This document shows positions 1 through 64,000 of a DNA stretch of 64,000 nucleotides, one piece after another. The notes under the pieces are model-generated. The model ran no database searches. It had not been told where the DNA came from and worked only from the letters and a program-made list of their open reading frames with translations. Positions within the stretch are counted from its first letter, which is position 1; each line of letters begins with the position of its first letter. The position numbers and the translations under genes are program-made. This DNA is from Magnetovibrio blakemorei (lineage in GTDB: Bacteria > Pseudomonadota > Alphaproteobacteria > Rhodospirillales > Magnetovibrionaceae): positions 1-64,000 of the forward strand of contig NZ_MCGG01000029.1 in the NCBI RefSeq assembly GCF_001746755.1, in the 5' to 3' direction.

Positions 1-76
1 CAGGGGCCGGCGTTCCGGCTTCCGCCTGTTTCAAAATATTAATGATCTGCCTGTCCGAATAACAGGGCTGTTTCAT
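1..76 (-). CDS. IS3-family transposase OrfA, N-terminal fragment (cut by window edge)
   Basis: Reading leftward from the ATG at 76, the frame gives MKQPCYSDRQIINILKQAEA and continues off the left edge. That start matches OrfA of IS3-family elements (IS407-like group), which begins with a short basic stretch and a helix of the type 'QIIxILKEAEAG' that leads into the DNA-binding helix-turn-helix. Only about 25 codons are visible, so whether the element is complete cannot be judged. A purine-rich GAGGAG lies just upstream on the minus strand and fits a ribosome binding site. Confidence 0.7.
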   Translation of the reverse strand, partial: MKQPCYSDRQIINILKQAEAGTPAP

Positions 77-300
77 GCAAAATCTCCTCACGTCAAATTA
101 CGAGAAAATTGTACTTCTGCGGACCTCTAATTTTCGGGGGTATTATCGCAACTGTGACGTTGATTTTGTGTTAAGTACGCTGTAGTTCTGAGAGTAAGGG
201 TGCCTTAGTTAGTGCAAAGAGGGATTCTATAATCGGCCAGTATTACCTACCCAAAAAGCTTAGGGTACGTGGCAGTCAAGGTCGAATAGGGTAGCAATTA
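77..300. other. IS3-type element end and short spacer between two insertion sequences
   Basis: No gene is seen here. The part nearest the OrfA fragment (about 77-150) includes a minus-strand CCCCCGAAAATTAGAGG, the C-rich type of tip common in IS407-like elements, so the IS3 end is probably near 140-150; the exact tip cannot be fixed without the other end. From there to 300 is AT-rich spacer with no open frame or repeat that I recognise. It ends in TA, directly before the IS5-type element. Confidence 0.4.
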
Positions 301-315
301 GGGTCAAAACTCATT
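301..315 (+). repeat. Left terminal inverted repeat of the IS5-type element
   Basis: GGGTCAAAACTCATT pairs with the right tip at 1124-1138 with two mismatches and is preceded by TA. Confidence 0.8.
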
Positions 316-366
316 AACCTTTCAGTGATTTAATAGCTTGAAACTCAAAAAGGAGGTTTTCGGGCT

Positions 367-1124
367 ATGAAGCGCAATTTCTGGCTCTCTGACGAACAAT
401 TTTCACTGATTGAACCGCATTTACCTTACCGTGCCGCCGGCAAGCGTCGCAAGGATGATCGGCGCATTATCAGTGGCATCATTCATGTTCTACAATCCGG
501 TTGCCGTTGGCAAGATTGTCCGCCGGAATACGGACCATCGACGACGGTTTACAACCGTTATAACCGCTGGTCGCAGAAAGGGATCTGGCAGTACATGTTT
601 GCGGAACTGACGGCAGCCCTGTCGGGAACACCAGAACAAATCTCCATCGACGCCTCTCATGTCAAAGCCCACCGTTGTGCTGGCGGCGGAAAAGGGGGGC
701 TTCTGCTCAGGCCATCGGTCGCACAAAAGGAGGTCGCAACACCAAGGTTCATGCCATAAGCGACGAGCAATGCCGCCCTCTGGCCTTTTACCTGACACCT
801 GGTCACGTCCACGATATCAAGGGCGCTGTCATGCTCGGCGCATCACTGCCAAACACCCGATACCTGCTCGCCGATAAAGCCTATGACGCCGATCATTGGA
901 GGGACTACCTGAAATCCCAACGTATCCTGCCGGTGATCCCAAACAAGTCCAACAGAAAGCAGCCGCACCCGTTCAACAAGGCCCGATACAAAGGACGCAA
1001 CGTCATTGAGAGAATGTTTGGCCGTCTTAAGGACTTCCGTCGCATTGCCACGCGATACGACAAGAATGCTGAAAACTTTCTCGCTGCACTATGCCTCGCA
1101 GCACTCATTTGCTACTGGATTTGA
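367..1124 (+). CDS. IS5-family DDE transposase, expressed by -1 frameshift
   Basis: The first frame (367-759) carries the N-terminal helical domain and the first catalytic Asp in SIDASHVKAH. The second frame (usable from about 675, ending at 1124) carries the second Asp in LLADKAYDAD and the Glu in NVIERMFGRLKDFRR. The protein homology passes from one frame to the other around GGGKGG, exactly where the heptamer A AAA GGG lies in register (690-696). A -1 slip there joins the halves into one protein of about 250 residues. The ribosome binding site AGGAGG precedes the ATG at 367. The frame break is therefore probably programmed, not a mutation, although a plain disruption cannot be excluded from sequence alone. 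Confidence 0.85.
690..696 (+). promoter_or_regulatory. Slippery heptamer for -1 ribosomal frameshifting
   Basis: A AAA GGG fits the canonical X XXY YYZ pattern, with AAA and GGG being in-frame codons of the upstream reading frame; three more G follow. It sits in the overlap of the two transposase frames, as in other IS427-like elements. Confidence 0.7.
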
Positions 1125-1138
1125 ATGAGTCTGGACCC
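1124..1138 (-). repeat. Right terminal inverted repeat of the IS5-type element
   Basis: AATGAGTCTGGACCC is the inverted counterpart of 301-315. It overlaps the end of the transposase stop codon and is followed by TA. Confidence 0.8.
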
Positions 1139-1141
1139 TAC

Positions 1142-1200
1142 CTTGCAGCATTATGTCTCGCAGCACTAATTTGTTATTGGATTTAAATGAGTCTGGACCC
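1142..1200 (+). pseudogene. Right-end remnant of a second, related IS5-type element
   Basis: This 59-bp stretch aligns without gaps to 1080-1138, the last codons and right tip of the complete element. Both encode the same transposase C-terminus, LAALCLAALICYWI then stop, and both end in the same inverted repeat ending GACCC followed by TA. The eight differences are all silent (including TGA versus TAA). It is therefore the stump of a different, diverged member of the same IS group, not a recent duplication of the neighbouring copy. Confidence 0.75.
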
Positions 1201-1269
1201 TAGAATGTTAAGTAGTGAACGGATTGTACAGGTGCTTGTGACGTGTAGATGTTGGGGGCGCTTTTTAGT

Positions 1270-2256
1270 ATGACCAAAACAATCCTCGTCACTGGCGGCG
1301 CCGGATATGTCGGATCGCATGCCTGTAAGGCTTTGGCGGCGGCGGGCTATACGCCTGTCAGCTTCGATAATCTGTCCAACGGCCACGAGTGGGCGGTGAA
1401 GTGGGGGCCGTTGGTGGTGGGTGATGTGTTGAACCCAGATGATCTGGATGCCGCATTTGCGGCCCATAAGCCCGTCGCCGTGATGCACTTTGCAGCTTTG
1501 ATTGAGGTCGGCGAGTCCGTCAAATATCCAGAGAAATTCCACCGCACCAACGTCACTGGCTCCTTCAATGTGCTGAAAGCTATGGGGCGGGCCAATGTGG
1601 ATCGTATTGTTTTTTCAAGTACTTGCGCTGTGCATGGGGATGTTGGGGGGGCTTTGATTAAGGAGTCTTCGCCCATTGACCCCATCAGCCCTTATGCCAA
1701 AACCAAGGCTGAAGTTGAAGGTCTGTTGGCCGATTTTTCACTCAGTGACGGGCTCAAGGCGGTGGCGTTGCGCTACTTTAATGCTTCGGGCGCCGACCCG
1801 GATGGAGAGTTAGGCGAAGCGCATGACCCGGAAAGCCACCTGATCCCCATTGCGTGCCAAGCGGCACTGGGCCAGCGCGATGGCATGTTTATTTATGGGG
1901 ATGACTACGATACTCCAGACGGCACTTGTCTGCGAGATTACATTCATGTCGCAGATTTAGCTGAGGCTCATGTAAAAGCCCTTAAGCGTTTAGATGGTGC
2001 GGTTCCGGGCGTTGAGGCATTTTGTCTTGGCGGCGGCGTTGGCACAAGCGTGCGCGAAGTCCTTGACTGCGTGAAAAAAATCTCCGGTGTGGATTTTTCT
2101 GTAAAGTTGCAAGCCCGCCGTCCGGGCGATGCCCCATCGTTGGTGGCCGACCTCAGCAAGGCTAGAACGGTTTTAGGGTGGACGCCTTCTCATTCCGATT
2201 TGACGACCATTATCAAAACGGCCTGGGCTTGGCATCAAAAACACCACCATCACTAG
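1270..2256 (+). CDS. galE: UDP-glucose 4-epimerase
   Basis: GalE interconverts UDP-glucose and UDP-galactose in the cytoplasm using bound NAD. The Rossmann motif VTGGAGYVGSH is at the N-terminus, SSTCAVHG holds the catalytic Ser region, and PYAKTKAEVE carries the Tyr-x-x-x-Lys pair. The length (328 residues) is normal. I chose the ATG at 1270, which gives the usual start just before the Rossmann strand; an in-frame ATG at 1249 would add seven residues. It is the first gene of the sugar operon and lies directly after the insertion-sequence patch, so its native promoter may have been displaced. Substrate assignment beyond 'GalE family' rests on similarity only. Confidence 0.9.
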   Translation: MTKTILVTGGAGYVGSHACKALAAAGYTPVSFDNLSNGHEWAVKWGPLVVGDVLNPDDLDAAFAAHKPVAVMHFAALIEVGESVKYPEKFHRTNVTGSFNVLKAMGRANVDRIVFSSTCAVHGDVGGALIKESSPIDPISPYAKTKAEVEGLLADFSLSDGLKAVALRYFNASGADPDGELGEAHDPESHLIPIACQAALGQRDGMFIYGDDYDTPDGTCLRDYIHVADLAEAHVKALKRLDGAVPGVEAFCLGGGVGTSVREVLDCVKKISGVDFSVKLQARRPGDAPSLVADLSKARTVLGWTPSHSDLTTIIKTAWAWHQKHHHH

Positions 2257-2353
2257 CTTGTGGCCTGGGTTGGACTCCGCTAAAAGAAAGACTTGATTCG
2301 CGTGGCTTTCAGACCGGGCGGGACTATTCTATTTTTTGATCAGAGGGCTGTTC

Positions 2354-3127
2354 ATGAAAGTTGTTATTCTGGCTGGTGGATTGGGTTCGCGCATAGCCGA
2401 AGAATCTGATGTGCGCCCCAAGCCTATGGTCGAAATCGGTGGCATGCCGATTTTGTGGCACATCATGAAAATATACGCCTCGTACGGCCTTAAGGATTTT
2501 GTCATTTGCCTTGGCTACAAGGGCTATATGATTAAGGAATACTTCGCCAATTACGTTTTGCACCGCTCTGACGTCACGGTCGATTTGGCAAAAAATCAGA
2601 TCACGTATCACGCCACCCAAGCCGAAGACTGGCGTGTGACCCTTGTCGATACCGGGGCCGACACCATGACTGGCGGGCGGGTCAAGCACGTTGGTGCTTA
2701 CTTAGATCCCGACGAGCCCTTCTGCATGACCTATGGTGATGGCCTGTGTGATGTAAACATCTCAGATCTGATTGCCTTTCATAAAGCCCAAGGCCGTGAG
2801 GCCACGGTGACCGTTGTGCGGCCGTCGGGACGTTTCGGCGCGACTCGCTTGGAAGGTACACGGGTCAGCGAGTTTGCTGAAAAGCCGGCGGGCGAGGGCG
2901 ATTTCATCAACGGCGGCTTCTTTGTCTTGAACCCGAGCGTGGTGGATCGGATTGCGAGCGATGACACCGTGTGGGAACGCGCGCCGTTGGAAGGCCTTAC
3001 CCGTGACGGTCAACTCAGCGCCTTTCAGCACGATGGCTTTTGGCAACCCATGGACACGTTGCGGGAAAAACGCATGCTGGAAGACTTATGGGTCTCGGGC
3101 CGAGCCCCGTGGAAGACTTGGGACTGA
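2354..3127 (+). CDS. rfbF: Glucose-1-phosphate cytidylyltransferase
   Basis: The enzyme makes CDP-glucose from CTP and glucose-1-phosphate, the entry step for CDP-linked deoxysugars. The nucleotidyltransferase motif [13 protein letters not shown] starts the protein and is followed by [10 protein letters not shown] and the metal-binding region [10 protein letters not shown]. The length (257 residues) matches the family. The start at 2354 is supported by AGAGGG upstream; an in-frame ATG at 2336 is less likely. The paired dehydratase two genes downstream confirms CDP rather than dTDP chemistry. The next gene starts at the base after its stop codon. Confidence 0.92.
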
Positions 3128-4048
3128 ATGATGACGTCCCGCTCCGATGCCTGGGCACGCACCACGACGATTGTCGTCACTCACCATTCCAGTGCGGTCA
3201 TCGGGCCGTGCCTTGACAGTGTGTCGAGATCGGCCCGCATTATCGTGATTGATAACGAAAGCAACGACAACACGCTTGAGATCGTGCGTGCGCACGCGCC
3301 TCAGGCCGACATCATCGTCAACGCAATCGGTGTCGGTTACGGCAATGCGGCCAGCCAGGGTTTGGCCTTGGTCGAAACCGAATATGCGCTGTTGATGAAC
3401 CCAGACGCCGAATTTGTCGGCGAAGCCTACGCGGACTTGGTGGCAGAGGCCGATGCGAACCCAGATGCTGGATTGCTATCGCCGTTGCTGATCGGCACCA
3501 ACGGCGATTTTGATCGGGCCTGGAACGGGCCGTTGTTTGGTCGCGATTTAATGCCCAGCGACCGTAAATCCGAGCCCAAACCCGAAGGGACCTTTTGCAC
3601 GTGGGTGGTTTCCGGGGCGGTGAACCTGGTGCGCATGTCAGCTATGCGTGACGTGGGGTTTTTTGATGAGGCGATTTTCCTCTATCATGAGGACGACGAT
3701 ATTTGCATGCGGTTGATGAACGGCGGTTATAAGGTGTTGGTGGTGCCGAACGCGGTGTCGGGACACATCGGCGGCGGGTCCATCGGCAGCGGCTGGCAGG
3801 TCCACTGGGAGAAGTACTATAACATGTCATGGTCGCGCCTGTACTTTGAAGCCAAACACAACAGCCTCGCCGCAGCTCAATCTTTGGCGTGGCGGCGGAT
3901 GTTAAAGTTTGGTCCCAAGGCGTTGTTGGTGTTCCGCCCGAAAAAAGCGCTGCGGGATGCGGCCCGGTTTTGTGGTGCGCTGGCCTATCTGCGGGGCGTC
4001 GCCGCGTCCAAAACCACCACCCGCGCGAGACCGGAGGTCTGCCTATGA
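3128..4048 (+). CDS. Family 2 glycosyltransferase (rhamnosyltransferase-like)
   Basis: This cytoplasmic or membrane-associated GT-A fold transferase probably adds the sugar made by this operon to a lipid-linked glycan. Visible features are the N-terminal TTTIVVTHHSSAVIGPCL nucleotide-binding strand, the metal-binding LLMNPDAEF, and FFDEAIFLYHEDDDIC, which resembles the acceptor/catalytic acidic region of WbbL-type rhamnosyltransferases. The length of 306 residues is usual. The start codon directly abuts the stop of rfbF and the end overlaps the next gene by four bases (ATGA), so the genes are translationally coupled. The donor and acceptor cannot be read from sequence. Confidence 0.85.
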   Translation: MMTSRSDAWARTTTIVVTHHSSAVIGPCLDSVSRSARIIVIDNESNDNTLEIVRAHAPQADIIVNAIGVGYGNAASQGLALVETEYALLMNPDAEFVGEAYADLVAEADANPDAGLLSPLLIGTNGDFDRAWNGPLFGRDLMPSDRKSEPKPEGTFCTWVVSGAVNLVRMSAMRDVGFFDEAIFLYHEDDDICMRLMNGGYKVLVVPNAVSGHIGGGSIGSGWQVHWEKYYNMSWSRLYFEAKHNSLAAAQSLAWRRMLKFGPKALLVFRPKKALRDAARFCGALAYLRGVAASKTTTRARPEVCL

Positions 4049-5100
4049 TTTCTCCTGATTTTTGGCAGGGCAAGCGTGTGCTGTTGACGGGACATACCGG
4101 CTTTAAGGGCACCTGGATGGCCTTGTGGCTGGAAAACTTGGGCGCGGATGTGTATGGCTTTGGCTTGGAGCCGGAAACAGACCCCAGCTTGTTTAATCTG
4201 CTGTCGCCCTGGTCAGGCATCAAATCCACCATCGGCGATGTTCGCGATGCGGCTGCCGTCGAGCAGTGTGCGGCCGAGGCCGACCCCGAAATCGTCATTC
4301 ATATGGCGGCTCAGGCCTTGGTGCGTCGTTCGTACCGGGAACCGGTCGATACCGTGGCGTCCAACGTCATGGGCACGGTGAATGTACTGGAAGCGTTGCG
4401 GGGCGCGAAAAACTTAAAAGTGGCTTTGGTCATCACCAGCGATAAGGTCTATCAAAACACAGATGACGGAATTGCCTTTGGCGAGGATGCCCCGTTGGGT
4501 GGCGACGATCCGTATTCGGCGTCCAAGGCGTCTCAAGAAATCATCGCCCAGTCTTGGGCCAAAAGTTTTTTTGCCGACCGCGACGTGGTCATTGCCACCG
4601 CACGGGCCGGCAACGTTGTTGGTGGCGGGGACTTTTCCGAAGATCGCCTGATCCCCGACATTTATCGGGCGTTGGCGTCGGGGCGCAACCTCACGCTCCG
4701 CAGTCCCAATGCCACGCGCCCTTGGCAGCATGTGTTGGATTTGAACGCGGGTTATTTGATGTATGTTGAACGTTTGGCGAGCAGATCAAAGGACACGCCG
4801 CTTGCTTTGAATTTCGGGCCGATGTCCGGACCCAGTTCAACGGTTGGGGCTATCACCAACATGATGATGACAGCTCTGGGCCAAGATGTTCCTTTGGATA
4901 TTAAGTCTTCAAAATTGAAAGAAAAAACCTTGCTGTCGGTGGACGCCACCCGGGCGCACGAAATTTTAGGCTGGGCAGCGAAGTTGGATGTGGAAGCTAC
5001 GGTGCGTTTGACCGCTGACTGGTACGGCGCATTCTTGAACGGTGCTTCAGCAAAAGACATCACCGCACGTCAGCTTATCGATTATGGAAAAGACCAATGA
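4045..5100 (+). CDS. rfbG: CDP-glucose 4,6-dehydratase
   Basis: RfbG converts CDP-glucose to CDP-4-keto-6-deoxyglucose using NAD. The Rossmann motif reads LLTGHTGFKGTW, the GHTGFKG form typical of CDP-glucose dehydratases; ITSDKVYQN and PYSASKASQE supply the Thr/Ser and Tyr-Lys catalytic elements. The length (351 residues) fits. The start is the ATG at 4045, preceded by GGAGG at 4033-4037 and overlapping the previous stop. A much longer open frame runs upstream but is only coincident with the glycosyltransferase gene. It overlaps the methyltransferase gene by four bases. Confidence 0.93.
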   Translation: MISPDFWQGKRVLLTGHTGFKGTWMALWLENLGADVYGFGLEPETDPSLFNLLSPWSGIKSTIGDVRDAAAVEQCAAEADPEIVIHMAAQALVRRSYREPVDTVASNVMGTVNVLEALRGAKNLKVALVITSDKVYQNTDDGIAFGEDAPLGGDDPYSASKASQEIIAQSWAKSFFADRDVVIATARAGNVVGGGDFSEDRLIPDIYRALASGRNLTLRSPNATRPWQHVLDLNAGYLMYVERLASRSKDTPLALNFGPMSGPSSTVGAITNMMMTALGQDVPLDIKSSKLKEKTLLSVDATRAHEILGWAAKLDVEATVRLTADWYGAFLNGASAKDITARQLIDYGKDQ

Positions 5101-6320
5101 CCACCTGTCGCTTTTGTGGATCAAGCATCCAGTTGAGTTTGGTGGACCTGGGTTTCCAGCCGCCTTCCAACAGTTATTTATCCAGCGCGGATGGCCAAGA
5201 AAAAGTCTTTCCCTTGCACGCTGTCGTGTGTGAGGACTGTCATCTGGTGCAACTGGCCGATGAGGTCCCGCCGGGTGAAATTTTTACCGAAGACTACGCT
5301 TACTACTCGTCATTTTCGTCCAGTTGGGTGGCGCACGCCAAGGCTTATGCCGAGGCGATGATGGCGCGCTTCGGCTTGGGGGCTGAGAGCAAAGTGGTCG
5401 AGATTGCCAGTAACGATGGTTACCTGTTGCAGCATTTTGTAGCGGCGGGTGTTCCGGTGTTGGGCGTTGATCCGGCGGCGGGCTGTGCGGATGCTGCACG
5501 CAAACGGGGGGTGGCTACCGAGGTCGCCTTTTTCAATGCCGAGACCGCCAAGCGGTTGTGCGCCTCCGGCCACAGTGCCGACCTGATGGCGGCCAACAAT
5601 GTATTGGCCCATGTGCCCGATATTCGCAGCTTCGTCGAAGGCTTCGCCATTTTGTTGAAAGATGACGGCCTCATGACGGTGGAATTTCCCCACCTTCTGA
5701 ACCTTTTGAACCGGGTGCAGTTCGACACCATCTATCACGAACATTATTCGTATCTGTCGCTGCTGGCGGTGGAACGCATCTTTGGCGAATGCGGTCTTAA
5801 GGTTTTTGACGTTGAAGAAATCACCACTCATGGCGGCTCGCTCCGGGTCTTTGCGTGCAAATCAACCAGCACGGCCCACGCGGATCAGCCGGGGCTGGCC
5901 GCTATGCGGGACAAAGAACGCGCTGCTGGCCTGCACACGCGCACGGCCTATGAGGGCTTTGACGCCAAGTGCCAAAACGTGCGTCAGGGCTTGTTGGCGT
6001 TTTTGCACCAAGCCCAAGCTGAGGGCAAAACGGTCGTCGGTTACGGCGCCGCCGCCAAGGGCAATACGTTGTTGAACTACGCCGATGTGGGTGCGGATCT
6101 GATTGATTTTGTTGTCGATGGTAATCCGGCCAAACAAGGCAAGTTTCTACCCGGAAGTCGCATTCCCGTTTTGTCTGCGGATCACATCGACAGCGCTCAG
6201 CCCGATTACATTTTGATTTTACCGTGGAATCTGCGCACGGAAATTGCCGATCAACTAGCCTCCATCCGGGCCTGGGGTGGAAAGTTTGTCGTCGCCGTTC
6301 CCGAAATCGAGGTGTGGTGA
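5097..6320 (+). CDS. Sugar-nucleotide C-methyltransferase (TylCIII/NovU-like architecture)
   Basis: The protein has the three-part layout of nucleotide-sugar C-methyltransferases. An N-terminal zinc site is seen in CRFCGSS and CEDCHLVQL. A SAM-binding Rossmann domain has VVEIASNDGYLLQHF near residue 100. A C-terminal domain contains VVGYGAAAKGNTLLNY, the family's hallmark. The YHEHYSYLSL segment contains the His/Glu residues used in catalysis in this family. Directly after a CDP-4-keto-6-deoxyglucose-forming enzyme, the likely reaction is C-3 methylation of the 4-keto sugar. It overlaps both neighbours, so it belongs to the same operon. The position of methylation is inferred from family members, not seen. 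Confidence 0.85.
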   Translation: MTTCRFCGSSIQLSLVDLGFQPPSNSYLSSADGQEKVFPLHAVVCEDCHLVQLADEVPPGEIFTEDYAYYSSFSSSWVAHAKAYAEAMMARFGLGAESKVVEIASNDGYLLQHFVAAGVPVLGVDPAAGCADAARKRGVATEVAFFNAETAKRLCASGHSADLMAANNVLAHVPDIRSFVEGFAILLKDDGLMTVEFPHLLNLLNRVQFDTIYHEHYSYLSLLAVERIFGECGLKVFDVEEITTHGGSLRVFACKSTSTAHADQPGLAAMRDKERAAGLHTRTAYEGFDAKCQNVRQGLLAFLHQAQAEGKTVVGYGAAAKGNTLLNYADVGADLIDFVVDGNPAKQGKFLPGSRIPVLSADHIDSAQPDYILILPWNLRTEIADQLASIRAWGGKFVVAVPEIEVW

Positions 6321-6853
6321 TGCAGATCACCCCGCTCAAAATTCAAGGCGCAGCTCTGGTGGAGATTGAGCGCTTGGAGGACGAGCGGGGGTATTTTGCC
6401 CGCAGCTTCTGCCGCCAGGAATTCAAAGACGCTGGGCTAGATTTTGACGTGGTGCAGAGCAATCTGTCGCACAACGCGGCCAAGGGCACATTGCGCGGCC
6501 TGCATTATCAAGATGCGCCCAAGCCTGACCCCAAACTGGTGAGCTGCATTCGCGGCGCGATCTTTGACGTGGTGGTGGATCTGCGCAAAGGTTCTCAGAC
6601 GTATTGCCAGTGGGTGGGCGTTCAACTCACGGCGGACAATGCCAAGGCCCTGTTTGTGCCGCCGGGCTGCGCGCACGGGTTTATAACGCTTTGCGATGAC
6701 GCCTTGGTCAATTACCTGATGGGTGAAGTCTATGTGGCCGCGTTGGCGCGCGGAGTGCGCTGGAATGACCCGGCCTTTGCCATCGATTGGCCCGAAAACC
6801 CCGTCGTTATATCTGAACGCGATGCGGCCTATCCTGATTTCCAGGGGGCTTAA
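6320..6853 (+). CDS. RmlC-like nucleotide-sugar 3,5- or 5-epimerase
   Basis: This is a cupin-fold epimerase acting on 4-keto-6-deoxy nucleotide sugars. The family signature is clear: ERGYFARSFC, GTLRGLHYQ with the catalytic His, the FVPPGCAHGF metal-like cupin strand, and the C-terminal RGVRWNDPAFAIDWP. The length of 177 residues is normal. The start overlaps the methyltransferase stop by one base (TGATG). After C-3 methylation only C-5 epimerisation may be possible, as in mycarose-type pathways, so the gene should not be named rmlC without evidence. Confidence 0.85.
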   Translation: MQITPLKIQGAALVEIERLEDERGYFARSFCRQEFKDAGLDFDVVQSNLSHNAAKGTLRGLHYQDAPKPDPKLVSCIRGAIFDVVVDLRKGSQTYCQWVGVQLTADNAKALFVPPGCAHGFITLCDDALVNYLMGEVYVAALARGVRWNDPAFAIDWPENPVVISERDAAYPDFQGA

Positions 6854-7765
6854 ATGACACGCGTTTTGGTCACGGGGGCATCTGGGCTGATTGGCAAGCC
6901 GGCCGTCCGAGCCTTGGTGGATCAAGGCCTTGATGTTCACGCCGTGGCCCGCACCGTTGCGGAGCGACCGATAGGCGTGACGTGGCATGCCTGCGATCTG
7001 TTGGTGCCGGGCGCTGCGGAAGCCTTAGCGCATGACGTTCAAGCCACACACCTGCTGCACTTGGCATGGGTGACCGAGCACGGCCAATTTTGGAATGCGC
7101 CACAAAATGCGAACTGGCAGGGGGCTTCCAAGCGCTTGATCGAAGCCTTTCAGGCCAACGGCGGCAAGCGCGTCCTGATGGCTGGATCGTGTGCCGAATA
7201 CGACTGGACCGATTTAGCCGATGGGGTATGCCGCGAGGGCATCACGCCGATGAAACCGCACACGCTTTATGGCCAGTCGAAGCTTGAGACGCTTGAATGG
7301 TTGGCAGACTTTGCCGCCAAGTCTGCGTTAAGCTACGCCTGGGGACGGGTATTTTTGTTGTTTGGCGAAGGCGAAAATGACAAGCGCTTGGTGCCTTCCG
7401 TGGCTTCAGCTCTAGCCCAGAGGCGTGTCGCCAAGTGTTCGTCCGGCACTCAGATTCGCGATTTCATGGATGCGCGGGATATCGGTTCCGCCTTCGCGGC
7501 CTTGCTGATGAGCGATGTGCAAGGGGCCGTGAACGTCGCCAGCGGAGAAGACCGCACAATTGGCGAAGTTGTTTCCTTGTTGGGCGAAATATCGGGGCAT
7601 CCCGAGTTGGTGCACTTAGGCGCGTTGCCGGATCGGGCAGATGATCCTCGCAAACTGGTCGCCAGCGTGGAGCGTCTGCGTCTTGAAGTGGGCTTTAAAC
7701 CCAAACACGACTTGCGTGAAAGCTTGATAGAGGTCTATCAGAAATTTAAAAATGAGAATGAATAG
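6854..7765 (+). CDS. NAD(P)-dependent epimerase/4-ketoreductase of the deoxysugar pathway
   Basis: This is an extended short-chain dehydrogenase: N-terminal VTGASGLIGKPAVRAL, then AGSCAEYDW in place of the Ser motif, then LYGQSKLETL with Tyr-x-x-x-Lys. The length is 303 residues. It starts at the base after the epimerase stop. By position it is the best candidate for reduction of the 4-keto group to give the finished CDP-3-C-methyl-6-deoxyhexose; enzymes such as CDP-abequose synthase are relatives in role. The stereochemistry and the exact sugar cannot be predicted. Confidence 0.78.
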   Translation: MTRVLVTGASGLIGKPAVRALVDQGLDVHAVARTVAERPIGVTWHACDLLVPGAAEALAHDVQATHLLHLAWVTEHGQFWNAPQNANWQGASKRLIEAFQANGGKRVLMAGSCAEYDWTDLADGVCREGITPMKPHTLYGQSKLETLEWLADFAAKSALSYAWGRVFLLFGEGENDKRLVPSVASALAQRRVAKCSSGTQIRDFMDARDIGSAFAALLMSDVQGAVNVASGEDRTIGEVVSLLGEISGHPELVHLGALPDRADDPRKLVASVERLRLEVGFKPKHDLRESLIEVYQKFKNENE

Positions 7766-7824
7766 ACGCTTTGGTGGGCGACGTGTTTTGATATAAATCG
7801 AACGGTGTTTTGGTGGGGTGGATT

Positions 7825-8403
7825 GTGTCTAAGCTATTTCGCAAATTAGCGCGGGTATTTGGCGGCAAAAAAAGCCGCGACATTTTGCCCGACTACGTGA
7901 GCATTGGTCGCGGCACCTATGGCGTGGATCGCAACACCATTCAGGGCTTGTCTTCGGATGCGCCGGTGAGCATTGGCAACTTTTGCTCGTTTGGCCTCCA
8001 AGTGCTGATTTTTTCCAAGGCCGACCATCCGTTGGACCGACCATCCACGTTTCCGTTACGCACTCTTCTTTTGCACCCCGGCCTGGGTAACCAAGATGCC
8101 GTGTCCAAAGGCGGCGTGACCATTGGACACGACGTATGGGTTGGTGCACGGGCCATGATTTTGAGCGGGGTCACCATCGGCAATGGTGCGGTCATCGGGG
8201 CTGGCGCGGTGGTGGCAAAAGATGTTCCACCCTACGCGGTGGTCGTTGGCAATCCCAGTAAGGTGGTTAAATACCGCTTTTCCGAACCCCACATCGAAGC
8301 TCTGCAAAGCATTGCGTGGTGGAATTGGCCTGACGAAAAAATACGTGAGTTCGAGCCGCAGTTTTACAGCGACATCGACGCCTTTATCGCCAAGGCCAAA
8401 TGA
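7825..8403 (+). CDS. Left-handed beta-helix acyltransferase (CatB/LpxA-like hexapeptide family)
   Basis: The C-terminal half has hexapeptide repeats such as GVTIGHDVWVGARAMI and GVTIGNGAVIGAGAVVAKDV, then the VVGNPSKVVKYRF ending typical of sugar or antibiotic O-acetyltransferases that use acetyl-CoA. It probably decorates the surface sugar made by this operon. I favour the GTG at 7825 (MSKLFRKLARVFG) because a G-rich stretch lies just upstream; TTG at 7810 and GTG at 7813 remain possible. It is the last gene of the rightward sugar operon and faces matB. Confidence 0.82.
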   Translation: MSKLFRKLARVFGGKKSRDILPDYVSIGRGTYGVDRNTIQGLSSDAPVSIGNFCSFGLQVLIFSKADHPLDRPSTFPLRTLLLHPGLGNQDAVSKGGVTIGHDVWVGARAMILSGVTIGNGAVIGAGAVVAKDVPPYAVVVGNPSKVVKYRFSEPHIEALQSIAWWNWPDEKIREFEPQFYSDIDAFIAKAK

Positions 8404-8448
8404 GCGAACTCTCCCTTTAAATCACTTTAAGCGCAGCACTAACGCAGC

Positions 8449-9966
8449 CTAAGAAAAGGTTGCGTTATACGTTTCGCGCAGAATGTTCTTTTGCACTTTG
8501 CCCATGGTGTTGCGGGGCAACTCATTCACGATGAAAACCCCTTTGGGATGCTTGAAGCGGGCCAGTTGGTCCTTGATGGCGTCTTGAATGGTGGCGTCTG
8601 TGATGTTTGCACCCGGTTCAGAGACGATGACCGCCACCACGGCTTCGCCGAAATCGGGGTGCGGCACGCCCACCACGGCGCTTTCGATGACACCGGGCAA
8701 CTCATCAATGACGGTTTCGATTTCTTTGGGGTAAACGTTAAAACCGCCAGAAATGATCATGTCCTTGGCGCGTCCGACGATGGACACGCGGCCGTCCTCG
8801 TCCATCTTGGCCACATCGCCGGTGATGAACCAGCCGTCCTTGCGAAACTCGGAAGCCGTTTTTTCCGGCATGCGCCAATAGCCACTAAAGACATTGGGGC
8901 CGATCACTTCCAAAACGCCGATTTCTTGTGGTGCCAAAACATCGCCGTTTTCGTTGGCGACGCGCACCTGAACGCCGGGCAGGGGGTAGCCGACCGTGGC
9001 GGGCACGCGATCACCGATTAAGGGGTTAGACGTGATCATGCCCGTTTCGGTCATGCCATAACGTTCCAAGATGCGGTGGCCGGTTTTGCCTTCAAATGCG
9101 CTGAACGTTTCGGCCAGCAAAGGGGCTGAACCTGAAACAAACAGCCGCATGTTGGAGGCGGCCTCTTTGGTTAAGCCCGGATGATCAACCAGGCGGGTGT
9201 AAAAGGTTGGCACCCCCATCAGGACGGTGGCTTTGGGCAGCAGATCGATGACGGTATCGACATCAAATTTGGGCATAAACCACATTTTTGAGCCGTTCAG
9301 CAGCGCGCAATGCAGCGCCACGAACAGGCCGTGGACGTGAAAAATGGGCAGTGCGTGAATCAGCACATCACCATCGCGCCAGCCCCACATATCGTGCAGA
9401 GCCAAGGCGTTTGAGGCCAGGTTTTGGTGACTTAACATGGCCCCCTTGGACCGCCCGGTGGTGCCTGACGTATACAAAATGGCCGCCAGATCATCGGGCT
9501 CAACTTGGGCTATTTCATTCCAAGGCTCCGCCGACTGGACGTCAACCCAGAGCGTACCATGTTTGTGCCCGTCACAAGTCATGATGTGCAGATTGGGCGT
9601 TTGTTTTAAGACCTCAAACAACGCCTGTTCGGCTTGAGGGCGACAGACCAGCAGCTTAGGTTCTGCATCGTTGATGAAATACGCAACTTCGCTGGCGGTG
9701 TAAGCGGTGTTGAGCGGCAAATACACCGCGCCGACGCGCAAGCACGCCAGATAGAGCGCCACGGCTTGGGGGGATTTATCGATTTGCACGGCCACGCGAT
9801 CACCCTTGGCGACCCCCAATGTGCTGAGCAGCCCGGCAACCTGTGCGGACATCTTGTCCAGATCACCGTAAGAGACGGTATCACCGTCTGGCACGACCAG
9901 GGCGGGTGCGTTCAAGTCTTTGGGGAAGCGGGTTTGGAACAAGGCGTAGAGGTTTGCGTTTGTCAT
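8449..9966 (-). CDS. matB: Malonyl-CoA synthetase
   Basis: MatB activates malonate with ATP and CoA through malonyl-AMP. It is an ANL-superfamily ligase of 505 residues: the P-loop motif ILYTSGTTGRSKGAM, the ERYGMTETGM A5 motif, the hinge FITGDVAKMDEDGR, and the C-terminal PRNTMGKVQKN with the catalytic Lys. The overall sequence resembles MatB more than acetyl- or long-chain-acyl-CoA ligases. The substrate call is strengthened by the neighbouring GntR regulator, dicarboxylate TRAP carrier and malonyl-CoA decarboxylase. It shares the leftward transcript with matR, 27 bases upstream. Confidence 0.9.
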   Translation of the reverse strand: MTNANLYALFQTRFPKDLNAPALVVPDGDTVSYGDLDKMSAQVAGLLSTLGVAKGDRVAVQIDKSPQAVALYLACLRVGAVYLPLNTAYTASEVAYFINDAEPKLLVCRPQAEQALFEVLKQTPNLHIMTCDGHKHGTLWVDVQSAEPWNEIAQVEPDDLAAILYTSGTTGRSKGAMLSHQNLASNALALHDMWGWRDGDVLIHALPIFHVHGLFVALHCALLNGSKMWFMPKFDVDTVIDLLPKATVLMGVPTFYTRLVDHPGLTKEAASNMRLFVSGSAPLLAETFSAFEGKTGHRILERYGMTETGMITSNPLIGDRVPATVGYPLPGVQVRVANENGDVLAPQEIGVLEVIGPNVFSGYWRMPEKTASEFRKDGWFITGDVAKMDEDGRVSIVGRAKDMIISGGFNVYPKEIETVIDELPGVIESAVVGVPHPDFGEAVVAVIVSEPGANITDATIQDAIKDQLARFKHPKGVFIVNELPRNTMGKVQKNILRETYNATFS

Positions 9967-9993
9967 GGTGAAGTCTCGTGCACAAGGGGTGGT

Positions 9994-10662
9994 TTAGGCG
10001 CTGTTGCGGATCAATTCGGATGGCAAGGTGGCGATAAAGTCGGTGAAGGAGCCGCTTTGCACGGTGACGTGGTCCCTAAGCAATTGCTTGGCGCGCGCCT
10101 CGTCACCTTGGGTGATGGCATCAAGAATCTTGCCGTGCTCTTGAAACGATTCGGACAACCGTTGGCGTTGGCGCAATTGTAAACGGCGATACGGTGCCAA
10201 GCGATTGCGCAGCGCGCGGGTCTGGTCTGCCAGATAGGCATTGCGGCTGCCTTGATAAATGCATTCGTGAAAGCATACATTGGCGGCGTAGTAGCCGTCA
10301 TGGTCTTCGTTTTCGCTAAAGGGCTGCCCTTGCAGGTGGCACGCGGCGAGCTTTTTGCGTTCGTCGCCAGACATACGCCGCGCCGCCAATTGACCGCACA
10401 TGCCTTCCAGCTCAGCCATGACTTCAAACATTTCCATCATTTGTTTGAGCCCAATGGCGGCCACCACGGCACCGCGACGGGGGCGGATTTCCACCAAGCC
10501 GATGGAGGCCAGCTGGTTGAGCGCCTCGCGCACCGGTGTGCGCGACACGTGAAAGCGTTCCGCCAAACCCATTTCTTCCAGGCGCGTTCCGGGCGCGAGC
10601 TGTCCGGTAACAATCTCTTGTTCCAGCGTTTCCCGCAACGGACTGGCGGTTTTTGTCGACAA
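9994..10662 (-). CDS. matR: GntR/FCD-family regulator of malonate genes
   Basis: The N-terminal winged helix (TRLEEMGLAERFHVSRTPVR then EALNQLASIGLVE) is the GntR DNA-binding domain. The C-terminal all-helical FCD ligand domain follows, with the conserved MMEMFEVMAELEGMC helix and later His residues that hold a metal or carboxylate ligand. The length of 222 residues is typical. It is divergent from the TRAP and decarboxylase genes and upstream of matB. MatR proteins bind TTGTATACAA, and that exact sequence is present at 10820-10829 in the shared promoter region. It probably represses transcription until malonate or malonyl-CoA is present. Confidence 0.87.
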   Translation of the reverse strand: MSTKTASPLRETLEQEIVTGQLAPGTRLEEMGLAERFHVSRTPVREALNQLASIGLVEIRPRRGAVVAAIGLKQMMEMFEVMAELEGMCGQLAARRMSGDERKKLAACHLQGQPFSENEDHDGYYAANVCFHECIYQGSRNAYLADQTRALRNRLAPYRRLQLRQRQRLSESFQEHGKILDAITQGDEARAKQLLRDHVTVQSGSFTDFIATLPSELIRNSA

Positions 10663-10816
10663 AGGCGTGTTCCCCTAGGGCTGTCATTCAAGGCGGTGAT
10701 CGCGCGTGGATACAACGTGACCTGAGCGTGAGCGGATCGTCTGCGGCTCGCAGCGGGTCCGATCTTACTCAATAGCCACAGATACACTACAGTCTTTATT
10801 GCATTCAATAAATAGA

Positions 10817-10832
10817 AAATTGTATACAATTT
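10817..10832. promoter_or_regulatory. MatR operator (perfect 16-bp palindrome)
   Basis: AAATTGTATACAATTT is a perfect palindrome whose core TTGTATACAA equals the published MatR site of rhizobial mat operons (remembered, not searched). It lies about 155 bp from both the matR and the dctP-like start codons, in the 327-bp divergent intergenic region, so it could control both directions. A possible -35 TTGACA at 10836 follows directly on the rightward side, and a second inverted repeat, TTTATTG-CATT-CAATAAA, lies at 10795-10812. Confidence 0.75.
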
Positions 10833-10989
10833 AGTTTGACACGCATTCATGCGAGTTTTAGGCTGTTGAGCGAATGGGCAGGTTTCTAGTGTGTTTTGCC
10901 AGTGAATTCTGGTGCACGCAAAAGACTCTAAGCCCGCAAAAATAACAGGCATTTTCACAGGGATTTTGCGTCAGGGGAGTTGACTTACA

Positions 10990-11988
10990 ATGACAATTTT
11001 TAAAACCACCGTGGCCGGGGCGCTTGCCCTTGCTTGCACCATCGCCGCCGGTTCCGCCGGGGCTGAAACACTGAAGGCTTCACACCAATTTCCAGGCGGC
11101 AAAGGCGATGCCCGCGATGAAATGGTTCAGATCATTGCCAAAGAAGTGGCCAAGGCCAATGTGGGTTTGGATATTAAGGTTTACCCAGGCCAATCCCTGT
11201 TCAAGTCCAAGGAACAGTGGAACGCCATGGTCAAGGGGCAGTTGGATATTGCTTCGTTCCCGTTGGATTATGCCAGCGGCCAGCATCCTCAGTTTTCTGC
11301 GACTTTGATGCCGGGTTTGGTGAAAAATCACAAACACGCTCTGCGCTTGAACAAGTCACCGTTTATGCAAGACATCAAAAAAATCATCACAGATGCGGGC
11401 GTTGTTGTTCTCTCTGATGCCTGGCTTGCGGGTGGTTTTGCGTCCAAGAAAGAATGCATTTTGGGTCCGGAAACCATGAAGGGCCAAGTGACCCGTGCGG
11501 CAGGTCCGGCATTTGAACAGATGTTGGTGGGGGCTGGCGGTTCGATTTCGTCGATGGCCAGCTCTGAAGTGTATCAAGGCTTGCAGACCGGCGTTCTGGA
11601 CGCTGCAAACACCAGTTCCGGCAGCTTCGTGTCGTATCGCATTTACGAGCAGGTGAAATGTCTCACCGAACCCGGCGAACATGCTTTGTGGTTCATGTAT
11701 GAGCCCATTTTGATGTCCAAGAAAAGTTGGGACAAGCTCAACACAGCCCAACAAGATGCTTTGATGGCCGCCGGCCAAAAGGCAGAAGCCTATATGACGG
11801 AACAGGCTGCTGGGCTCGACGCCAAAATGGTCAAGGTCTATAAAGAAAACGGCGTTGAAGTGGTCGCGATGAATGCAGAACAAGCGGCCGCCTGGTTGGA
11901 AATTGCCAAACAGACGTCTTACAAAATCTTCTCCGAAAAGGTTGAAGGTGGCAAAGAGCTGATCGAAAAAGCGCTCGCTGTCGAATAA
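10990..11988 (+). CDS. matP: TRAP transporter solute-binding protein (DctP type), probably for malonate
   Basis: This is the periplasmic binding component of a tripartite ATP-independent transporter. A cleavable signal peptide ends near AAGSAGA-ETLKASHQF, and the mature protein has the DctP fold with SLFKSKEQWNAMVKGQLDIA and the central strand QVTRAAGPAFEQML, where the family Arg contacts the substrate carboxylate. The length of 332 residues is normal. It heads the rightward malonate operon; a MatPQM TRAP carrier for malonate is known in Sinorhizobium. The ligand is inferred from context, as DctP proteins bind many carboxylates. Confidence 0.87.
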   Translation: MTIFKTTVAGALALACTIAAGSAGAETLKASHQFPGGKGDARDEMVQIIAKEVAKANVGLDIKVYPGQSLFKSKEQWNAMVKGQLDIASFPLDYASGQHPQFSATLMPGLVKNHKHALRLNKSPFMQDIKKIITDAGVVVLSDAWLAGGFASKKECILGPETMKGQVTRAAGPAFEQMLVGAGGSISSMASSEVYQGLQTGVLDAANTSSGSFVSYRIYEQVKCLTEPGEHALWFMYEPILMSKKSWDKLNTAQQDALMAAGQKAEAYMTEQAAGLDAKMVKVYKENGVEVVAMNAEQAAAWLEIAKQTSYKIFSEKVEGGKELIEKALAVE

Positions 11989-11997
11989 CCACCGATA

Positions 11998-12034
11998 ATG
12001 GCCCCGACGGACTAGGTGCTGTCGGGGCTATTTT
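11998..12034 (+). terminator. Intrinsic terminator or attenuator after the TRAP binding-protein gene
   Basis: ATGGCCCCGACGG (11998-12010) pairs with CTGTCGGGGCTAT (12019-12031) through 13 positions with two G-U pairs and an 8-base loop, followed by TTTTCCTTTT. It lies between the binding protein and membrane subunit genes, where partial termination would yield excess periplasmic binding protein. Confidence 0.75.
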
Positions 12035-12083
12035 CCTTTTCGTTTAAGCTATACTCATTTTGGGCACTTTTCGGAGCGTTGAC

Positions 12084-12611
12084 ATGCATGCCTTCTGTCG
12101 ATTGATCCGCGCCATTTCCCACCTTTGCGGAATTGTGGCCGCAGCCTTTGTCGGCTCAGCTATTCTTGTGGTCTGCCAGATGGTGGTGATGCGCTATTTC
12201 CTGAACGCTTCAACCGTATGGCAGCCGGAATACGTCATTTTTTCTCTGGTCGCCGCCACCTTTATCGGCAGTCCTTATGTCTTGCTGGTGAAGGGACACG
12301 TCAACGTCGATTTATTGCCCAATTTTTTAGGCCCGGTCGGTCGGCGCATCTTGGCGCTGGTGGCCAGCTTTGCAGGCTTGGTCTTTTGCGCCGTTTTGGC
12401 GTGGAAGGGCTATCAGCACTTTGAAGAAGCCCTGGTGAACGACTGGACGACCGATACGATTTGGGCGTTGCCGTTGTGGATACCTTATATGGCGATGCCC
12501 ATTGGGATCGGCCTTTTGGCGCTTCAATATGTTGCAGATATTTTTGCCCTATTGGTTGGAGAGCCAATGCCGTTTGCCATGGATCACCACAGCGGTTTTG
12601 AAGGAGAATAG
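12084..12611 (+). CDS. matQ: TRAP transporter small membrane subunit (DctQ type)
   Basis: This is the four-helix small permease subunit that partners the large subunit in the inner membrane. Hydrophobic segments are visible around AAAFVGSAILVVCQMVVM, EYVIFSLVAATFIGSPYVLL, ILALVASFAGLVFCAVLAW and MAMPIGIGLLALQYVADIF. The GHVNVDLL segment is typical of DctQ proteins. I use the ATG at 12084, with GGAG seven bases upstream, rather than the TTG at 12060. The large subunit gene follows after three bases. Confidence 0.85.
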   Translation: MHAFCRLIRAISHLCGIVAAAFVGSAILVVCQMVVMRYFLNASTVWQPEYVIFSLVAATFIGSPYVLLVKGHVNVDLLPNFLGPVGRRILALVASFAGLVFCAVLAWKGYQHFEEALVNDWTTDTIWALPLWIPYMAMPIGIGLLALQYVADIFALLVGEPMPFAMDHHSGFEGE

Positions 12612-12614
12612 GCC

Positions 12615-13937
12615 ATGACACCGCTTTGGATTGGTGTGCTTGTCGTTATTTCGACGATTGTTGTTCTGGCGTCCGGTATACCGGTGGCGTTTGGCTTAGG
12701 CCTGGTCGCCATTGGATTTCTCGTCGCGTTTGACGGAATTTCGGCATTGGACATTGTGGCCGACAAGTTTTTTGGCGGCATTGCCGAATTTTCTCTGGTT
12801 TCGATTCCGATGTTCATTGTGATGGGTGCGGCGGTGGCCTCTTCGCCAGCGGGCAAAGACCTGTACATCGCCCTTGATCGCTGGCTGCATCGGGTGCCGG
12901 GCGGTTTGATCATTTCCAACATCGGCGCGTGTTCGGTGTTTGCGGCCTTGTCCGGTTCATCGCCCGCGACCTGTGCCGCCATTGGCAAGATGGGTATTCC
13001 GGAAATGCGTCAGCGCGGCTACCCAGATGGCTTGGCCACCGGTGCCATTGCGGCGGGCGGGACTTTGGGCATCTTGATTCCGCCGTCCATCACCATGATC
13101 GTTTATGGCATCGCCACGGAAACATCCATTGGCCGACTTTTTTTGGCGGGGGTGTTTCCAGGTTTGCTGTTGACGGCCTTGTTCATGGCTTGGGCGTTAT
13201 ACACCGCACACCGCCATGGTTATAAATTTGGCCGCGTGGAGGGTGGGTTTTCGCTGCGCCAAAAGCTGGAAGTCTTGCCCCGTGTGTTGCCGTTCTTTTC
13301 CATCATTGTCGGCGTGCTGTACGTTTTGTACGGCGGCGTCGCGACACCCTCCGAAGCGGCGGGCGTGGGCGCCATGTTTGTCTTGGTTTTGATCGCCATT
13401 ATTTACAAAGTTTGGCAGCCGCAAAAAATATGGGCCATCATCAGTGATTCCATGCGCGAAAGTGTGATGATTTTGATGATCATCGCCGCCAGTGCTTTGT
13501 TCAGCTACACCCTGTCATCCCTTTACGTCACCCAGTCTGTCGCCCAGTTCATCGTTGATTTGGATATCAACCGCTGGGGCTTGATGGCGATGATCAATGG
13601 CTTTTTGCTGGTGACGGGCTTTTTTCTTCCCCCCGTGGCCGTGATCTTGATGACCGCGCCGATTTTGTTGCCGATCATTGTGCAAAGTGGTTTTGATCCC
13701 TACTGGTTTGCCGTCATTTTCACAATCAATATGGAGATCGGCCTGATTACCCCGCCGGTCGGTTTAAACCTATATGTCATCAACGGAATTGCCCCCGATA
13801 TTGCGCTTACCACCATCTTAAAAGGGGCGTTGCCGTTTATGCTGTGCATGGTTCTCGGTATTGTCATTTTGTGTTTGTTCCCCGAAATCGTAACATGGTT
13901 GCCGACCGCCGTGATGGGCCCCGTGATTGGTGGCTAG
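12615..13937 (+). CDS. matM: TRAP transporter large membrane subunit (DctM type)
   Basis: This sodium-coupled permease subunit has about 12 predicted membrane spans in 440 residues. Family marks include SIPMFIVMGAAVASS, the SGSSPATCAAIGKMGIPEM stretch in the first half, and GILIPPSITMIVYG and MEIGLITPPVGLNLYVI, the paired GxxxPPS and PPVG hairpin motifs. It is coupled to the small subunit and followed by malonyl-CoA decarboxylase, which supports malonate as the substrate. Confidence 0.9.
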   Translation: MTPLWIGVLVVISTIVVLASGIPVAFGLGLVAIGFLVAFDGISALDIVADKFFGGIAEFSLVSIPMFIVMGAAVASSPAGKDLYIALDRWLHRVPGGLIISNIGACSVFAALSGSSPATCAAIGKMGIPEMRQRGYPDGLATGAIAAGGTLGILIPPSITMIVYGIATETSIGRLFLAGVFPGLLLTALFMAWALYTAHRHGYKFGRVEGGFSLRQKLEVLPRVLPFFSIIVGVLYVLYGGVATPSEAAGVGAMFVLVLIAIIYKVWQPQKIWAIISDSMRESVMILMIIAASALFSYTLSSLYVTQSVAQFIVDLDINRWGLMAMINGFLLVTGFFLPPVAVILMTAPILLPIIVQSGFDPYWFAVIFTINMEIGLITPPVGLNLYVINGIAPDIALTTILKGALPFMLCMVLGIVILCLFPEIVTWLPTAVMGPVIGG

Positions 13938-13981
13938 CTGATCAGGTGATAGGCGAAACATTTGGAAAGGGATTAGGCCGG

Positions 13982-15298
13982 GTGACCTTTTTTAGGACAT
14001 TTCTCAGCACGATAGCAGACGCTGGGCGGGAGCTTTTAGACGTCCATCAAGGACGAAATGCAAAGTCCGGCGATGTGAAGGCGTTGTGTTCGGATTTGAT
14101 CACGCAAAAGGGCGAAGCCCTGGGCACAGCCCTGGCGTTGGCGGTGGTGGAAGCGTACCAAAGCTATGACGCGGCCCAAAAACTGTCCTTTTTTAAAATG
14201 CTGCTCACCGATTTCGATGTGGATGAAGCGGCTCTCAATGCCGCCATCGCGGCGTATCAAAAGGCCCCCGGTCCGCTGGCGGCACAAAAGGTCGGCATGG
14301 GTGCGGAATCCTTGCGACAAAGGGTGATCCGTGGCGTCAATATGGCGCCGGGTGGGACCCGCGCGGTCATCAACATGCGCGAAGATTTGCTGGATATGGT
14401 ACGCGACGAATCCTCTTTGGAGGCGGTCGATGCCGACTTCGCTCATTTGCTGTCGAGCTGGTTCAACCGTGGCTTTTTAGAATTGCGTCGCGTGGATTGG
14501 AGCACCCCCGCCAATGTTTTGGAAAAGCTCATCACCTATGAAGCCGTTCACGAAATTCGCGACTGGGAGGATTTGCGCCGCCGTTTGGACGCAGATCGGC
14601 GCTGTTACGCCTTTTTCCACCCCGCATTGCCGGACGAGCCGCTGATTTTTGTCGAGGTGGCCTTGGTCAAAGGGTTGTCCGGATCGGTACAGGAATTGCT
14701 GGACGATACCTTGCCGCGCATTTCGGCAGACAGTGCGGACACGGCCATTTTCTATTCCATCAGCAATTGTCAAAAGGGCCTGCGCGGCATTTCGTTCGGC
14801 AACTTCCTCATCAAGCAAGTGGTTTCTGAATTGCGCGCTGAGCTGTCCAACCTGAACACCTTCTCAACCCTTTCGCCGGTTCCCGGATTTATGCGCTGGC
14901 TGCAAAGCGTGCGTAATCGCTCAGATGAAGCGAAAAAGGTTTTGGACATCTTGGACGGGCAAGACTGGCTCAACGATCCAGACCTGCAGGACCAACTGCA
15001 ACTGCCCATCACACAGCTGTGCGCCCACTATCTGGTGAATGAAAAACGCAAGGGTCGTCCGCTTGATGCCGTGGCGAAGTTTCATCTCGGCAATGGCGCC
15101 GGATTGGAGCGCATCAATTGGCTGGGCGATGTGTCGGCAAAAGGCGTTGGCGAATCCGCCAGTCTGTTGGTGAATTATAAATATGATCTGGCCAAAATCG
15201 AAACGCACCACGAAGCCTACGCCAATGAAGGCATCGTTGCACATTCCAAGCGCATCGCCAAACTTCTGGATGAGCCTTTGGTGTTTACGGAAAGCTAG
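13982..15298 (+). CDS. matA: Malonyl-CoA decarboxylase
   Basis: MatA splits malonyl-CoA to acetyl-CoA and CO2, so together with MatB malonate becomes acetyl-CoA. The protein shows the N-terminal helical bundle and the GNAT-like catalytic domain of the family: RCYAFFHPALPDEPLIFVEV, DTAIFYSISNCQKGLRGISF (Ser and His region), FSTLSPVPGFMRWL, and near the end RINWLGDVSAKGVGESASLL. I propose the GTG at 13982, with GGAAAGGG ten bases upstream; GTG at 13946 is also in frame. It follows the TRAP genes by 44 bases and completes the operon. Confidence 0.9.
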   Translation: MTFFRTFLSTIADAGRELLDVHQGRNAKSGDVKALCSDLITQKGEALGTALALAVVEAYQSYDAAQKLSFFKMLLTDFDVDEAALNAAIAAYQKAPGPLAAQKVGMGAESLRQRVIRGVNMAPGGTRAVINMREDLLDMVRDESSLEAVDADFAHLLSSWFNRGFLELRRVDWSTPANVLEKLITYEAVHEIRDWEDLRRRLDADRRCYAFFHPALPDEPLIFVEVALVKGLSGSVQELLDDTLPRISADSADTAIFYSISNCQKGLRGISFGNFLIKQVVSELRAELSNLNTFSTLSPVPGFMRWLQSVRNRSDEAKKVLDILDGQDWLNDPDLQDQLQLPITQLCAHYLVNEKRKGRPLDAVAKFHLGNGAGLERINWLGDVSAKGVGESASLLVNYKYDLAKIETHHEAYANEGIVAHSKRIAKLLDEPLVFTES

Positions 15299-15328
15299 GC
15301 TCTGACCCTAGATTCTGATCGTAAGTTG

Positions 15329-15940
15329 TTACATAAATTCTGCGATTCGAGCTGCCATTTCGGTGGGGGCTAGGCCGTGGGCGAATTTGACGAGAAACTT
15401 TCCATCGGGTGCCATCAAGAAAATAGAAGCCGTATGGTCGACCAGATACTCGTCTTTTGCCTCGCCTTCAGAACGTTGAACTTCGCTGAAGATTTTGTAA
15501 CGCTGGCTGACGCTGTCGATCATCGGTTGCGGTCCGGTCAATCCGATTAAGCGCTCATCAAAACTCGCGACGTAATCGTGCAGCCGTTTTGCGGTGTCGC
15601 GCGCGGGATCAACGGTGATGAAAATCGGAGCAATTTCCTCAGCCTTGTCACCCAATTCAACAAGCGCGTTGCTCATGTTGGCCAAATTGGTGGGGCAGAC
15701 ATCGGGGCAATATGTATAGCCGAAAGTGATCAACAAATAGCGGCCGTCAAAATCTTGATCGGTTACAATCTTGCCGTTATGGTCTTCTAGCATAAAGCGA
15801 CCGCCAATTTCCGCAGTCTGAGCATTGTCCTGGGCCTGTAAGGCCGAAGGTGCGCACCACAGCAGAGCGGCAAAAATCATTGATTTCAATACATTAAACG
15901 AATACAATTTTACACTTGCTGTTTGGTGAGGCGTAATCAT
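15329..15940 (-). CDS. SCO1/SenC-family copper chaperone
   Basis: This periplasmic thioredoxin-fold protein is anchored or exported by an N-terminal hydrophobic segment (about residues 18-36, ending SALQAQ). The copper ligands are visible: Cys78 and Cys82 in TYCPDVCPTN and His169 in YLVDHTASIF. SCO proteins deliver copper to, or reduce, CuA centres of cytochrome oxidase, and in some bacteria they assist the CuA site of NosZ. Its gene diverges from nosZ over a 263-bp region, which makes NosZ maturation its likely job here. The exact start is uncertain, since an internal ATG at 15880 would remove 20 residues. Confidence 0.88.
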   Translation of the reverse strand: MITPHQTASVKLYSFNVLKSMIFAALLWCAPSALQAQDNAQTAEIGGRFMLEDHNGKIVTDQDFDGRYLLITFGYTYCPDVCPTNLANMSNALVELGDKAEEIAPIFITVDPARDTAKRLHDYVASFDERLIGLTGPQPMIDSVSQRYKIFSEVQRSEGEAKDEYLVDHTASIFLMAPDGKFLVKFAHGLAPTEMAARIAEFM

Positions 15941-16067
15941 CGAACGAGTACCTTCTGTGTTATTATATGGTTATAGTCCAAGAGGGGGTTGATTTCTGCA
16001 GTGCTCATAAAGTTTGTGGTGTATTTTGCGAGGATGTCATTGTGCCGACATTTAAGCATCGTACATC

Positions 16068-16081
16068 TTGACCAAGGTCAA
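16068..16081. promoter_or_regulatory. CRP/FNR-family binding palindrome upstream of nosZ
   Basis: TTGACCAAGGTCAA is an inverted repeat TTGAC-N4-GTCAA with perfect arms, 122 bp before the nosZ start and 127 bp before the SCO gene start. It has the half-site layout of FNR/Anr boxes (TTGAT-N4-ATCAA) and of Nnr/Dnr-type NO-sensing regulators. Control by low oxygen or NO is expected for nos genes. Which CRP/FNR protein binds cannot be told from the site. Confidence 0.65.
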
Positions 16082-16203
16082 ATCTTACGGAGCATCAATA
16101 GCCTAAACTTTCTACCGTCCTAAGTCACGTCAGTCCCAAATCGCAGCAGCTCGGGGATACTGCGATTTGTTGTCCTTTTGTAGCCCGAGGGAGGATTTAT
16201 CCT

Positions 16204-18501
16204 ATGCAACTATTTGGTAAACGGGCTTTGTTGGCGCTGAGCGCCTTCAGTTTTGGCCTGGTCACCGCTTCAACATCTTGGTCGGCCGATAGCCTTGATG
16301 ACGTTATGAAACGTCGTGGGTTAACCGAAAAAGATGTGCTGGCAGCGGCAAAAACATATGTTCCGACAGGCAAGCGCGACGAATTTCTCGCCTTTGCATC
16401 CGGCGGCCAAAGCGGTCAAGTGATCGTTTATGGCATTCCGTCTATGCGGATTTTGAAATATATCGGCGTTTTCACGCCAGAACCCTGGCAGGGTTATGGC
16501 TTTGATAACGAATCCAAAGCCGTTTTGGCTCAGGGTCGCATCAACGGCAAAGATATCCTTTTCGGCGATACTCACCATCCGGCGATTTCGGAAACCAATG
16601 GCGATTACGACGGTGAATACTTGTTCATCAATGACAAGAACAACCCTCGTATCGCGGTCATCGATCTGCACGATTTTGAAACCAAGCAGATTGTCGTCAA
16701 CCCGATCATGAAATCGGAACACGGCGGCGCTTTTGTGACGCCCAACACCGATTACATCATCGAGGCTTCCCAGTATGCTTCGCCGTTGGAAAACGGTTAT
16801 GTGCCGCTGTCTCAGTTCAACGAAAAATATCGTGGCGCTGTGACCTACTGGAAGTTTGATCGTAAAGCTGGTCGGATTGATCCGAAGCAATCGTTCTCTC
16901 TGGAACTGCCGCCCTATAGCCAGGATTTGTCCGATTTTGGTAAAGGCGTTTCCGACGGCTGGTCATTCACCAACTCGTTCTGTTCAGAACGTTATGTCGG
17001 TGGCATCGAAAAAGGCCGTCCGCCGTTTGAAGCGGGTTGCTCTCAAAAAGACACCGACTTCTTCCACATGATCAATTGGAAGAAAGCTGCGGAAGTGGTT
17101 AAAGCTGGCAAAGTCAAAATGATCAATGACCATCCGGTCATCATGATGGACACCGCCATTGCTGAAGGCATCTTGTACTTGGTGCCGGAACCCAAAAGCC
17201 CGCACGGTATGGACGTCAGCCCAGACGGCAAGTTCATGATCGTTTCCGGTAAGTTGGATAGCCACACCTATGTGTTCAGCTTCGAAAAGATGATGAACCT
17301 GATCAAGAACAAAGATTTCGCAGGCAAAGACCCCTACGGCGTTCCGATTCTTGATCTGAAAAAATCGTTGCACACCCAGGTTCAAGTTGGCTTGGGTCCG
17401 CTTCACACCCAATACGACTCGAAGCCTTGCGTTGTTTACACCTCTATCTACGTGGACAGCCAAGTCACCAAGTGGGACTATTGTGAAGGCAAGGTTCTGG
17501 ATAAACTTTCCATCCACTACAACATTGGTCACTTGATGACGATGGAAGGCGATTCCGTTAATCCTAAAGGTAAATACCTTGTGGCTTTGAACAAGCTGGC
17601 AATTGATCGCTTCAACCCGGTTGGTCCTCTGCACCCGCAGAACCACCAGTTGATCGACATCAGCGGCGACAAAATGGAATTGTTGTATGACATGCCATTG
17701 CCGTTGGGTGAACCACACTATGCCGTGGCAATTGCTGCCGACAAACTCAAACCGATCATCCGTTACAAGAGCGGTTGGAACACCCGTACTGACGAAGTGC
17801 ATGAAGGCAAGACGCGTCCGGGTAAAGAACGGGTCGAGCGTGACGGCAATAAGGTAACGGTGTACGGCACGACCATTCGTTCGCACATCACGCCTGAAAT
17901 CGTCGAAGTTCAAGAAGGCGATGAAGTTACCTTTGTTATGACCAACCTGGAACGTGCTGAAGATCAAACCCACGGGTTTGCCATCAACGGCACCAACGCC
18001 AACTTGTCGTTGGAACCTGGCAAAACCGCTTCGGTGACCGTCACCGCTAGCAGACCTGGCGTATTCCCATACTACTGCACCGAGTTCTGCTCGGCGCTGC
18101 ACTTGGAAATGCAGGGTTACTTGTTGGTCCAGCCAAAGGGCTATAAGGAAGTTGCAACTAAAGGCGCTGAAGGCCAAGCCTATACGCAGGCTGATTACGA
18201 TAAGCAGTTCAAAACCAACATCGAAACACAAGGTGTGATCGATTCGGTTGTGGGCTACATCGTTGCACGTAACTATCAGGACTTCCCGCCTGTGGTTTCG
18301 TTGGTCGAAGACGCTACCGAACAGTTGGGCTTCGCCGCTGACACCCGCAAAAAAGCAGAAGAGTTCGCCGCCAAGAACGATTGGCAGAACGCGACGCTGT
18401 GGGCTGGCCAGTGGTGGCAGTATCAGGTTAAGGCTGCAGACATCGGTCTGCGCGCCAAAACCTATCTTGACCAGCATGGCGCAGTTGAGGTCAAAAAATA
18501 A
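16204..18501 (+). CDS. nosZ: Nitrous oxide reductase, clade II (Sec-exported)
   Basis: NosZ reduces N2O to N2 in the periplasm with a CuA and a CuZ copper centre. The signal peptide (residues 1-28, ending STSWSA) lacks the twin-arginine motif of clade I and looks Sec-type. The seven-bladed propeller has the CuZ motif GDTHHPAISE (His124, His125). The cupredoxin domain has the CuA ligands His590, Cys625, Cys629, His633 and Met636 in YYCTEFCSALHLEM. About 125 residues follow the CuA site and contain no CxxCH, so there is no fused haem domain. AGGGAGG precedes the ATG. The neighbouring nosB gene and lack of nosR/nosX also indicate clade II. Confidence 0.96.
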   Translation: MQLFGKRALLALSAFSFGLVTASTSWSADSLDDVMKRRGLTEKDVLAAAKTYVPTGKRDEFLAFASGGQSGQVIVYGIPSMRILKYIGVFTPEPWQGYGFDNESKAVLAQGRINGKDILFGDTHHPAISETNGDYDGEYLFINDKNNPRIAVIDLHDFETKQIVVNPIMKSEHGGAFVTPNTDYIIEASQYASPLENGYVPLSQFNEKYRGAVTYWKFDRKAGRIDPKQSFSLELPPYSQDLSDFGKGVSDGWSFTNSFCSERYVGGIEKGRPPFEAGCSQKDTDFFHMINWKKAAEVVKAGKVKMINDHPVIMMDTAIAEGILYLVPEPKSPHGMDVSPDGKFMIVSGKLDSHTYVFSFEKMMNLIKNKDFAGKDPYGVPILDLKKSLHTQVQVGLGPLHTQYDSKPCVVYTSIYVDSQVTKWDYCEGKVLDKLSIHYNIGHLMTMEGDSVNPKGKYLVALNKLAIDRFNPVGPLHPQNHQLIDISGDKMELLYDMPLPLGEPHYAVAIAADKLKPIIRYKSGWNTRTDEVHEGKTRPGKERVERDGNKVTVYGTTIRSHITPEIVEVQEGDEVTFVMTNLERAEDQTHGFAINGTNANLSLEPGKTASVTVTASRPGVFPYYCTEFCSALHLEMQGYLLVQPKGYKEVATKGAEGQAYTQADYDKQFKTNIETQGVIDSVVGYIVARNYQDFPPVVSLVEDATEQLGFAADTRKKAEEFAAKNDWQNATLWAGQWWQYQVKAADIGLRAKTYLDQHGAVEVKK

Positions 18502-18534
18502 AGACCTCAAGCCTTGCAAACTAAGGCAAAGCGA

Positions 18535-18561
18535 GGGGGGGCCGCATGAGGCGGCTCCCCC
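18535..18561 (+). promoter_or_regulatory. GC-rich stem-loop between nosZ and the first cytochrome gene
   Basis: GGGGGGGCCGC-free arms cannot be longer than 11 bp: 18535-18545 pairs with 18551-18561 around the loop ATGAG, with one G-U pair. There is no strong T-run after it, so it is more likely an RNA-stabilising or processing hairpin, or a leaky terminator, that raises nosZ message over the downstream genes. This role is inferred. Confidence 0.6.
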
Positions 18562-18588
18562 ATCGTTTCACATTACAGGAGACCCCGT

Positions 18589-19290
18589 ATGAAAAAGAAC
18601 ATCTTCCAAAGTGTCGCAATTTTGAGTTTCGTTATGCTGTCAGCGTCGGTCGCAGTCCTGCCGGCAAATGCCGCAGAAGAGAAAGCCAAGCGCGATCCTG
18701 GCAAGACTGTTTACATGGGAAAGGCCTGTATGGCATGCCATGGTAAAGATGGCCGCAAGGCAATGATGGAATATCCCAACATTGCGGGTCAGGATGAAAA
18801 ATACATCGCCAGACAAATCGAGGACATCATCAGCGGTAAGCGCTTGGGTAGTCCTGATGCAACCGGCAACCCGCGTGCCCAAGGCATGCAGGGTGCGTTG
18901 GTCAGCCCCAGCGGTGACAAAAACGTACCGCGTATTTCAAAGGAAGAAATTAAACAGGTTGCGAAGTGGCTTTCCGAGCAAAAGCCTGCCGATCTGAAAG
19001 AACCGAAAGAACCCTTGGATGCCGCCAGCGTTGCCGCCGGCGAGACCTTGTTCAAACAGAAATGCAAAGCGTGTCACGGCAATGAAGGTATGAAGCCGCT
19101 TAAAGGCAATCCCTATCTTGCGGGGCAAAAGCGCAATTATATTTTTGCACAACTGCAAGACATTAAAAGCCAGGCACGCAAAACGGCAAAGACCGCTCCC
19201 ATGTATGGGATCGTAAAGAAAATGACGGATGAAGAGTTTGCCTCCTTGGCCGACTATTTGTCCCAAGTTGATCGCAACGCTGCGAAATAA
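18589..19290 (+). CDS. Dihaem c-type cytochrome of the nos operon (first)
   Basis: An exported protein of 233 residues with a signal peptide ending near LPANA and two class I cytochrome c domains in tandem. The haem sites are CMACH (residues 47-51) and CKACH (159-163), each followed by the GxxGM/AGQ pattern of the c4/c553 type. It probably passes electrons from the quinol side to NosZ. AGGAG precedes the ATG. It lies after the nosZ stem-loop and before a second dihaem cytochrome. In Wolinella the cytochromes NosC1 and NosC2 lie elsewhere in the operon, so I do not assign those names. Confidence 0.88.
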   Translation: MKKNIFQSVAILSFVMLSASVAVLPANAAEEKAKRDPGKTVYMGKACMACHGKDGRKAMMEYPNIAGQDEKYIARQIEDIISGKRLGSPDATGNPRAQGMQGALVSPSGDKNVPRISKEEIKQVAKWLSEQKPADLKEPKEPLDAASVAAGETLFKQKCKACHGNEGMKPLKGNPYLAGQKRNYIFAQLQDIKSQARKTAKTAPMYGIVKKMTDEEFASLADYLSQVDRNAAK

Positions 19291-19333
19291 CGCCCACATT
19301 AACGCACACCATTGGTATCGATGGAGATAACCT

Positions 19334-20068
19334 ATGAAAACAAGAATAAACTTCACCGCACTTACATCGTCTTTAGCGACCGCGTTGGTCGCCACCATGA
19401 TGCTGACCACGCCTGCCGCAGCAGCGGATAAGGCCGCAGGCTGGAACGAGGGCGGCGGCGAGCAAGACGAAGCATTGCACCTGACACCAAACCTGGAAAA
19501 TGGCATTGAGGTGTATGAAGTTTGCGCCGCTTGTCACCTTTACGAAGGCTGGGGCCAACCCGACGGCACCTTCCCGCAATTGGCTGGTCAGCACAGACAT
19601 GTGCTCATCAAACAGTTGGCGGACATTCGCGCGTTAAACCGCGATAACCCAACCATGTATCCGTTTGCTCTGCCCGAATCCATTGGTGGACCGCAGTCTA
19701 TCGCCGACGTGACGGCATACATCGCAACCTTGCCGATGAACCCGGAACCGGGTCGTGGACCAGGCACCGATTTGGAGCATGGCAAGCAGCTTTACAAAGA
19801 CAACTGCGTGCGCTGCCACGGTGAGCACGGCGAAGGTGTGGAAGAAAAATATTACCCTCGCATCCAGGGCCAGCATTACAACTACCTGATGCGTCAATTT
19901 GCCTGGATCCGTGACGGCAAACGCCGCAACGCCAACCCCGACATGGTCAAACAGATCCAAGAGTTTTCAGACAAAGACATGGCCGCCGTTTTGGATTACG
20001 TGTCGCGTCAGCAGCCGCCAGCCGACAAGCTTGGCGTGGTCGGTTGGGAAAACCCTGACTTTAAATAA
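19334..20068 (+). CDS. Dihaem c-type cytochrome of the nos operon (second)
   Basis: A 244-residue exported protein with a signal peptide ending about TTPAAAA and two haem sites, CAACH (64-68) and CVRCH (158-162). Tryptophan and acidic-rich insertions (KAAGWNEGGGEQDE) follow the signal peptide. It is related to its upstream neighbour in domain plan but not a close copy. It is likely periplasmic and an electron carrier to NosZ or from the NosG/NosH branch. A ribosome binding site GGAG precedes the start. A stem-loop ends this part of the operon. Confidence 0.86.
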   Translation: MKTRINFTALTSSLATALVATMMLTTPAAAADKAAGWNEGGGEQDEALHLTPNLENGIEVYEVCAACHLYEGWGQPDGTFPQLAGQHRHVLIKQLADIRALNRDNPTMYPFALPESIGGPQSIADVTAYIATLPMNPEPGRGPGTDLEHGKQLYKDNCVRCHGEHGEGVEEKYYPRIQGQHYNYLMRQFAWIRDGKRRNANPDMVKQIQEFSDKDMAAVLDYVSRQQPPADKLGVVGWENPDFK

Positions 20069-20080
20069 CTGACTGAGAAC

Positions 20081-20129
20081 AAGGCCGGAGCGTCGGTTGG
20101 TGGGCGACCTTTTCCTCCGCTTCGGCCTT
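20081..20129 (+). terminator. Stem-loop (probable partial terminator) before nosB
   Basis: AAGGCCGGAGCG (20081-20092) pairs with CGCTTCGGCCTT (20118-20129), 12 bp with one G-U pair, around a 25-base loop; the sequence after it is T-rich (TATCTTCTCCC). The next nos gene starts about 95 bp later, so read-through must occur if the operon is continuous, or nosB has its own promoter. Confidence 0.5.
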
Positions 20130-20223
20130 TATCTTCTCCCCCAAATTCACACGGGGGAGTAAATGCCAAAGAGATAACCCCGAAAAATGTCCCAAAAATT
20201 GGGCGGGCATTGAGGACAAAAAA

Positions 20224-21216
20224 ATGATCGTAGAAGAAAAATCAAACCGCATGCTGATGGTACGCGCTTTGGCCTTTGCCGCTTTGGTGATGTTGGCCTT
20301 CGCATACGTGGCACCGACGTGGTGGGTGTCGCTGAAAGCACCCCAATATCCAGATATCGCATTTCCTCAAGGTATTCGTATCCACTTCCATATGGATGGG
20401 GTGTTTAACGGCTGTCAGAAAATTGAAGTTGCTGAAAAACAAGAAGACGAAGCGCTCAATTGCAAACACGAAATGGATGCCATCAACCATTACGTCGGTA
20501 TGTATCCCATTGCTGCGGGCGGTCCGGTTGAGCGGGTGTTGTCACCGTTTGTGTTTTCCCTTCTGGGGTTGATGATTGTCGTCTTTATCGTGCCGGGACG
20601 CACCCGACGTACCATCGTTATGACGGTGGGGGGGCTTGCCATTGGCGCGTGGATGACAACCGCTTTGTTTACAGAGGGCGGGTATAAGTACCTGTCGCCA
20701 AACTATGTCACCGACGTGGTGACGACCATGGACCTCGATGAAGATGAATATGCGTCGTGGTCCGGTATCGAAATGCTGCAAGAAGGGTATAACGAAGCCC
20801 TGGGGCGTTATTTCCGCCAGCAAACCATCATTGATCATAATGTTGAGACCATGACCCTGGCTGCCAAGATTGCTTATGGCGGGTTGTTGGTATCGATGTT
20901 GATTCTGATCGTGGGCGTTGGCCGCATCAAAGCGGTGTATTGGCTGACCGTATTGATGCCGATTTTGTTGCCAGTCTTTTTCGTCGCCGATTATGCCGGG
21001 TGGCTGTGGTGGTTTGGTCACAGTCTCAATGAAATGGGGGCGTTCTCCTTAAAGCCGTTTATGCCGACTGTTTTGGGCCAAGGCAAAGTGGCGCAGTTCA
21101 CGACATTTTCCTATCCACACTATGGTTTTGGATTGTTGGCGGCTTCGTCCGTGGCCCTGGGGTTTGCAGCCTTGTTAAGGCGCAAGCACATCTTGGTCAC
21201 AGGGGACGACAGCTAA
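20224..21216 (+). CDS. nosB: NosB, membrane protein typical of clade II nos operons
   Basis: NosB is an inner-membrane protein of unknown biochemical role found next to clade II nosZ. This 330-residue protein has an N-terminal span (ALAFAALVMLAFAYVAP), then the conserved WWVSLKAPQYP, then DAINHYVGMYPI, followed by spans near VLSPFVFSLLGLMIVVFIV, IVMTVGGLAIGAWMTTALF, LLVSMLILIVGVG, YWLTVLMPILLPVFFVADY and a C-terminal one. The APQYP and HYVGM patterns are what I recognise. Two dihaem cytochrome genes separate it from nosZ, whereas in Wolinella it is directly adjacent. Confidence 0.82.
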   Translation: MIVEEKSNRMLMVRALAFAALVMLAFAYVAPTWWVSLKAPQYPDIAFPQGIRIHFHMDGVFNGCQKIEVAEKQEDEALNCKHEMDAINHYVGMYPIAAGGPVERVLSPFVFSLLGLMIVVFIVPGRTRRTIVMTVGGLAIGAWMTTALFTEGGYKYLSPNYVTDVVTTMDLDEDEYASWSGIEMLQEGYNEALGRYFRQQTIIDHNVETMTLAAKIAYGGLLVSMLILIVGVGRIKAVYWLTVLMPILLPVFFVADYAGWLWWFGHSLNEMGAFSLKPFMPTVLGQGKVAQFTTFSYPHYGFGLLAASSVALGFAALLRRKHILVTGDDS

Positions 21217-21235
21217 AGCTGTCGGAGATGCGGTC

Positions 21236-22603
21236 ATGGGCAACCCGTATCGTCTAGTCATAAAAACCATCGCCGCACTGGCTATCTTCGGGAGTGCGGC
21301 GATGGGTTCTGCGTGGGCGCAACCTTTACCATCATTGCAACCGCTCATTGACGCAGCCAAGCCCGGCGATGTCATCACCCCACCTGCGGGGACTTACGCG
21401 GGGCCTTTACTGATCGACAAAGCCATCATCTTGGAAGGCGGCGGGAACGTCACCATCGACAGTGGCGGCGTCGGCAGCGTCATCGTATTGCAAACCGATG
21501 GCGCCACCGTGCGGGGCTTGCATTTGATGAACACGGGGGAATCGCATAACGATTTGGATTCCGGCATCCAGGTTCGCGGCAATTACAATGTCATCAAGGA
21601 TAACGATATATCCGACAGTCTGTTCGGTATCGATATCCAGCAATCGAACAACAACATCGTTGCGCGCAATCGCATTCAATCAAAACCTTTTGATCTGGGG
21701 GTGCGTGGCGACGGGATACGTTTGTGGTACAGTAATGACAATCGCATTGAGGACAACACCATCATCAATGCGCGCGATGTCGTGGTTTGGTACTCAAAAG
21801 ACAATACGATTTCGGGTAACTCCATCAGCGGTGGACGGTATGCGTTGCACTTTATGTACGCGCAATACAATTTGGTAAGCAACAACCACTTCGATAACAA
21901 TTCGGTTGGCACGTTCTTGATGTACAGCGATGGTGTGGTGCTGCGGGGAAATCGCATATCGCGGGGGTTGGGTGCCACCGGCATGGGCATCGGGATGAAA
22001 GAAAGCAGCGATGTGACGGTGGAAGACAACACCATCTTGTATTGTGCTACGGGTATATACATGGATGTTTCCCCCTATCAACCGGGTACCACCAACCGTA
22101 TCGTGCGCAATCGTTTGTCGTTTAATTCCATCGGTATTTTGTTTCACAACGATTGGACCGGGAACGTATTGGAAGACAATCGATTTGAATCCAACTACGT
22201 TCAGGTGTCAGTCAATGCGGGTGCCAGCGCCAAGCGCAACGATTGGGACGGAAACTATTGGGACGATTATTTAGGCTTTGACCGCAACAAAGATGGCATC
22301 GGCGATAACGCCCATGAACAGCGCGTGTATGCGGATCGTTTGTGGATGGATGTACCGGCAGCCTCGTTCTTTAAAGGCTCTGCAGTGTTGTCGATGCTGG
22401 ATTTCTTGGAACGTTTAGCGCCTTTGTCGGAGCCCGTGTTGTTGTTGAGCGATCCCCGGCCAAAAATGACGGCCGACGTTAAAGTGGCCCGCGCAGATGA
22501 CGAGACAAAAGAGGAAAGTGCGCCCCACGAAGGCCCACAGTTAAAATACGATCCGTTTGGCCTGTCCAATCGGGTTCCCAAATACATGCAACAAGAACGG
22601 TGA
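21236..22603 (+). CDS. nosD: NosD, periplasmic beta-helix copper-assembly protein
   Basis: NosD is needed for CuZ assembly and acts with the NosFY ABC transporter. A signal peptide ends near SAWAQ; the body (about residues 40-370) is a right-handed parallel beta-helix of CASH type with many repeated turns such as NYNVIKDNDISD, NNNIVARNRIQS and DNRIEDNTIINA. The ending RNDWDGNYWDDYLGFDRN is the conserved NosD tail. A linker of about 70 residues after it is charged and less conserved. The length of 455 residues is usual. The start follows nosB by 19 bases. Confidence 0.93.
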   Translation: MGNPYRLVIKTIAALAIFGSAAMGSAWAQPLPSLQPLIDAAKPGDVITPPAGTYAGPLLIDKAIILEGGGNVTIDSGGVGSVIVLQTDGATVRGLHLMNTGESHNDLDSGIQVRGNYNVIKDNDISDSLFGIDIQQSNNNIVARNRIQSKPFDLGVRGDGIRLWYSNDNRIEDNTIINARDVVVWYSKDNTISGNSISGGRYALHFMYAQYNLVSNNHFDNNSVGTFLMYSDGVVLRGNRISRGLGATGMGIGMKESSDVTVEDNTILYCATGIYMDVSPYQPGTTNRIVRNRLSFNSIGILFHNDWTGNVLEDNRFESNYVQVSVNAGASAKRNDWDGNYWDDYLGFDRNKDGIGDNAHEQRVYADRLWMDVPAASFFKGSAVLSMLDFLERLAPLSEPVLLLSDPRPKMTADVKVARADDETKEESAPHEGPQLKYDPFGLSNRVPKYMQQER

Positions 22604-22613
22604 GAGCAGCCCC

Positions 22614-23378
22614 ATGACGGACGCCAAAACACCCCCAACGAAAAAACCTGTAACCGTGCGCCAGTTGCGCGAACGCCGACAAGTGCTGCGCTCCATCGGC
22701 GCGGGTGCCGGCGTCATTGGTGCGGCGATGCTGGGCTTTTTCCCGGTCATGAAAAAATGGACGGAACGATTGCGGCCTCCAGGCGGGCTTTTAGAAGATC
22801 CTTTTTTGGCCGCCTGCATCAAATGCGGACAGTGTGTTCAGGTTTGCCCGGTCGAAGCCATTAAATTGGGCGATTTGGACGAGGGTTTTGGCGTTGGTGT
22901 GCCGTATATCGATGCACGCAGCCAAGCGTGTGACTTTTCGTGCGATGCCGTGCAGTGCGTTCTGGCATGCCCGACCGGGGCGCTGTCGCACGACACGGAT
23001 ACCAAGGAACAAGTGCACATGGGGGTGGCGCGCTTATCGCGTCCCAAGGCCTGTTTGGCGCGCCTGGGTAAAGGTTTCAAGGGTCCCGCGCGCGGGGCGG
23101 ATCATCCCGGATTGCACCGTTATATGGAGGTCGATCGGTGGAATCCGATTTTGATTTCAGATCACCCATACGATCTTGAGCTTTGCGACTTGTGCGTTCG
23201 TGAATGTCCAATCGTAGGTGCGATTACACTGGAACGCATTAACCTAGATCCCAGCGATTTACGGGGAACGCCCGTGGTGTTTGACAAGTGTGTCGGCTGC
23301 GGCATGTGTGAAATGATCTGCCCGGTGGACCCGCCTGCCATTGTCATTGATAAACGCCAACCTGGGGAGGACGCATGA
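22614..23378 (+). CDS. nosG: NosG, NapG-like polyferredoxin
   Basis: NosG is an iron-sulphur protein on the periplasmic face that is thought to move electrons from the NosH membrane partner to c-type cytochromes. Four cysteine clusters are seen: CIKCGQCVQVCP, CDFSCDAVQCVLACP, CDLCVRECP and CVGCGMCEMICP. An N-terminal hydrophobic stretch (RSIGAGAGVIGAAMLGFFPV) preceded by RQLRERRQ gives export or anchoring. I start at the ATG at 22614, which keeps this basic region and avoids overlap with nosD; a start at 22557 seems artificial. The stop overlaps the nosH start. Confidence 0.92.
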   Translation: MTDAKTPPTKKPVTVRQLRERRQVLRSIGAGAGVIGAAMLGFFPVMKKWTERLRPPGGLLEDPFLAACIKCGQCVQVCPVEAIKLGDLDEGFGVGVPYIDARSQACDFSCDAVQCVLACPTGALSHDTDTKEQVHMGVARLSRPKACLARLGKGFKGPARGADHPGLHRYMEVDRWNPILISDHPYDLELCDLCVRECPIVGAITLERINLDPSDLRGTPVVFDKCVGCGMCEMICPVDPPAIVIDKRQPGEDA

Positions 23379-24352
23379 TGTCGCTGTTGACCTCAATTGC
23401 CGAAATGTTCGGACGCGCCCCAGGCTCAAAGCCGGATGACAGTGCTTACTCCGAAGGGGCCCGCGCTCTTCACGACGCCAAGCGGACCAAAGAGGGTAAA
23501 AAGGAACGGGTCGCCGCCATTAAGGCCGAACGCGATCTGCATCCGTCGCACAAATGGCGCAACCGACGCTGGGCGTCGATCTTGATCGTCAACGCGCTGT
23601 TCATCGTGTCCTTCTCTTGGGACATTCAGTTGATCGAAGGCTCTTTGTCGGCGTCGCGCGTGGTCGGGTTCCACTTTGCCGACTTGAACGCGTCCTTGCA
23701 GGTCATGCTGGCGTTTAAGGAAATTCTCATCAACCTGGTGATCGGTACTGCGACGGTATTGTTGCTGTGGTGGTTGTTGGGCGGACGAACATTTTGCTCG
23801 TGGGTGTGCCCCTATCATTTGTTGGCGGAATTGGGGGAATACATTCATTTGCGTCTCACCTCCATGAAGCTGGTGCGCGACATGGCCATGCATCGTGGCT
23901 TGCGCACGGTTTTGTACATTGTGTTTGCCGGGCTTGCCTTTGGCAGCGGATATACGGTGTTCGAAGCCATTTCACCGGTCGGGATTTTGTCCCGCGCCAT
24001 GATCTACGGCCCTGGATTGGCGCTGATCTGGGTGGTCGTGTTGTTGTTGTTTGAAGTGTTTTTCACCCGCCGGGCCTGGTGTCGCTATATGTGCCCCATC
24101 GGTTTGACTTATGGCATGGTGGGCATTACCTCACCCGTGCATGTGACCTACAATTTGGAAAACTGTTTGCATGAAGGTGACTGCCGCGCTGTTTGCCTGG
24201 TCCCTCATGTGCTGGAAGTGACCAAAAAGGGTTATGCGTTAAAGGAAGATGTGGCTCTCGGGCCGGACTGTACCCGATGCGGCCTGTGCGTTGACATCTG
24301 TCCGACCAATTCGTTGACATACGACGTTATGGGTCTGAACAAGCTTTTATGA
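23375..24352 (+). CDS. nosH: NosH, NapH-like membrane iron-sulphur protein
   Basis: NosH is an inner-membrane quinol-oxidising partner of NosG. About five membrane spans are visible, including WASILIVNALFIVSFSW, LVIGTATVLLLWWLL and LALIWVVVLLLFEVFF. The CxxxCP pairs in FCSWVCPYHLLAELGE and WCRYMCPIGLTYG are conserved in NapH-type proteins, and the C-terminus bears CLHEGDCRAVC and CTRCGLCVDICPTN clusters. The length of 325 residues fits. It overlaps nosG by four bases (ATGA) and ends 25 bases before nosF. Confidence 0.92.
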   Translation: MMSLLTSIAEMFGRAPGSKPDDSAYSEGARALHDAKRTKEGKKERVAAIKAERDLHPSHKWRNRRWASILIVNALFIVSFSWDIQLIEGSLSASRVVGFHFADLNASLQVMLAFKEILINLVIGTATVLLLWWLLGGRTFCSWVCPYHLLAELGEYIHLRLTSMKLVRDMAMHRGLRTVLYIVFAGLAFGSGYTVFEAISPVGILSRAMIYGPGLALIWVVVLLLFEVFFTRRAWCRYMCPIGLTYGMVGITSPVHVTYNLENCLHEGDCRAVCLVPHVLEVTKKGYALKEDVALGPDCTRCGLCVDICPTNSLTYDVMGLNKLL

Positions 24353-24377
24353 GCCCGCAAAGAAAGACAACTTTTCC

Positions 24378-25223
24378 ATGATCGAATTTGCAAAGGTATC
24401 GAAGACCTTTCAACGCCGGGCCGTCCTTGACGACATCTCGTTGTCCTTCAACAAGGGCGCGCGGGTGGCGTTGGTGGGCTCCAACGGTGCCGGTAAAACA
24501 ACGTTGATCCGCTGTCTGTTGGGGGAATACGTCTGTCAGGGCCGTGTTTCTGTCGACGGTGTGGATCCACGCCAAGATCGTCAGGGCGTGCTGGCGCGCA
24601 TTGGTTTTGTGCCGCAATTGCCACCACCTTTGAAAATCCCCGTTGGTGAATTGATCAACTATGCCGCCAGCTTGTGCTGCAGCGATCCGCTGCGCATGGA
24701 ACAGGTGGCCACGCAATTGGGCTTGGACATGAAGGTCATTCGCACCCAGCCGTTCGTTAAATTGTCCGGTGGGCAAAAGCAAAAATTGCTGATCGGGATT
24801 GCCTTGGGACGCGACAGTGACATTTTGGTGATGGACGAACCGGCGGCCAATCTTGATCCTCAATCACGGAAAATTTTCTTCAACCTGTTGTCGGAGCGCT
24901 CACCGGACACGGTGATGTTGATGTCCAGTCACCGCATTGATGAGGTCGCGGCCTTGGTCAACCGGGTGGTGGAATTGGACCGGGGCAAAGTCGTGCTGGA
25001 CGATCATGTTGCCGATACGGTGGACCCATCGGCGGTGCAAGCGTGCTCGCTGCATCTGAGCCGTCCCGAAGACGCTTTGGCCAAGACGCTCAGTGCTTGG
25101 GGCTTTGCCTCATCAGATCAGGGTTTGGTGTGGAGCGGCACCGTGGCAGGGCCGGACAGATTGCGCTTTTTCGCCATGATGTCGCGCTACGCGGGGCTGG
25201 TGTCTGGATTGGAACTCAAATGA
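24378..25223 (+). CDS. nosF: NosF, ABC transporter ATPase
   Basis: NosF is the cytoplasmic ATPase of the NosFY exporter, which with NosD serves CuZ biogenesis. Walker A is GSNGAGKTT, the Q-loop is FVPQLPPPL, the signature LSGGQKQKL, Walker B ILVMDEPAANLDPQS, and the switch His is in LMSSHRIDE. The length of 281 residues is normal. The stop codon overlaps the nosL start (ATGATGA). Confidence 0.93.
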   Translation: MIEFAKVSKTFQRRAVLDDISLSFNKGARVALVGSNGAGKTTLIRCLLGEYVCQGRVSVDGVDPRQDRQGVLARIGFVPQLPPPLKIPVGELINYAASLCCSDPLRMEQVATQLGLDMKVIRTQPFVKLSGGQKQKLLIGIALGRDSDILVMDEPAANLDPQSRKIFFNLLSERSPDTVMLMSSHRIDEVAALVNRVVELDRGKVVLDDHVADTVDPSAVQACSLHLSRPEDALAKTLSAWGFASSDQGLVWSGTVAGPDRLRFFAMMSRYAGLVSGLELK

Positions 25224-25696
25224 TGGGGGTAAACTTCACGCGAGCAATGCTGCTAAGCGCGTTGCTGGTGCTCAGCGCCTGCTGGGGTGGGGACAAAACC
25301 GGGCCGGAAGACATTCATTGGGACCGCGAAAGCTGTGAGCTTTGCAAAATGCTCATCAGTGATGCCCGCTTTGCCGCTGAGGTGCGCGGTGGGGCCAAAA
25401 ACAAGATCACCAAATTTGACGATATCGGTTGTGCTGTAAACTGGCTCAATGAGCAAGATTGGGCCGGCGATCCGGCGACGGAAATTTGGGTTGCCGATGT
25501 CACCAGCACACGGACCAATATGATTTGGTTGAATGCCCGCGATGCCCATTACGTGAAGGCCGAGCTGACCCCAATGAATTATGGTTATGGTGCCGTCTCC
25601 GACCCCAAACAGGGCATTGATTTTGCCCAGATGACAGCAAAAATTTTGACCGATACACCCAATCACATTTGCAAAGTGCCCCTGAACAACAATTGA
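25220..25696 (+). CDS. nosL: NosL, copper-binding lipoprotein
   Basis: NosL is an outer-facing lipoprotein that delivers Cu(I) to the NosZ assembly line. A short signal with lipobox LLVLSAC gives lipidation at that Cys. The copper-binding motif is ESCELCKMLISD, with Cys-x-x-Cys-x-Met, as usual for NosL. From the ATG at 25220 the protein is 158 residues. A longer open frame begins inside nosF but lacks a signal. It overlaps nosF and precedes nosY by 16 bases. Confidence 0.92.
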   Translation: MMGVNFTRAMLLSALLVLSACWGGDKTGPEDIHWDRESCELCKMLISDARFAAEVRGGAKNKITKFDDIGCAVNWLNEQDWAGDPATEIWVADVTSTRTNMIWLNARDAHYVKAELTPMNYGYGAVSDPKQGIDFAQMTAKILTDTPNHICKVPLNNN

Positions 25697-25712
25697 TGAG
25701 ACGAACAAAACC

Positions 25713-26543
25713 ATGTTCAAATCTTTAGCTCACACAGCCCGGCTTGAATTAACGGAATCCATCCGGGCACGCTGGTTCTTGGTCTATTCTTTGGTCTTTG
25801 GCGCCGTGATGGTGTTGTTGTTGGCATCGGGCCTAACCGATTCTCGGGTCATGGGCTTTACCGGATTGTCGCGCACGCTGACCACTTACATCCAGATTTG
25901 CATGGCGATTTTGCCGATTTTTATTTTGATCACCATGGTGCGCTCGGTTGCTGGCGACCGTGAAGCCGGGGTGTTGGAATACATGCTGGCTTTGCCGGTG
26001 TCTTTGGGCGCTTGGTATTGGGGTAAGCTGTTGGGACGATATGTTACGGTCTTTCTGCCGGTCTTTTTGGCGGTGGTCGTGGCGGTGGCGTGGGCCGGCG
26101 TGCGTGGCTTTGATGTGCCATGGATGGAATTTTTATTCAGCACCGCTTTGTTGGTGTCGTTGACCTGGTGTTTTTTGGGCATCGGTATGTTGATTTCCAC
26201 CATCGCCAAAACGTCGGACGTCGCCCAAGGCGCAGCCTTTACCGTGTGGCTGGTGTTGCTGTTGTTTCTCGATTTGATTTTGTTGGGGGCGATGGTGCGC
26301 GAACAGATGTCCTCGGAAGTGGTGGTGACGATCGCCCTGCTCAATCCCATGCAGGTCTTTCGCACCGCGTCCATGCTGGTGTTCGATCCGGAATTGATTT
26401 TGATGGGCCCTGCGGCGCATGTGATTTTAGATGCGTTGGGGCGAACTGGTTTTTTGATTTTCGGTTTTGTTTATCCCTTGGTGTTCGGCACACTTAGCGC
26501 CGTCACCGGGTTTGTTTTGTTTCGCCGTGGGGACCTACAATGA
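25713..26543 (+). CDS. nosY: NosY, ABC transporter permease
   Basis: NosY is the membrane subunit of the NosFY transporter, with about six spans in 276 residues: WFLVYSLVFGAVMVLLLAS, ICMAILPIFILITMV, VTVFLPVFLAVVVAVAWAG, TALLVSLTWCFLGIGMLIS, TVWLVLLLFLDLILLGAMV and a last one near the C-terminus. RSVAGDREAGVLEYMLALPVS is the conserved cytoplasmic coupling segment of the ABC-2 family. Its stop overlaps the next cytochrome gene by four bases. Confidence 0.92.
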   Translation: MFKSLAHTARLELTESIRARWFLVYSLVFGAVMVLLLASGLTDSRVMGFTGLSRTLTTYIQICMAILPIFILITMVRSVAGDREAGVLEYMLALPVSLGAWYWGKLLGRYVTVFLPVFLAVVVAVAWAGVRGFDVPWMEFLFSTALLVSLTWCFLGIGMLISTIAKTSDVAQGAAFTVWLVLLLFLDLILLGAMVREQMSSEVVVTIALLNPMQVFRTASMLVFDPELILMGPAAHVILDALGRTGFLIFGFVYPLVFGTLSAVTGFVLFRRGDLQ

Positions 26544-27187
26544 AGTTTGGTGTTGCTTTGGTGTGTATGGTGTTGTGGGTCACCAATGCACAAGCACAGT
26601 CTGAAGGCTATGCGGAAGACGGGCGCGATATCTATGTGGTGTGCGCCCCGTGTCACGGACCGGAAGGTCAAGGCGGTGGCGGCGGTGATTATCCGCGCTT
26701 GGCGGGCTTGCCGATGGAGTATTTGGTCAGTCAGCTGAAGGCTTTTAAGTCGCGCGAACGCATCAACATTCCGATGTTTCCGTTCACCGTCGAACGCGAA
26801 TTGGGGGAACAGGAAGTTCTAGACGTCTCGGCCTACATCACCGAGATGAAACTGGAAAGCCGGCTTCCCGACATGCCTGATACGGTTGACGGGTATACCC
26901 GTCTGCTGGCGTCAAAGCGGGTTTTGCAAATTCCCCGCGCGCCTGGTGATGCAGACAAGGGGGCAACTGTTTATCAAGATGGATGCGCACGTTGCCATGG
27001 CGACAAAGGCGAAGGCCGTCCGCATGATCCACCGTTGGGCGGCCAGCACATCAAGTATTTGCAAAAGCAATTTGCCGATATTCTGACAGATACCCGGATG
27101 CATCCCCGACCGGAAAAAATTATAAAGCCGCTGAGTCAGAGCGATATCGAGAATCTGCTGGCCTATTTTTCTATCCTTGACGACTAG
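26540..27187 (+). CDS. Dihaem c-type cytochrome of the nos operon (third)
   Basis: A 215-residue exported protein with a signal peptide ending TNAQA and two haem sites, CAPCH (35-39) and CARCH (149-153), each in a class I cytochrome c fold (GxGGGGGDYPRLAGL after the first). It overlaps nosY, so it closes the same operon. It is the third dihaem carrier in the cluster, and its role relative to the first two (delivery to NosZ, or acceptance from NosGH) is unknown. Confidence 0.87.
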   Translation: MKFGVALVCMVLWVTNAQAQSEGYAEDGRDIYVVCAPCHGPEGQGGGGGDYPRLAGLPMEYLVSQLKAFKSRERINIPMFPFTVERELGEQEVLDVSAYITEMKLESRLPDMPDTVDGYTRLLASKRVLQIPRAPGDADKGATVYQDGCARCHGDKGEGRPHDPPLGGQHIKYLQKQFADILTDTRMHPRPEKIIKPLSQSDIENLLAYFSILDD

Positions 27188-27196
27188 GTCTTGGCC

Positions 27197-28141
27197 CTAG
27201 AGCACAAACAAACCTGCCGCAGTTGTCAGGGCGAACAAGCCTTGAAATTTGACCGTAGTGCCGAGTAACGGGTTTAGGGCTACTCCGGGTTCTGTTGCGC
27301 GAAATGCGCGGATGGCTTTGAGCGCAAGGGGGATCGTCGCCAGTCCACACAGGGCACCGGGGAAGACGGTTTGGGTCGCAACCCCCATACTCAAAAGCAC
27401 AAACGGTGCGAGCATCAATACGCTATACAAAGAGCGCGACGCGTTGAGGCCAATGCGGATGGCGACGGTGCGTCGCCCAGCGTCTTTGTCGCCCTTCATG
27501 TCGCGCACGTTGTTGAGCAACAACACCCCCCCCGCAGGCAGACCCATGGCGCCCCCCAACAGCACCGCAGCGTCGGAGACTTCGCCCGTTTGCAGGTAAT
27601 AGGTCCCGGCGACGGCGAAAACACCAAAAAAACCAATCACGACCGCCTCTCCAAACGGGGAGTGTGAGATGGGATAAGGGCCGTGGGAATACAGATAGCC
27701 TGCGCCGAGCGAAGCGAGTCCTAAGAAAAATATCGGCCAGCCGCCAATGCCGATCAAGTGGAGGCCGCCCAAAAGGGCCAGCAAAAAAAGGCTTAGGCCT
27801 GCTGCCGACACCTGGTGGGGCAAAGCCCAACCCAAAGCCGTAATGCGGGGCGGGCCAAGGCGCTTTGTTCCTCCCAGCCCATCCGTGCCGTTGACAAAAT
27901 CTTGGGCATCGTTGAACAGATTGGTGGCGATTTGAATGGCGATGGCGCACAGCAAAATAACTGCGGGAACCTCCATATGGGGCATGGGTTGGGACTGAGT
28001 GGCGTGCTCGCTCCACGCCAGCGCCGTGCCCACCAGCACTGGACTGACGGCCATCCCCAATGTTTTGGGGCGGATCGCTTGCCACCATACTCCCAAATTT
28101 GACGGTCGTGCAGGCGGGGAGGGGGGGGGCGTATCGCTCAT
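27197..28141 (-). CDS. menA: MenA-type prenyltransferase (1,4-dihydroxy-2-naphthoate prenyltransferase family)
   Basis: This is a UbiA-superfamily inner-membrane prenyltransferase with about eight or nine spans. The Asp-rich motifs are visible as NLFNDAQDFVNGTDG and NNVRDMKGDKDAGRRT, the second being characteristic of MenA rather than UbiA. The length of 314 residues fits MenA. The ATG at 28141 is chosen over a TTG nine bases upstream. It converges on the nos operon and is codirectional with the TlpA and cytochrome genes. A menaquinone enzyme in an otherwise ubiquinone-type group is notable, because menaquinol is the usual donor in clade II N2O reducers. A futalosine-pathway role (mqnP) is also possible. 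Confidence 0.75.
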   Translation of the reverse strand: MSDTPPPSPPARPSNLGVWWQAIRPKTLGMAVSPVLVGTALAWSEHATQSQPMPHMEVPAVILLCAIAIQIATNLFNDAQDFVNGTDGLGGTKRLGPPRITALGWALPHQVSAAGLSLFLLALLGGLHLIGIGGWPIFFLGLASLGAGYLYSHGPYPISHSPFGEAVVIGFFGVFAVAGTYYLQTGEVSDAAVLLGGAMGLPAGGVLLLNNVRDMKGDKDAGRRTVAIRIGLNASRSLYSVLMLAPFVLLSMGVATQTVFPGALCGLATIPLALKAIRAFRATEPGVALNPLLGTTVKFQGLFALTTAAGLFVL

Positions 28142-28304
28142 GTAAACCAAGTGTCCCGAAATAAATCAAAGAGGCACAGTTTACAGGCACATGGGAAAAA
28201 TCGTTACGTAAAATATGGGTTGATTGGGGTTGGTGTTCGGGCAACCCTATGTGGACAAGGTCGGCCTGGGCAGGATCCGTGCTCTGGGTCCGTGCTCTGG
28301 GCCC

Positions 28305-28817
28305 TTATTTCAGCAGAGGAACAACAAAGCGGTTGAGCGCCGCTTCACTGAAGGTTCCGCGTTGCACGTAAGGGATTGATCCATCCGGCGCAATGATCAC
28401 CGTATAGGGCACTTCGCCAAGCGCGTTGCCCCATGCGGCCATGATGGCACTGCCCGCGGTGCCGCTGGTCAGCACCGGATAGGGGATCTCCAACGAGTTG
28501 GCAAAATTGCTTAACTTGTGGGGATCGTCCAGACCAACGCCGATCACTTGCAGCCCTTCCGTTTTATGGGCTTTGTGCCATTTTTTCAGGTCACGAATTT
28601 CCGCCTGACAGGGCGCACACCACGTGGCAAAGAAATTCAGCATGATGACCTTGCCCTTCCATTCGGAAAGGGTGTGGACTTTGCCGTGTATATCGGTCAG
28701 TCGGGCATCCATCAGGGCTCCGGCTTGGGCAGGATGATTGCCCGCCGCCCAAGATGGAGGAGCAAAAGCCAACAGGGCTGCGAAGATAAGAGCCAGTATG
28801 GTCAATTTATTTGTCAT
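28305..28817 (-). CDS. TlpA/ResA-like periplasmic thioredoxin
   Basis: A 170-residue exported thioredoxin-fold protein: a signal peptide (ILALIFAALLAFAPPSWAA), then LNFFATWCAPCQAEIRDL with the active-site Cys-Ala-Pro-Cys, and the cis-Pro region near YPVLTSG and EVPYTVIIAPDG. Such proteins reduce haem-binding Cys of apocytochromes or copper-site Cys. It overlaps the parvulin gene by 11 bases, so the two are coupled, and both follow a seven-haem cytochrome; assistance in haem attachment is likely. It could instead serve NosZ/SCO. Confidence 0.83.
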   Translation of the reverse strand: MTNKLTILALIFAALLAFAPPSWAAGNHPAQAGALMDARLTDIHGKVHTLSEWKGKVIMLNFFATWCAPCQAEIRDLKKWHKAHKTEGLQVIGVGLDDPHKLSNFANSLEIPYPVLTSGTAGSAIMAAWGNALGEVPYTVIIAPDGSIPYVQRGTFSEAALNRFVVPLLK

Positions 28818-30117
28818 TGTTTTGGGCCATCGGCAGTTTCCAGTCGACGGTGAACTGGGTGCTCAGTTGGTTGACGAACATGATCAGGTTTTCTTGGAAG
28901 ATCTGCTGATGTAAGCGGTCTTTGATGACCTCAAACGGCCGTTGTTGGGATTTGCTGCGCCCGTAAATGGCGACCAGATGATAGCCATGGGCGGTCTTGA
29001 TGACCGGGCTCAGCTCACCATCTTTAAGATCTTTAATGGCAGTTTCAATTTCCGCCATACCGGAGCCTTCTTTGACCCAGCCCATGTCGCCCTTGTTCTG
29101 GCGGCCAATGGGATCGATGGAATGTTCTCCAGCGAGAACGTACAGGCTTTCTCCCGCAAGAATGCGTTTGTGTAAGGCTTCGGCTTCATCCGCTGTCGCC
29201 ACGACGATTTGCGCCACATGACGCACTTCGGGTACATATCCGATGCCGGGATGGTTTTTGAAATAAGCCTGCAAGATGTCGTCGGTGACCCATTCTGAAT
29301 CCATGTGTTCAAGCAACAAAGCGGGAAGCCGTTCTGCACGAAAGGCAGCCAGAATGGCGCTCACATCCAGGGCCTCGGCCTCGGCGGCGCGGACCACCAG
29401 TTCGAGCTCGACGGCATTGAACAGTCGATCACGCAGCACATGCTCGTCGTCGGATGTTTTTAAGGCATCCTCGCCTAAGATGTCGGACAACCGTAGATTC
29501 AGGTTATCGGCTTGGGCCAGAACCGTATCGGAGGCCGCGCCGATCTTGAGGCGATCATCATGCATGACCAAATGGTAGCGGGTTTTCAAATTTTCCAGCG
29601 CCAGTGCCCGCAACACCCGGTACTGGGCGCTGATGTATGCGTTTTGGGCAGGTTCCAGCGCTTCGGGTTGATCCTTTAGGGTTTCAGCGAGTTCGGCCAA
29701 TTTAGCTTCGGGTATGCGAATGTCGGCACGCAGCTTGTCCATGTATGCCCGATACAAAATACCGCGTTTATAGGCACTCATCTGGGTGAGATACGCCGGG
29801 TCGTTATCCAGTCCGCGGCGTTCCGCTTCGAGCAACAACAGCTGTCCGGCCACCAGTCGTTTTAAGATGTCGCCACGCAGTGCCGCTTGATCGTTTGGAT
29901 CCATGGCGGGGAATTGGACAGAAAACGTTGAACTGCCAATGGCTGTTTCCAAATCCGTCATGGTGATGGGGCGCTCACCCACCAAAACCAGAACTTGATC
30001 TTGATCCAAAGCGGAGGCGGAGGTTGCCCAGGGCAAAGTGGCACTCAGCAGAACGCCCAAAATGGCCCCCAAAACTGTCGAGGAAACCCAACGTTGCGGC
30101 GTGAAAGATGTGCTCAT
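28807..30117 (-). CDS. Exported parvulin-type peptidyl-prolyl isomerase
   Basis: A 436-residue protein with a hydrophobic N-terminal segment (VLGAILGVLLSATLPWATSA), a long helical chaperone-like region with a SurA-type charged character, and a C-terminal parvulin domain at about residues 285-375 (RHVAQIVVATADEAEALHKR, GRQNKGDMGWV, KTAHGYHLVAIYG). It probably acts in the periplasm as a folding factor. The ATG at 30117 places the hydrophobic segment near the start; a start at 30186 is less likely. It lies 90 bases after the multihaem gene, whose terminator falls in between, and is coupled to the TlpA-like gene. Confidence 0.82.
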   Translation of the reverse strand: MSTSFTPQRWVSSTVLGAILGVLLSATLPWATSASALDQDQVLVLVGERPITMTDLETAIGSSTFSVQFPAMDPNDQAALRGDILKRLVAGQLLLLEAERRGLDNDPAYLTQMSAYKRGILYRAYMDKLRADIRIPEAKLAELAETLKDQPEALEPAQNAYISAQYRVLRALALENLKTRYHLVMHDDRLKIGAASDTVLAQADNLNLRLSDILGEDALKTSDDEHVLRDRLFNAVELELVVRAAEAEALDVSAILAAFRAERLPALLLEHMDSEWVTDDILQAYFKNHPGIGYVPEVRHVAQIVVATADEAEALHKRILAGESLYVLAGEHSIDPIGRQNKGDMGWVKEGSGMAEIETAIKDLKDGELSPVIKTAHGYHLVAIYGRSKSQQRPFEVIKDRLHQQIFQENLIMFVNQLSTQFTVDWKLPMAQNNDK

Positions 30118-30145
30118 CGATAGATACGTCCTTAGGTTTAGAAAA

Positions 30146-30170
30146 TTCGGGGGGCAAAATGCCCCCCGAA
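30146..30170 (-). terminator. Intrinsic terminator after the seven-haem cytochrome gene
   Basis: Arms TTCGGGGGGC and GCCCCCCGAA form a perfect 10-bp stem around a five-base loop, followed on the minus strand by TTTTC. It separates the multihaem gene from the parvulin gene and would lower expression of the two assembly-type genes relative to the cytochrome. Confidence 0.75.
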
Positions 30171-30207
30171 CTTCGTCAGTGTACATGAGTCGTATGGTCC
30201 TGGAGCC

Positions 30208-32616
30208 TTATTCAGATTCCGGAACCTTGCCACCCACGTCGGCGGCGCTACCGTGCATCCACGAAACTGCGGCGTCGAAGTCGTTCAAGATCGGCTTGCC
30301 GTTCCAGACATGCTTTTCCTTGTTGGCCACGAACGGCACACCATTTTCGTTACTCACATGACACGCTGCGCATTTGAGCGGGCCGTGTGAACCGTCCGGG
30401 TTGTACTGGGCGGCTTGACGATAAGAGGTGGTATCCGTGCTCGGCGTTACCGGGTAGAGGCCGTGTGTGGACTCATGGCAAGCCTGACAAGACAGACCCT
30501 GGTGACCTTTGGAATAGCGCATCACGCTATACTTGCCGGGCTGGTTGATCGGGTAGGCAACGCCGCCCTGACCTTCCACGTACGGTGCCGCATGGCAATC
30601 TGCGCAGTGCGGCGCACCTGGGGACAGCCAGTAGTCACGGCCGTGTGTGGCCGCTTCATACGGAACTGCCGTAGCACCCGTTGCCCCTTCAGGCAACGTC
30701 AGAGATTTGATGTCAACCGCCGGGTTGGCCGACAATATGGCGACGCTGATATCACCGTCTTCATCCTTGGAAACCATCGGTCCATCGCCCTTCAGCGCAA
30801 TCACGCCGATGTCGGGAACCAGGCGTTTTTTCGCCCAGGTCAGCAAAATGCCGGACTTGCCTGGGGTGTCTTGGCCCTTGCTGTCGAGGACAACTTTCGG
30901 ATCCAAGTATTTGGTTTCCAATTCCTTCGTGGAAACGCCGATGGCTTTCGCAATTTCGTCCAAAGACTTGTTGCGCAAGGTTTCGCCGGTTTGCATGAAG
31001 GCGTTTTGCAGGTTGTCGCGCTGATACAGTTCACGAGACAATTGGCTGTGACAGTTCGTACACCACAGACCCTTGCCTTTTTTACCGTTACCGATGTTTG
31101 AGACATTGGCCTGGAGCCATTTACCGATGGCGTTGAGATGCTCAGGCGTTTCTGCGCCGTCGGTATCTTTACCCGGGTTGGCGTGAACGTCACGGCCAAC
31201 GTAGCAGCCACCGGCAGCGTCGCGGTTATCACGTGTGGCGTAGGCATTTTTGCCGTCTGCCGTGATCGGATAGCCCTGCATGCCGCCATCTTGACGGTGA
31301 GCCGGGTGGCAACCTTGGCACGATGCGGTACGGCCCTCGCTGTCGGGCATCGGTTGTTTGAGAAGGTGCACACTGTGCATGGCTTCGGTCAGTGGCACGA
31401 TGGGACGGCCTTTGTCTTCCGGCTTGGCTTTGTCGCCGAGCACGTCGCCGACGGTGCGGGAATTCAGCACGCCAATAACGTTGTCCGCATGACATTTCTG
31501 ACACAACACCGGATCACGACCGATGCGGTTTGATGTACTGCCGCTTTTCATGTCGTAGTTTTTCAAGAAGCTCGTGCCATTTTTGTCATCATGAATTTGC
31601 AAGATGGAAACGGCGGAAGCCTTCACCGAAGCAATCCAGTCGCTTGCGCCTAAGCCTTTCCAAAATGCCAATTCGTTTTCGTACAGTTTGTACTTGTCGC
31701 CATTGGCGGTTTTGGTGCCGTGGCAGTTGGCGCAGTTGGGAATGTCGATCGGGTTGTCGCCGACGAACATCACCGGTTGGCCGGTGTGGCTGTCGATGAC
31801 AGGTGCGCCGGTTTCGGCATCCAGCAATTTAACCCAAGCTTCTTGGAACGGCTGGACGTCGCTTTCCACCAATGTCAGCGGATCCTTGTTGATCGCTTCG
31901 TCATTGAACGGTGTCAGCGGTAAGCCCAAGGCGTCCCAAATTCCGGGGTTGGTCAAAACGATCGGCACGTTATCCAAGACCGGAGACTTGGTGTACACCA
32001 CGGTGCCGCTCTTGTTGCCGGAATAGGTCAGAAAGCCACCGAACATCGGTGCGCCGCTCGGACCGGAATCGCGGGGCACTTTAATCTGCTTGCCGATAAA
32101 CAGTTTTTTGGCATCCGCGCTGGTGCCCTCAGGGTTGCTGCCTTCGAGGTCTTTGTAGATGTACAGGTGGGTGAAATACGCGTTGGCGACGCTTTCACCA
32201 GGTTCGTATGTCCCGTTACCGTTCACGTCGTAAGGCACATCCCAGTATTTCAGCTTGCCACCTTCGGAGTAGTTGTTGCCAACATGACCGTAAGCAAGCT
32301 TGAAACGATTTCTCTTATCCTGCAAGACCGTCGGGTCCTTCGGATCGGCTTCCAAAAGGCGCGGTGTCTGGGTTGCGCGTGTTGAGTTTTTGACCACCTG
32401 CGCCTGAACCGAGTTGTATGGCGGCAGCACGCAGCACGCACTGAAATCAAAGCCGGTACAGTGCATACCCAGCTCATAGTTGATGGTGATGTTGTAGTCG
32501 TTTTTTGGATTGATGGTTTTTTCCGCAACAGCGTCAGCCGCCGTGGCTGGTTGCTGGGCAACAGCAACAAATAAGCCGACCGCTAACGCGATCGACGAAA
32601 CGTAAACGTTTCGCAT
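30208..32616 (-). CDS. Seven-haem c-type cytochrome, uncharacterised
   Basis: An 802-residue exported protein with a signal peptide ending near QQPATAADA. There are seven CxxCH sites: CANCH (295), CQKCH (372), CQGCH (433), CTNCH (519), CADCH (671), CQACH (710) and CAACH (749). The first 290 residues carry no haem but contain a conserved-looking Cys cluster, ELGMHCTGFDFSACCVLPPY (47-66), suggestive of a metal or disulphide site. Spacing is irregular, unlike NrfA, OmcS or MtrA. Its partners are a parvulin, a TlpA-like thioredoxin and MenA. The role is unknown; a periplasmic electron store or a terminal oxidoreductase is possible. Promoter sequences should lie in the 286 bases upstream of 32616, where I see no regulator box. 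Confidence 0.85.
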   Translation of the reverse strand: MRNVYVSSIALAVGLFVAVAQQPATAADAVAEKTINPKNDYNITINYELGMHCTGFDFSACCVLPPYNSVQAQVVKNSTRATQTPRLLEADPKDPTVLQDKRNRFKLAYGHVGNNYSEGGKLKYWDVPYDVNGNGTYEPGESVANAYFTHLYIYKDLEGSNPEGTSADAKKLFIGKQIKVPRDSGPSGAPMFGGFLTYSGNKSGTVVYTKSPVLDNVPIVLTNPGIWDALGLPLTPFNDEAINKDPLTLVESDVQPFQEAWVKLLDAETGAPVIDSHTGQPVMFVGDNPIDIPNCANCHGTKTANGDKYKLYENELAFWKGLGASDWIASVKASAVSILQIHDDKNGTSFLKNYDMKSGSTSNRIGRDPVLCQKCHADNVIGVLNSRTVGDVLGDKAKPEDKGRPIVPLTEAMHSVHLLKQPMPDSEGRTASCQGCHPAHRQDGGMQGYPITADGKNAYATRDNRDAAGGCYVGRDVHANPGKDTDGAETPEHLNAIGKWLQANVSNIGNGKKGKGLWCTNCHSQLSRELYQRDNLQNAFMQTGETLRNKSLDEIAKAIGVSTKELETKYLDPKVVLDSKGQDTPGKSGILLTWAKKRLVPDIGVIALKGDGPMVSKDEDGDISVAILSANPAVDIKSLTLPEGATGATAVPYEAATHGRDYWLSPGAPHCADCHAAPYVEGQGGVAYPINQPGKYSVMRYSKGHQGLSCQACHESTHGLYPVTPSTDTTSYRQAAQYNPDGSHGPLKCAACHVSNENGVPFVANKEKHVWNGKPILNDFDAAVSWMHGSAADVGGKVPESE

Positions 32617-32902
32617 GGATAGTCCCCCCCTTTGTGAATATTCTACAAGTCTTTGCAGGCTCGACCCGCGCTCCCCCTATGTTTATCTCCTTATAGTTCT
32701 ACACATTTAATTAGGTGTACGCAAGCTCAAAGACTGAAAAGAACAATTTTGGAGGCCAATCCATGCTTAAAGTGTGAGAAATGAGCGTTCGACGCAATTA
32801 TATTGCAGTCTGCGCAAGGTCGATGGCTGCCAGTGCTCTGGGGGAGGAGGAGAGGGTTGAAACGCGTTGCTCCAGGTGGGCGTCTTGCGTCATGATGCGG
32901 AC

Positions 32903-34189
32903 ATGACCGATAACCCAGACCTACCACAGTCCGAGCCTCCCTCGTCCCCAGCCTCACCCCACGAGACATCGGGGCCGGGGGCGCTTGCAGGCTTGCGCAT
33001 TTTGGACCTTACCCGCATTTTGGCGGGGCCGTTTTGTACCCAAATGCTGGGAGATTTGGGCGCGGATGTGGTCAAAATTGAACGTCCCGGTTTGGGCGAC
33101 GATACCCGTCATTGGGGTCCAAATTATGTGCAGAGCGCCGACGGCGTTCAAAGTGGGGAAAGTGCCTATTTCGTGAGTGCCAATCGCAACAAGCGCTCGC
33201 TCAGTATCGATATCGCCCATCCCGACGGGGCCCAATTGGTGCGCCAATTGGCCCTGCAAGCGGACGTCTTGGTGGAAAACTATAAGGTTGGAGGATTGGC
33301 CAAGTATGGGTTGAGTTATGAGGACTTAAAGGACCAAAACCCTGGACTGGTCTATTGTTCCATCACCGGATTTGGCCAAACCGGACCTTATGCTCAGCAT
33401 GCGGGTTATGATTTCATGATCCAAGGCCTGGGCGGCATCATGAGCTTGACCGGAGAACCCGAAGGCCAACCGATGAAAACAGGTGTGGCGATCGCGGACG
33501 TGATGTGCGGCATGTACGCGGGCACCGCCATCTTGGCGGCACTTCGTCACCGCGATCTAACCGGACAGGGTCAATACATTGATATGGCGCTGCTGGACAC
33601 ACAGGTGGCGTGGCTGATCAACCAAGGGCAAAATTATTTGCTGACCGATACCGCCCCGCCGCGTTATGGCAACGCCCATCCCAACATTGTGCCCTATCAA
33701 GCCTTTTCCGCGGCTGATGGGCACGTCATTGTGGCGGTGGGCAATGACCGTCAGTTTCGCCGCTTTTGTGATGTTACCGGTTTGGTCGGCGTTGCAGACG
33801 ATGAGCGTTTTGCCACCAACAATGCCCGTGTCGCTCATCGCGAATCCTTGATCGCCTTGATTGCTCCCAAATTGGCGGCGTTTGGCGTTGATCACTGGCT
33901 TGAAAACTTACAGGTGGTGGGTGTGCCGTGCGGGCCGGTGAACGACTTGGCTCAAGTGTTTGACGATCCTCAGGTCAAGCACCGGGAAATGGTCCACGAC
34001 CTGCCCCATGCAATGGATACGCGGGTCACGGTGAGACAAATTGCCAGCCCCATGAAGCTCTCCAAAACACCGCCCACTTATCGCCGTTCGGCGCCCGGTC
34101 TGGGGCAACACACGGATGAGGTATTGGTGGAAATGTTGGGCTTATCCCTGTCTGACCTGACGGCCCTCAAGGAAAAGGGCGTGATCTAA
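32903..34189 (+). CDS. Class III CoA-transferase (CaiB/BaiF family)
   Basis: The family moves CoA between carboxylic acids through aspartyl-CoA intermediates. Motifs are GLRILDLTRILAGPFCTQML at the N-terminus, DVVKIERPGLGDDTRHWGP, NRNKRSLSID, and the VADVMCGMYAG region followed by Gly-rich loops. The ATG at 32903 is followed by a Pro/Ser-rich N-terminal extension of about 25 residues (SEPPSSPASPHETSG). The length is 428 residues. No co-transcribed partner identifies the acids; formyl-, succinyl- or mesaconyl-type reactions are all possible. It is convergent with the next gene. Confidence 0.85.
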   Translation: MTDNPDLPQSEPPSSPASPHETSGPGALAGLRILDLTRILAGPFCTQMLGDLGADVVKIERPGLGDDTRHWGPNYVQSADGVQSGESAYFVSANRNKRSLSIDIAHPDGAQLVRQLALQADVLVENYKVGGLAKYGLSYEDLKDQNPGLVYCSITGFGQTGPYAQHAGYDFMIQGLGGIMSLTGEPEGQPMKTGVAIADVMCGMYAGTAILAALRHRDLTGQGQYIDMALLDTQVAWLINQGQNYLLTDTAPPRYGNAHPNIVPYQAFSAADGHVIVAVGNDRQFRRFCDVTGLVGVADDERFATNNARVAHRESLIALIAPKLAAFGVDHWLENLQVVGVPCGPVNDLAQVFDDPQVKHREMVHDLPHAMDTRVTVRQIASPMKLSKTPPTYRRSAPGLGQHTDEVLVEMLGLSLSDLTALKEKGVI

Positions 34190-34196
34190 CAGAGCG

Positions 34197-34943
34197 TTAG
34201 ACCATGAACTCTTGCTGACCTTCGATCACTGGGCCGGGATGATCGGATTCCCGGTTCATATATGCGCCGCTGAGTGCATTGATGCCGCAAATGCGCGCAA
34301 CCTTGGCCAGTTCAGGGGTCGCGAGACCCAACACCCAAGTGGGCAGGCGGCGGTGTGAAGCGCGTTGGGCAAACAACTGAAAGACTTTGCCGGCCAATTT
34401 CAAATCCATGGGCTTGTCGAACAAATCCAAGGTTACGCCGCCATAGTTCAAGTTGGCGTAGGGGGTAAAGTCGGCTTGGGTTTTCTCCGGTTGGGCCAAC
34501 CACGTATCGAAGAAAGCCATCAGCGGAATGGTGATTTCGTCAAGCGTGTTGAGCGAAAGACTGGCTGGAAAGTCAATGATTTCCGGCACGATGAAGCTAC
34601 GTTCTTCGGTGCTGAGCATGCGCATGGTGTCGGTCACCACGCTAGCCGCTTCCGGTGTTGCCAAAGCGACCGAATTGATGCGCACCAGCAAACGGAACCG
34701 TTCTCCGGATGAAAACCGCAGATGCAGTGCCTCAAACGCTTGTTTAAGGTACCTGACTTGGCGCAGCATGGTCAGGTCCACGGTCTGCTGACGGATCAGC
34801 GGCGTAAAGCCGGGCAGTTCAACGCCGTTTTCATCGCGCAAAATGGGTTTGGCATAAAACAAGTCGACCCGGGTTTGGTCGGTTTGCCAAACAGGGCGAT
34901 AAACGGTGTCGAGTGTAGCGCCTGTGGGTTCTTTCACGATCAT
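34197..34943 (-). CDS. Conserved hypothetical protein, possibly a degenerate EAL domain
   Basis: A 248-residue soluble protein without signal or spans. TLDTVYRPVWQTDQ near the start, LLVRINSVAL in the middle, VTLDLFDKP and the ending LATPELAKVARICGINALSG have the spacing and flavour of EAL-domain beta-strands, but the EAL and metal-binding DDFG-type motifs are not present. If related to EAL it cannot cleave c-di-GMP and might bind a ligand or partner. This link is weak. An ATG at 34943 is used; no clear ribosome binding site is seen. Confidence 0.5.
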   Translation of the reverse strand: MIVKEPTGATLDTVYRPVWQTDQTRVDLFYAKPILRDENGVELPGFTPLIRQQTVDLTMLRQVRYLKQAFEALHLRFSSGERFRLLVRINSVALATPEAASVVTDTMRMLSTEERSFIVPEIIDFPASLSLNTLDEITIPLMAFFDTWLAQPEKTQADFTPYANLNYGGVTLDLFDKPMDLKLAGKVFQLFAQRASHRRLPTWVLGLATPELAKVARICGINALSGAYMNRESDHPGPVIEGQQEFMV

Positions 34944-35046
34944 GCCTATGTTATATGTGGTCGAAACGTTGAGGGTGAACCGTGTGTACAGCACAGGCCA
35001 CCACAAAAGCAATGATGACATTCCACGTTAAAAGCAGGAAACGACA

Positions 35047-35484
35047 ATGGTTGATCAAGATAATACCCGCCCAGAGACGGTTGAGGCCGGGGACGATGGC
35101 TTAAAAAGTGAGGCCAAGGTGTTCGCGACCATCGTACGCTATTTGGCGGAACGCTTGACTGACGTTGAACCCGATGTCGATCCCGGCGATTTAGCGCACA
35201 CTGGGGAGCTTTTTTTGGAACTGGCAGAAGCATTTGAAGCCACGGGCGGTTTTGAATTTGATCAAGATCAGGCCCTGCCGCTCTCGCATGCGTTTGCCAT
35301 GCTGGAGGGCGGTATGCGCATTTTGGCGGAACAAGCCGATGAATCAGGCCACACCAACGCTGCGGCTAAAATGGAATGGGCTGCGTTGAAGGCTCGCACC
35401 ATGACCGGGCAACTGGAAACCCATCACTTATCGGGATCGGGCGGCATTGTTGCGTTTGGCCTTGAGGATGGCGACGAGGCTTAA
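35047..35484 (+). CDS. Hypothetical acidic protein, 145 residues
   Basis: I do not recognise a family. The protein is strongly acidic, mostly helical by composition (LAERLTDVEPDVDPGDLAHT, LFLELAEAFEATGGFEFD) and ends in a Gly-rich and acidic tail. There is no signal peptide, span or Cys motif. AGGAA lies before the ATG. It stands between two leftward unknown genes, so it is probably a monocistronic unit. Confidence 0.6.
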   Translation: MVDQDNTRPETVEAGDDGLKSEAKVFATIVRYLAERLTDVEPDVDPGDLAHTGELFLELAEAFEATGGFEFDQDQALPLSHAFAMLEGGMRILAEQADESGHTNAAAKMEWAALKARTMTGQLETHHLSGSGGIVAFGLEDGDEA

Positions 35485-35500
35485 AGCGAGACCCAATTCG

Positions 35501-35917
35501 TCAGTCCATATATGCGAGTTTGCGCGATAACTGACGCAGTTCACGCCGTTCGAACTTTAAATCCTGGACATGATCGGGCTCACCCCCGGCTTCGATGGCT
35601 TTGTCCATGATGGCCATGATTTCGACAATGCTTTTGTGCGCGGCTTGGGCTTGTGCGGGCGTGGCGTCTTCGATCACCACGTCTTGGTCCATCATCATAT
35701 CGCTATAGGCATCCATGTCTTGTTCCGACAGTTGCGCCAATTCAGCATCAAGTGGTTGCCAAATATCGCCCCACACCTTGAGCAAGTCCGCTTGTGGGGG
35801 GGCAAGAGAGCCTGAGTCTTCCAAGTGGACCATCAGGCGTACAAATTGCCATACGGTGAAGCGCAGTTCCAAGGTGCAAGTTTCCTTTGCCGAGAGGGCC
35901 TTTTGATGATGAGGCAT
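35501..35917 (-). CDS. Hypothetical protein, 138 residues
   Basis: I do not recognise a family. From the ATG at 35917 the protein is soluble and helical with a Trp- and Leu-rich middle (RFTVWQFVRLMVHLEDSG, DLLKVWGDIWQPLDAEL) and a charged C-terminus (LKFERRELRQLSRKLAYMD). The ORF is open for 24 more codons upstream, but the shorter start looks more natural. It converges with the preceding acidic protein gene. Confidence 0.55.
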   Translation of the reverse strand: MPHHQKALSAKETCTLELRFTVWQFVRLMVHLEDSGSLAPPQADLLKVWGDIWQPLDAELAQLSEQDMDAYSDMMMDQDVVIEDATPAQAQAAHKSIVEIMAIMDKAIEAGGEPDHVQDLKFERRELRQLSRKLAYMD

Positions 35918-35969
35918 GCCACACTTTATAGCCTGCCCAGAATGTGTAAAGACGTTGTTTTGGGGGTGT

Positions 35970-37094
35970 TTAATTGGGGAGAAGCTCAAAGTCTGCCTTG
36001 GCGACGGATTTTGCGTTTATCAAAATTTCTATGTGCTGAAGGCCAGGATAATATCGCCGCGTGGTGATGTGCTTAAAGGTATGGCGCTTGGTGGCGCTCA
36101 GCGACGCACCGCCCTTTAAAACAATGTTTTTCCACTTAAAAACTTTTGCCGTCGTTTGGCCGTTGGCGCGCCGATGATGGATGGCGTAATCGATGATTAA
36201 GGCTTGCTCAGTCTTGATCTTGGACGTGATATCCAGCTCGAACGCCAAATCTTCGCCCATGCGCACATTGGGTGTGGTGGCGCTAAAGCGTAACACGTCG
36301 ATGTGGGCCGATTCATACCCCAACGCTTTGAATGCGCCCGGGTGTCCGTCTTTGATTAAGGTCCGCAAAGCATGGCGGATGAGGCGTTGACGATTTTTGT
36401 CGGCTTCAATCATCCAGGTCTGAGCTATGCTTGCGACCCGGTCGGGGTGATCTTTGGCGATATCGTTGAGGTTGTTGGCAACAGAGCGACGGACATATTC
36501 GGACGGATCGTCTTTGAGCTGCTCCAACAGGACAATGACCGCACTTGGGTCCTTAACAAAATCCTTCAGACGGAGCCCCCATGGCAGACGGGGGCGTGTG
36601 CCTTCGCTGACCAAACGACGCACATGGTCATGGTCATCCGTGACCCAAGTGCGAAGTGTTTCCAGAGTGAGCTGGGGATGATTGATCAAAAAAGGTCGAA
36701 TGGCGAATTCGGACGTCAGGCGTGAGGTCATGTCTTTTAGGGCGTTAAGGGACTTAGGGACGTCGGCCGGGGCTTGGCCGTGACGGGCAATGAATTCGGC
36801 CATGGACATAACGGGCCAGCCGCGAATGCCTTGTGGAGGAAGCTGTTGGTCTTCAGGGTTGGGGTCAAGGGCGCTGCAGAGGATGCGAACGGCGCGGGCA
36901 AAATCATGCGGTAGGTATTGCTCCAAGGCATCGGTGAGGCGTGATGCACGCTCTTTGAATTCAAGGCGTTCAAGCCCTTCTGTGGCAAAGGCGACAAAAG
37001 CTTCGCTGTCAAAGTTTCCCTCCACGCTGGCCAAGTGATCGGCCATGGTGCGGATAACGGAGACATTGAAGAGATTTTTGAAAGGTTCCGGCAT
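35970..37094 (-). CDS. DNA alkylation repair protein, AlkC/AlkD type
   Basis: HEAT-like-repeat DNA glycosylase family that removes alkylated bases. The helical repeats lie at residues 90-250, with DHDHVRRLVSEGTRPRLPWG and DDPSEYVRRSVANNLNDIAK as the hallmark repeats. A C-terminal region of about 100 residues (FELDITSKIKTEQALIIDYA, SLSATKRHTFKHITTRRYYPG) reads as a beta-sandwich, the Ig-like domain of AlkC. The length is 374 residues. It appears monocistronic. Enzymatic specificity (3-methylcytosine or 3-/7-alkylpurine) is not assignable. Confidence 0.8.
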   Translation of the reverse strand: MPEPFKNLFNVSVIRTMADHLASVEGNFDSEAFVAFATEGLERLEFKERASRLTDALEQYLPHDFARAVRILCSALDPNPEDQQLPPQGIRGWPVMSMAEFIARHGQAPADVPKSLNALKDMTSRLTSEFAIRPFLINHPQLTLETLRTWVTDDHDHVRRLVSEGTRPRLPWGLRLKDFVKDPSAVIVLLEQLKDDPSEYVRRSVANNLNDIAKDHPDRVASIAQTWMIEADKNRQRLIRHALRTLIKDGHPGAFKALGYESAHIDVLRFSATTPNVRMGEDLAFELDITSKIKTEQALIIDYAIHHRRANGQTTAKVFKWKNIVLKGGASLSATKRHTFKHITTRRYYPGLQHIEILINAKSVAKADFELLPN

Positions 37095-37219
37095 AAAGTG
37101 ATGGTAGGGCTCACCACTTCAAAAAAGAAGGGATAATATTCACCTCTCGTGCGTGATGTCATAAATGGTTCACGCTAAATTTGTATGACCACCATTGGTC
37201 TGGGATAGAGGTGATTTTC

Positions 37220-38221
37220 GTGAGCATCAAAATTGGCATTAACGGATTTGGGCGTATGGGTCGTCTGGCCCTGCGCGCAGGATGGCAGCGTGACGGGTTG
37301 GACTGGTTGCGCGTTAACGAGATCGGCACCGATGCAGATGGCGCGGCCCATTTGTTGACGTTTGATTCTGTCCATGGTCGCTGGGACCGGGAAGCATCTT
37401 TTGCCGACAATTCTATCTTAATTGATGATCGTGCGCTGGCCTACAGCTCAACGCCCGCCCTTGAAGACGGGCAATGGGGAGACTGCGACATCGTGCTGGA
37501 ATGCACCGGAAAATTTCGCAAGCCTGAACAGTTGCAATCCTATTTCGATCAAGGCGTCAAAAAAGTCATCGTCGCCGCTCCGGTTAAAGGTGATGCATTG
37601 AACATCGTTTATGGCGTCAACGATCATGAGTACGACCCCGCTCGCCACCACCTGGTGACGGCGGCCAGTTGCACCACCAACTGTCTGGCCCCGGTGGTTA
37701 AGGTCGTTCAAGAACAAATTAGCATCCGTCATGGCGTGATCACCACCATTCACGATGTCACCAACACCCAGGTGGTGGTGGATTTCCCCCATAAAGACAA
37801 ACGCCGGGCCCGTTCAAGCTTGATGAACTTGGTGCCGACCACCACAGGTTCGGCCACCGCCATCACTATGATTTACCCGGAACTGAAGGGTAAGCTCAAT
37901 GGCCATGCGGTGCGGGTGCCTTTGCTGAACGCATCGCTCACCGACTGTGTGTTTGAATTGAACCGCGAGGTTACGGCGGATGAAGTCAATCAGATGTTCA
38001 AAGAGGCTTCTGAGGGTGAACTGAAAGGCATTCTTGGTTTTGAAGATCGTCCCTTGGTGTCGACCGACTACGTGAATGATCCCCGCTCCTCCATCATCGA
38101 TGGGCCGTCGACGATGGTGGTCGATGGGACCCAGTTGAAGGTTCTGGCGTGGTACGACAACGAATGGGGTTACGTGAACCGTATGATTGATTTGGCAGCA
38201 AAAGTCGCTGCAGCTTTGTGA
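37220..38221 (+). CDS. Glyceraldehyde-3-phosphate dehydrogenase, ArsJ-associated-like subtype
   Basis: GAPDH family, cytoplasmic, NAD-dependent. [16 protein letters not shown] starts the Rossmann fold; the active-site Cys is in [10 protein letters not shown]. The segments [12 protein letters not shown] and [15 protein letters not shown] resemble the subtype that works with the ArsJ permease, where the enzyme makes 1-arseno-3-phosphoglycerate for export. No arsJ or arsR is in the window. The GTG at 37220 has AGAGGTG upstream, giving 333 residues. The gene runs into the PhoR-like kinase gene after eight bases, so it may be part of a phosphate-regulated unit. A glycolytic or gluconeogenic role remains possible. 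Confidence 0.85.
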
Positions 38222-38229
38222 GGGCGGAC

Positions 38230-39504
38230 ATGAATATGGACAGCCCCGATGGCCTTCGCGCGGTGACGAATGTGGACGAGCAGTCCCACGTGGGCGGATG
38301 GCGCGCCAAAACTGTCCGGGTGCTGAAGACTGTATTGGCCCGTCTGGATGTTGAACCCCAACCGCCATCCTTTGATCTGGTTGCGATGCAGACGGCAGCT
38401 ATGGGGCCCGCCGTATTACCCGTTCAGCCGCGCTCGAAGTATCCCGATATTTTGACCCGTACACTTGATGCATTGCACAGCCCCGTTGTCGTGGTTGGAC
38501 CGCGCCGGAACATTTCGCACGTCAATACAGAAGCCCGTGAACTGTTTGGTGACAAGATTGTGGGGCGCAATTTAGCGCTGTTCTTTCGTGAACCCATCGC
38601 CCTTGATATGCTCAATGAAGTGTTGAGCGAAGGCGGCACGCGCAGCCTGGAAGTCAATCTGGACGTGCCCATCCGTCGTCAATACAAGCTGGTCATTTCC
38701 CGTTTGTCTTTGGTGCCTTTAGAAACACCACACGCGGTTTTGGAATTTCAGGAAACGACCTTGATGAAGCGCACGGAATCCATGCGCTCCGAATTTGTCG
38801 CTAATGTCAGTCACGAATTGCGTTCGCCGTTGGCGACGTTGATTGGTTTTATCGAAACCATGCAATCGGGCTACTCAGAGACCGACCCTCAAGACCGGAA
38901 CGCACATATTCGTTTTTTAGGTATCATGGAAGGCGAAGCGCAACGCATGAGCCGCATGATCGACGATCTGTTGTCGTTGACGAATGTTGAATTGCGCGAA
39001 CACGAACGCCCCCGTGGGCAGGTGGATTTAAAAGGCCTGTTGCGCGAAGTTATCGACACATTGGTGGCGCGTGGCCGCCGTGCCGATGTGGAGATCGTGC
39101 TCAGTCTTCCAGACGTCGTGCCGTGTGTCTGCGGAGATCGCGATCAATTGATTCAGGTCTTTCATAACCTCATCGTCAACGCCGTGAAATATGGCGGCAA
39201 TGGTGGGCGCGTCGAGGTGAATGTGAAGGCGACGGAGAATGGCTTGCCCGATGGCGGGCACGGTGTGCAAATCGGCGTGCGCGACTTTGGTGACGGCATC
39301 GCGTCCGAACACATCCCCCGCCTGACGGAGCGCTTTTATCGCATCGACAAAGGTCGCTCGCGGGACATGGGCGGTACGGGGTTGGGGCTGGCCATCGTCA
39401 AGCACATCATCAACCGCCACCGGGGCCGCTTTCACATCGAAAGCGTATTGGGTGAAGGTTCCACGTTTACGGTGCGCCTACCCGCATACAAAGGTGGCGC
39501 GTGA
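38230..39504 (+). CDS. phoR: PhoR-like sensor histidine kinase without membrane segments
   Basis: PhoR autophosphorylates and signals to PhoB in phosphate starvation. The protein has a PAS-like sensor region (about 85-185), the His phosphorylation site in FVANVSHELRSPLATLIGF, and the ATPase domain with NLIVNAVKYGG, the GVRDFGDGIASEHIPRLTERF F-box and GGTGLGLAIVKHI. No hydrophobic membrane-spanning stretch is visible in its 424 residues, whereas PhoR usually has at least one. The start at ATG 38230 is supported by GAGGG; the stop of GAPDH is at 38221. phoB follows after 149 bases. Confidence 0.85.
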   Translation: MNMDSPDGLRAVTNVDEQSHVGGWRAKTVRVLKTVLARLDVEPQPPSFDLVAMQTAAMGPAVLPVQPRSKYPDILTRTLDALHSPVVVVGPRRNISHVNTEARELFGDKIVGRNLALFFREPIALDMLNEVLSEGGTRSLEVNLDVPIRRQYKLVISRLSLVPLETPHAVLEFQETTLMKRTESMRSEFVANVSHELRSPLATLIGFIETMQSGYSETDPQDRNAHIRFLGIMEGEAQRMSRMIDDLLSLTNVELREHERPRGQVDLKGLLREVIDTLVARGRRADVEIVLSLPDVVPCVCGDRDQLIQVFHNLIVNAVKYGGNGGRVEVNVKATENGLPDGGHGVQIGVRDFGDGIASEHIPRLTERFYRIDKGRSRDMGGTGLGLAIVKHIINRHRGRFHIESVLGEGSTFTVRLPAYKGGA

Positions 39505-39524
39505 ACCAAATGTGCTTACAGCAC

Positions 39525-39542
39525 GTGTCACGTATTCGTAAC
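39525..39542 (+). promoter_or_regulatory. Candidate PHO box upstream of phoB
   Basis: GTGTCAC-GTAT-TCGTAAC matches the PHO-box plan CTGTCAC-N4-CTGTAAC with several mismatches. It lies about 110 bp before the phoB start, in the space between phoR and phoB. This is only a candidate, as the pattern is loose. Confidence 0.35.
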
Positions 39543-39653
39543 AAAACAGACATGAAAGCGTAAGCCCTCAGCCATACAGTCGGGCGTAAGCGTTACCGAT
39601 TTCTATCGGTTCGCAAAACGTTATTGTTCGCTGTATCGCCAGAGGATCACCAC

Positions 39654-40343
39654 ATGCCGACCGTTCTCGTTGCTGAAGATGAACCGCCGTTATCCGAAGT
39701 CCTGACCTACAATTTGGGACGCGCCGGGTTTGACACACTTGTCGCCATGGATGGTAACGAAGCGCTCCAACAGGTTCAACAGAACCATCCCGATGTGCTG
39801 ATTTTGGATTGGATGATGCCTGGCATGTCGGGTATCGAGGTGTGTCAGAGCATTCGCAAATTGCCCGAAGTCAAAAGCCTTCCCATTTTGATGCTGACGG
39901 CGCGGGGCGATGAAATGGACCGCGTACAAGGTCTTGATGCTGGCGCGGACGATTATATGGTGAAGCCGTTTTCCCCTCGTGAACTGGTGGCCCGAGTGCG
40001 CGCTTTGTTGCGGCGTTCGCAACCCAGTGCAGATGATTCGATGTTGTTGTTTGGCGACATCAAACTCAACACCGTTCAACATAAAGTCACCGCTTATGAC
40101 AAAACCGTTAAACTCGGGCCCACGGAATATCGGTTGCTCAAGTTTTTGATGGAATGTCCGGGTCGGGTGTATTCGCGTGAAATCTTGCTGGATCGGGTGT
40201 GGTCCAACGGCGTACATGTGGAAAGCCGAACGGTTGACGTTCACATCCGTCGTCTACGTAAAGCGTTGTTGGATGCGGGCGGTGTCGATCCCATTCGCAC
40301 GGTGCGCGGTGCTGGCTATTCTTTGGACCAAGAAGCGCTTTAG
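39654..40343 (+). CDS. phoB: Phosphate regulon response regulator PhoB
   Basis: An OmpR-family regulator of 229 residues. The receiver domain has VAEDEPPLSEVL (acidic pocket), LILDWMMPGMSG with the phosphoacceptor Asp, and the conserved Lys in DDYMVKPFSPRELVAR. The C-terminal winged helix reads LGPTEYRLLKFLMECPGRVY and RTVDVHIRRLRKAL, the DNA-recognition helix and wing. The ATG at 39654 follows AGAGG. It is the partner of the upstream kinase. Confidence 0.92.
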   Translation: MPTVLVAEDEPPLSEVLTYNLGRAGFDTLVAMDGNEALQQVQQNHPDVLILDWMMPGMSGIEVCQSIRKLPEVKSLPILMLTARGDEMDRVQGLDAGADDYMVKPFSPRELVARVRALLRRSQPSADDSMLLFGDIKLNTVQHKVTAYDKTVKLGPTEYRLLKFLMECPGRVYSREILLDRVWSNGVHVESRTVDVHIRRLRKALLDAGGVDPIRTVRGAGYSLDQEAL

Positions 40344-40353
40344 CCTTCTGGTT

Positions 40354-40950
40354 TTAGCGTTCTGGCGATAACCTGATGGTGGCCAGAAAAGAGGACAGCG
40401 TATCAGCCAACTCACCGTTGTTGTCGATCATCACAACGTCGTCACCGCTGATGAGATATTCATGGGCGCGCTGAACGTGGAGTTTTATCTCTGCATTGCT
40501 TTCGCGTCCACGCGCTTTAAGGCGTTGGCTTAGCGTGTTTTCATCAACATTGATGTACAAAACCTTGACCGGCTTGAAGCGTGTGCGGGCGTCGTCCACC
40601 ACGGTGCGTGATACGGAGACGACAACGTTGCGTCCGCGTTCCAGGTGTTGTGCCACAGCTTTGGGCACGCCATAGCGGAGCTTGCGTTCCCGCCATTCCA
40701 ACAGCATGTCGCCGCGCGATAGCATGGTTTCAAACAATTCAGCAGACAGCGGGATGTGAGCATCACCCTGGATGTCTTCGGGTTGGGTGATGTAGAGGCG
40801 CGGAAATACGGTGCCCTCTTCGCCCAGTGATTTGGCGCGCGCCTCAGAAATAAGGCTGTTTTTACCCACTCCACTGGGGCCGATGACCAAAAACAAGGTG
40901 CCCCGGCGGGGCGTTTTAAAGGGGGAAAACACATTTGTATCGGTGGACAT
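40354..40950 (-). CDS. phnN: Ribose 1,5-bisphosphate phosphokinase
   Basis: PhnN phosphorylates ribose 1,5-bisphosphate to PRPP with ATP, and in phosphonate users it closes the C-P lyase pathway. It is a guanylate-kinase-like P-loop protein with Walker A GPSGVGKNSLI and the RERKLRYGVPKAVAQHL region; the C-terminus has ARGRESNAEIKLHVQRA. The length of 198 residues fits. No other phn gene is seen here, so it may serve PRPP synthesis, and its convergence with phoB fits phosphate control. Confidence 0.8.
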   Translation of the reverse strand: MSTDTNVFSPFKTPRRGTLFLVIGPSGVGKNSLISEARAKSLGEEGTVFPRLYITQPEDIQGDAHIPLSAELFETMLSRGDMLLEWRERKLRYGVPKAVAQHLERGRNVVVSVSRTVVDDARTRFKPVKVLYINVDENTLSQRLKARGRESNAEIKLHVQRAHEYLISGDDVVMIDNNGELADTLSSFLATIRLSPER

Positions 40951-41121
40951 CGTGTAACTCCCGGAGGGGGGTGAAAGTGGTCTTGGATCTTCAGTGAGTG
41001 TCTTGGCGATGGTCGAGCAAAACGGTATAACAATGAATTGTCATATTTATCATATATGGCTCTATCAAGGGTAAAGACGTGTGGCTACTATAGTGGCACG
41101 AAACGTATGCAATGGTAAGCC

Positions 41122-42117
41122 ATGTGGCCTGAAATTTTTTGGATTTTTATCGGGGTATTTCTGGGTGTTGTCTTCACACGTGGGGTCGCATATGTGCGCG
41201 CCAACCGCTTGGCAGCTCAGGGAGGCACTTCTGCAGATAAAGACAGGCATGAAGAAGAATTGGAGCGGTATCGGCGCAGTCAGGTCTTTGCCAACATCGG
41301 CACTTGGGACTGGTCGATCAAACCGGATATCTTGCACTGGTCCGATGAAATTTATCGCATGTTTGGCTATACGCCCGGTGAAGTGACGCCGTCCTATCAG
41401 CTGTTTATGCAATCCGTACATAAAGACGACCTTCAGCGTGTTCAAGCTGCGGAAAAAGCTTGTCTGGAGGATAAAGAACCACACGATATTGAATACCGCG
41501 TGGTGTGGCCCGACGGCACCGTAAGGTGGTTGCGTGAGACCGGGGACGTGTTGTTCGATGCGGCGGGGGAGGCCGTGCAGTTTACCGGCGTGGTTCGAGA
41601 TGTCACGACCAGCAAAATGAAGATGGATCACATTCGCCATCTTGCTCATTTTGATGGACTGACGGGCCTTGCCAACCGGGAGTTTTTCCGCGCCCATTTG
41701 AAAGAGGCTCTGGACCGGGCTGACCGACATGGTTCGATGGTTGCATTGGTGTTCATGGATCTGAACAAATTCAAACCGATCAACGATACCCATGGGCACG
41801 CCTATGGTGATCAGGTGTTGATGGCCGTTTCACAAAACATGAAGCTTGCGATCCGCAGCGTCGATCAAATCGCCCGCGTTGGCGGCGATGAGTTTGTGGC
41901 GACCTTGGAAGATATCAAGTCTGCTGAAGAAGCCCTCGCCGTTGCGGATAAACTGCGGAACCTTTTCAGCGCGCCGATGATTGTGGGAGGGCGCAGCGTC
42001 GATCTTGGCATCAGCATCGGCATCAGTCTCTATCCCCATGACGCACGCGACATCGAAGAACTGATCCACATTGCTGATATGGCCATGTATCGGGAAAAAC
42101 AAACTCGGCCGCGTTAG
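41122..42117 (+). CDS. Membrane-anchored PAS-GGDEF diguanylate cyclase
   Basis: It makes c-di-GMP. One N-terminal membrane segment (FWIFIGVFLGVVFTRGVAYV), a PAS domain at about residues 40-160 (IGTWDWSIKPDILHWSDEIY, YRVVWPDGTVRWLRETGDV, VVRDVTTSKM), and a GGDEF domain at about 175-330 with LTGLANREFFR, FMDLNKFKPINDTHGH, an intact active site ARVGGDEFVA and the ending HIADMAMYREKQ. No Asp-rich inhibitory motif was obvious. It stands alone, divergent from phnN. Confidence 0.92.
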   Translation: MWPEIFWIFIGVFLGVVFTRGVAYVRANRLAAQGGTSADKDRHEEELERYRRSQVFANIGTWDWSIKPDILHWSDEIYRMFGYTPGEVTPSYQLFMQSVHKDDLQRVQAAEKACLEDKEPHDIEYRVVWPDGTVRWLRETGDVLFDAAGEAVQFTGVVRDVTTSKMKMDHIRHLAHFDGLTGLANREFFRAHLKEALDRADRHGSMVALVFMDLNKFKPINDTHGHAYGDQVLMAVSQNMKLAIRSVDQIARVGGDEFVATLEDIKSAEEALAVADKLRNLFSAPMIVGGRSVDLGISIGISLYPHDARDIEELIHIADMAMYREKQTRPR

Positions 42118-42127
42118 GGTCTTGACC

Positions 42128-43627
42128 CTAACTGAGATCGATCCAGGTGGCTTTGATTTCGGTGTATTTATCCAGTGCATGCAAAGACTTGTCGCGGCCA
42201 TTTCCGGATTGTTTGTAACCGCCAAACGGCATCGTCATGTCACCGCCGTCCCAACAGTTGACCCACATGTTGCCCGCCCGAATGCGCCTGGACAGTTTCA
42301 GGGCTTTGTTGACGTCGCCGGTCCACAGGCAGGCCGCCAAGCCATAGATGGTGTCGTTGGCAATGGCGACGGCTTCGTCGGCATCCTTAAAGGTGATGGT
42401 GGACAACACCGGGCCAAAGATTTCTTCTTGGGCGATGCGCATGGAATTTTTCACGTTGTCAAACACGGTCGGGGCGACGTAGTAGCCGCCTTGGTTGAGC
42501 AGCACGCGTTCGCCGCCGCACAGCAGCTTCGCCCCTTCGTCCTTGCCCGTTTGGATGTAATCAAGCACGCGGTCCATGTGTTTTTCTTCCACCAGTGCAC
42601 CCATGGAGGTGTCCAAGTCCATGGGGTCGCCCGGTTGTAAAGTTTCGGCGACTTTGAGGACTTCGCTGATAAATTCATCCTTGATGGTGTCTTGGACAAT
42701 CAGCCGCGACGCTGCCGTGCACACTTCGCCTTGGTTATAAAAAATACCGATGGCGGCGTGCTTGGCGGCCTTTTTCAAATCCAGGCAATCGGCAAACACG
42801 ACGTTGGGGGTTTTGCCGCCACATTCCAACCACACCCGTTTCATGTTGGAGCGACCGGAATATTGCAAAAACAGTTTGCCGACAGCGCCCGATCCGGTGA
42901 ACGCCAAACAATCCACATCCATGTGCAGCCCCAGCGCTTGCCCCGCCGTCGGACCAAACCCGGCGACGACGTTGAGCACGCCTGCGGGCAGTCCGGCTTC
43001 CATCGCCAATTCGGCCAGACGCAAAGCGGTCAACGACGACTGTTCAGCGGGTTTGAGAACGACGGAGTTGCCCGCAGCCAATGCCGGGCCCAGCTTCCAG
43101 CACGCCATTAACAAAGGGAAATTCCACGGCACCACGGCGGCGACCACGCCGATGGGTTCGCGGGTGATGGCGCCAAAGGCGTTGGGGCCGGATGGAGCAA
43201 CTTCGTCATAAACTTTGTCGCAGGCTTCCCCGTACCAGCGCATGCAGTTTGCGGACGACGGCACGTCCACGGCGAGGCTGTCGCCAATGGGCTTGCCCAC
43301 ATCCAGGGTTTCCAAAATCGCCAGCTCTTCAGCGTGTTGGTCCATCAAATCTGCCAGACGGATGAGGATTTTTTTACGCTCTTTGGGGGCCATGTTGGAC
43401 CACACGCCCGATTCAAAGGCGCGCCGTGCGGCGGCGACGGCCAAGTTGATGTCTTCAAGGTCGCCTTCGCCGATTTGGGCAATGACCTGACCGGTGCCGG
43501 GGTTGATGCAGTCAAAGGTTTTCCCGGATGCGGCGTCAACGGCCTTGCCATCAATGAACAGCCTGGTCGGCAAACGTAAAGACTGGGCACGGGCTTGAAG
43601 CGATTGCGTGGTGTAGGGTGAGGACAT
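42128..43627 (-). CDS. puuC: Gamma-glutamyl-gamma-aminobutyraldehyde dehydrogenase (PuuC-like)
   Basis: A 499-residue aldehyde dehydrogenase that oxidises aminoaldehydes from putrescine or related diamines. The NAD-binding region includes VLKPAEQSSLTALRLAEL and CLAFTGSGAVGKLF; the catalytic Glu and Cys lie in WLECGGKTPNVVF and GEVCTAASRL. The ending MPFGGYKQSGNGRDKSLHAL is typical of PuuC. It lies downstream of a PuuR-type regulator (32 bases apart, same strand), which supports a role in polyamine catabolism; other aldehydes are possible. Confidence 0.85.
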   Translation of the reverse strand: MSSPYTTQSLQARAQSLRLPTRLFIDGKAVDAASGKTFDCINPGTGQVIAQIGEGDLEDINLAVAAARRAFESGVWSNMAPKERKKILIRLADLMDQHAEELAILETLDVGKPIGDSLAVDVPSSANCMRWYGEACDKVYDEVAPSGPNAFGAITREPIGVVAAVVPWNFPLLMACWKLGPALAAGNSVVLKPAEQSSLTALRLAELAMEAGLPAGVLNVVAGFGPTAGQALGLHMDVDCLAFTGSGAVGKLFLQYSGRSNMKRVWLECGGKTPNVVFADCLDLKKAAKHAAIGIFYNQGEVCTAASRLIVQDTIKDEFISEVLKVAETLQPGDPMDLDTSMGALVEEKHMDRVLDYIQTGKDEGAKLLCGGERVLLNQGGYYVAPTVFDNVKNSMRIAQEEIFGPVLSTITFKDADEAVAIANDTIYGLAACLWTGDVNKALKLSRRIRAGNMWVNCWDGGDMTMPFGGYKQSGNGRDKSLHALDKYTEIKATWIDLS

Positions 43628-43659
43628 GAGCGTTTACCGATGCGGAAAAAGGGAGGGGA

Positions 43660-44211
43660 CTAGAAGCTGGGCGGTGTGGCGGCGCTGATGATGACGGCCT
43701 CACCTTTGCCGATGTTTTTGAAGCGGTGAGGGATTTTGTTATTGATGTAATAGGAATCCCCCTCTTTCAAAACTCTGCTGTTTTGTCCCACCGTCAGTTC
43801 AATGGTGCCTTGAATAACCATTCCGGCCTCTTCGGAATTGTGGGTGAGCATGTCTGCGCCGGAGTGTGCACCCGGCTCGTAGCGTTCGTGCAAAAACCGC
43901 AATTTGCGGTCTTTGCGGTTTGCGCCGACGATTTTGAGATGGGCACCGTTCTCAAAAAATTCAACCAAATCACCCTTGGCGAAGAAAATTTTGTCATCGT
44001 CTTCATTCATGTCCATGGTCAAAAATTCGATCAAAGACAGGGAAAAGCTATTGAGCACCTTCTTTAAGGAATCCACAGATGGGCTGACGCGACTTTGTTC
44101 GATCAGCGAAATGGTGCTGTTGGTGACGCCTGCGCGCTTGGCGACTTCGCGTTGGGAGAGGCCGTACATTGTGCGCAGCGCTTTGAGACGGGTGCCGATA
44201 TCACTGTCCAT
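43660..44211 (-). CDS. PuuR-type XRE-cupin transcriptional regulator (first copy)
   Basis: An N-terminal helix-turn-helix of the Xre family (LKALRTMYGLSQREVAKRAG, then VTNSTISLIEQSRVSPSVDS) and a C-terminal cupin domain (GAHSGADMLTHNSEEAGMVI, HRFKNIGKGEAVIISAATPP). The combination and 183-residue length match PuuR, which represses polyamine catabolic genes. It starts at 44211 (MDSDIG) rather than the ATG 20 codons upstream. It sits before puuC on the same strand. Confidence 0.85.
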   Translation of the reverse strand: MDSDIGTRLKALRTMYGLSQREVAKRAGVTNSTISLIEQSRVSPSVDSLKKVLNSFSLSLIEFLTMDMNEDDDKIFFAKGDLVEFFENGAHLKIVGANRKDRKLRFLHERYEPGAHSGADMLTHNSEEAGMVIQGTIELTVGQNSRVLKEGDSYYINNKIPHRFKNIGKGEAVIISAATPPSF

Positions 44212-44282
44212 GGGGGAGCCTTTGTTCCTGTTGTCAATTATATTAAACACCCAAGCCCCGGTCGACGGCAATCATTATTCCC

Positions 44283-44837
44283 TTAAAAGCTGGGCGGGGT
44301 GCAGGCGCTGACCACTTCGCATTCATCGTCGCTGACATTGCGAAAGCGATGCGCAATGCGGGATTCAAAATAATAGGCATCGCCCGGTCCCAAAATGCGC
44401 TTTTGCTTGCCCACCGTGACCTCCAGACGACCGCGAATGATGACGCCGCCTTCTTGAGAATCGTGGCGCAGCATGGCCTTGCCCGTGTCCGCGCCGGGGC
44501 TATAGCGTTCGCGCAAGATTTGCAGGCTTTGCCCCGCTCGTCCGGTTCCGACCTGAAGGTAAGAAATGCGCCCGTCGGCAATTTCCGTGAGCTCGTCGGC
44601 CTGAAAGAACACTTGATGCGGGGCTTCGTCGGCCAGGGCAAAAAAGTTGGACAGCGACAACGGCACGCCGTCCAAGATGCGCTTGAGCATGCCAACGGAC
44701 GGATTGGTGCGATTGTTTTCGATCAACGATATCATCGCATTGGTGACGCCTGAACGCTCTGCCAGGTCCCGCTGTGACATGCCCTGGCTGCGTCGGACTT
44801 GGCGCAACCGCGCGCCGATGTTGATGTCTTGAGACAT
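44283..44837 (-). CDS. PuuR-type XRE-cupin transcriptional regulator (second copy)
   Basis: A second XRE-cupin regulator of 184 residues. HTH: RLRQVRRSQGMSQRDLAERS and VTNAMISLIENNRTNPSVGM; cupin: GADTGKAMLRHDSQEGGVII and HRFRNVSDDECEVVSACTPP. It differs from the first copy throughout but shares all motifs. It diverges from the omega-aminotransferase gene across about 160 bp, and may therefore control that operon while the first copy controls puuC, or the two may overlap in target. The ATG at 44837 follows a short in-frame ATG at 44849. Confidence 0.85.
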   Translation of the reverse strand: MSQDINIGARLRQVRRSQGMSQRDLAERSGVTNAMISLIENNRTNPSVGMLKRILDGVPLSLSNFFALADEAPHQVFFQADELTEIADGRISYLQVGTGRAGQSLQILRERYSPGADTGKAMLRHDSQEGGVIIRGRLEVTVGKQKRILGPGDAYYFESRIAHRFRNVSDDECEVVSACTPPSF

Positions 44838-44999
44838 GGCAAAATCCACTGTTAAATATATCGCTAAAATATAGTCATAATTCTATTAAATTCAAGATGT
44901 TGTGATTTTCAAGGAAACCATTATTAAAAGGATGTTCGCCCTGATACCGTCGTCGTTTCGCTTCTTCCAATGACACCGGTGTTTTCAGGAGTTACCCAC

Positions 45000-46316
45000 A
45001 TGTTCAGCCCCAACGATTTAGAAGCCTACTGGATGCCGTTTACGGCCAACCGGGCGTTCAAATCCAGCCCCCGTATGTTGGTGGCGGCAAAAGACATGCA
45101 TTACACCAGCGCGGATGGCCGGCAAATTCTGGATGGCACGTCGGGCCTGTGGTGCTGCAACGCCGGGCATGGACGGGCGAAAATCACCGAAGCGATCCAA
45201 CGCCAAGCCGCAGAAATGGATTATGCGCCGCCCTTTCAAGTTGGTCATCCGGCTGCGTTTGAACTGGCCAATCGCTTGACCGACATTATGGCGGGTGATC
45301 TCAATCACGTGTTTTTCACCAATTCCGGATCTGAGGCGGTCGATACCGCGCTGAAAATCGCCTTGGCCTATCACAAGGCCTGTGGCAACGGCGGGCGGGT
45401 GAAATTCATTGGCCGCGACAAGGGCTATCACGGTGTGGGCTTCGGCGGCATCAGCGTCGGCGGGTTGGGGGGCAATAAAAAGCAGTTCGGCAATCAATTG
45501 CCCGGTGTCGATCACATGCCGTTTTTTTACGACAAAGCCACGTCGGCCTTTTCCAAGGGTCAGCCAGTACACGGCGCAGACATTGCCGACGACTTGGAAG
45601 CCATCATCACCCTGCACGATGCATCCACCGTGGCCGCCGTCATTGTCGAACCGGTGGTGGGTTCGGCGGGTGTGTTTGTGCCGCCCAAGGGCTACTTGGA
45701 ACGTTTGCGCGCCATTTGCGACAAGCACGGCGTGTTGCTGATCTTTGATGAAGTGATCACCGGGTTTGGCCGTTTGGGCACCGCCTTTGGTGTCGACAAA
45801 TTTAAAGTCGTTCCCGATTTGGTGACCACCGCCAAGGGTTTGAATTCCGGTACCGTGCCCATGGGGGCGGTGTTCGCGCGTGATGGTATTTACCGAGCCA
45901 TCGTGGACGGTGCCCCCGAAGGTGCTATTGAACTGTTTCACGGCTACACCTATTCGGCCCATCCGTTGGCCTGTGCGGCGGCATTGGCGGCGCAAGCCGT
46001 TTACAAGGAAGAAGACCTGTTTGCCCGGGCGGGCGCGTTGGAGACCTATTGGCAAGGCGCCGCTCATGCCTTGAAAGAGGCCCAACACGTCGTCGACATC
46101 CGCAACATCGGTTTGGTTGCGGGCATTGAATTGGCCCCGCGCGCAGGCAAACCGGCGGCACGCGCTTTTGATGTTTTTTTGAAAGCTTTTGAGAAGGGCT
46201 TGTTGATCCGCACCACGGGTGACACCATCGCCTTGTCGCCCCCCTTGATCATTTCCAAAACTGAAATCGATCAGATTTTTTCCACCCTGTTAGATATCCT
46301 CAAGGAAACGGCTTAA
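45000..46316 (+). CDS. Class III omega-aminotransferase (beta-alanine--pyruvate type)
   Basis: A PLP enzyme that transfers the amino group from omega-amino acids or diamines to pyruvate or similar. LWCCNAGHGRAKI, FFTNSGSEAVDTALKIA, LLIFDEVITGFGRLG and TTAKGLNSGTVPMGAV with the PLP-binding Lys are conserved. The ATG at 45000 follows AGGAG. The length is 438 residues. MmsA three bases downstream would use malonate semialdehyde, the product of beta-alanine transamination, so beta-alanine is a likely substrate; polyamine-derived amines or taurine are alternatives. Confidence 0.88.
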   Translation: MFSPNDLEAYWMPFTANRAFKSSPRMLVAAKDMHYTSADGRQILDGTSGLWCCNAGHGRAKITEAIQRQAAEMDYAPPFQVGHPAAFELANRLTDIMAGDLNHVFFTNSGSEAVDTALKIALAYHKACGNGGRVKFIGRDKGYHGVGFGGISVGGLGGNKKQFGNQLPGVDHMPFFYDKATSAFSKGQPVHGADIADDLEAIITLHDASTVAAVIVEPVVGSAGVFVPPKGYLERLRAICDKHGVLLIFDEVITGFGRLGTAFGVDKFKVVPDLVTTAKGLNSGTVPMGAVFARDGIYRAIVDGAPEGAIELFHGYTYSAHPLACAAALAAQAVYKEEDLFARAGALETYWQGAAHALKEAQHVVDIRNIGLVAGIELAPRAGKPAARAFDVFLKAFEKGLLIRTTGDTIALSPPLIISKTEIDQIFSTLLDILKETA

Positions 46317-46319
46317 GTC

Positions 46320-47825
<1,506 letters not shown>

Positions 47826-47900
47826 AAAAGATCTCTATCATTTTTGAGGGCTAAGCCTTACACAGTCGCCAGTTGGGTCTAAATGTATTGAGGTCAAAGC

Positions 47901-48152
47901 ATGACATGGGTCGCTCATCACGAAAAGGTGTTGACCATCCTTAAATGGATCGGCACGGCAACAGGTATTATTGGGGCCCTGATTGTGGCGTTGAACATCG
48001 ACGCCGTGGGCATCGGCTTTATCTTTTTTGCGGTGTCGTCTGCGACGTGGACCTATGCCGGATGGATGCACCGGGAAATGAGCCTGTTTGTCTTGCAGGT
48101 GGTTTTTTTATGCATTGACCTGCTGGGCATTTACAATTGGCTGTATGTCTAG
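47901..48152 (+). CDS. Small membrane protein of unknown function
   Basis: An 83-residue protein with three likely membrane segments: ILKWIGTATGIIGALIVAL, GIGFIFFAVSSATWTYAGW and LFVLQVVFLCIDLLGIYNW. I do not recognise a family with certainty; the Trp/Asn-rich ending resembles small PnuC-related proteins. It starts 75 bases after mmsA and stops 33 bases before the MFS gene. Confidence 0.6.
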   Translation: MTWVAHHEKVLTILKWIGTATGIIGALIVALNIDAVGIGFIFFAVSSATWTYAGWMHREMSLFVLQVVFLCIDLLGIYNWLYV

Positions 48153-48185
48153 CGACAAGAAGCTCTGCTTGACCAACCCCACCAC

Positions 48186-49481
48186 ATGGCTCCTAATGGA
48201 GGTATGAATACACAGGCCTCCCCACCCCTGAAGATGACGATTTCCCTGGCTTTGCGGGTGTTTTTGCCGTTCGCCTTGGGCTATTTCCTGTCGTACTTGT
48301 ACCGGGTGGTGAACGCGGTCATCGCGCCCGATTTGATCACCGATATGGGCTTGGATGCGTCGACGTTGGGGTTGCTCACGGCGGCGTACTTTTTCACCTT
48401 TGCGGCGTTCCAAATTCCGTTGGGAATATTGCTAGATCACTATGGTCCGCGTCGGATCGAGGCTGCATTGCTGGTGTTTGCCGCCCTGGGCGCGGCATTG
48501 TTCGCCCTGGCCCCCAACACGCCGATGCTGATCTTGGCGCGTGGCCTCATCGGCTTTGGCGTTTCGGCCTGTTTGATGGCGGCGTTTAAGGCCTATGTCA
48601 TGTGGTTCGCCAAAGAGCGCCTGGCCTTGGTGAACGGCTTTCAGATGATGGCGGGGGGATTGGGCGCATTGGCTGCGACCCAGCCGGTGGAAGTGCTATT
48701 GGGCTTTACCGATTGGCGCGGGGTGTTTTGGATTTTGGCAGGATTGACGCTGGTGTCGGCCGCGGGCGTGTATTTTGTCGTGCCGGACCATCGTCCATTA
48801 GATCAAGGGACTAACCGACAACCTGAGGCCAAACTACGGGATGCTTTGGCGGGTGTGAAAACGGTCTTCACCAGCGCGCTGTTTTGGCGGGTGGCGCCGT
48901 TGTGTGTTTTGTCCCAAGCGATTTTCACATCGGTCCTGGGGTTGTGGTCGGGGCCGTGGCTGCGTGATGTGGCGGGCTTTGATCGCGCGCTGGCGGCCAC
49001 CTATTTGTTTTGGATTGCGGCGGCGATGGTTGCGGGTTTTTTCACTTGGGGACTGGTTGCGGAACGGTTGCAGCGGTTGTGGGGGGTGCGCCCGATGACG
49101 GTCGCGGTGTTTGGTATAATCTGCTTTATGGTGGTGCAGAGCACCATCGCGTCGGAGCTCGTGTTGGAGTATCCAACCCTTATTTTAAGCGCTTGGATGG
49201 CTTTCGGTTTTTTCGCCACGGCGGGTATTTTGCCCTATGCGGCGCTGTCGCAAGTGTTTCCGGCCAACTTGGCGGGGCGGGTCAATACGGGGCTTAATTT
49301 GCTGGTGTTCGTGCTGGCGTTTGTCGATCAGTGGGCGATTGGCGCGGTCATTGATTTATGGCCGCAGACGGCGTCGGGCGGTTATGCGTCTGAGGGCTAT
49401 CAAGTGGCCTTCGGGGTTCTCCTGGGGTTGCAGGTGATGGCGCTGGTTTGGTATGGGGCAAGGCGCTCCATACGGATTTAA
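48186..49481 (+). CDS. Major facilitator superfamily transporter
   Basis: A 12-span permease of 431 residues. The first loop bears LGILLDHYGPRRIEAA, the MFS A-motif region, and spans such as LLTAAYFFTFAAFQIPLGIL and LILARGLIGFGVSACLMAAF. The substrate is unknown. Start choice is uncertain: ATG at 48186 is used, and an ATG at 48204 directly after GGAGG is too close for normal spacing. It may move a substrate or product of the catabolic genes upstream, but it is not tightly coupled to them. Confidence 0.8.
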   Translation: MAPNGGMNTQASPPLKMTISLALRVFLPFALGYFLSYLYRVVNAVIAPDLITDMGLDASTLGLLTAAYFFTFAAFQIPLGILLDHYGPRRIEAALLVFAALGAALFALAPNTPMLILARGLIGFGVSACLMAAFKAYVMWFAKERLALVNGFQMMAGGLGALAATQPVEVLLGFTDWRGVFWILAGLTLVSAAGVYFVVPDHRPLDQGTNRQPEAKLRDALAGVKTVFTSALFWRVAPLCVLSQAIFTSVLGLWSGPWLRDVAGFDRALAATYLFWIAAAMVAGFFTWGLVAERLQRLWGVRPMTVAVFGIICFMVVQSTIASELVLEYPTLILSAWMAFGFFATAGILPYAALSQVFPANLAGRVNTGLNLLVFVLAFVDQWAIGAVIDLWPQTASGGYASEGYQVAFGVLLGLQVMALVWYGARRSIRI

Positions 49482-49555
49482 TATGTATCTAGAGCTTTTC
49501 TTTCCCCGACATATGAGTATTATCCGGGCCATCTGAGAAAATGGAGACTGAGCCC

Positions 49556-50944
49556 ATGATTCCGCGCTATTCGCGTCCAGAAATGACCCAAATCTGGGAA
49601 CCTGCCAATAAATTCCGCATTTGGTTTGAAATTGAAGCCCACGCCTGTGACGCGCTGGCTGAGCTGGGGGTCATCCCCAAAGCCGCTGCCAAGGCCGTGT
49701 GGGAAAAGGGCAACAAGCCCTACACCGATGCGCGCATCGCCCGGATTGATGAAATCGAGCTGGAAACCAAGCACGACATGATCGCGTTTTTGACCGAATT
49801 GGCCGAACACGTGGGCGAAGAAGGCCGCTTTGTGCACCAGGGTATGACCAGCTCAGACGTGCTCGACACCTGCTTGGCCGTGCAGATGGCCCAGGCCGCC
49901 GACATCTTGTTGGACAATCTGGACGAGTTGTTGGCCGCGCTGAAAGTCCGCGCCGAGGAAACCAAGTACATGGCGTGCATCGGGCGCAGCCACGGCATTC
50001 ATGCTGAACCCACCACCATGGGGCTCAAGTTTGCGCGCTTTTATGCGGAATTCAAGCGCAGCAAAGAACGCCTGCAAGCGGCGCGCAAAGACATCGCCAC
50101 CTGCGCCATTTCCGGCGCCATCGGCACCTTTGCCAATATTGATCCGGCTGTCGAAGAATACGTCGCTGAAAAATTGGGCCTGACGCCGGAACCCATTTCC
50201 ACCCAGGTGATCCCGCGCGACCGCCATGCGCATTTTTTCACCACGTTGGGCATCATTGCGTCGAGCATGGAAAACATCGCCACCGAAATTCGCCATCTGC
50301 AACGCACCGAAGTGCGCGAAGCTCAGGAATACTTTGCCCCCGGTCAAAAGGGCAGCTCGGCGATGCCGCACAAACGCAACCCCATCTTGACCGAAAACTT
50401 GACCGGCATGGCACGCATCGTGCGCATGGCGGTGACGCCGGCGCTGGAAAACGTCGCTTTGTGGCATGAACGCGATATTTCGCATTCGTCGGTCGAACGT
50501 ATGATCGGCCCGGATGCCACAATCACCTTGAACTTCGCGTTGAAGCGTTTGATCGGCACAGTTGCCAAGTTGGTGGTGTATCCCGATAACATGATGAACC
50601 AGTTGAACAACTTCGGCGGCATCCACGATGCGCAGCGGGTGCTGTTGTTCTTGACGCAAAACAACGTATCGCGCGAAACGGCTTATAAGATTGTTCAGCG
50701 CAACGCCATGTTGGTGTGGAAAAGCTTCGGCATCGATCCGGACAATCCGGATTCGACGCCCGAACTTAACGCCATTGAACAAGGCGCTACGGAACATGCC
50801 AACCGCTTGTTCTATTTCCTGTCCCATGACGAAGACTTAAAAGCCGCGCTTGATGTCAAAGACCTGAAGCGCTTGCTCGATGAAGATTCCATCAGTTACC
50901 ACACCAAACGCGTGGATGTGATTTTCCAGCGGGTGTTTGGTTAA
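49556..50944 (+). CDS. purB: Adenylosuccinate lyase
   Basis: PurB cleaves SAICAR and adenylosuccinate in purine synthesis. Fumarase-superfamily motifs: EIEAHACDALAELG, EGRFVHQGMTSSDVLDT with the catalytic His region, IGRSHGIHAEPTTMG, and the signature KGSSAMPHKRNPILTENLTG. The ATG at 49556 follows GGAGA and begins MIPRYSRPEM, the usual start. 462 residues. A strong terminator follows. Confidence 0.95.
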   Translation: MIPRYSRPEMTQIWEPANKFRIWFEIEAHACDALAELGVIPKAAAKAVWEKGNKPYTDARIARIDEIELETKHDMIAFLTELAEHVGEEGRFVHQGMTSSDVLDTCLAVQMAQAADILLDNLDELLAALKVRAEETKYMACIGRSHGIHAEPTTMGLKFARFYAEFKRSKERLQAARKDIATCAISGAIGTFANIDPAVEEYVAEKLGLTPEPISTQVIPRDRHAHFFTTLGIIASSMENIATEIRHLQRTEVREAQEYFAPGQKGSSAMPHKRNPILTENLTGMARIVRMAVTPALENVALWHERDISHSSVERMIGPDATITLNFALKRLIGTVAKLVVYPDNMMNQLNNFGGIHDAQRVLLFLTQNNVSRETAYKIVQRNAMLVWKSFGIDPDNPDSTPELNAIEQGATEHANRLFYFLSHDEDLKAALDVKDLKRLLDEDSISYHTKRVDVIFQRVFG

Positions 50945-50970
50945 CTCTCTTCTTGGTTTCTTTGATATAA

Positions 50971-51005
50971 AAGCGGGCCTGGAGGATATCCAGGCCCGCT
51001 TTTTG
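50971..51005 (+). terminator. Intrinsic terminator of purB
   Basis: AAGCGGGCCTGG (50971-50982) pairs perfectly with CCAGGCCCGCTT (50990-51001) around a seven-base loop and is followed by a T-run. Confidence 0.92.
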
Positions 51006-51052
51006 TTGGTCAAATCCGCGCCATACGCAATAAAGGTGTACGGCTTGATGTG

Positions 51053-52234
51053 TTATTGGCTGGGTTGAGGTGAAGCCTTATCAAGCAAAAGCTCATGCAC
51101 CAGCACACCGCCGTTGAGGTCTCCAAAAAGCAGATGGTTTGAATTGGGTATGGGCAAAACAAAAGGCCGCGGTACAAATGTCAGGCCTGTCGAAAATGTG
51201 TCTTGTCCGGTCTTTTGCGACAAAACATGCAAAGTCCGCTTCATGTCCAAAGCGAGGATGTGATCGTCTTTGGCTTGCAGCTCGGCCATGATGGAGCCCC
51301 AATCTTTGCTGTTGCCTTTAAACTGGTGCGTATTATGACGCCACAGGTGTTTGCCATTCCTATTGTTCATGGCATAGATCCACCCTGTCGGTGACCAGAA
51401 ATACACATTTCCGTTTGCGACCAATTGCGAATTGATAAAGTTGCCAGCATAAAATCGCCAGGAAATGCGTTTGTCGTCTGGGACGCTATTGCCGGTTTGG
51501 ATTGCCAGCACCTCATCGTGATAGCCGCCCGCAATAATGAGATCGCCGTCGAGGTAAATTTGCCGCAAATACTGCCAGTCGGCACCGTTGGCAAAGGACC
51601 ATTTAATGGCTCCAGTTTGGGCGTCAAACGCGTACACAACACCATCACCTGCGCCCAGATACACGGTGTCGTTGCGGCCAATTGCGCCGTAATGAATCTC
51701 GGCACCGCCTTCAATGTGAAAGCGCCACCGCTCTGACCCATCGGTTAGATTGAGGGCGATGAAGTCTTGTCCATCTCCAAAAAAGAGAGCGTCTTGCAAA
51801 ATGTAGGGAACCGCGACTTGTGCACTTTTCTTGTAAGACCAAATCAAGCTACCGGTTGTGCGGTCCCAGGCATTTAAATGGGAGCGTCCGGCACTGATCA
51901 CCAGGGTTTCAGACAGTCGCGGCCTAAAATGAGCGGGACTGGGCAGGATTGCTTGCCAAAGGCGCACACCGTCCTGAAGACGCCAAGCTTCCAGTGTGTT
52001 GTCGCCACTCGCATACACGATGCCATCGTCATAGGACATCGGCGTCAGGGTTGTGTTGTCTGTCTGCCATTTTGCCGTAAGTGTCAAAGATGACGCCTGT
52101 GCAAATGACCCCATGAAAAAACACCACAGCCCGAATAAAGCCGTGGCGGAAATGATTGAAGCAGATCGTCGGAAGAATATAAAGGGGCCGACATGATTGT
52201 CGGCCCCTTTGTTATGCGCAGTCATTATTCGCAT
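51053..52234 (-). CDS. Exported PQQ-like beta-propeller protein
   Basis: A 393-residue protein with a hydrophobic export segment (SIISATALFGLWCFFMGSFA) after a 30-residue basic N-terminus. The rest is made of propeller blades with the PQQ-type Trp motif, for example GDNTLEAWRLQDGVRLWQA, DRTTGSLIWSYKKSAQ, LTDGSERWRFH and FDAQTGAIKWSFANG, then a fifth or sixth near YAMNNRNGKHLWRHN. It is the size of BamB but lacks a lipobox. The ATG at 52234 has AAGGG upstream and overlaps the upstream cytochrome gene by ten bases. No calcium/PQQ enzyme residues can be assigned, so it may be a structural or redox-partner protein. Confidence 0.8.
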   Translation of the reverse strand: MRIMTAHNKGADNHVGPFIFFRRSASIISATALFGLWCFFMGSFAQASSLTLTAKWQTDNTTLTPMSYDDGIVYASGDNTLEAWRLQDGVRLWQAILPSPAHFRPRLSETLVISAGRSHLNAWDRTTGSLIWSYKKSAQVAVPYILQDALFFGDGQDFIALNLTDGSERWRFHIEGGAEIHYGAIGRNDTVYLGAGDGVVYAFDAQTGAIKWSFANGADWQYLRQIYLDGDLIIAGGYHDEVLAIQTGNSVPDDKRISWRFYAGNFINSQLVANGNVYFWSPTGWIYAMNNRNGKHLWRHNTHQFKGNSKDWGSIMAELQAKDDHILALDMKRTLHVLSQKTGQDTFSTGLTFVPRPFVLPIPNSNHLLFGDLNGGVLVHELLLDKASPQPSQ

Positions 52235-53040
52235 TTAGCACCCTTGTTGATCCACCGCAAAAGGACTTGAAGGTTTGGGTGGTCACGGTTTTCGCCGGGA
52301 TCAATACCCGCAGGCATACGGTTTCTGACCAGTCGTTGATACAGTTTGCTGCCTTCTGAATCACCCGGAATGACGATTTTTACCGCAGGTAAGCCTTCGG
52401 CCTTTTTCGCAATTGCATCTGCACCCAGCATGACACCGTCGTAACTGGACAAATTCAGCTCGTGGAAGCTCGGAGGTTCTTGGTTTGACATGTGGCATTC
52501 AACACACGCAGCCGACCCACCATAAGCCGTAGGATCTTTGAATGAGGGCAAAACGGTTTGTTTAAAGAAGTTATCGTTTTTGGCCCCGTCATCAATCCAT
52601 TTTTTGACCGCCAAAATTGCGGGCAAGTTTGTCGGGACATCGAACGAAACGCCGAACGGCATCCGGTTGTCGCGAATGAAACTGCGAATCAAACTGTGAT
52701 CACCATCTCCGGGAGCAACAATCTTTTGGGCTGGTGCCTCTGTGGCCCCTTTCAAAATTCCTTCGCACGTTGAGAGGTTCAGTCCGCGCGGGCTGTGTTT
52801 TTCATCGTTGGAATTGTGGCACACGATACAGGCTGCACCTTCGCCAAAGGCGTTTGGCAAGCGCATCAAGGTGGCGATGTAGTCATAACCGATGTCGACA
52901 TCATATTTGTCCATAATGTTCAAGACGGCCCGCTCATGCGAATCCATATCGTCGTTTTGTGCGAGAACGGGCGTCACCAATACGGAAATCGAGGCAAAAA
53001 CACTCACGCCGAATCCGACCAACAGGTTTGTAATTTTCAT
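52225..53040 (-). CDS. Exported dihaem c-type cytochrome built from a tandem duplication
   Basis: A 271-residue protein with signal peptide (FGVSVFASISVLVTPVLA). Two units repeat the order CxxCH, LNLS, acidic-Gly, PGD, RMP, WI-x-x-GAK: unit one has CIVCH, LNLSTCEGIL, VAPGDGDHS, RDNRMPFG and KKWIDDGAK; unit two has CVECH, LNLSSYDGVM, VIPGDSEGS, VRNRMPAG and RWINKGAK. The plan resembles planctomycete-type cytochrome (PSCyt1-like) domains, in which the Met of RMP would be the sixth haem ligand. It is coupled with the beta-propeller gene. The electron partners are unknown. Confidence 0.82.
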   Translation of the reverse strand: MKITNLLVGFGVSVFASISVLVTPVLAQNDDMDSHERAVLNIMDKYDVDIGYDYIATLMRLPNAFGEGAACIVCHNSNDEKHSPRGLNLSTCEGILKGATEAPAQKIVAPGDGDHSLIRSFIRDNRMPFGVSFDVPTNLPAILAVKKWIDDGAKNDNFFKQTVLPSFKDPTAYGGSAACVECHMSNQEPPSFHELNLSSYDGVMLGADAIAKKAEGLPAVKIVIPGDSEGSKLYQRLVRNRMPAGIDPGENRDHPNLQVLLRWINKGAKCE

Positions 53041-53178
53041 TCTTATTCCCTCCCCTGGGATTGTAGATAATTCTTTTTATACTCTATATTTGTAATTAAT
53101 AAAAATAAAACTTATTTTTTGTGTGGGGTTTCACGTGCGTTATCATCTCCATGAGGGACGGGCCTCAATATGCCACCT

Positions 53179-53889
53179 TCACAACAACCCCAATGTTTTA
53201 AACGAGGTGTTGCCGCTTTTGCTGACCACCACGTGGTCGTGAAGTGTGATGCCGAGTTTTTCTCCGGCACCTTGCAGTTCGCGGGTCATTTCGATGTCGG
53301 CTTGGCTGGGGGTGGGGTCGCCTGAGGGATGATTGTGGACCAAGATGAGGGCGCTGGCGCTGAGATCTAAGGCCCGTTTGATGACTTCGCGGGGATAGAC
53401 GGGGGTGTGGTCGACGGTGCCTTCTTGTTGCAATTCGTCGGCGATGAGAACGTTTTTGCGATTGAGATAGAGCACCCGGACTTGTTCGGTTTTGCAGGGT
53501 CCCATGGACACGCGGCAATAGTCCATGAGGCTCTGCCAGTTGCTGAGCACCGGCTGGTGCATGACATCGGTTTGCAGCAAGCGTACCGCCGCTTGGCGCA
53601 CCGCCAACAGGCTCACTGCTGCGGCTTCGCCGATGCCGTCGATTTTTTGCAGTTCCGCATAGTCCGCGCCCAGCACGCCGGCAAATGAGCCAAATCGTTT
53701 GATTAACGCCTTGGCCACCGGCTTGACGTCGCGCCGGGGCATGGCGGCGAACAGCAACAGTTCGATAAGTTCATAATCGGCCAGGTCTTGGCCCTTGGAC
53801 CGGACGAAGCGTTCGCGCAGCCGCTGTCGGTGTCCGGCATGTTGCGAGGGCGATTTGGTGTCTTGAGCGGGGGGCGGCGTATCGGTCAT
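53179..53889 (-). CDS. radC: RadC-family JAB/JAMM-domain protein
   Basis: N-terminal helix-hairpin-helix region (LLLFAAMPRRDVKPVAKALI, LQKIDGIGEAAAVSLL) followed by the JAB domain, whose metal motif is seen in ILVHNHPSGDPTPSQADIEM with the later HDHVV. 236 residues. The name radC is historical and a repair role is not established. It may be transcribed with map. Confidence 0.9.
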   Translation of the reverse strand: MTDTPPPAQDTKSPSQHAGHRQRLRERFVRSKGQDLADYELIELLLFAAMPRRDVKPVAKALIKRFGSFAGVLGADYAELQKIDGIGEAAAVSLLAVRQAAVRLLQTDVMHQPVLSNWQSLMDYCRVSMGPCKTEQVRVLYLNRKNVLIADELQQEGTVDHTPVYPREVIKRALDLSASALILVHNHPSGDPTPSQADIEMTRELQGAGEKLGITLHDHVVVSKSGNTSFKTLGLL

Positions 53890-53956
53890 CAGTCCTCAAT
53901 CCGGGCGAGGGTGTTGCTGTGCCGCTCAAGGCATGAGTGCACTGACCGTAGAGTGC

Positions 53957-54748
53957 CTAACGATAGGGGGGCTTGTCCAGACCTTCCGGTGACAAGGTGA
54001 AAACTTCATAGCCGTCCGCCGTCACGCCGATGGAATGTTCAAACTGGGCCGACAAGGAACGGTCCTTGGTGACGGCCGTCCAGCCATCGCCCAAAATCTT
54101 CACATCGTACTTGCCCAGATTGATCATCGGTTCGATGGTGAAGAACATGCCCTCTTCAAGGCGTATCCCGGTGCTGGGTTCGCCGTAGTGCATGATGTTG
54201 GGCGCGTCGTGAAACACCCGGCCCAGGCCGTGGCCGCAAAAATCACGCACCACAGAACACCGTTGCTTTTCCGCATAGGTCTGAATGGCGTGGCCGATGT
54301 CGCCGGTGGTGGCGCCGGGCTTGACCACCCGAATACCTTCCCACATGGCCTCAAAGGTGATGTCGATCAAGCGCTTCGCTTTGACCGCCACTTCGCCGAC
54401 CGTGAACATGCGCGACGTGTCACCGAACCAGCCATCCAAAATGGTGGTGATGTCGAGATTGATGATGTCACCATCGTGGAGCTTTTTGTCACCGGGAATG
54501 CCGTGACACACCACGTGGTTGACGGACGCGCAGATGGATTTTGGAAAGCCGCGATAGTTCAACGGTGCGGGCTGAGCGCCGTGGGCAACAATAAAATCGT
54601 GACAAATGGCATTGAGCTCATCGGTGGTAACGCCGGGCTTCACATGAGGGGTGACGATGTCGATGGTCTGGGCCGCCAAGCGTCCGGCTTTGCGCATGCC
54701 TTCGAAATCTTCGGGGTCGTGGATCTTAATGCTGCGTGAATGGCTCAT
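53957..54748 (-). CDS. map: Methionine aminopeptidase, type I
   Basis: Cytosolic enzyme that removes initiator Met. Five metal ligands of the pita-bread fold can be placed in INLDITTILDGWFGDTSRMF (two Asp), CGHGLGRVFHD (His), GMFFTIEPMINLG (Glu) and AQFEHSIGVT (Glu). 263 residues. Confidence 0.95.
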   Translation of the reverse strand: MSHSRSIKIHDPEDFEGMRKAGRLAAQTIDIVTPHVKPGVTTDELNAICHDFIVAHGAQPAPLNYRGFPKSICASVNHVVCHGIPGDKKLHDGDIINLDITTILDGWFGDTSRMFTVGEVAVKAKRLIDITFEAMWEGIRVVKPGATTGDIGHAIQTYAEKQRCSVVRDFCGHGLGRVFHDAPNIMHYGEPSTGIRLEEGMFFTIEPMINLGKYDVKILGDGWTAVTKDRSLSAQFEHSIGVTADGYEVFTLSPEGLDKPPYR

Positions 54749-54808
54749 ACTTAACTTTTCTTTTGTGTGTTTTAGCGGTTGGCCAATTATGGCATGGGTT
54801 CGCGAAAT

Positions 54809-55519
54809 TCAAAGCTTTACCTCTGCCGGGCCTTTAATTTCAATTTCAAGCGGCGATACGCGACAGCTGTAGGCCACCACTTCAACGCCGCGATTTTGGG
54901 CGATTTTGAGCCCTTCGCTGTAGACCGGGTCAATGTTGGCGGCAACGGTGAAGGTGTCGGCATCGTCACGTTGAATCAGGTAAAACATCACCGCGCGGTG
55001 GCCTTGTTCGACCATATCGCCCAACTCTTCCAGATGCTTGGCCCCGCGCGCGGTGACGGAATCGGGAAATTCGGCAGGTGCGCCGGGGTTTAAATCGCGG
55101 CGCATGGTGGTGTTTTTGACTTCCACATAACAGGTCGGCTTGTCGGGGCTTTCCAACAACACGTCGATGCGCGAATTCTTGCCGTACTTGACTTCGCGGC
55201 GCTGCGTTGCGTAGCCCGTCAGCTCAGCAATTTTGCCCGCTTCAATGGCTTCATAGACGATGCGATTGGGGTGCTGGGTGTTGATGCCGACCATGGCATC
55301 GCCGATTTTGATCAGCTCCCAGGTGAATTTCAGTTTGCGCTTGGGATCATTGGCAGGTGACAGCCACACCGGGGCGCCGGGTTCATTGACCGACAGCATC
55401 GAGCCTGAATTGGCGCAATGCGCCGTCACGATGGTTCCATCTGCCAGTTCAACATCGGTGAGGAACCGCTTGTAGCGTTTCACCAGTTTGCCGGGGATCA
55501 GGGGTGTTTCAAATTTCAT
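54809..55519 (-). CDS. sfsA: Sugar fermentation stimulation protein homologue SfsA
   Basis: SfsA family, 236 residues. Conserved blocks include VKRYKRFLTDVELADGTIVT, HCANSGSML, NTQHPNRIVYEAI, the nuclease-like RIDVLLESPDKPTCYVEVKN, and FPDSVTARGAKHLEEL. The fold is related to restriction-type nucleases and its role is unsettled. It is codirectional with map and 60 bases from it. Confidence 0.9.
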   Translation of the reverse strand: MKFETPLIPGKLVKRYKRFLTDVELADGTIVTAHCANSGSMLSVNEPGAPVWLSPANDPKRKLKFTWELIKIGDAMVGINTQHPNRIVYEAIEAGKIAELTGYATQRREVKYGKNSRIDVLLESPDKPTCYVEVKNTTMRRDLNPGAPAEFPDSVTARGAKHLEELGDMVEQGHRAVMFYLIQRDDADTFTVAANIDPVYSEGLKIAQNRGVEVVAYSCRVSPLEIEIKGPAEVKL

Positions 55520-55575
55520 AGGGCGAACCTAAGGACTAGCTTTGAATGATTCAAGGGTGTTTAGGGGCGCTCCCC

Positions 55576-56493
55576 TCAGGCGTCGCCCAAAACTTGAGTG
55601 AGCGAGGTTTGGGCGCTGCCCGGTTGCAAGGGCTTTTGCTGGTCGGGATGCGGTGACCAGGCGGTCAGGTAGATGATGTCGAAGGTGGCGGGAATGCGGC
55701 CTTCGCCACAGTCATCTTGGCCGGCAAACTTTTCGACGTAGATTTCGGCGGCGCGCATCAGGGTGTCTTTGCGGGTGAAGGTTTTGCGCCTGCCGCTGAC
55801 CGCCCCGGTTTCGCCCATGCCACGCAGGTCGTGCATCAGCTTAAAAATGTCTGGATAACTGACGGTGATGGTTTCGGTGTCGACCACGGGCATGGCGAAT
55901 CCGGCGCGTTGCAGCAATCCGCCCAAGTCTTGGACGGTGGCGTAGGGCGACACACGCGGGCTCATGCCCATTTCGATTTCAATTTCTGCCGCCATCAATG
56001 CAGTGCGGAGTTCTTGCAAGGTGCCTTCGCCCAACATGGCGGCGAGAAACAGACCGTCGGGTTTGAGCGATTGACGGATTTGCACCAGGGCACCTGTCAA
56101 ATCGTTGGCCCAGTGCAGCGACAAGTTGGACAGCACCAAATCGAAGCTTTCGGGCTTGATGGGTAAAAATTCTTCATCGGCGGCAAAGCTGAGGCTGTGC
56201 TCTCCGTTCGCGGCTTTTTGCGCCATGGCGGGGGAGGGATCGCACTGGATCAAGGTTTCAATGTTGCCGCGCCGATGGTCACCTTGAGTTAAGCTTCTGG
56301 CCACCTCGCCGCCATGACAGCCAATGTCGAGCGCCAGCGGGAAGTCGCGTTTGACGTCATCTAAACGCTCGGTCAGGCGATCGGCGACTTCAACAAACAA
56401 AAAGTCGTGATCATCCAGCAGCGCGGCGGCGCGGTTTCGGTGCAGACGCACGGCGTGTCGCTCAAAAAGAGCCATGTGTGGAGGTGTTGCCAT
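55576..56493 (-). CDS. SAM-dependent methyltransferase (BioC/NDUFAF5-like)
   Basis: A 305-residue class I methyltransferase: LALDIGCHGGEVARSLTQ (SAM-binding motif I), CDPSPAM (motif after), then ESFDLVLSNLSLHWANDLTG. The start FERHAVRLHRNRAA is typical of the NDUFAF5-like group, some of which hydroxylate or methylate complex I or act as BioC. The gene diverges from comF, and this pairing is common in alphaproteobacteria. Confidence 0.8.
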   Translation of the reverse strand: MATPPHMALFERHAVRLHRNRAAALLDDHDFLFVEVADRLTERLDDVKRDFPLALDIGCHGGEVARSLTQGDHRRGNIETLIQCDPSPAMAQKAANGEHSLSFAADEEFLPIKPESFDLVLSNLSLHWANDLTGALVQIRQSLKPDGLFLAAMLGEGTLQELRTALMAAEIEIEMGMSPRVSPYATVQDLGGLLQRAGFAMPVVDTETITVSYPDIFKLMHDLRGMGETGAVSGRRKTFTRKDTLMRAAEIYVEKFAGQDDCGEGRIPATFDIIYLTAWSPHPDQQKPLQPGSAQTSLTQVLGDA

Positions 56494-56562
56494 AACCCCT
56501 ATATGCCACAGCCAGCAGGGCTGTTAAAGTGTTAGCTTATAGGTTGATATTTGTGGGGTCGC

Positions 56563-57303
56563 ATGCATCACAGCGTGTTGAGGCCGTTTCGCAGTCTGAT
56601 CGATTTTATATTGCCGCCCACCTGTGCGGGATGCGGTACCCAGGTGGCCGAGGCCCAGACCCTGTGTGCGCCGTGTTGGACCCGGCTGACGTTTCTGGGT
56701 TCGGCCTGCTGCCAGGCGTGCGGCCATCCGTTTGACTATGAAGTGGCGGAACGCACCCTATGTGGGGCGTGCGTACGCGCACTGCCGCCGTTTGACCGCG
56801 CGCGTTCGGCGTTGCTGTACGACGATCCATCGCGCGATTTGATTTTGGCCTTCAAACACGCTGATCGCATCGAAGCGACTGAACTGTATGCCAAGTGGAT
56901 GTTGGCAGCGGGTCGTGCGTTGGTGGCGGACGCGGACGTGATTGTGCCGGTTCCCCTGCATTGGACGCGCTTGTTTCACCGTCGTTACAATCAAGCGGCG
57001 TTGCTGGCGTTGGCGATTGGCAAACTGAGCGGGACGCCAGTTGACGTGGCGGCTTTGGTGCGCAAACGCAAAACCCGCAGCCAAGGGCGGCTTGGCCGAT
57101 TGGCGCGGGCGCGCAATGTTCAAGGCGCGTTTGCCCTGTCGCTTGGGCGGATGGAACAGCTCAAGGGCAAACGTGTGCTGTTGATTGATGATGTCTACAC
57201 AACCGGGGCAACGGTGCGCACAGTGGCCAAAGTGTTAAAGCGTGCGGGCTGCACGGGTGTGGACGTTTTGGTGCTCGCGCGGGTGGTGCGAGGTTTCGTT
57301 TGA
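56563..57303 (+). CDS. comF: ComF-family phosphoribosyltransferase-like protein
   Basis: Zinc-ribbon Cys pairs CAGCG, CAPC, CQACG and CGAC occupy the first 70 residues. The C-terminal phosphoribosyltransferase motif is VLLIDDVYTTGATVRTVAK. ComF is implicated in competence in some bacteria; its role here is unknown. The ATG at 56563 is used, with GTGGGG just upstream. Confidence 0.87.
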   Translation: MHHSVLRPFRSLIDFILPPTCAGCGTQVAEAQTLCAPCWTRLTFLGSACCQACGHPFDYEVAERTLCGACVRALPPFDRARSALLYDDPSRDLILAFKHADRIEATELYAKWMLAAGRALVADADVIVPVPLHWTRLFHRRYNQAALLALAIGKLSGTPVDVAALVRKRKTRSQGRLGRLARARNVQGAFALSLGRMEQLKGKRVLLIDDVYTTGATVRTVAKVLKRAGCTGVDVLVLARVVRGFV

Positions 57304-57378
57304 AAGCCATCACGCCTTATATTAGAAATATGTATAGCTCACGGTCTACTGGCGTGACCTAACATTTGGAAAGACATC

Positions 57379-57636
57379 ATGGCTAAAATTGAAATCTACA
57401 CCACACCCATTTGCCCCTATTGCGTTCGTGCCAAAGCCCTGCTGAACAAAAAGGGCGTTAAATACCAGGAATTCAACGTGATGACGGACCGCGCCAAGCG
57501 CACGGAAATGGAAAAACGTTCAGGTGGTCATACGGTGCCGCAGATTTTCATCGACGACAAACCGATTGGCGGCTGCGACGATCTGTTCGAACTTGATTTC
57601 GATGGCGAGTTGAATGGCATGCTGGGGCTTGCTTAA
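57379..57636 (+). CDS. grxC: Glutaredoxin 3
   Basis: An 85-residue glutaredoxin with active site TTPICPYCVRAK, the TVPQIFIDDKPIGG cis-Pro segment and GCDDLFEL near the end. It is glutathione-dependent and cytosolic. It follows comF and precedes the nitrilase gene, a conserved arrangement. Confidence 0.94.
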   Translation: MAKIEIYTTPICPYCVRAKALLNKKGVKYQEFNVMTDRAKRTEMEKRSGGHTVPQIFIDDKPIGGCDDLFELDFDGELNGMLGLA

Positions 57637-57660
57637 CGAACACTTCACAAGGATTTTGCC

Positions 57661-58485
57661 GTGACCGGGTCGTTAGCACGCTTTAAAACCGCTTGCGTAC
57701 AAGTCAATGCCAGCGATGACATGGCCGCCAACATTGATGAGGCCTGTGAGTTGGCGCGCGAAGCGGCGGTGCTGGGGGCGGAGTTTGTGCTGTTCCCCGA
57801 AAATGTCGCAATGATGACGTTCGGCCCCGACAACATTCGCGCCCATGCCCGTTCTCAAGATCGCCACCCGGCCATCGAGGCCTTTAGTGCCCTTGCCGTC
57901 GAGCTCGACATCTGGCTCCATGCCGGCACCCTGGCGATCTGGAACGGCGACAAAATCGCCAACCGATCATTTGTCTTTTCGCCGGACGGTAAAATCGCTT
58001 CCACCTATGACAAAATCCACATGTTCGACGTCGATTTGGCCAATGGGGAAAGCTATCGTGAATCCGCCACGTTTAGCCCCGGCAGCGAAACCGTACTGGT
58101 CGATTTGCCGTGGGGTGGGTTGGGGTTGAGCACGTGTTACGACGTGCGTTTTCCCTATTTGTATCGAGCCTTGGCCCACGGCGGTGCCACCATGCTGGCG
58201 GTTCCGGCGGCGTTTACCGTGCCCACGGGCGAAGCGCATTGGCATGTGTTGTTGCGCGCACGGGCTATTGAAAACGGCTGTTACGTGTTTGCCCCCGCGC
58301 AAACCGGAAGCCATGCGGGAGGCCGCAAAACCTTTGGCCATGCCCTGATCATCGATCCTTGGGGCCGGGTACTGGCGGATGCGGGCGATGAACCGGGGTT
58401 CATCATCGTCGACATTGACCCGAATTTGGTGGTCGAGGCACGTTCCCAAGTGCCGTCGCTGATGCATACCCGTAAATTATTTTAG
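57661..58485 (+). CDS. Carbon-nitrogen hydrolase (Nit1-like deaminated glutathione amidase)
   Basis: Nitrilase family of 274 residues with the Glu-Lys-Cys triad: Glu in LFPENVAMM, Lys in YDKIHMFDVD, Cys in LSTCYDVRFPYLY. The DVDLANGESYRES segment is usual in Nit1-type proteins that remove deaminated glutathione, and the neighbouring grxC supports a glutathione-linked role. It begins with GTG at 57661. Confidence 0.88.
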   Translation: MTGSLARFKTACVQVNASDDMAANIDEACELAREAAVLGAEFVLFPENVAMMTFGPDNIRAHARSQDRHPAIEAFSALAVELDIWLHAGTLAIWNGDKIANRSFVFSPDGKIASTYDKIHMFDVDLANGESYRESATFSPGSETVLVDLPWGGLGLSTCYDVRFPYLYRALAHGGATMLAVPAAFTVPTGEAHWHVLLRARAIENGCYVFAPAQTGSHAGGRKTFGHALIIDPWGRVLADAGDEPGFIIVDIDPNLVVEARSQVPSLMHTRKLF

Positions 58486-58513
58486 GCGCTATGACTGACT
58501 TCAAATGACGGGG

Positions 58514-59122
58514 TCAAATGGGGTGAACGGGCGGTTCGCCGTCTTCGCGCTCGGATTGGCCCAAATCGTTGACGGCGCATAGGCGCTGTTTTACGCCCTG
58601 AATATCGGCATTGGTGACCAGGCCCTGTTCATACGCCACCACGTTCAGTTTGCCTTGGGCCATGCGTAACAGCTCACCCGCCTTGAGCAGATGGTCGGGG
58701 TTGCGCGGGCGGCTGTAGTCTTCATTGCCGAGCGCAAAGGTTTCATACAGCAACACGCCACCGGGGTTGAGGGCGGCCAAAATCTCTGTGTTTAAATCTC
58801 TGTGCAGATAGTTCACGACGATCACCGCATCGAAACGGCGCTCTCCAAGAGGCCAAGGGGAGCCATCTTCCAGGTCGGCTTGGATCACTTCAGCGTGCGG
58901 GGTGTCTTGCAAATCGGACAGCGGCTCAAGGGTGCGATCCACAAACGTGACGCTGTGGCCGTGCTCAAGACACAAACGACCATGGCGTCCGCCCCCTGCC
59001 GCCAAGTCCAAAACCTGGGCGTGGGGCTTAAACAAAGGCAGCCAACGCGCAATCCAAGGTGACGGCTGAGTGATGCGCAAATGGCGGAATGATTTGTCGA
59101 CAGAGGTGTCGGTGTTGGACAT
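58514..59122 (-). CDS. Small SAM-dependent methyltransferase
   Basis: A 202-residue class I methyltransferase: VLDLAAGGGRHGRLC (motif I), VTFVDRTLEPL (motif II), and FDAVIVVNYLHRDLNTEILA (motif post II). The ending is hydrophilic. The substrate is not known. It is oriented against the nitrilase and DUF1178 genes. Confidence 0.75.
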   Translation of the reverse strand: MSNTDTSVDKSFRHLRITQPSPWIARWLPLFKPHAQVLDLAAGGGRHGRLCLEHGHSVTFVDRTLEPLSDLQDTPHAEVIQADLEDGSPWPLGERRFDAVIVVNYLHRDLNTEILAALNPGGVLLYETFALGNEDYSRPRNPDHLLKAGELLRMAQGKLNVVAYEQGLVTNADIQGVKQRLCAVNDLGQSEREDGEPPVHPI

Positions 59123-59232
59123 TTGTTAACCCTTAAAGCGTAGTCTTTGATGCTGTGATCGAACGAGGTTTCGGTTTTGTCTCGATTCCACTATAGTATT
59201 TCACAACCAAATTGAATAACGGGTTTGCGCCG

Positions 59233-59739
59233 ATGATCCTTTACCAACTTCGCTGCGCCGATGAACATAGTTTTGAGGCGTGGTTTCGCAACAGCACCTC
59301 TTATGATGAGCAGACGGTGGCGGGTGATGTCGAATGCCCGTATTGCGGTTCAACCAACGTTTCCAAGGCCCCGATGGCCCCTCATCTTGCAACGTCGAGG
59401 GGGGACGGGGGAGATCAGGAAGCCAGCGCCCAGAAAGCTGAAGACAGCGCCCGTGAAGTGAGTGCTCAGCCCGTTAGTGACGTGAATGTCATGGATGAGC
59501 GCCGCGCCCAAGAAGTGGCCCAGCAAATCTTAGACGCGGTCGGCCAAATTCACGATTATGCCGAAGAACACTTCGAAAATGTCGGCGATGAATTCGCCTC
59601 TGAAGCCCGTAAAATGCACTACGGCGATACAGAAGAACGTGGCATTTATGGCAAAACCAGCGAAGAAGACGCCGAAGAGTTAAAAGAAGAAGGCATCGAT
59701 TTCCTGCGTATTCCGGGCCAATCGCGACGTAATAATTAA
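59233..59739 (+). CDS. DUF1178 protein with zinc-ribbon-like N-terminus
   Basis: A 168-residue protein whose first part, MILYQLRCADEHSFEAWF and VECPYCGSTNVSKAPMAP, reads as a zinc ribbon with two Cys pairs (the first is CADEH, a Cys/His mix). The rest is acidic and helical (QILDAVGQIHDYAEEHFENV). This fits DUF1178, common in alphaproteobacteria; its function is unknown. ATG at 59233 chosen over one seven codons upstream. Confidence 0.8.
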   Translation: MILYQLRCADEHSFEAWFRNSTSYDEQTVAGDVECPYCGSTNVSKAPMAPHLATSRGDGGDQEASAQKAEDSAREVSAQPVSDVNVMDERRAQEVAQQILDAVGQIHDYAEEHFENVGDEFASEARKMHYGDTEERGIYGKTSEEDAEELKEEGIDFLRIPGQSRRNN

Positions 59740-59763
59740 GGTCGCGGTGCAACAATTACGGCC

Positions 59764-60519
59764 TTAAAGCCCGGCTTTTTTCTCAGCAAACCCCAAATAA
59801 TTCACATCCAAGTTAGATTTGGACAGGGTCCAGGTGTCCTGCATGGGATTGTAGACCATGCCTTGCAGGTCGGTGAATGCCAGTCCGTGTGGATGGATCA
59901 AACGTGCCAATTCACTAGGTTTGAGAAACTTTTTCCAATCGTGGGTGCCGATGGGAAGCCACCGGAGCAGGTATTCCGCGGCAATTTTGCCTAACATCAG
60001 GGATTTAAAATTGCGGTTCATGGTCGACAAAACCATGCAGCCCTTTTCGCCGAGCAGCGCCGCCGATGCCGCCATGAAGGCCTCGGTGTCGGCAACGTGT
60101 TCAATCACTTCCATGTTCAACACGACGTCAAAGCATCGGCCTTCTTGAGCCAGGTCTTCGGGCAAAACATTGCGGTAGTCGATGTCGAGTTCGCTTTGAA
60201 GGGCGTGGATTTTGGCGATTTCGATGTTTTTCTCCCCCGCATCGATGCCAACCATGGTGGCGCCAAGGCGCGCCATGGGTTCCGACAGCAGTCCCCCGCC
60301 GCAGCCGATATCAACGATGTTCAACCCTTTGAGAGGGCGCTCAGCGTTGGCATCCAAGCCAAAATGGCGACAAACGTTGTCTTTGATGAACTGAATGCGC
60401 GCCGTATTGAGCTGGTGCAACGGGCGGAATTTGCCGGTTGGGTCCCACCATGCATCCGCCATGGCGGTAAAGCGCGCAATCTCTTCGGGATTGGCTGTGC
60501 TGGTCTGGGAGTCGGTCAT
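59764..60519 (-). CDS. ubiG: Ubiquinone biosynthesis O-methyltransferase
   Basis: UbiG methylates both hydroxyl groups in ubiquinone synthesis. 251 residues. Motif I is NIVDIGCGGGLLSEPMARLG, then GIDAGEKNIEIAKIHA, ALDVVLNMEVIEHV-like motif in FDVVLNMEVIEHVAD, and the C-terminal WTLSKSNLDVNYLG typical of UbiG. It lies beside lysC on the opposite strand, with a 256-bp divergent region in which no site was recognised. Confidence 0.93.
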   Translation of the reverse strand: MTDSQTSTANPEEIARFTAMADAWWDPTGKFRPLHQLNTARIQFIKDNVCRHFGLDANAERPLKGLNIVDIGCGGGLLSEPMARLGATMVGIDAGEKNIEIAKIHALQSELDIDYRNVLPEDLAQEGRCFDVVLNMEVIEHVADTEAFMAASAALLGEKGCMVLSTMNRNFKSLMLGKIAAEYLLRWLPIGTHDWKKFLKPSELARLIHPHGLAFTDLQGMVYNPMQDTWTLSKSNLDVNYLGFAEKKAGL

Positions 60520-60775
60520 GGGGCTTAAGCCTTTTCAGATCAGGTTTTTTCAAGCTGGGCAGGTGTTGGCGTACTTGCGAGATTGGGGCATAGCGGGTAT
60601 GTATAGCCGCCCGTTCCCCTTATTGGGGCTGTCATAAGCTGAATCTGGGTTTGTTTCCAGTGCTTTTCCAGTCTTTGTCGGGTCCAAAGCGGGCACAAAT
60701 GATTAAATTATTCGAATTTGAGAAACGCAAACGTAAGATCTACAAGAAATTAAGACGGTAGGTATAAGACGGCAA

Positions 60776-61999
60776 ATGGCACTCATTGTACAAAAATTTG
60801 GCGGGACCTCGGTGGGCGACGTCGAACGCATTCAAAACGTCGCGAAGCGCGTGAAGCGCGAAGTGGACGCCGGTAATCAAGTCGCCGTGGTGGTGTCGGC
60901 CATGTCTGGCGTGACCAACCAGTTGGTCGACTATGTGACGTCGATCAATCCGCTGTACGACACCCGCGAATATGACGTGGTGGTGTCCAGCGGGGAGCAG
61001 GTGACGGCGGGGCTTTTGGCGTTGGCGCTGCAAAACTTGGGCGTGACGGCGCGGTCCTGGATGGGCTGGCAATTGCCCGTCAGCACCGATAGCGCCCACG
61101 GCAAAGCCCGCATCTTGGATATCGATTGTTCAGAAGTCTTAAAACGACTGGCAGACGGCGAAGTCGCCGTCGTGCCGGGGTTTCAAGGCGTCGGCAGCGA
61201 CAAACGCGTCACGACCTTGGGGCGCGGCGGTTCCGATACCTCGGCCGTGGCGCTGGCCGCCGCGTTGAAGGCGGATCGGTGTGACATCTATACAGACGTG
61301 GACGGTGTTTACACCACCGATCCCCGGATCGTATCGAAGGCCAAAAAACTCGACAAAATTACCTTTGAGGAAATGCTCGAGATGGCCTCATTGGGAGCAA
61401 AGGTCCTGCAGACCCGCTCCGTAGAAGTGGCAATGAAGCATGGGGTACGCCTGCAAGTGCGTTCGAGTTTCTCGGACGATGAAGGCACCTTAGTTGTGGA
61501 CGAGGACGAGATCGTGGAACATGAACTGATCAGCGGCATTGCCTATAGCCGCGATGAAGCAAAAATTACCCTTATCGGCGTTTCTGATGAGCCGGGCATT
61601 GCGGCCAAATTGTTTGGTCCGTTGGCCGAAGCCAGCATCAACGTGGATATGATCGTGCAAAACGTGTCTGAAGACGGCAAGTCGACGGACATGACCTTTA
61701 CGGTGACCAAATCCGATATGGTGCGCGCTGTCGAAACGGTGCGCAAGCATACCGCCGAAGTCAGCTACAAGGACTTGCTGGCCGATTCCAACGTTGTGAA
61801 AATTTCCGTGATCGGTGTCGGCATGCGTTCGCATGCGGGCATTGCGCAGCGGATGTTCCAGGCGCTGGCCGACAAGGGCATCAACATTCAGGTGATTTCG
61901 ACGTCCGAAATCAAAGTCAGTGTTTTGGTGGCGGAAGACTATACCGAATTGGCGTTGCGCGCTCTGCACACCGCATATGGTTTGGATGCGACAGACTAA
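60776..61999 (+). CDS. lysC: Aspartate kinase
   Basis: The first step of lysine, threonine and methionine synthesis. 407 residues. KFGGTSVGD starts the kinase domain and TLGRGGSDTSAVALAAAL contacts ATP and aspartate. Two ACT domains fill the C-terminal 150 residues (ITLIGVSDEPGIAAKLFGPL and ISVIGVGMRSHAGIAQRMFQ), which are feedback binding sites for lysine and threonine. It begins ATG at 60776. Confidence 0.95.
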   Translation: MALIVQKFGGTSVGDVERIQNVAKRVKREVDAGNQVAVVVSAMSGVTNQLVDYVTSINPLYDTREYDVVVSSGEQVTAGLLALALQNLGVTARSWMGWQLPVSTDSAHGKARILDIDCSEVLKRLADGEVAVVPGFQGVGSDKRVTTLGRGGSDTSAVALAAALKADRCDIYTDVDGVYTTDPRIVSKAKKLDKITFEEMLEMASLGAKVLQTRSVEVAMKHGVRLQVRSSFSDDEGTLVVDEDEIVEHELISGIAYSRDEAKITLIGVSDEPGIAAKLFGPLAEASINVDMIVQNVSEDGKSTDMTFTVTKSDMVRAVETVRKHTAEVSYKDLLADSNVVKISVIGVGMRSHAGIAQRMFQALADKGINIQVISTSEIKVSVLVAEDYTELALRALHTAYGLDATD

Positions 62000-62033
62000 A
62001 TTTATTGAGTAAATGAATTTGACGGGATCTGAT

Positions 62034-63056
62034 ATGAGCGTTTTTGCTGAACAGCGCCTAAACCAACTGTGGTCGCGGGGCCGGGATTTTCTCGGTTCTC
62101 AATACGCCATCTTGGGCGGCGCCATGTCCTGGGTGTCCGAACGCCATCTGGTGTCGGCCATTTCCAACGCGGGCGGGTTTGGCGTGTTGGCTTGCGGGTC
62201 CATGGGTGCGGATCTTTTGCATGCGGAAATTGTCGCCACCAAGGCGATGACCAGCAAACCGTTCGGCGTCAATTTGATCACCATGCATCCGGATTTGGAC
62301 AAGTTGATCGACGTGTGTTTGCAGCTGTCCGTCTCTCATGTGGTGCTGGCGGGGGGATTGCCATCCGGATCGGCCATCAAAAAACTGAAAGAAGGCGGTG
62401 CTAAAGTGATTTGCTTTGCCCCCGCGTTGGTTTTGGCCAAACGCTTGGTGCGCAGCGGTGCAGATGCTTTGGTGATTGAAGGCAGTGAAGCTGGCGGCCA
62501 CATTGGTCCGGTTTCGACATCGGTTTTGGCTCAAGAAATTCTGCCCAACATCACCGAAGTTCCGGTGTTTGTCGCGGGCGGTATCGGCCGGGGTGAAACG
62601 ATTGTGAGTTATCTTGAGCAGGGCGCGGCGGGTGTGCAGTTGGGCACGCGGTTGGTTTGTGCGACGGAAAGCATTGCCCATGATAACTTCAAAAAGGCCT
62701 TTATCAGGGCTTCGGCGCGCGACGCCGTGCCGACCGTGCAGATCGACCCGCGCTTTCCTGTTATTCCGGTGCGCGCCATCGTCAACAAGGGCACGCAAAC
62801 CTTTATGGAAACCCAACGCCGGGTGATCGAAAAACACTACGCTGGTGAACTTGATCAGCACGAAGCTCAATTGGAAATTGAACATTTTTGGGCTGGGGCC
62901 TTAAGGCGCGCTGTGATCGACGGTGATGTTGAAGGTGGCTCCTTGATGGCAGGGCAAATTGTCGGCATGGTTAAAAGCGAACAGCCCATGGCGGATATCT
63001 TTGCAGAATTGATTGACCAAGCCCACGTATACATCGATGCGCGTCAAGGCGCGTAG
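62034..63056 (+). CDS. Nitronate monooxygenase (2-nitropropane dioxygenase family)
   Basis: FMN enzyme of 340 residues that oxidises nitronates. YAILGGAMSWVSERHLVSAI starts the barrel; FGVNLITMHPD, VLAGGLPSGSAI and EGSEAGGHIGPVS (with the catalytic His) are visible, then VAGGIGRGETIVSYLEQGAAG and VQLGTRLVCATES bind FMN. The ATG at 62034 has GGGA upstream. The order lysC-here-ptsP is common in this group. Confidence 0.87.
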   Translation: MSVFAEQRLNQLWSRGRDFLGSQYAILGGAMSWVSERHLVSAISNAGGFGVLACGSMGADLLHAEIVATKAMTSKPFGVNLITMHPDLDKLIDVCLQLSVSHVVLAGGLPSGSAIKKLKEGGAKVICFAPALVLAKRLVRSGADALVIEGSEAGGHIGPVSTSVLAQEILPNITEVPVFVAGGIGRGETIVSYLEQGAAGVQLGTRLVCATESIAHDNFKKAFIRASARDAVPTVQIDPRFPVIPVRAIVNKGTQTFMETQRRVIEKHYAGELDQHEAQLEIEHFWAGALRRAVIDGDVEGGSLMAGQIVGMVKSEQPMADIFAELIDQAHVYIDARQGA

Positions 63057-63115
63057 CGCAACACCAAACGCATAAGCAAACGCGGCACACGACACAATAA
63101 GCGGGAGCCGATCAT

Positions 63116-64000
63116 ATGAATCCGGCCTCAATATCTACGGCCCCGAGGCGACTGCTCGCAAGGGTACGCGACGTGATGGCGGGCGAAGGCTCGGCACAGT
63201 CGCGCCTGGATAAAATCACCGCAATTATTGCCGCCGATTTGGTGACAGAGGTGTGTTCGGTTTATGTGCGCCGTGCGGGCGACGTGTTGGAACTGTTTTC
63301 TACCCAAGGTTTGAGCCCCAAAGCCGTGCACGTGACGCGACTGCGTTTTGGCGAAGGGCTGATCGGTGAAATTGCCGCCCGCGCCGCGCCGCTGGCCTTG
63401 TCCGATGCACAAGCGCACCCCAATTTCGTGTTTCGACCGGAAACCGGTGAAGATGAATTTCACTCCCTGATGGGGGTCCCGGTGCTGCGCGCGGGCCGCG
63501 TGGTTGGTGTTGCGGCGGTGCAAAACAAAACCGAACGCCAATACACCGATGAAGAAATCGAAACCTTGCAGACCGTCGCCATGGTCTTGGCGGAAATGGT
63601 CGCGGGCGGGGAACTGATCAGTCGTCATGAACTGATGCCCACCGATGGCATTGCGCTGAAACCCTTGCGCCTGGAAGGGACCTGTTTCAGCATCGGCCTG
63701 GGCATCGGTCAAGCGGTCTTGCACGAACCCAGTTTCGATATCGGCGATTTGGTGGCCGAAGATCCAGAACAAGAAATGGTTCGCTTGCATGAGGCCTTTA
63801 CCGCCATGCTGGGCCAATTGGACACGATTTTGAGCCAAAGCCCCTTGACCGCCGGGGAAGGGGGAGAGCACGAAGATGTGCTGGAGGCCTTCCGCATGGT
63901 GGCGGAAGACGCCGGTTGGCTGCGCCGTACCGAAGAAGCCGTGACCTCTGGCCTGACCGCTGAAGCGGCAGTGCTTAAAGTCAAAAATGAAATGCGTGCT
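63116..64000 (+). CDS. ptsP: PTS-Ntr enzyme I (PtsP), N-terminal part cut by window edge
   Basis: PtsP autophosphorylates from PEP and feeds NPr in the nitrogen phosphotransferase system. The visible 295 residues contain a GAF domain (about 25-165): DKITAIIAADLVTEVCSVYV, RFGEGLIGEIAARAAPLAL, FHSLMGVPVLRAGRVVGVAA and AMVLAEMV. Residues 166 onward (GTCFSIGLGIGQAVLHEPSF) start the PEP-utilising enzyme I domain. The frame stays open to 64000, so the catalytic His and the barrel are outside the window. Confidence 0.9.
   Translation, partial: MNPASISTAPRRLLARVRDVMAGEGSAQSRLDKITAIIAADLVTEVCSVYVRRAGDVLELFSTQGLSPKAVHVTRLRFGEGLIGEIAARAAPLALSDAQAHPNFVFRPETGEDEFHSLMGVPVLRAGRVVGVAAVQNKTERQYTDEEIETLQTVAMVLAEMVAGGELISRHELMPTDGIALKPLRLEGTCFSIGLGIGQAVLHEPSFDIGDLVAEDPEQEMVRLHEAFTAMLGQLDTILSQSPLTAGEGGEHEDVLEAFRMVAEDAGWLRRTEEAVTSGLTAEAAVLKVKNEMRA

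Follow-up and report, generated by a model that had tools for sequence, protein, structure and literature searches.

The window analysed here is a stretch of 64,000 nucleotides from Magnetovibrio blakemorei, in which four genes lie one after another on the reverse strand. The first encodes an 802-residue c-type cytochrome with seven CxxCH motifs and a Sec-type signal peptide (30208..32616). It is followed by a parvulin (PpiC/SurA-type) peptidyl-prolyl isomerase with a signal peptide (28807..30117), a TlpA/ResA-like periplasmic thioredoxin with a WCAPC motif (28305..28817) and a MenA-type 1,4-dihydroxy-2-naphthoate prenyltransferase (27197 to 28141 or 28150). The open reading frames and the Pfam and NCBIfam matches place all four where the original prediction, made from the sequence alone, had put them.

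The haem motifs of the cytochrome are at residues 295, 372, 433, 519, 671, 710 and 749, so that residues 1 to about 294 form the predicted haem-free head of about 290 residues, which is beta-rich. Four cysteines outside the haem motifs, at positions 53, 61, 62 and 471, are invariant or near-invariant. In the family alignment, the first three fall within an invariant head block, NYELGMHCTGFDF.xCC.LPPYNS (residues 46-68, with H52, C53, C61 and C62; 32413..32481, reverse strand). The fourth belongs to an insertion of about 50 residues in the interval between haem 3 and haem 4 (residues 452-505; 31102..31263, reverse strand), where DNRD..GGC471...RD.H478 is invariant. The window copy has no lipobox. 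With 11.9 kDa per haem, the protein lies above the line of about 7 kDa per haem given for catalytic multihaem cytochromes (PMC7096707), which argues for an enzyme rather than a wire, as do the invariant non-haem cysteines. The conserved His residues suffice for bis-His ligation of all seven haems and are thus too many for an open catalytic haem to be deduced from a missing His. No FNR-type box was found upstream of the gene.

Directly past the cytochrome stop codon, ahead of the parvulin gene, lies a stem-loop, TTCGGGGGGCATTTTGCCCCCCGAA (30146..30170, reverse strand); a stem of at least seven pairs occurs at this junction in 69 of 75 relatives. The parvulin frame in its longest reading spans 28807-30186, and the ATG at 30117, ahead of the signal peptide, is the more likely start. 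The protein matches the Rotamase domain (PF00639, 5.8e-14). The TlpA-like gene overlaps the parvulin gene by 11 bases, as had been noticed, and its product has a signal-like N terminus and matches AhpC-TSA/Redoxin models at E about 1e-21. It scores below the cut-offs of the NCBIfam models for ResA, TlpA and DsbE, and all equivalog models stay under their cut-offs for both helper proteins.

Relatives of the cytochrome are present in 80 other loci, with 56-76% identity over nearly the full length. All seven haem motifs are kept in every copy except one that is clipped by a contig end, and this conservation of the frame excludes a chance open reading frame. The carriers are Gammaproteobacteria, Betaproteobacteria, Nitrospinota, Calditrichota and Bacteroidota, and include tubeworm symbionts, vent Sedimenticola, Gallionellaceae, marine Methylococcales and groundwater Nitrospinota. 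By sequence, the cytochrome and its relatives form a tight family that apparently has no name, and a search of the published literature found no description of it. Of 67 testable loci, 60 have the parvulin gene next to the cytochrome gene, and of 52 that could be tested for a TlpA-like protein, 36 encode one nearby; in methanotroph loci the TlpA gene is inverted yet still adjacent to the set. These counts indicate that the three genes form a real set, and recurrence across phyla makes the earlier suggestion that the helpers are dedicated to the cytochrome a fair one. None of the relatives searched at genus and family level has the set, and the window protein is placed within a gammaproteobacterial clade; horizontal acquisition of the three-gene cassette is therefore well supported and probable. 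Searches of plasmid and viral collections returned no relative.

In Pfam and NCBIfam the cytochrome matches generic haem models only, Cytochrome_C7 and the MtrC/MtrF II-IV domain. PF14522 is found in 62 of 62 family members and covers residues 669-752, haems 5-7 only, which form a c7-like C-terminal triad. PF22113 scores 33.2 bits in the window protein against a gathering score of 30, and is matched weakly (E <= 0.001) in 61 of 62 members; one of the 62 also matches Cytochrome_C554 weakly. No Pfam or NCBIfam model of the NrfA, HAO or OTR families matches the window protein at E <= 0.1. Among PDB sequences, solved MccA is not matched by phmmer (up to E 10) or by profile search (up to E 1), and the entries for DsrJ, TsdA and octahaem tetrathionate reductase are not matched either. 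The predicted unlikeness to characterised multihaem enzymes is thus borne out at the level of sequence. The full-length structural model, which does not contain the haems, is of moderate confidence (pTM 0.84, pLDDT 75.5), and the head was also modelled separately (pTM 0.79, pLDDT 79.9). Foldseek gives no significant match for either, and the best VIA Z values, 4.8 and 5.1, are within noise; MccA is not matched in these comparisons, which rest on a moderate-confidence, haem-free model. The weak structural similarities of the head are to MtrC domain III, OmcA and numerous generic beta-sandwiches.

The MenA-type gene, about 160 bases beyond the TlpA-like gene, is securely assigned (TIGR00751, 149.8 bits against a cut-off of 102.15), but it is judged a neighbour rather than a member of the cassette, because in three genus relatives, none of which has the cytochrome, menA adjoins the nos operon; the other two relatives also have menA. 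One other locus (L032) has the same menA order as the window. Nor does the proximity of the clade II nos operon, to which significance had been attached, support a functional link: among 50 carrier genomes, 21 lack nosZ and 29 have a match, four of them a weak one, and in no other carrier locus does nosZ lie close to the cytochrome. The proximity in the window looks incidental. The nos operon does contain a dihaem c-type cytochrome (19334..20068, forward strand), which shares 46-54% identity with the dihaem c whose gene lies divergent to that of the cytochrome in Sedimenticola-type loci, and which is a possible electron partner.

The link to sulfur is stronger than that to nos. Carrier genomes have dsrA over the cut-off in 33 of 50 cases, compared with 51 of 299 genomes in a phylum sample (Fisher p about 6e-12, a statistic that ignores relatedness and MAG completeness). 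SoxB is present in 33 of 51 genomes, among them those of the two Methylobacter isolates and that of the window organism, which has both dsr and soxB. In three Nitrospinota loci (L073, L076 and L079) the cytochrome follows dsr genes that, across the three, encode DsrB, DsrC, a DsrM-like protein, DsrK, a DsrO-type Fe-S protein, a DsrP-like protein and DsrJ; reverse Dsr has been reported in the Nitrospinota class UBA7883 (PMC10839748). DsrJ is hidden by an antisense open reading frame within the same gene run, which rules out replacement of DsrJ by the cytochrome, and an apparent dedicated NrfCD module is in fact DsrO/DsrP of the dsr operon. In another locus (L083) TusA and a DsrE-family gene precede the cytochrome. 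The cassette recurs mainly in sulfur-oxidising bacteria and also in some methane oxidisers. Neither dsrA nor soxB is present in seven methanotroph MAGs or in the carriers from Calditrichota and Bacteroidota, so sulfur oxidation by the dsr or sox routes is not required.

The electron-transfer modules beside the cytochrome vary by lineage. Sedimenticola types and Betaproteobacteria have NapC with a dihaem c; NapC occurs in 21 loci, often with a PdsA-like dihaem c alongside, and in one (L052) the two are fused. Methanotrophs and Calditrichota have an oxidase type instead. Methanotroph loci encode CoxII with a COX2 domain, CoxI and a dihaem c, while Calditrichota loci encode a bd-like subunit that carries a c-haem domain. 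The methanotroph CoxI keeps the HPxVY tyrosine, which disfavours an NO reductase, and from its sequence it is likelier to be an O2 reductase. [NiFe] hydrogenase genes adjoin the cytochrome in three loci (L013, L085 and L086). None of the neighbour clusters that recur was recognised as an MtrAB porin-cytochrome partner. The predicted further quinol-linked branch therefore survives as an electron-transfer branch, through NapC or an oxidase with dihaem c, while its connection with N2O gives way to one with sulfur.

The cassette probably codes for a respiratory enzyme of the periplasm, as yet uncharacterised. Our tentative reading, which we hold with less than even confidence, is that the cytochrome acts in the periplasm as an oxidoreductase, coupled to the respiratory chain, on some small reduced compound, most likely of sulfur. 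The favoured direction is that of a soluble dehydrogenase, since O2-reductase genes linked to c-type haem lie next door in two unrelated lineages. An inorganic sulfur species is the most likely donor; it would give up its electrons at or close to the Cys-rich head and the region of haems 3 and 4. These would pass along the haem chain to the c7-like triad and on to a dihaem c, which would deliver them to the terminal oxidase in methanotrophs and Calditrichota, and through NapC to the quinone pool in Sedimenticola types and Betaproteobacteria. For the window organism, a dihaem c or NapC from elsewhere in the genome would take the partner's role. The parvulin would help the exported apocytochrome to fold, while the TlpA-like protein would hold the haem-site cysteines, the extra cysteines or both reduced for haem or metal loading. 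Against the dehydrogenase reading, NapC/NirT proteins are mostly quinol dehydrogenases that feed reductases, the opposite direction; the neighbouring hydrogenase genes could also suit a reductase, and all seven haems could be bis-His ligated, with no open catalytic haem identifiable.

The NapC and hydrogenase neighbours instead suit a quinol-driven periplasmic terminal reductase, which NapC and a PdsA-like dihaem shuttle would feed and which would resemble MccA/SirA or OTR in function; its acceptor would be tetrathionate, sulfite, polysulfide or some other soluble compound. PdsA and CymA belong to Mtr electron-transfer systems (PMC8805035). Such a reductase is conceivable though rather unlikely, because most carriers are sulfur oxidisers and because it is hard to explain why an oxidase, either haem-copper or with a bd-like c-haem subunit, should stand in for NapC. 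Bis-His ligation at every haem, the interchangeable modules and Pfam matches to electron-transfer haem domains are all consistent with a carrier or capacitor that has no substrate of its own and relays electrons between c-type cytochromes and quinone or oxidase modules; the mass per haem, the strictly conserved head, the non-haem cysteines and the unique conserved insertion make this unlikely. Somewhat more doubtful still is an enzyme for a nitrogen, metal or organosulfur compound of oxic-anoxic interfaces, for which the enrichment in sulfur oxidisers would be a by-product of shared habitat. The absence of dsr and sox from some carriers (methanotroph MAGs, Saprospiraceae and Calditrichota) and the frequency of nosZ among carriers would agree with it, but the adjacency to dsr genes in Nitrospinota and to TusA and DsrE-family genes speaks against it.

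Returning to the dehydrogenase, a more speculative version, which we consider improbable, would make the family a new class of sulfur dehydrogenase of the haem-thiol or haem-metal kind, the metal perhaps being copper, in which H52-C53...C61-C62 and C471 would form a mononuclear metal or persulfide centre by the haem chain and the TlpA-like reductant would aid its loading. If true, sulfur electrons from the periplasm would have, in reverse-Dsr bacteria and certain methanotrophs, an entry point that has gone unrecognised. Conservation across phyla, recurring partners and swappable modules suggest that the cytochrome is probably a real enzyme missing from the respiratory-chain maps of sulfur and methane oxidisers, and it is a candidate for a periplasmic sulfur step that is open to testing. 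The cassette also offers a natural way to ask whether parvulins and TlpA proteins can be specific to one client.

The closest known relatives are 8-9-haem cytochromes (L112, L113, L114, L116, L117 and L118) with a homologous head, N[DE]LGMHC...D...LPP[FY]N..., and an alignable haem region. They share the LGMHC of the head block but have neither C61 and C62 nor the C471 insertion, and two resemble lipoproteins; the three tested have no NCBIfam match past a weak decahaem model. Like the window family, MccA/SirA systems combine a large periplasmic multihaem c with extra functional cysteines and a clustered parvulin gene, and they have a Cys-bound Cu site. Their cluster also has an NrfC/NrfD-type module, whereas the cytochrome loci have no NrfCD of their own outside Nitrospinota, where it is DsrO/DsrP, and the cytochrome lacks the eighth CX12-15..CH haem, which Cys 53, 61, 62 and 471 do not form. 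MccACD and SirA have been described (PMC8076601, PMC6976685). MtrC, MtrF and OmcA share the order of a beta domain followed by a haem domain, but carry ten haems in two pentahaem domains rather than seven. DsrJ, TsdA and octahaem tetrathionate reductase share the sulfur context and conserved non-haem cysteine(s), although DsrJ is encoded separately in the same genomes. The helper genes resemble TlpA/ResA and SurA/PpiD/PrsA in their domain matches, but differ from them in occurring as a pair tied to the cytochrome.

The seven-haem cytochrome with its haem-free head, the parvulin, the TlpA-like protein and the MenA-type protein are encoded as the original prediction described them. The cytochrome (802 residues; 30208-32616, minus strand) begins with a Sec-type signal peptide, followed by the head, which extends to residue ~294, and then by seven CxxCH motifs. 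The parvulin gene (28807-30117, likely start 30117) lies downstream on the same strand, and its end is overlapped by 11 bases by the start of the gene for the TlpA/ResA-like thioredoxin (28305-28817, same strand), which has a WCAPC motif. The MenA-type gene (27197-28141, minus strand) lies ~160 bases beyond. Family scans match the cytochrome to generic haem models only, Cytochrome_C7 for haems 5-7 and the MtrC/MtrF II-IV domain around haems 1-3, and sequence searches of the PDB give no credible match; by sequence it thus matches no characterised multihaem enzyme.

The cytochrome-parvulin-TlpA set does recur. The parvulin adjoins the cytochrome in 60 of the 67 loci that extend 1.5 kb or more downstream (union of two neighbour counts; the exceptions are L039, L063, L073, L078 and L084-L086), and a TlpA-like gene is close by in 36 of the 52 loci with 3 kb; in methanotroph loci its orientation is inverted and its adjacency to the set is kept. 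From their domains and co-occurrence we infer that both proteins would be dedicated to the cytochrome. A perfect, GC-rich stem-loop (30146-30170, minus strand) separates the cytochrome from the parvulin, and most relatives have a comparable hairpin: of 75 loci, 69 have a strong stem-loop 3' of the cytochrome's stop codon, with a mean fold energy of -41.4 kcal/mol versus -28.6 for mononucleotide shuffles. It plausibly sets cytochrome mRNA above parvulin mRNA, which would fit a client and its helper.

Scanning 84,980 species genomes by pattern gave 136 stretches that encode relatives. The best 80 loci from the pattern seeds, many from MAGs and some possibly mis-binned, were retained; their cytochromes share 56-76% identity along essentially their whole length. 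All seven CxxCH motifs are conserved, as are H52, C53, C61, C62 (99%) and C471, and a single full-length copy is present in every one of the 11 genomes tested. The carriers are Sedimenticola-like and Chromatiales bacteria, tubeworm symbionts, Thiotrichaceae, Methylococcales (including two Methylobacter isolates), Gallionellaceae and other Betaproteobacteria, Nitrospinota, Calditrichota and Saprospiraceae. The Calditrichota and Saprospiraceae proteins of L084 and L085 have lipoprotein-like N-termini (LTSC, FSSC), unlike the window copy. Among ~840 Pseudomonadota genomes only that of the window has a full-length copy, and searches of five relatives from the genus and twelve from the family found none. 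Since the window protein nests in a gammaproteobacterial group beside Sedimenticola and its relatives (maximum-likelihood tree; local support 92-93, not starred) and is absent from all relatives searched, horizontal acquisition is the simplest reading.

MenA and nos, which had been taken as part of the group and as a sign of a quinol-linked branch, are probably bystanders. The menA gene is found in all five genus relatives (split over two pieces in one of them, G001), and in three that lack the cytochrome it adjoins a convergent nos operon. A nosZ match occurs in 29 of 50 carrier genomes, four of these weakly, and among the neighbourhoods of carrier loci nosZ is near the cytochrome only in the window. 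In L032, from a Chromatiaceae MAG, a menA (7425-8294, 39% identical) lies directly 3' of the set, which is also the gene order of the window; despite this, the menA of the window appears to be native to its genus.

The electron-transfer modules beside the cytochrome appear, from gene content, to be swappable between lineages. NapC is close by in 21 loci, usually accompanied by dihaem c cytochromes that are PdsA-like by NCBIfam, far under the cut-off; an ankyrin-repeat protein is also nearby in Sedimenticola types. This protein lies between NapC and the dihaem c in 15 loci, including L008, L018-L020, L022, L024, L028, L033, L034, L038, L054, L057, L061 and L068. In Methylococcales, CoxII with a COX2-type domain, CoxI with the HPxVY tyrosine kept and a dihaem c lie upstream, and related loci add a copper-type P-ATPase, which adjoins the cytochrome in L055, L058, L063, L064 and L071, four of the five also with CoxI. 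In Calditrichota the upstream gene encodes a cytochrome bd-I-like subunit that includes a c-haem domain, and in Nitrospinota the neighbouring module is a dsr operon. [NiFe] hydrogenase operons adjoin the cytochrome in two unrelated lineages (L013, 774-4482; L085 and L086, upstream). The window genome has four NapC genes away from the cytochrome locus, at least two of them beside dihaem c genes, and the dihaem c of the window nos operon is 46-54% identical to its counterpart in Sedimenticola types, whose gene is divergent from that of the cytochrome.

The mature cytochrome has a mass per haem of 11.9 kDa (7.8 kDa without the head), and cytochromes above 7 kDa per haem have been grouped with catalytic ones (PMC7096707). 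This value, the strict conservation of the head and the extra cysteines argue for a catalytic protein. Because c-haem-linked oxidase genes adjoin the cytochrome in two unrelated lineages, substrate oxidation is the favoured direction. The NapC neighbours speak for reduction or quinone exchange instead, although NapC-family quinone reductases exist (HAO/cM552).

Oxidation of a reduced sulfur species is the favoured, still tentative, reading. dsrA is above the cut-off in 33 of 50 carriers versus 51 of the 299 genomes in a phylum sample (Fisher 6e-12, on raw genome counts uncorrected for relatedness and MAG completeness); the 17 carriers without it include nine of methanotroph type, three Bacteroidota/Calditrichota and one with a truncated dsrA. 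The cytochrome of L073, L076 and L079 lies downstream of dsr genes (across the three, DsrB, DsrC, DsrM-like, DsrK, DsrO-type and DsrP-like, with DsrJ present) and of a ~300-residue exported protein, whose L073 and L076 copies have no Pfam match. The latter is found just upstream of the cytochrome in L073, L075, L076, L079 and L082, Nitrospinota-type loci only. Reverse-Dsr has been reported for the Nitrospinota class UBA7883 (PMC10839748). In L083 the cytochrome follows TusA and a DsrE-family gene, and soxB occurs in 33 of 51 genomes, including both Methylobacter isolates and that of the window, which also carries a dsr operon.

The head is modelled as a beta-sandwich, with the lowest confidence at the MHC...CC loop, and fold searches with this predicted structure give no significant match. 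Cytochromes with 8-9 haems have the LGMHC head in common with the seven-haem family, and their haem motifs can be aligned with those of the family; some of the cytochromes with 8-9 haems in L112-L114 and L116-L118 have long N-terminal extensions and lipobox-like starts. These relatives lack both C61 and C62 and the ~50-residue insertion (DNRD..GGC471...RD.H478), though another conserved Cys lies nearby in them (CLRGAM), and the seven-haem family is therefore a distinct branch of a seemingly unnamed superfamily.
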